From the NCBI GenBank assembly GCA_000431275.1, contig HF989214.1:67981-83462 (forward strand): DNA of 15,482 nucleotides. Direction: 5' to 3'. Origin of the DNA: Prevotella sp. CAG:755. GTDB taxonomy: Bacteria > Bacteroidota > Bacteroidia > Bacteroidales > Bacteroidaceae. The position numbers and the translations under genes are program-made. This document shows positions 1 to 15,482 of this stretch, one piece after another. The notes under the pieces were generated by a model. It was not told the origin of the DNA and ran no database searches. It saw only the letters and a list, made by a program, of their open reading frames with translations. The stretch's first letter is position 1. Every line of letters starts with the position of its first letter.

Positions 1-153
1 GTCGCGCTCTGCGCAGTGGCGTGGGTTGTCGTGCGCCTCGTCCGAACCTGGCGCGGAAAGCGCAAACCTGGCTGCGGATGCGACGGGTGCCCGCTCGAAT
101 GTGCCTCACGCGGCAAAAAAAGCTCAGAAAAAGTTTGCGAGAATAAAAAATAG
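1..153 (+). CDS. FeoB-associated Cys-rich membrane protein (3' end only)
   Basis: Frame 1 is open from the window edge to a TAG at 151-153, giving the last 50 residues. The visible part begins with a hydrophobic stretch (VALCAVAWVVVRLV), the end of a transmembrane helix. A short basic segment follows, then a cysteine cluster with the pattern CGCDGCPLEC at residues 25-34, and a Lys/Ser-rich tail. A single helix followed by CxCxxCPL is the hallmark of the small proteins encoded next to the ferrous-iron transporter gene feoB. Their role is thought to be accessory to Fe(II) uptake but is not firmly established. feoB itself would lie upstream, outside the window. The tRNA promoter overlaps the last codons. 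The family call is confident from the cysteine pattern; the start cannot be seen. Confidence 0.8.
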   Translation, partial: VALCAVAWVVVRLVRTWRGKRKPGCGCDGCPLECASRGKKSSEKVCENKK

Positions 154-164
154 CCGTATCTTTG
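134..164 (+). promoter_or_regulatory. Bacteroidota-type promoter for tRNA-Cys
   Basis: TTTG at 134-137 and TATCTTTG at 157-164 are separated by 19 bases. They match the Bacteroidota primary-sigma consensus (-33 TTTG, -7 TAnnTTTG). The start of transcription would fall near 170, about 10 bases before the mature tRNA 5' end. The -33 element and spacer lie inside the 3' end of the upstream gene. This is the best-formed promoter in the window. Confidence 0.75.
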
Positions 165-179
165 CACCCGAATTACAAC

Positions 180-250
180 GGTGCCCTGACCGAGTGGCTA
201 GGTAACGGTCTGCAAAACCGTCTACAGCAGTTCGAATCTGCTGGGCACCT
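180..250 (+). tRNA. tRNA-Cys (anticodon GCA)
   Basis: A complete cloverleaf can be folded by eye. The acceptor stem pairs GGTGCCC (180-186) with GGGCACC (243-249). The anticodon stem pairs 205-209 with 217-221, around the loop CTGCAAA with anticodon GCA at 212-214. The T arm pairs AGCAG (226-230) with CTGCT (238-242) around TTCGAAT. The discriminator base is T (U73) at 250, a known identity element of cysteine tRNAs, which agrees with the anticodon. No CCA is encoded. It is preceded by a good promoter and followed six bases later by a hairpin. Confidence 0.96.
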
Positions 251-255
251 CTTCC

Positions 256-286
256 GACGCAACTGCAAGAAAGCGGTTGCGTCTTT
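256..286 (+). terminator. hairpin after tRNA-Cys: terminator or attenuator before menB
   Basis: GACGCAAC (256-263) is perfectly inverted as GTTGCGTC (276-283). The inner bases TGC/GCG extend the stem to 11 pairs with one G-U, leaving a six-base loop AAGAAA. Only TTT follows, so intrinsic termination may be partial. It sits between the tRNA and the menB start at 314. No separate promoter box is visible in 287-313, so read-through into menBCE is plausible. Confidence 0.6.
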
Positions 287-313
287 CGTATCCGACCCTC
301 AAAGCAAGCAACT

Positions 314-1132
314 ATGGAAAGAAGCTGGACTCCCATCAAGCAGTACGAAGACATCCTCTTCGACAGTTATCACGGCATTGCCCGCATCACCATCAACCGC
401 CCCCGTTACCGCAACGCGTTCACCCCGCTCACCGTGGCCGAGATGAGCGATGCCCTCCGCCATTGCCGCGAAGCGCAGGACATCAGCGTCGTCGTCCTCA
501 CCGGAGCCGGCGACAAGGCCTTCTGCTCGGGCGGAGACATGCATGTGAAAGGCCACGGGGGCTATGTCGGCCAAGACGGAGTGCCCCGCCTGAACGTGCT
601 CGACGTGCAGAAACAGATACGCTCACTGCCCAAACCCGTCATCGCCATGGTCAACGGCTACGCCATCGGCGGCGGCCACGTGCTGCACCTTATGTGTGAC
701 CTCACCATAGCCTCTGACAACGCCATTTTCGGACAGACAGGACCGCGCGTCGGTTCTTTCGACGCCGGCTTCGGCGCCTCGTACCTCGCCCGCATCGTCG
801 GCCAGAAGAAAGCCCGCGAGATATGGTTCATGTGCCGCCAATACTCCGCCGACGAAGCCGAACGCATGGGCATGGTCAACAAGGTGGTTCCGTTCGGCCG
901 GCTTGAAGACGAAGTCGTCGCCTGGGCCGAAACAATGATGGAACACTCCCCGCTCGCCCTGCGCATGATCAAGGCCGGCCTGAATGCCGAACTCGACGGC
1001 CAGACCGGCATTCAGGAGCTCGCAGGCGACGCCACGATGCTCTATTACATGCTCGACGAAGCCCAAGAAGGCGGGCGGGCTTTCTTGGAAAAGCGCAAAC
1101 CTGACTTCAAAAAGTTTCCCAAACTTCCCTAA
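314..1132 (+). CDS. menB: 1,4-dihydroxy-2-naphthoyl-CoA synthase MenB
   Basis: MenB closes the second ring of the menaquinone head group by converting o-succinylbenzoyl-CoA to 1,4-dihydroxy-2-naphthoyl-CoA in the cytoplasm. The 272-residue product has the normal length for the family and a crotonase fold. The oxyanion-hole segments are visible as CSGGD (71-75) and NGYAIGGGH (114-122), and the MenB-specific motif [10 protein letters not shown] is at 141-150. A Gly in the QTG position is typical of the bicarbonate-dependent type I enzymes; that assignment rests on family knowledge. The C-terminal [13 protein letters not shown] also fits MenB. ATG at 314 is the only sensible start. menC follows after three bases, so menB, menC and menE are cotranscribed. 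menF and menD are not next to it here; the upstream neighbour is tRNA-Cys. Confidence 0.96.
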
Positions 1133-1135
1133 GCC

Positions 1136-2170
1136 ATGAGCCTTCATCTCAACCTGCGCCCGCACCGCCTGCAGTTCAAGGAAGAAGCCCGTACCTCGCG
1201 TGGCAGCTACAGCGTGCACGACGTCTGGTATGTCCGCATGACGGCCGACGAAATCCCGGGGCACGAAGGCATCGGCGAATGTGCCCCCCTGCCCGACCTG
1301 AGCTGCGACGCCCTGCCCGGTCACTACGAAACGGTGCTCCGTCGGGAATGCCAGGTCGTTGAAGCGACTGGACGTATCGACACCGATCGCCTGCGTCCTT
1401 ATCCTTCCATGCTTTTCGGCCTCGAAACCGCTTGGCTCCACTTACAGGCCGGCTCTCCACGCCTTTTCGACACTGCGTTCAGTCGAGGCGAAGCAGGTAT
1501 CATGATCAACGGACTGGTCTGGATGGGCGATTTCACGACGATGATGCGGCGCCTCGAAGCAAAGCTGGAAGCAGGTTATCATTGCGTGAAACTCAAAATC
1601 GGCGCCATCCGTTTTGACGAGGAACTTGAACTCGTCCGTCACATCCGCCAGCGTTTTTCCGCCGCCGATATCGAACTCCGCCTCGACGCCAACGGCGCTT
1701 TCCAACCCGACGAGGCCCTCGGCAAGCTCAACCAGCTCGCAGCCTACGACATCCACAGCATCGAACAACCCATCCGCGCCGGCCAGCCTGACGCCATGGC
1801 GCGACTATGCCGCGAGAGCCCCATCAGCATCGCCCTCGACGAAGAACTCATCGGCATCCACTCACCCGAAGCCAAACGAACGTTACTCGAAACAGTGCGC
1901 CCACATTATATAATAATAAAGCCGTCATTGCATGGTGCTCTGAGCGGTGCGGCCGAATGGGCAGCAGAAGCGCGGCGGATAGGCATCCGCTACTGGATGA
2001 CAAGCGCCCTGGAAAGCAACGTCGGACTGAACGCCATCGCACAGTGGACTGCCCACCATTTCCACGACACCGTGCCCCTCCCGCAAGGATTGGGCACCGG
2101 ACAACTCTACGAGAACAACATTCCTTCGCCACTGCAAATCATCGGCGACCGCCTCTGGTACAAAGCATGA
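1136..2170 (+). CDS. menC: o-succinylbenzoate synthase MenC
   Basis: MenC dehydrates SHCHC to o-succinylbenzoate. The 344-residue protein belongs to the enolase superfamily. A capping domain occupies about 1-120, and a barrel carries the expected catalytic set: VKLKIG with Lys152 and Lys154, metal ligands Asp184 (LRLDANG), Glu210 (IEQP) and Asp235 (ALDEE), and the second catalytic lysine Lys262 in IIKPSLHG. All key residues are present, so it should be active. It starts three bases after menB. Its TGA stop overlaps the ATG of menE (ATGA), which implies translational coupling. Enolase-superfamily members can also be dipeptide epimerases or N-acylamino acid racemases, but the position between menB and menE settles the role. 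Confidence 0.94.
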   Translation: MSLHLNLRPHRLQFKEEARTSRGSYSVHDVWYVRMTADEIPGHEGIGECAPLPDLSCDALPGHYETVLRRECQVVEATGRIDTDRLRPYPSMLFGLETAWLHLQAGSPRLFDTAFSRGEAGIMINGLVWMGDFTTMMRRLEAKLEAGYHCVKLKIGAIRFDEELELVRHIRQRFSAADIELRLDANGAFQPDEALGKLNQLAAYDIHSIEQPIRAGQPDAMARLCRESPISIALDEELIGIHSPEAKRTLLETVRPHYIIIKPSLHGALSGAAEWAAEARRIGIRYWMTSALESNVGLNAIAQWTAHHFHDTVPLPQGLGTGQLYENNIPSPLQIIGDRLWYKA

Positions 2171-3174
2171 CACACGACACATCTTTCATTCAGTCCGTCG
2201 ACGCCTTCATCGCCGACTGGAAAAGCGACCGACCGACAATGACGGTGCACACCTCCGGCTCCACGGGAACGCCAAAAGCCATTGAAGTCGGAAAAGCATG
2301 CATGGCGGCCAGCGCGCAGATGACCTGCGAATTTCTCGGACTACGACCGGGCCAGTCCGCCCTGCTTTGTCTGCCGGTGGAATACATTGCCGGGAAGATG
2401 GTCATCGTCCGCGCCCTTACCTGCGGTCTGCGCCTGCTTCCCGTCGAACCATCGTCACACCCATTGTCTGGACTTGAAAAATCGCCCGACTTCGCGGCCT
2501 TTGTCCCCTCCCAAGTTTACGAAACACTCCGTATACCCGAAGAGGCCCGATGCTTCGAAGGCATCAGGCAAACACTCATTGGCGGCGGCGCCATAGCGCC
2601 AGACTTACAAGAGCGGCTGCGCGAACTGCCCAATCCGGTCTGGAGCACATACGGCATGACCGAAACCCTCTCCCATATTGCCTTACGCCGCCTGAACGGC
2701 CCCGAAGCCTCAGACTGGTACACTCCGCTACCCGGCGTCGAGGTCGGCCTGAATGAGTCTGACTGCCTCACGGTCTACGTTCCTCGTGTCAACCCCTCCC
2801 GTCTCACCACCCATGACCTCGCCGAACTGCGACCCGACGGCCGGTTCCGTATTATAGGCCGAAGCGACAACACCGTCAACAGCGGCGGCGTAAAGATACA
2901 ACTTGAAGACGTCGAAGCAGCACTTCGCCTCAGGCTCGCCCGTCCGTTCATGGCCACTTCTGTACCCGACGAGAAGTATGGCGAAGTCCTCGTCCTGCTC
3001 ATTGAAGGAAGCCCTTTGGATGGGGGAACGCTCAACTCGTTGTGCGCCAAATGTCTATCAGCCTATCACCGTCCCAAACACTATTTCTTCATCGACCGGC
3101 TTCCTGTCACGGTCAGCGGAAAGCCCGCCCGTAAAGAGGCCCGCACCATTGCACGCAAGATGGTGGACGGATAA
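2167..3174 (+). CDS. menE: o-succinylbenzoate-CoA ligase MenE, short form
   Basis: MenE adenylates o-succinylbenzoate and transfers it to CoA, making the substrate of MenB. The 335-residue product is an ANL-superfamily adenylate-forming enzyme. Visible motifs are the phosphate loop TSGSTGTPK (29-37), YGMTET (162-167), the hinge region GRSDNTVNSGGVKI (231-244) and the C-terminal catalytic lysine in VSGKPARKE (Lys319). The start at 2167 overlaps the menC stop and gives ordinary operon spacing. The frame stays open back to 1807, but those 120 codons lie within menC and have no MenE character. With this start the phosphate loop is almost at the N terminus, so the N-terminal subdomain of about 120 residues found in longer MenE proteins is missing. 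No downstream men gene is visible. Confidence 0.92.
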   Translation: MTHDTSFIQSVDAFIADWKSDRPTMTVHTSGSTGTPKAIEVGKACMAASAQMTCEFLGLRPGQSALLCLPVEYIAGKMVIVRALTCGLRLLPVEPSSHPLSGLEKSPDFAAFVPSQVYETLRIPEEARCFEGIRQTLIGGGAIAPDLQERLRELPNPVWSTYGMTETLSHIALRRLNGPEASDWYTPLPGVEVGLNESDCLTVYVPRVNPSRLTTHDLAELRPDGRFRIIGRSDNTVNSGGVKIQLEDVEAALRLRLARPFMATSVPDEKYGEVLVLLIEGSPLDGGTLNSLCAKCLSAYHRPKHYFFIDRLPVTVSGKPARKEARTIARKMVDG

Positions 3175-3219
3175 AAATCTCAGTCCGCGTCCCCATGTTT
3201 TTGCTTCCCGACATGCCCC

Positions 3220-3260
3220 AGTTCAAAAGAAAAGCATATCTTTGCAAGTATGTTTGAACT
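3220..3260 (+). promoter_or_regulatory. promoter box within an inverted repeat, upstream of the HU/SPOR operon
   Basis: TATCTTTG (3237-3244) matches the -7 box TAnnTTTG. No TTTG is found at the right distance upstream. The box ends six bases before the ATG at 3250, so the transcript would be leaderless or nearly so. AGTTCAAA (3220-3227) and TTTGAACT (3253-3260) form a perfect 8-base inverted repeat around the box and the start codon. Its centre-to-centre distance of 33 bases, about three helical turns, would suit a dimeric regulator. The operator role is inference. Confidence 0.5.
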
Positions 3261-4311
3261 CACCCGACATATCGAGAGCCTCCTCCTGCGCAACGACTGC
3301 GTAATCGTCCCACATCTTGGCGGTTTCGTCACCAGTTTCCGTCCGGCCCGCTGGATCAGAGAAGAAAACCTGTTTCTTCCTCCGACACGCAGCGTAGGCT
3401 TCAACTCCCATCTGACCATCAACGACGGCCTTCTGACACAGTCTTACATGCAGGCTGCCGACATAAGCTATCCCGACGCGCAACGGCTCGTTGAACGCGA
3501 CGTCGAACACGTCAAAGACATCCTGCTACGCGAGGGCGAGTTCACATTCGACGGCATCGGCAAACTGCTGCAACGCCTCGACGGACACTATGACTTCATC
3601 CCCATTGAAGCAGGAGTCATATCTCCCGAACTTTATGGATTGGACGCAGTCAGCGTCCCGCTGGTTCACAGGTCAGACGAACGCGCCCCCCAAAAAAGCA
3701 GAACATGGAAGACGGGATTGCACCACTTCACCCGCTCACGCAGGCCTTCAAGGACAACCGTCCGCCGTGTGGGCCGTTCCACCCTGCACATCGCAGCCGT
3801 CGCAGCCATCACGCTACTGCTCTACTTCGCATGGGCTACGCCCGTGCAGCTCTCGCCGACCCATGCGGGCAAAGAAGCCAACATGGCGGGCAGTTTTATT
3901 TTCAGCGATGAGCGCCCCACGGGTACGACGGCGGGGGAAACAACTTCACTGACAGGAAGAACAATCACAGTGACAGAATCCCCAGTCGCAGCGACAGAAA
4001 AAAACAATACTCCAACCGCCAGCCCAACGGCAGCAAACGCAACGGAGCATGAAACGGCCTCACATTCTGACGAGGCCCAACAGTCGGGTTACACCCTCGT
4101 GCTGGCCAGCGCAATTAGCATGAAGAACGCCCAAAACTATGTAGCCCGTCTCAAAGAGTGTGGATATACGGACGCTGCCGTCTATAAACGACAGAAAATG
4201 GTGCGCGTGATTTTCGGCCACTACACAAGCGAGACCGAAGCCTTCAACGCACTGAACCGCATGAACGGACAAGAAGTATTCGCCGAAGCCTGGGTGCTTC
4301 AGCTCCCCTGA
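3250..4311 (+). CDS. CCDC81-like HU domain, transmembrane, SPOR-domain protein
   Basis: This 353-residue protein has a layout typical of Bacteroidota. Residues 1 to about 60 and 62-137 resemble the two tandem CCDC81-like bacterial HU domains (note VPHLGGFVTSF at 20-30 and FTFDGIGKLL at 98-107). A basic linker rich in Arg (150-177) precedes one transmembrane helix at about 178-196. A Thr/Ala-rich low-complexity stretch (200-275) follows, then a SPOR domain at about 279-352 that begins GYTLVLASAIS. SPOR domains bind denuded septal peptidoglycan, so the predicted topology is a cytoplasmic HU-like part, one membrane crossing and a periplasmic SPOR. A role in division or envelope organisation is inference. 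It is the first gene of an operon with the FHA gene, which starts 20 bases downstream. Confidence 0.85.
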   Translation: MFELTRHIESLLLRNDCVIVPHLGGFVTSFRPARWIREENLFLPPTRSVGFNSHLTINDGLLTQSYMQAADISYPDAQRLVERDVEHVKDILLREGEFTFDGIGKLLQRLDGHYDFIPIEAGVISPELYGLDAVSVPLVHRSDERAPQKSRTWKTGLHHFTRSRRPSRTTVRRVGRSTLHIAAVAAITLLLYFAWATPVQLSPTHAGKEANMAGSFIFSDERPTGTTAGETTSLTGRTITVTESPVAATEKNNTPTASPTAANATEHETASHSDEAQQSGYTLVLASAISMKNAQNYVARLKECGYTDAAVYKRQKMVRVIFGHYTSETEAFNALNRMNGQEVFAEAWVLQLP

Positions 4312-4331
4312 ACCTCACCATCCCCACTCCA

Positions 4332-4844
4332 ATGAAAAGAATACGTTGCCCGAAATGTGACGAACCCATAACGTTCGACGACAAGCTCTACGCCCCCGGG
4401 CGCATTCTTGTATTCGAATGTCCGGCCTGCCGCAAAGAATTCAAAATCCGCATAGCAGGAGGAAACATTCCCAAAGAACCTGATGAAGCGGAAAAGCCAC
4501 TGGCCAGCGTCACCGTCATAGAAAATGCCTTCCACTTCAAGCAAGTCATTCCGCTCAGAACAGGTGAGAACGTCATTGGACGCCATGTGAACGGCACCAA
4601 AGCCAATGCCGCCATCAAGACTGTCGACCCAAGCGTTGACACCACACACTGCATCATCACCCTCAAAGCGGACAGAAACGGGAGTCCGGTGGCCACTTTG
4701 CGCGACGGCCCGTCGAACACGGGCACGTTTTGGCACGACCATCTTCTCGGCCTGAAAGAATCGGTCCGGCTGACTGACGGCGATATCATCACGCTCGGCG
4801 CCACCACGTTGATCTTCAACCAACCTTACGAACAAGAAACATGA
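4332..4844 (+). CDS. zinc-ribbon plus FHA domain protein
   Basis: The 170-residue product starts with a treble-clef-like zinc ribbon, CPKC at 6-9 and CPAC at 30-33. An FHA domain follows at about 60-165 with GENVIGR (78-84), a histidine at 106, SNTG (128-131) and LTDGDIITLG (147-156). FHA domains normally read phosphothreonine. The usual Ser of the SxxH motif appears to be Asp103 here (VDTTH), so phosphopeptide binding may be altered. No signal peptide or membrane helix is seen, so it is probably cytoplasmic. It lies between the SPOR protein gene and a secreted protein gene and overlaps the latter by ATGA. No Ser/Thr kinase gene is visible in the window. Partner and function are unknown. Confidence 0.82.
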   Translation: MKRIRCPKCDEPITFDDKLYAPGRILVFECPACRKEFKIRIAGGNIPKEPDEAEKPLASVTVIENAFHFKQVIPLRTGENVIGRHVNGTKANAAIKTVDPSVDTTHCIITLKADRNGSPVATLRDGPSNTGTFWHDHLLGLKESVRLTDGDIITLGATTLIFNQPYEQET

Positions 4845-5266
4845 AACGCCTCATCGCCATAGGGCTGACATTGTCAGCCCTATTCTTTTCAGCAACCACT
4901 AAGGCAGCTGAACCCGAAGAGAAATTCAAGGGAACGTTCGTCAACAAAGAATACCGCATCAACCTCGTCATCGACCTCAGCGCAGAAACTGTCGAGGTTC
5001 CCGGCCTGTCATTCCTTGGAAAAACCCATGGCTACATGGGCGGCAACATATACGGTGTGTGGATGATCACTTCACGCAAACTTAAAGGCAATGAGGCCAC
5101 CATCCGCATATCGAACGACCAAGGCGCCGACTCACAAACCGTAAGGCTCACTCCGACTGCAGAAGGCGGACTCGACTATGAAGTGATAGGCGAAAATGAA
5201 GTGAAGCGCATCGAGGGGCGCAAGTTAGTCAAAGTGCCCTCTAAGCTCCACTTCGACAGGAAATGA
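4841..5266 (+). CDS. small secreted protein of unknown function
   Basis: This 141-residue protein has a clear signal peptide: MKRL, a hydrophobic core (IAIGLTLSALFFSA) and a likely cleavage after TTKA near residue 22. There is no lipobox cysteine, so it should be soluble in the periplasm or exported. The mature part alternates short hydrophobic and polar runs, consistent with a beta-rich fold, and contains a Gly/aromatic segment HGYMGGNIYGVW at about 63-74. I do not recognise a named family. Its ATG overlaps the FHA gene stop, so the two are translationally coupled and cotranscribed with the HU/SPOR gene. The next gene is convergent, 24 bases away, and no strong terminator is visible between them. 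Confidence 0.75.
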   Translation: MKRLIAIGLTLSALFFSATTKAAEPEEKFKGTFVNKEYRINLVIDLSAETVEVPGLSFLGKTHGYMGGNIYGVWMITSRKLKGNEATIRISNDQGADSQTVRLTPTAEGGLDYEVIGENEVKRIEGRKLVKVPSKLHFDRK

Positions 5267-5290
5267 CGAATCCTGCGCCCGGTAACTGCA

Positions 5291-6193
5291 TTACGCCCGC
5301 AACGCTTGTTGTTCGTTACGGAGTTTCTGCAATTCTTCTTCCTGCTTTTCGCGATTCCTGGCCTTACTGATTATTGAAGCCGCCATAAGGCTGCGTGGCC
5401 AAATAGCCAAGAGCGTCGAAAGGTGCATGCCGGTCCCTCCAAGCCACGCTACGATGAAATACAGCCATGCCGCATAAGCCGGCATACCCGGCAGGTCTCC
5501 GTTCAACTCTCCGATACGTGAGACAAAGTAGCTGGCCGACAGCACGACCGTCGGAAGAAAAAGGACCGACGAACAGACACATACCGCGACCCATCCTGTA
5601 AACTGAACAAGGAACCAGCTACCCGTGGATTTCAGCCCCTCACTGCGCAACAAGTCGAACGCACGACGGGGCGAACAGTCCTCTGTAAGCATGAATTGCG
5701 ACCACAGACCACCCACCACAGAAAGCGCTATCACGACAGCCACGGCCACCCACCACCACGCACTCAGCCGAAAAGCCGCATACACACAGCCTACAAAAGC
5801 AACCACCGTCAGCACGAACAACAACAAACTGACAATTGAACGTGGCAGACGCCGTCTGAGATTGTCGAGAAAAGCATATGAGCTACGCACCGGCAGTTCG
5901 CCCGTCGCACGGAAAAAGTCCATCTGTACGTAGGCTGCACTTTGCCACATGGCTGTGGCTAGCCCGTAAAACAGAAGAAGGATGCCCAACACGACAAGTG
6001 CCGTCGGCGTCAGCCATTGATAATAGACGAACAACAGGAAAGCAATCAAGGCTATTCCAGCGCCGGACAAGACAGCTTGCGGCCAAGCATATTTCAGCAC
6101 AGCACGGTAGCCGTTGAAAACCGTACGCCAGGCCATGGCCACACAAGCCTGATAGCTGCGTTCATTATAGAAAACGGAAGTTTCTTCTTTCAT
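5291..6193 (-). CDS. uncharacterised multi-pass membrane protein
   Basis: The 300-residue product (start MKEETSVFYNERSY) has about six hydrophobic helices. They include a pair near residues 40-90, a pair near 118-165, and two more near 197-220 and 240-270. A charged, probably coiled-coil tail follows (NREKQEEELQKLRNEQ). The frame can be extended 20 codons upstream to 6253. That would place the -7 promoter box at 6222-6229 inside the gene, and the extension has no family-like character, so I chose the ATG at 6193. No catalytic or transport motif is recognised. It is the only minus-strand gene of the window, convergent with the FHA operon and divergent from the fusion gene at 6435. Confidence 0.8.
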   Translation of the reverse strand: MKEETSVFYNERSYQACVAMAWRTVFNGYRAVLKYAWPQAVLSGAGIALIAFLLFVYYQWLTPTALVVLGILLLFYGLATAMWQSAAYVQMDFFRATGELPVRSSYAFLDNLRRRLPRSIVSLLLFVLTVVAFVGCVYAAFRLSAWWWVAVAVVIALSVVGGLWSQFMLTEDCSPRRAFDLLRSEGLKSTGSWFLVQFTGWVAVCVCSSVLFLPTVVLSASYFVSRIGELNGDLPGMPAYAAWLYFIVAWLGGTGMHLSTLLAIWPRSLMAASIISKARNREKQEEELQKLRNEQQALRA

Positions 6194-6221
6194 GATTAAT
6201 CGACTTATCAGTTTGTCAGCG

Positions 6222-6229
6222 CAAAGGTA
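6222..6229 (-). promoter_or_regulatory. -7 box for the minus-strand membrane protein gene
   Basis: Read on the minus strand this is TACCTTTG, matching TAnnTTTG. Transcription would start near 6215, leaving a leader of roughly 22 bases before the ATG at 6193. No good TTTG stands at -33. This box is the main argument for the shorter start. Confidence 0.6.
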
Positions 6230-6404
6230 AGCAAATTTTATATGCCCTGCCACGCCTGTAAGCCTTCTTAATGCATCTTCAACAAAGTTTTACCCCGCAG
6301 GTGTGCGGCCCGCCAGCCGAGAAACACATCGAGAGGCAAACACTGGTCTACATTCATTACGGACAAAAACAGAGTAAGCCTGTAAAGAAAATAAAAAAAC
6401 TGCG

Positions 6405-6412
6405 TATCTTTG
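6405..6412 (+). promoter_or_regulatory. -7 box for the fusion gene/AmpG operon
   Basis: TATCTTTG matches TAnnTTTG exactly and is identical to the boxes before the tRNA and the HU/SPOR gene. It is preceded by an A-rich stretch (6385-6399) and has no clear TTTG at -33. Transcription would start near 6418, leaving a leader of about 17 bases before the ATG at 6435. Confidence 0.62.
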
Positions 6413-6434
6413 CCTGAACCAAGTTCTGAAACAA

Positions 6435-9400
6435 ATGAATAGGCTTATCGACTTTTTCCTCGCAGAAGCAGATGCTCCAAAAACATCGGCAACCTGTACA
6501 CATATAGCCACACACCCTCTTATCAACCGACTGTTCCGTGTAGGCCCGCCTCAGGCCGGATCGCCCGTACCGGACGAAAATGCCGAACGCCTGACATGTG
6601 AAAGCATCAGCGACATGCGCTTCCTCCGCTTGGTCTCACGCAAAGCCAGCGCCCCCTATGTCATGTTCTTCCTGCGCCCCGTCGCGCTGAACCTAGGCTA
6701 CCGCTGCATCGAACGCTTTGCCGAGATAGCAGAAGACAGTGGCGGGATTTTCTATTATTCCGACCGTTACGACATCGTCGACGGTACGCAGAAGCCTCAT
6801 CTCGTTGCGGACTACCAAGAAGGCAGTCTGCGCGACGATTTCGACTTCGGTGGCCTCGTTATGCTACGCACGGAAGCCCTGAGGGCCTTCATTAAATCCG
6901 AAGGGCACCTGCGCCTGCACCACGCAGCCCGCTACGCCCTCCGTCTTTTCCTAAGCCGTAACGGTCAGCTTTGCCACATACGCGAGGCACTCTATGCCGA
7001 AGAACTGACAGACCGCCGCACCAGCGGCGCCAAGCAATTCGACTACGTCAATCCCAGCAACCAAACGGTGCAGGCAGAAATGGAACGTGTCTGCACTGCC
7101 CACCTGAAAGCCATCGATGCCTGGCTTGCCCCAGACGAATTCAGCGAACCGGACCTGAATGCCATTCCTTTCGAGATCGAAGCTTCGGTGATTATCCCCG
7201 TACGCAACCGCGTCCGTACCATTGCCGACGCGGTGCGCAGTGCCCTTGGACAACAGGCTGACTTCCAGTTCAATATCCTCGTAGTCGACAACCATTCAAC
7301 CGACGGAACTACTGATATTCTCCGCGCGTTAGCCAAAGAAAACGAGCGGGTTATCCATCTCATTCCAGCACGCAGGGATCTCGGTATAGGCGGCTGTTGG
7401 GACACAGCCATACGACATGAACGTTGCGGAAAGTTTGCCGTACAGCTCGACTCTGACGACTTGTACAGTTCATCCCACACGTTGCAAACCCTTGTCAATG
7501 CCTTCTATGCCCAACACGCGGCAATGGTCATCGGCGCATACCGAATGGTCGACTTCAACCTGTCGACCATTCCACCCGGCCTCATCGCGCACAAAGAGTG
7601 GACCGCCACCAACGGTCGCAACAACGCTCTGCGTGTCAACGGACTAGGCGCCCCGCGCGCATTCTATGTTCCGCTGCTGCGCAAATGGGGCTTCCCAAAC
7701 ACATCCTACGGCGAAGATTACGCCCTTGGCCTTCACTTTTCGCGTTACTACCGAATCGGCCGTATTTATGACGAAGTCTATCTATGCCGTCGATGGGAGG
7801 GCAATTCCGACGCCGACCTCCCCATCGAGAAAGTCAACAGCCACAATGCCTACAAAGACAGCCTCCGGACCCAGGAAGTGCGCGCACGCCAAGCCCTCAA
7901 CCACCTTTGGCGTCACAAGCTTGACAAGGCTGAAGCCGAAAGCTTCTTTGAACAGCAAATGGCCACATGGCCCGAGACGAAAAAACGTTATCAGGAACTG
8001 GATTCACTGGTGGAGGTACATCCGCTTCCATTGGGCGACGAACACAGCCTTTGCGTACAGTTTAATCCGGCACGTAGCCGTTCGACGGAAGCAAAAGTCG
8101 ACCGTAAAAGTGTGGAAAACCGCCCCTGCTTCCTTTGCACACACAACCGGCCCGCAGAGCAGGACGCATTGGCTGTGGAGGGTAAATTCAACCTGCTTGT
8201 CAACCCCTATCCTATCCTCAACAGCCACTTCACTCTGCCCACGCGACGCCATGTGCCGCAACGGTTGGCGCCCTATTTCGGTGACCTCTGCCGAATGACT
8301 TGGGCGATGCCTGGTTACATCTTTATTTATAACGGAGCTTTCTGCGGCGCCTCTGCGCCCGACCACGCACACTTCCAAGCAGGACGCCGGGGACGCGTCC
8401 CGCTCGAACGCGATTGGAAGCGTTATGAAAACGCGCTCGAAAAGCTCTATCCTCTTGGAGGGAAAGAAGAGGCAGAACTCGAGGAACTCGGCTACACAGA
8501 CAAGAGCTGCGGAATCTACCTGCTACATGGCTACGTCTGTCCGGCTTTCGTTATCCGCACACACCACACGGAGGGCAGCTTCCCGCTGTTCCACAAAGTG
8601 TTTAGTAATCTACCGCTCCGCCCCGGCCACTATGAGCCCGACGTCAACGTACTGGCGTGGCGCCAGCAAGGCTTCGGAGCCGACGCCGACGAACTGGTCG
8701 TGATCATCATCCCGCGGGCAAAACACCGGCCATCGTGCTACACGGCAGCAGGCGACAGGCAAATACGCGTCAGCCCAGGCGCCATCGACATGGGCGGTTG
8801 CCTCATCACACCAAGAGCCGAAGACTTCAAACGCATGACGCCCGAACTCGCAGCACAGATTCTGAAAGAAGTAACCCTTCCTGAAACCGAGGTGAAACGC
8901 ATCGCCAACAAGCTGCAGGCTCCGGAAACTATGCCAGGCACAGAAACCGAAGACCACACCTTGGACGCCATGGTCACTGAGCCTAACGTCAACGTTGGCA
9001 TTATGCACGACACGTCGATTACCTTTACGCTACACGGCCCCTTCACCGCCAAAGGAAAGAGCGTGACCGGCACGGGCCATGTGTCATGTAGCGAAGGATG
9101 TATCCTTTGGAACGGCGAACTTTACAGCGAGCTGATCTTCACACCCGAAAAGCCGGACAGCACATTCACGCTGCACGGCGTGTCGATAGGCATCGGCTTT
9201 CACTGGGAGCGGAAAGAAGACGAGACTTTTGCAGGAAGCCTCCGGCTCATCGTGGAGGACGACAAAGTCATCGCCATCAACACCATTCCGGCAGAAGATT
9301 ACCTCACGAGTGTCATCAGTAGCGAAATGCGCGCGACCTCTTCGCTCGAACTGCTCAAAACGCACGCCATCGTGTCGCGTAGCTGGCTCTTTTCGCAGAT

Positions 9401-10283
9401 AAGTCGCGGCAACACGACCGGAGGGGGCAACTCCTATTTTTCATTTCCCCGGAAAGACGGCGAACATATCCGATGGTATGACCGCGAAGAGCATACGCTT
9501 TTCGACGTCTGCGCCGACGATCACTGTCAGCGTTACCAAGGCATCACACGTGCGACGAATCCAGCCGTCCGTAAAGCAGTTGAGGCGACGCGCGGGATGG
9601 TACTTGTCAGTGCGGGCGAACTTTGCGACACCCGTTTCTCAAAATGCTGCGGCGGCGTCACAGAGGAATACGCCTCATGCTGGGAAGACAAAAATATGCC
9701 ATACCTGACAGCCACACGCGATACCGCTACGGAAACGACCGCCCCCGACCTCACGAACGAGGTCGAGGCAGAACGGTGGATCAGGTCGACACCGGCATCA
9801 TTCTGCCACACCAGCAACAAAAACACGCTGCGCCAAGTGCTCAACGACTACGACCAAGAAACCAACGACTTCTACCGCTGGAAAGTGGAATACACACAAG
9901 CAGAAATAGCAGCTCTCATCCGAGAAAAACGCGGAGAAGATTTTGGCGCCATCGTTGACCTCGTTCCGGTACAGCGTGGAACAAGCGGCCGACTCGTCAA
10001 ACTGAAAATCGTAGGTACCGCCAAGACTCTCGTCATTGGAAAAGAGTTGGAAATCCGCCGCACCCTGTCAGCCACTCACCTTTACAGCTCTGCATTCGTC
10101 GTCGACCGGGAGGACGTTTGCAACGGTGTCCCCGGACGCTTCGTGCTTACCGGTGCCGGCTGGGGGCACGGCGTGGGCATGTGCCAAATCGGCGCCGCTG
10201 TGATGAGTGAGAAAGGAGCTACCTACGAAAAGATACTGCACCATTATTATAAAGGCGCAGAACTGAAAAAACTATACTCATGA
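6435..10283 (+). CDS. multidomain fusion: GT2 glycosyltransferase, DUF4922 (HIT/GalT-like), SpoIID/LytB
   Basis: This is one uninterrupted frame of 1282 residues. Residues about 70-190 look like a degenerate GT-A segment without a DxD. Residues about 250-455 form a family 2 glycosyltransferase ([22 protein letters not shown] at 339-342, GEDY at 426-429). Residues about 505-800 match DUF4922. They carry CFLC (565-568) and HAHFQ (644-648), which recall the zinc CxxC and catalytic HxHxQ of GalT and HIT-type nucleotidyltransferases. Residues about 850-1282 form a SpoIID/LytB domain: IPAEDYL and SSEM (Glu964 the likely catalytic acid), a C1026/H1030/C1031 cluster that may bind zinc, CCGG (1071-1074) and [10 protein letters not shown] (1245-1254). 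SpoIID enzymes cleave denuded peptidoglycan glycan strands. No signal peptide or membrane helix is visible, although SpoIID normally acts outside the cytoplasm. The stop overlaps the AmpG-like gene. The joint function is unknown. Confidence 0.88.
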
Positions 10284-11551
10284 AAAACGTAGTACGCCGT
10301 TCGCCGTGGGCTTGGGTCCCGTCGCTTTATTTCGCCGAGGGCATCCCTTATGTCGTAGTCATGTCGATCGCCACGGTCATGTACAAACGGCTCGGATTGA
10401 CAAACACCGAAATCGCCCTCTACACCAGCTGGCTCTACTTGCCATGGGTTATTAAGCCCTTTTGGAGCCCATTAGTCGATCTTGTCAGTACCAAACGGTG
10501 GTGGGTCGTAGCGATGCAACTACTTGTCGGCGCGTCGCTCGGCGGCGTCGCTTTTACACTCCACCTGCCCGCAGCTGTCCAAGGCTCGCTTGCCTTTTTC
10601 TGGCTGATGGCATTTAGTAGCGCGACGCATGACATCGCTGCTGACGGATACTACATGCTGGCGCTCGATTCTCATAAACAGTCGCTTTATGTCGGCATCC
10701 GAAGCACGTTCTACCGCTTGGCTACCATCGCCGGACAGGGCGTGCTCATCATGGTGGCCGGAGCGCTTGAAGTCTACACCAAAGAGGTGACATACGCGTG
10801 GAGCCTGACACTCTATCTGACTGCCGGGTTATTCCTTGCACTCTGCCTCTACCACCAGTTTATCTTGCCCCGCCCCGCAGCCGACAGCCTCCGCAAAGTG
10901 GAGCCACGACATATCGTGCAACAATTTGCCGACACCTTTGTCTCGTTCTTTCGCAAACCCGGCATTTTGACAGCTGTACTCTTCATGCTTTTCTACCGTT
11001 TTCCAGAAGCTATGCTGACCAAGATTTGCCCCTTGTTTATGCTTGAAGCGAAAGGTACTGGGGGACTTGGCCTGTCGACATCCGAGTTAGGTTTTGTCCA
11101 AGGTACGGTCGGCGTCATCGGACTGACCATTGGCGGCATAGTCGGTGGTATCGCGGCGGCCAAAGGCGGATTGCGACGGTGGTTGTGGCCAATGGTGTGG
11201 AGCATTTCGTTACCTAATGTTGTATACATTTACCTCAGCTATTTCCAACCCGACAACTTCTTCATCATCAACGCCTGCGTTTTCGTCGAACAGTTCGGCT
11301 ATGGTTTCGGGTTTACTGCTTATATGCTCTATCTCATCTACTTTTCACGTGGAAGTAATCAAACGGCGCACTACGCGCTCTGCACCGCTTTCATGGCAGC
11401 CGGCATGATGTTCCCGGGAATGATTGCAGGATGGCTACAAGAACAAATCGGATACCTGAACTTCTTCAACCTCGTCCTTGTGCTCTGTCTGATGACTGTG
11501 GGTGTCGCAAAGCTCATTAAAATCGACCCGAAATTCGGAATAAAAGAATGA
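10280..11551 (+). CDS. AmpG-like MFS transporter, probable muropeptide permease
   Basis: The 423-residue protein has about 12 hydrophobic helices and the major-facilitator pattern. Features recalling AmpG are an N-terminal [10 protein letters not shown] (16-24), the loop KPFWSPLVD (59-67) and [12 protein letters not shown] (113-124), which corresponds to the SxQDIxxDAY region of AmpG. AmpG imports GlcNAc-anhydroMurNAc and its peptides from the periplasm for cell-wall recycling. Its ATG overlaps the stop of the SpoIID-containing gene (ATGA), so the two are translationally coupled. This supports a peptidoglycan-derived substrate, but the actual substrate is not shown by sequence and other sugar or solute transport is possible. 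No nagZ, anmK or ampD is visible in the window. Confidence 0.82.
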
Positions 11552-11581
11552 GATTGTTCCATGCGAAAGGGAATTAATTGT

Positions 11582-11589
11582 TATTTTTG
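11582..11589 (+). promoter_or_regulatory. -7 box for galE
   Basis: TATTTTTG fits TAnnTTTG and lies 30 bases before the galE ATG at 11620. A TTG at 11554-11556 is further upstream than the ideal -33 distance, so the upstream element is weak. The box supports galE having its own promoter and a leader of about 25 bases. Confidence 0.55.
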
Positions 11590-11619
11590 CAAGTGAAATA
11601 CTCATTAAACACTACGATA

Positions 11620-12660
11620 ATGAAAAAGACTATTCTGGTAACCGGTGGAACCGGTTTCATCGGTTCGCACACCACTGTCGAACTTCAAAATGCCGGCTAT
11701 GACGTCGTCATCGTAGACAACCTTTCGAATTCGAAAGCAGACGTGGTGGACGGTATCGAAAAAATCACAGGCATCCGTCCGGCCTTCGAAGAGGTGGATT
11801 GCTGTGACAAGGACGCCTTGGACGCCGTGTTTAACAAATATCCCGACATCTGTGGCGTCATCCACTTCGCTGCCAGCAAAGCAGTCGGCGAGAGCGTTGA
11901 AAAACCCTTGAAGTATTATTACAATAATATCGTATCGCTGGTCAACCTGCTTGACCTCATGCCCAAACACGGCGTGAAAGGCATCATCTTCTCATCTTCA
12001 TGTACCGTTTACGGACAGCCGGCTCCCGAAAACTTGCCAGTAACAGAAGAAGCACCCATCCAGAAGGCCGAAAGCCCTTATGGCAACACGAAACAGATCA
12101 ACGAAGAAATCGTTCAGGACTTTGTCAAGAGCGGAGCTCCCATCGGCGCTGTACTGTTGCGCTATTTCAACCCCATCGGCGCCCACCCTACAGCTATCAT
12201 CGGCGAAATGCCTAACGGTGTACCCGCCAACCTTATCCCCTACCTCACCCAAACGGCCATCGGAATCCGCAAGGAACTCGTCGTATTCGGCAACGATTAT
12301 GACACACCCGACGGCACCTGCATCCGCGACTTCATCTATGTGCTCGACTTGGCCAAGGCTCACGTCTGCGCCATGGCCCGCATCCTCGAAGGCAAGCAGG
12401 CAGAACCCGTTGAGGTATTCAATGTGGGTACGGGCAACGGCGTTTCAGTCATGGAACTCATCAACACGTTCGAAAAGTGCACCGGCGTTAAGTTGAACTA
12501 CAAGATTGGCCCGCGCCGTGCCGGCGACATCGAGAAAGTATGGGGCAACGTAGACAAAGCCAACAACGTGCTGGGCTGGAAAGCCGTCCATACGCTTGAA
12601 GAGGCGCTTTCCTCAGCATGGAAGTGGCAGTTGAAGCTGCGCGAAGACGGCATCATGTAA
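11620..12660 (+). CDS. galE: UDP-glucose 4-epimerase
   Basis: GalE interconverts UDP-glucose and UDP-galactose (often also the N-acetyl forms) using bound NAD, feeding surface polysaccharide and galactose metabolism. The 346-residue product is full length. It has the Rossmann motif TGGTGFIGS at 8-16, VDNLSNS (32-38), HFAASKAVGES (82-92), SSSCTVYG (125-132, Ser127 catalytic), YGNTK with Tyr154 and Lys158, and RYFNPIGAHP (181-190). All catalytic residues are present. The open frame extends to 11578, but that segment contains the probable promoter box, and homologues begin at MKKTILVTGG, so I use 11620. The neighbours are not galactose genes; a link to the GT and GalT-like domains of the upstream fusion is possible but speculative. 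Confidence 0.95.
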   Translation: MKKTILVTGGTGFIGSHTTVELQNAGYDVVIVDNLSNSKADVVDGIEKITGIRPAFEEVDCCDKDALDAVFNKYPDICGVIHFAASKAVGESVEKPLKYYYNNIVSLVNLLDLMPKHGVKGIIFSSSCTVYGQPAPENLPVTEEAPIQKAESPYGNTKQINEEIVQDFVKSGAPIGAVLLRYFNPIGAHPTAIIGEMPNGVPANLIPYLTQTAIGIRKELVVFGNDYDTPDGTCIRDFIYVLDLAKAHVCAMARILEGKQAEPVEVFNVGTGNGVSVMELINTFEKCTGVKLNYKIGPRRAGDIEKVWGNVDKANNVLGWKAVHTLEEALSSAWKWQLKLREDGIM

Positions 12661-12703
12661 GCCATAGCAGGCTTCATTGACCAAAACCACCTTTTTCATA
12701 AGA

Positions 12704-12741
12704 CGAGGAGCAGCTTGGATTTTTTGCAAGACTGCTCCTCG
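12704..12741 (+). other. strong hairpin between galE and nspC
   Basis: CGAGGAGCAG (12704-12713) is perfectly inverted as CTGCTCCTCG (12732-12741). CTTG (12714-12717) and CAAG (12727-12730) extend the stem inside, past a bulged A at 12731. The apical loop is T-rich (GATTTTTTG). No T-tract follows, so it is not a classical intrinsic terminator. It could be a galE 3' end, an attenuator or a leader structure for nspC. Confidence 0.6.
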
Positions 12742-12768
12742 CTTGTCAATCTTCCACCTCCATCATTC

Positions 12769-13947
12769 ATGGACAACTCCTCACTTCACGGGCTCGCCAC
12801 ACCGTACTACGTGTTGGACGAAACCAAGTTGCGGGCTAACCTCAGACTCATCCAATCAGTAGCGATACAAAGTGGTGCCGAAATCATCCTGGCATTCAAA
12901 GCCTACGCCTTGTGGCGGACATTCTCCATCTTCCGCGAGTATATCAGCCACACGACGGCCTCGTCGCCTTACGAAGCCCGCCTGGCCTACGAAGAGTTCG
13001 GCTCAAAGGCCCACACTTATTCTCCGGCCTATGAGAAACATACGTTCCATACCATTTTGGAATGCAGCAGCCATATCACGTTCAATTCGCTCAGCCAATA
13101 TGCCCTCTTCATTGACGACGTGAAAACGTGGAACGCTCATCACACTCCTGTCAGCTGCGGCCTGCGCATCAACCCCGAATACAGCGAGATCGAAACCGAA
13201 ATTTACAATCCCTGTGCTCCTGGGAGCCGTTTCGGCGTGCTCGCGTCACAGCTACCCAACGACTTGCCCGAAGGCATTGAAGGTTTCCATTGCCACAATC
13301 ATTGCGAAAGCAGCGCCGAAGCGCTCGCCCGTTCATTGGAACACATTGAGGAAAAATTCGGTTGCTGGCTCGACAAAATCAAATGGCTCAACCTTGGCGG
13401 CGGCCACCTGATGACGCGCGAGGGCTACGATATCGGACTACTCATCCGCACGCTCACCTGTTTCTGCCAGCGCCACCCGAACCTTCACCTCATCCTTGAA
13501 CCCGGCTCGGCCTTTGCCTGGCGAACGGGGGATTTAGTCAGCCAAGTGGTCGACGTCGTGGAAAACGACGGAATCAAAACCGCCATTCTCAACGTCAGTT
13601 TCACGTGCCACATGCCCGATTGTCTTGAAATGCCCTATTGGCCAACCGTCGCGGGCGCCACGACATTGAGCGGGGACGACGCCGTAGGGCATGAGCGTGA
13701 AGCTACGGTCTACCGTCTGGGAGGCAATAGCTGCCTGAGCGGCGACTTCATGGGCTACTGGCGCTTCCCGGCGCCACTCCGCGTCGGCGATACCGTCACA
13801 TTCGAAGACATGATCCACTACACTACCGTCAAGACCAACATGTTCAACGGCATCGACCATCCGGCCATTGTCCTGCTCCATGAAAGCGGGCAGGCCGAAG
13901 TGTTGCGTAGTTACACTTACGAGGACTATCGCGACCGCATGTGTTAA
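12769..13947 (+). CDS. nspC: carboxynorspermidine decarboxylase
   Basis: NspC is a PLP enzyme that decarboxylates carboxynorspermidine or carboxyspermidine, the last step of the alternative polyamine route used by many gut Bacteroidota to make spermidine. The 392-residue product is close to family length and has the alanine-racemase-type barrel. Visible features are LAFKAYALW with the PLP lysine Lys44, SSPYEARLA (65-73), HCHNHCE (174-180), LNLGGGH (207-213), EPGSAF (244-249) and NSCLSGDFMG (320-329) with Cys322 and Asp326. The frame stays open to a TTG at 12715, but that codon lies in the hairpin. ATG 12769 aligns better with the expected start just before TPYYVLDE. The partner carboxynorspermidine dehydrogenase gene is not nearby in this window. 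Confidence 0.92.
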   Translation: MDNSSLHGLATPYYVLDETKLRANLRLIQSVAIQSGAEIILAFKAYALWRTFSIFREYISHTTASSPYEARLAYEEFGSKAHTYSPAYEKHTFHTILECSSHITFNSLSQYALFIDDVKTWNAHHTPVSCGLRINPEYSEIETEIYNPCAPGSRFGVLASQLPNDLPEGIEGFHCHNHCESSAEALARSLEHIEEKFGCWLDKIKWLNLGGGHLMTREGYDIGLLIRTLTCFCQRHPNLHLILEPGSAFAWRTGDLVSQVVDVVENDGIKTAILNVSFTCHMPDCLEMPYWPTVAGATTLSGDDAVGHEREATVYRLGGNSCLSGDFMGYWRFPAPLRVGDTVTFEDMIHYTTVKTNMFNGIDHPAIVLLHESGQAEVLRSYTYEDYRDRMC

Positions 13948-13981
13948 CACCTATAACTTATAACCGTATTTATCATTCGAC

Positions 13982-15482
13982 ATGAAGCAAAAGCAATTAC
14001 CTGAAAACGCGTTCACAGAGCTGAAAGAAGGCGAAGAATACCAGCCCCTGATGAACCCCAAACAACAATATCGCGAAGTCACGCCGTGGTCCATCTGCTG
14101 GGGTATCCTGATGGCCATCATTTTCTCGGCCGCCACGGCCTACCTCGGTCTCAAAGTGGGACAAGTCTTCGAAGCCGCCATTCCTATCACCATTATCGCT
14201 ATCGGCGTGAGCGGTGCAGCCCACCGCAAAGACCCGATGGGCGAAAACGTCATTATCCAAAGCATCGGCGCCTGCTCGGGCATGATTGTGAGCGGTGCCA
14301 TCTTCACACTGCCTGCCCTCTATATTCTGCAAGCCAAATATCCCGAAATCACGGTTAATTTTGTTGAAGTTTTCATGGCTTCGCTGCTGGGAGGCATCTT
14401 GGGCATCCTGTTTCTCATCCCGTTCCGCAAATACTTTGTCAAAGACATGCACGGCAAGTATCCTTTCCCCGAAGCGACGGCCTCGACGCAGGTGCTCGTC
14501 TCCGGCGAGAATGGCGGCAAGCAAGCCAAACCTCTTCTTGTAGCCGGCCTTATCGGCGGTCTCTATGACTTTATTGCAGCCACATTCGGCCTGTGGAACG
14601 AAACGTTCACCAGCCGCGTGTGTGCCTGGGGACAGACCGTGGCCGACCAGGCCAAGGTGTTGTTCAAGATCAACACCGGCGCAGCCGTGCTCGGCATGGG
14701 CTACATCGTCGGGCTCAAATACTCCGCCATCATTTGTTTTGGTTCTGTCGTTGTCTGGTGGCTCATCGTTCCGGGCATCGGCCTTTTCTTCCCTGACCTC
14801 ACCCTTCCCGCCGGCATCACGGCCGCCCAAGCCACGCCCGAGCAAATCTTCGACTACGCCAAGAGCATCGGTATCGGTGGCATCGCCATGGCCGGCATCA
14901 TCGGCATAGTCAAAAGCTGGGGTGTCATCCGTAGTGCCATTGGCCTGGCAGGCCGCGAACTTGGCGGAAAGTCAAAAACCGAGACAGACGTGCCCCGCAC
15001 ACAGCGCGACATCCCGATGAAAATCATCGCTATCGGTTCGCTCGTCACGCTCGCAGCCATCTTCCTTTTCTTCTACTTTGGCGTCATGGACGGCAACCTG
15101 CTGTTCAGTGTGGTCGGCATTCTTCTCGTCGCTATCATTTCGTTCCTCTTCACCACTGTCGCCGCCAACGCCATCGCCATTGTGGGCAGCAATCCTGTAT
15201 CGGGCATGACACTCATGACCCTTATCCTCTCATCAGTCATCATGGTAGCCGTAGGTCTGAAAGGCACAGGCGGCATGGTGGCAGCCTTGATTATGGGCGG
15301 CGTGGTCTGCACTGCGCTGGCCAGCTCAGGCAGTTTCATCACCGACTTGAAGATTGGTTACTGGCTTGGCAGCACACCGCGCAAGCAGGAAGGACTGAAA
15401 TTCCTCGGCACACTCGTTTCGGCGGCCACAGTCGGTGGCGTCATCATCATCCTCGAAAAGAGCTACGGCTTCACCAGCGGCC
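13982..15482 (+). CDS. OPT family oligopeptide transporter (5' part)
   Basis: The frame is open from ATG 13982 to the window edge (500 complete codons), so the 3' end is missing. After a hydrophilic N terminus (to about residue 35) there are repeated membrane segments and motifs of the OPT superfamily: TAYLGLKVGQVFEAAIP near 52-68, HRKDPMGENVIIQSIG near 83-98, YPFPEATA near 160-167, and NPVSGMTLMT near 405-414, which matches the NPxSGM pattern of these proteins. OPT proteins move oligopeptides or metal chelates across the inner membrane. The substrate cannot be deduced. It begins 34 bases after nspC. No -7 box of the TAnnTTTG type is visible in that gap, so cotranscription with nspC is possible. 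Confidence 0.9.
   Translation, partial: MKQKQLPENAFTELKEGEEYQPLMNPKQQYREVTPWSICWGILMAIIFSAATAYLGLKVGQVFEAAIPITIIAIGVSGAAHRKDPMGENVIIQSIGACSGMIVSGAIFTLPALYILQAKYPEITVNFVEVFMASLLGGILGILFLIPFRKYFVKDMHGKYPFPEATASTQVLVSGENGGKQAKPLLVAGLIGGLYDFIAATFGLWNETFTSRVCAWGQTVADQAKVLFKINTGAAVLGMGYIVGLKYSAIICFGSVVVWWLIVPGIGLFFPDLTLPAGITAAQATPEQIFDYAKSIGIGGIAMAGIIGIVKSWGVIRSAIGLAGRELGGKSKTETDVPRTQRDIPMKIIAIGSLVTLAAIFLFFYFGVMDGNLLFSVVGILLVAIISFLFTTVAANAIAIVGSNPVSGMTLMTLILSSVIMVAVGLKGTGGMVAALIMGGVVCTALASSGSFITDLKIGYWLGSTPRKQEGLKFLGTLVSAATVGGVIIILEKSYGFTSG

Follow-up and report, generated by a model that had tools for sequence, protein, structure and literature searches.

The E. coli type of peptidoglycan recycling runs through AmpG, NagZ, AmpD, AnmK and MurQ. 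Bacteroidales are dominant gut bacteria, and the retention or release of wall fragments by them bears on host sensing. The closest described system is the operon Tanf_08345-08385 of Tannerella forsythia which, according to the accessible text of two reports (PMC5388701, PMC7670621), contains a "xanthan lyase", two gtf genes, lytB, ampG, ybbC, murT, murK and murQ, is co-transcribed and encodes a functional AmpG. The accessible parts of the second report (PMC7670621) add that growth on either kind of disaccharide fragment depends on this AmpG, that GlcNAc-MurNAc fragments support growth better than GlcNAc-anhydroMurNAc fragments, that no AnmK is predicted and that the cytosolic processing of the fragments imported by AmpG is an open question. 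Free anhydroMurNAc allowed slight growth with AmpG present or not (same source), so that another route may exist.

Here, we describe a locus of Prevotella sp. CAG:755 (assembly GCA_000431275.1, contig HF989214.1) within an analysed stretch of 15,482 nucleotides, called the window below. It comprises the following features:

6435..10283, + strand: gene of a three-enzyme fusion of 1282 aa (ORF, translation, Pfam/NCBIfam, hydropathy)
6435..7907, + strand: tandem GT-A region, a GT-like half (about aa 1-240) followed by a complete inverting-type GT2 (about aa 247-491)
7929..8924, + strand: DUF4922 domain (aa 499-830), Apa2/GalT-type member of the HIT superfamily, phosphorylase-like
8973..10280, + strand: SpoIID domain (aa 847-1282), by TIGR02669 and conserved motifs
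10280..11551, + strand: gene of an AmpG-like MFS permease of 423 aa (ORF; best family TIGR00901, AmpG matches in the PDB)

The first-pass annotation had read a single chain of 1282 residues with GT2, DUF4922 and SpoIID from this region, and both the open reading frame and the family matches confirm it. All matches lie above their cut-offs, namely GT2 at residues 251-384 (69.1 bits; cut-off 23.3), DUF4922 at 504-650 (196.9 bits; cut-off 23.6) and SpoIID PF08486 at 942-1058 (77.3 bits; cut-off 23.0) in Pfam as well as SpoIID/LytB TIGR02669 at 947-1279 (168.4 bits; cut-off 83.3) in NCBIfam. Its DUF4922 motifs (CFLC at 565-568, HAHFQ at 644-648) and the overlap with the transporter gene were also correct, the two reading frames sharing the four bases ATGA at 10280-10283. 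By hydropathy the fusion protein has neither a signal peptide nor a transmembrane helix (N-terminal max12 0.92, whole-chain max19 1.07).

With the order gtf, gtf/DUF4922, lytB, ampG the window agrees in gene order with the T. forsythia type of module. The operon of T. forsythia would be the split form with the same gene order, a link that rests on gene order as published in the accessible text, and Tanf_08355, a glycosyltransferase in print, would by its position be the DUF4922 protein. In contrast with that operon the window has one chain, is devoid of NamZ and murTKQ over its 15.5 kb (ORF list and Pfam/NCBIfam) and carries galE downstream. The first-pass annotation knew of no pathway joining these activities in one chain; as regards novelty, the split-form operon was already in print (PMC5388701, PMC7670621, as far as their text is accessible). 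The set of genes matching the published T. forsythia operon is found in several Bacteroides loci, among them L036 and L048, and in L036 the neighbours are NamZ, an FAD/FeS oxidase and proteins of MurQ, MurT and MurK type.

Besides the window 80 related Bacteroidota loci were collected. They were chosen for matching the fusion best over its entire length, and unlinked versions are therefore under-sampled among them. They comprise 36 loci with separate genes, 32 half-fused and 10 fully fused ones and two (L052, L066) left unclassified by the ORF caller, although a translated search recovered all three parts in L052. Full fusion is thus present in 11 of 81 loci with the window included, and the split versions in the same order that the first-pass annotation had suggested looking for do exist in other genomes (36/80 fully split). 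The order GT2-DUF4922-SpoIID on one strand is kept in 80 of 81 loci, L066 being cut and showing DUF4922-SpoIID, and GT2 likewise precedes DUF4922 in 80/81. All three domains lie in one chain in the best 120 of 7995 scored homologs, which were drawn from proteins of similar length only. A chance or artefactual fusion was rejected on the count of full fusions and on these 120 homologs. The operon tree, which took in 79 of the 81 loci, contains 2-3 fusion changes for GT2-DUF4922 and 6-7 for DUF4922-SpoIID; fusion recurred, always with the same order of parts.

The relative with 88% identity (L001) has much the same gene order as the window, and no match to MurQ was found in its genome. Among all 81 loci the neighbours, named after the genes of L036, are of NamZ type in 44, MurK type in 27, MurQ type in 22 and MurT type in 17 cases. 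A large secreted protein is encoded upstream in 28 loci and probably corresponds to the published T. forsythia "xanthan lyase"; its match to Amidase_3 is sub-threshold (17.0 bits; cut-off 27) and its role as amidase therefore a guess.

As to the first-pass condition that the transporter might cluster away from AmpG, family scores place it nearest to AmpG. TIGR00901 is its best listed family (163.7 bits, RhtX/FptX reaching 55.8 bits) and the four solved sequences matching it at E <= 1 (best E 2.2e-17) all belong to AmpG, but the score remains below the curated cut-off of 350 bits. In 70 of 81 loci the module is followed downstream by AmpG, directly in 65 and after a gap of 0.8-2.8 kb in 5, including genes of L021 and L070 found by translated search. 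Five of the remaining 11 loci reach a contig edge and six carry AmpG elsewhere in the genome. Import of GlcNAc-anhydroMurNAc is shown in print for the AmpG of T. forsythia (accessible text of PMC7670621), and the window permease is its putative equivalent.

A survey of 148 sampled genomes covered DUF4922, SpoIID and AmpG, the linkage of GT2 being counted in the 81 loci. All 38 carriers of DUF4922 also possess a module-type SpoIID (>300 bits) and AmpG (>250 bits), whereas among the 110 non-carriers such a SpoIID occurs in one and such an AmpG in three. This is the co-occurrence that the first-pass annotation had proposed to check. The counting cut-offs were chosen after inspection of the lists and reduce the matches at E <= 0.001 from 48 to 41 genomes for AmpG (at least 250 bits, leaving out seven with 30-63 bits), from 90 to 39 for SpoIID (>300 bits) and from 141 to 33 for MurQ (at least 80 bits, three non-carrier fragments included; 24 genomes are above the curated cut-off). 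DUF4922 and SpoIID do not lie within 5 kb of each other in 12 of 38 carriers, with 10 of these 12 pairs on different contigs, some of which may be contig breaks. Together with the neighbouring genes and the co-transcribed T. forsythia operon (PMC5388701, PMC7670621, accessible text) this co-occurrence upholds the earlier view of enzymes and AmpG-like permease as one wall-recycling unit. With the E. coli type of recycling the carriers share AmpG-like import and, in 21 of 38 (at least 80 bits), MurQ; they differ in having AnmK in only 6 of 38 and in that no NagZ equivalog above cut-off occurs in the 148 genomes. NagZ was dropped as discriminating marker since 143 of 148 genomes match it at E <= 0.001 but none above cut-off, with the module or not (3 of 14 controls are above). 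Similarly, no genome, controls included, exceeded the cut-off of the MurU model NF045761. Matches to APH (AmgK-type) adjoin MurU-type matches in 6 of 14 genomes (G004, G007, G009, G158, G159, G163), which is at most suggestive of AmgK/MurU.

Observed directly are the domain content, the intact active-site motifs, the lack of export signals, the co-occurrence, the repeated fusion in the same order and the anticorrelation with AnmK. We consider it fairly probable that the fusion serves peptidoglycan recycling in Bacteroidales as the cytosolic part of a route that dispenses with AnmK, acting on GlcNAc-(anhydro)MurNAc imported by AmpG. AnmK is found in 6 of 38 DUF4922 carriers vs. 94 of 110 non-carriers, with absence called in genomes unfiltered for completeness; both DUF4922 and AnmK are absent in 16 of 148 genomes. 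The six AnmK-bearing carriers all have MurQ, and in these AnmK is not replaced. In a Pagel-type test the dependent model of DUF4922 and AnmK fits better (LR 23.5, df 4, p 1e-4), but in the 13 independent pairs with a difference in DUF4922, AnmK changes in the opposite direction in three, in the same direction in one and is equal in nine. This means that the anticorrelation rests on few independent changes, and it could be a lineage effect, clades with the module differing from those with AnmK on other grounds, with the module handling GlcNAc-MurNAc only and anhydro sugars taking another route. The small number of informative pairs (4 of 13) speaks for such a lineage effect, as does the preference of T. 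forsythia for GlcNAc-MurNAc over GlcNAc-anhydroMurNAc fragments (PMC7670621, accessible text). We nevertheless regard it as rather unlikely, because the dependent model still fits the tree better and because T. forsythia, with no AnmK predicted, uses GlcNAc-anhydroMurNAc fragments via AmpG (same source). No open-access report on AnmK and peptidoglycan recycling with a glycosyltransferase in Bacteroidetes was found.

In the preferred recycling route, in which the chemistry assigned to each domain (substrates, directions and reaction steps) is putative throughout, secreted enzymes would degrade wall material as far as disaccharides before it reaches the cytosol and the AmpG-like permease would take up GlcNAc-MurNAc and GlcNAc-anhydroMurNAc. 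In a first step the cytosolic SpoIID might act on the 1,6-anhydro-MurNAc end by its usual reaction reversed with water, yielding GlcNAc-MurNAc; this ring opening is put forward tentatively, at somewhat less than even odds. In a second step GT2 and the Apa2-like DUF4922 would split GlcNAc from MurNAc with conservation of the bond energy. The detailed version, in which GT2 transfers GlcNAc to UDP and DUF4922 then phosphorolyses UDP-GlcNAc to GlcNAc-1-phosphate, is doubtful as written. MurNAc would finally pass to MurK/MurQ where present or to AmgK/MurU. Taken together, and as a speculation we would bet against, this would be a third way of recycling wall sugars, i.e. a reversed lytic transglycosylase and a reversed glycosyltransferase coupled to an Apa2-like phosphorylase with UDP as catalytic carrier, converting GlcNAc-anhydroMurNAc, water and phosphate to GlcNAc-1-phosphate and MurNAc at no expense of ATP, with the steps channelled within one chain in the lineage of the window.

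The DUF4922 domain belongs to the Apa2/GalT branch of the HIT superfamily. Structure alignments find the Apa2 fold over the domain including the HxHxQ region, at 16-18% identity to yeast Apa2, and the HxHxQ motif occurs in all 61 sequences (of 80) that entered the structural alignment. With PF19327 (Ap4A phosphorylase; cut-off 23.1) the window domain scores 15.7 bits and the stand-alone domain of L036 26.3 bits, and some DUF4922 proteins are named ATP adenylyltransferase/Ap4A phosphorylase II by JGI. Both Apa2, the Ap4A phosphorylase of yeast, and the ADP-glucose phosphorylase of plants are HxHxQ transferases. The likeness to Apa2 points to a fold and to nucleotide chemistry but does not identify the substrate. 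Unlike Apa2, DUF4922 has GT2 and SpoIID as its neighbours in 80 of 81 loci. In the open-access literature DUF4922 surfaced only in the context of plant GGP.

The GT2 is of the inverting type by its Pfam score and by its DxD, ED and RRW motifs (LDSDD at 338, YGED at 425 and RRW at 452 in the fusion). LDSDD is kept in all 79 GT2 sequences of the module loci, and E427, D428, R452 and R453 are invariant across the 55 of these 79 that were structurally aligned. GT2 enzymes are normally synthetic, which counts against a reverse-running GT2 in our preferred explanation. The trio might instead be biosynthetic, with DUF4922 making a nucleotide sugar, GT2 working in the forward direction to lengthen an imported muropeptide or to build another glycan and SpoIID trimming the product, so that recycling would be the source of the acceptor only. 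Besides the retained synthase motifs and a tandem that resembles the chondroitin polymerase K4CP, this agrees with the term glycosylation related operon used for the T. forsythia cluster with reference to Niwa et al. (PMC5388701, accessible text), and with the lack of glmS and glmU in T. forsythia (PMC5790795, accessible text), which means that some other enzyme must make UDP-GlcNAc there. The annotated recurrent neighbours, however, include salvage and catabolic genes, no flippase or polymerase is found among the annotated cluster representatives (a part of all clusters), and the module tracks AmpG in 38/38 carriers and opposes AnmK, all of which renders a biosynthetic trio unlikely.

The SpoIID domain of the fusion has the catalytic-type Glu964 and the zinc-type motif H1020-x5-C1026-x3-H1030-C1031. 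These E, H, C, H and C residues are invariant in all 60 sequences (of 81) that entered the structural alignment, and the zinc motif is present in 81/81 loci. By motif comparison they correspond to E101, H134, C140, H145 and C146 of C. difficile SpoIID (PMC6221140, accessible text), so that domain, catalytic Glu and zinc ligands are shared with the SpoIID/LytB lytic transglycosylases. Unlike these wall enzymes, the module SpoIID has no export signal and is either co-encoded with or joined to GT2 and a transferase of nucleotide type. Under the same crude hydropathy rule a signal-like start is present in 2 of 41 stand-alone module SpoIIDs vs. 18 of 19 ordinary SpoIIDs of the same order (19 of 20 regions, one of which gave no ORF), and in 50 of 55 NamZ proteins; with ATG-only alternative starts the numbers are 3/41 vs. 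15/19. The module SpoIID thus probably works in the cytosol, and its lack of a signal peptide is new here; no report of a cytoplasmic SpoIID lytic transglycosylase in Bacteroidetes was found in the open-access literature. SpoIID as releaser of wall sugars was rejected on this location. From the first-pass proposal of release, import and re-activation of wall sugars, import and re-activation fit, whereas release by SpoIID had to be abandoned since fused and split module SpoIIDs are not export-like and ordinary ones are. That the module SpoIID is an ordinary wall-cutting lytic transglycosylase with an unrecognised export route, linked to cytosolic enzymes by chance, would suit the intact Glu and zinc motif and the action of the Bacillus and C. 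difficile enzymes on denuded glycan outside the cytoplasm (PMC6221140, accessible text) but is very improbable, with 39 of 41 stand-alone copies lacking a signal-like start, with likewise signal-free fusions to GT2 and DUF4922 having arisen several times and with signals borne by 18 of 19 ordinary SpoIIDs of the same order.

The question of post-AmpG processing raised for T. forsythia (PMC7670621, accessible text) is hereby narrowed to three proteins that Bacteroidales encode together, including a SpoIID that apparently works in the cytosol, and direct tests can now be made on the three proteins in purified form or on the single fusion.

A further observation concerns the N-terminus of the fusion. 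Residues 1-240 form a second GT-A-like half missed by the first-pass annotation, giving a tandem of the K4CP type, and the rmsd of 21.6 to K4CP over the compared span suggests that the two halves are oriented differently.

The GT2-DUF4922-SpoIID protein of the window belongs to a widespread, partly published recycling module, and its fused form is one among several independent fusions and no new kind of system. The genes concerned are:

5291-6253, - strand: 320-aa protein, membrane-like by eye, divergent from the fusion
6435-10283, + strand: fusion of GT2, DUF4922 and SpoIID, 1282 residues, all three domains above Pfam cut-offs
10280-11551, + strand: AmpG-like MFS protein (ORF; best named family AmpG)
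11578-12660, + strand: galE (TIGR01179 equivalog), shortly after the permease gene

Both the three-domain single frame and its overlap with the transporter gene by four bases (ATGA), as described in the first-pass annotation, are borne out by the ORFs and Pfam. The AmpG likeness of the transporter stands regarding best named family and solved structures (four matches, every one AmpG), but its 163.7 bits against the AmpG family lie below the curated cut-off of 350. On the Candidatus Caccomonas pullistercoris contig (L001) the fusion is 88% identical and the gene order largely as in the window, with a 360-aa gene at the position matching galE. The 320-aa protein has no match in Pfam or NCBIfam. 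Positions 314-3174, after a tRNA-Cys, contain enoyl-CoA hydratase and MenC-like genes (Pfam) and an AMP-ligase-like gene (by eye), probably a row of menaquinone genes, in which the listed start of a 455-aa ORF lies apparently upstream of the true one.

A protein search scored 7995 candidates, all of length similar to the fusion, and the 120 matches listed are without exception three-domain chains. The best 80 of 328 relatives from a contig scan carry Bacteroidota names, for the most part Bacteroidales, and together with the window constitute 81 loci; as these were chosen as best matches to the whole fusion, unlinked versions are under-sampled. According to ORF calling three separate genes occur in 36 loci, GT2 plus a DUF4922-SpoIID fusion in 28, a GT2-DUF4922 fusion plus SpoIID in 4 and the full fusion in 11 (window included), while 2 further loci have no ORF-based assignment. 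A search for split versions in matching order had been proposed as a check. By translated search, 80/81 loci have GT2 first, DUF4922 second and SpoIID third on a single strand, and L066, a cut locus, has DUF4922 and SpoIID. On a tree of 79 loci the DUF4922-SpoIID fusion requires 6-7 changes and the GT2-DUF4922 fusion 2-3.

AmpG lies 3' of the module in 70/81 loci (65 directly, 5 after a gap of 0.8-2.8 kb). Among the other 11, 5 stop at a contig edge, and L013, L014, L015, L025, L061 and L067 each have one AmpG gene at another site of their genome, with 52-63% identity to the window permease. In L068, L069 and L080 an additional gene of ~820 aa (one protein cluster, 56) separates SpoIID from AmpG. 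ORF calling gave 68 AmpG-like proteins for these loci, and 18 of them are long, with at least 590 and up to 647 aa, for example:

L035, 13778-15721
L069, 16616-18478
L053, 4337-6181

Matches to the window permease in other genomes are split near residue 168 by an extra stretch of ~190 residues.

Co-occurrence was examined in one set of 148 genomes of the order. The suggested co-occurrence of DUF4922, SpoIID and AmpG-like genes was found in 38/38 DUF4922 carriers: module-type SpoIID (over 300 bits) is present in 39 genomes, these 38 and G096, and AmpG (at least 250 bits) in 41, the same 38 plus G089, G096 and G137. In 12 carriers DUF4922 and SpoIID are farther than 5 kb apart or unlinked; 10 of these pairs are on different contigs, some perhaps owing to contig breaks, and the other 2 share a contig at a distance of 29 kb (G035) and 1.43 Mb (G130). 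G096 (locus L232), with strong module SpoIID and AmpG and no DUF4922 match, has its rpsC match in two pieces, and its pattern possibly reflects an assembly fault.

In L036 (Bacteroides oleiciplenus) a large Golvesin-domain protein is found on one side of the module (cluster in 28/81 loci), and on the other NamZ (44/81), an FAD/FeS oxidase (13/81), an HGSNAT-like membrane protein of MurT type (17/81), a BadF-type kinase of MurK type (27/81) and a MurQ-type SIS protein (22/81). The Tannerella forsythia operon Tanf_08345-08385 has the same gene order; according to PMC5388701 it is co-transcribed (RT-PCR) and encodes a functional AmpG; Tanf_08360 is named lytB, and Tanf_08350 and Tanf_08355 gtf. 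From gene position alone Tanf_08355 should be the DUF4922 protein. PMC7670621 reports that growth on GlcNAc-MurNAc and GlcNAc-anhydroMurNAc fragments requires AmpG and that AnmK is not predicted in this bacterium; how the fragments are processed once imported is, for its authors, an open question. On this step, cytosolic processing after import, the module gives a strong new lead, and a cytosolic SpoIID together with opposition to AnmK are the parts that a specialist would not expect.

One hydropathy rule was applied to module proteins and controls. Signal-like starts were seen in only 2/41 stand-alone module SpoIIDs, 1/36 DUF4922 and 2/64 GT2 proteins, and in 50/55 NamZ, 24/27 large upstream proteins and 0/22 MurQ. 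As a control, 20 genomes that lack DUF4922 supplied ordinary SpoIIDs, and 18 of the 19 readable ones have such a start; with ATG-only alternative starts the ratio is 3/41 versus 15/19. From these starts the module SpoIID domain is probably cytosolic. The zinc-type motif is found in 81/81 module SpoIIDs versus 1/19 ordinary ones. By motif, Glu964 of the fusion (catalytic type) matches E101 of C. difficile SpoIID (PMC6221140), and its ligands H1020, C1026, H1030 and C1031 match H134, C140, H145 and C146 there, and therefore the domain looks active.

AnmK was detected in 100/148 genomes, in 6/38 DUF4922 carriers versus 94/110 others (Fisher p 9e-15, inflated by relatedness), and in 2/10 genomes of a smaller set, those behind the loci. 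Because of this inflation a tree of the 148 genomes was reconstructed from 18 ribosomal proteins. A dependent model of DUF4922 and AnmK fits this tree better (LR 23.5, df 4, p 1e-4), but the number of independent pairs is small (3 opposite, 1 same, 9 equal). A lineage effect behind the AnmK pattern is one of the main rival explanations.

The trio has no export signals, occurs together with a disaccharide importer and is anticorrelated with the gene for anhydroMurNAc opening; it therefore most likely performs the cytosolic steps after AmpG. Opening of the anhydro ring would fall to SpoIID, the sole part of the trio from a family known at the anhydro-MurNAc bond. GT2 and the Apa2-like domain could free GlcNAc by transfer to UDP and subsequent phosphorolysis of UDP-GlcNAc, in net terms a phosphorolysis that would spare ATP. 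Reverse use of a glycosyltransferase has a precedent in plant sucrose synthase. The other main rival is that GT2 and DUF4922 are used biosynthetically.

MurQ (at least 80 bits) occurs in 33/148 genomes, 21/38 DUF4922 carriers versus 12/110 others (on the tree LR 16.6, p 0.002), including 6/6 carriers that also have AnmK. A strong MurQ match is absent from the 7/7 full-fusion genomes tested (G001, G158, G159, G160, G010, G161 and G162); for these genomes AmgK/MurU-type genes are a possible outlet, and G158 and G159 have them as adjacent pairs. The MurQ matches of G017 and G124 and the AnmK match of G044 lie inside frames of 556-563 aa, which suggests fusion with another protein.
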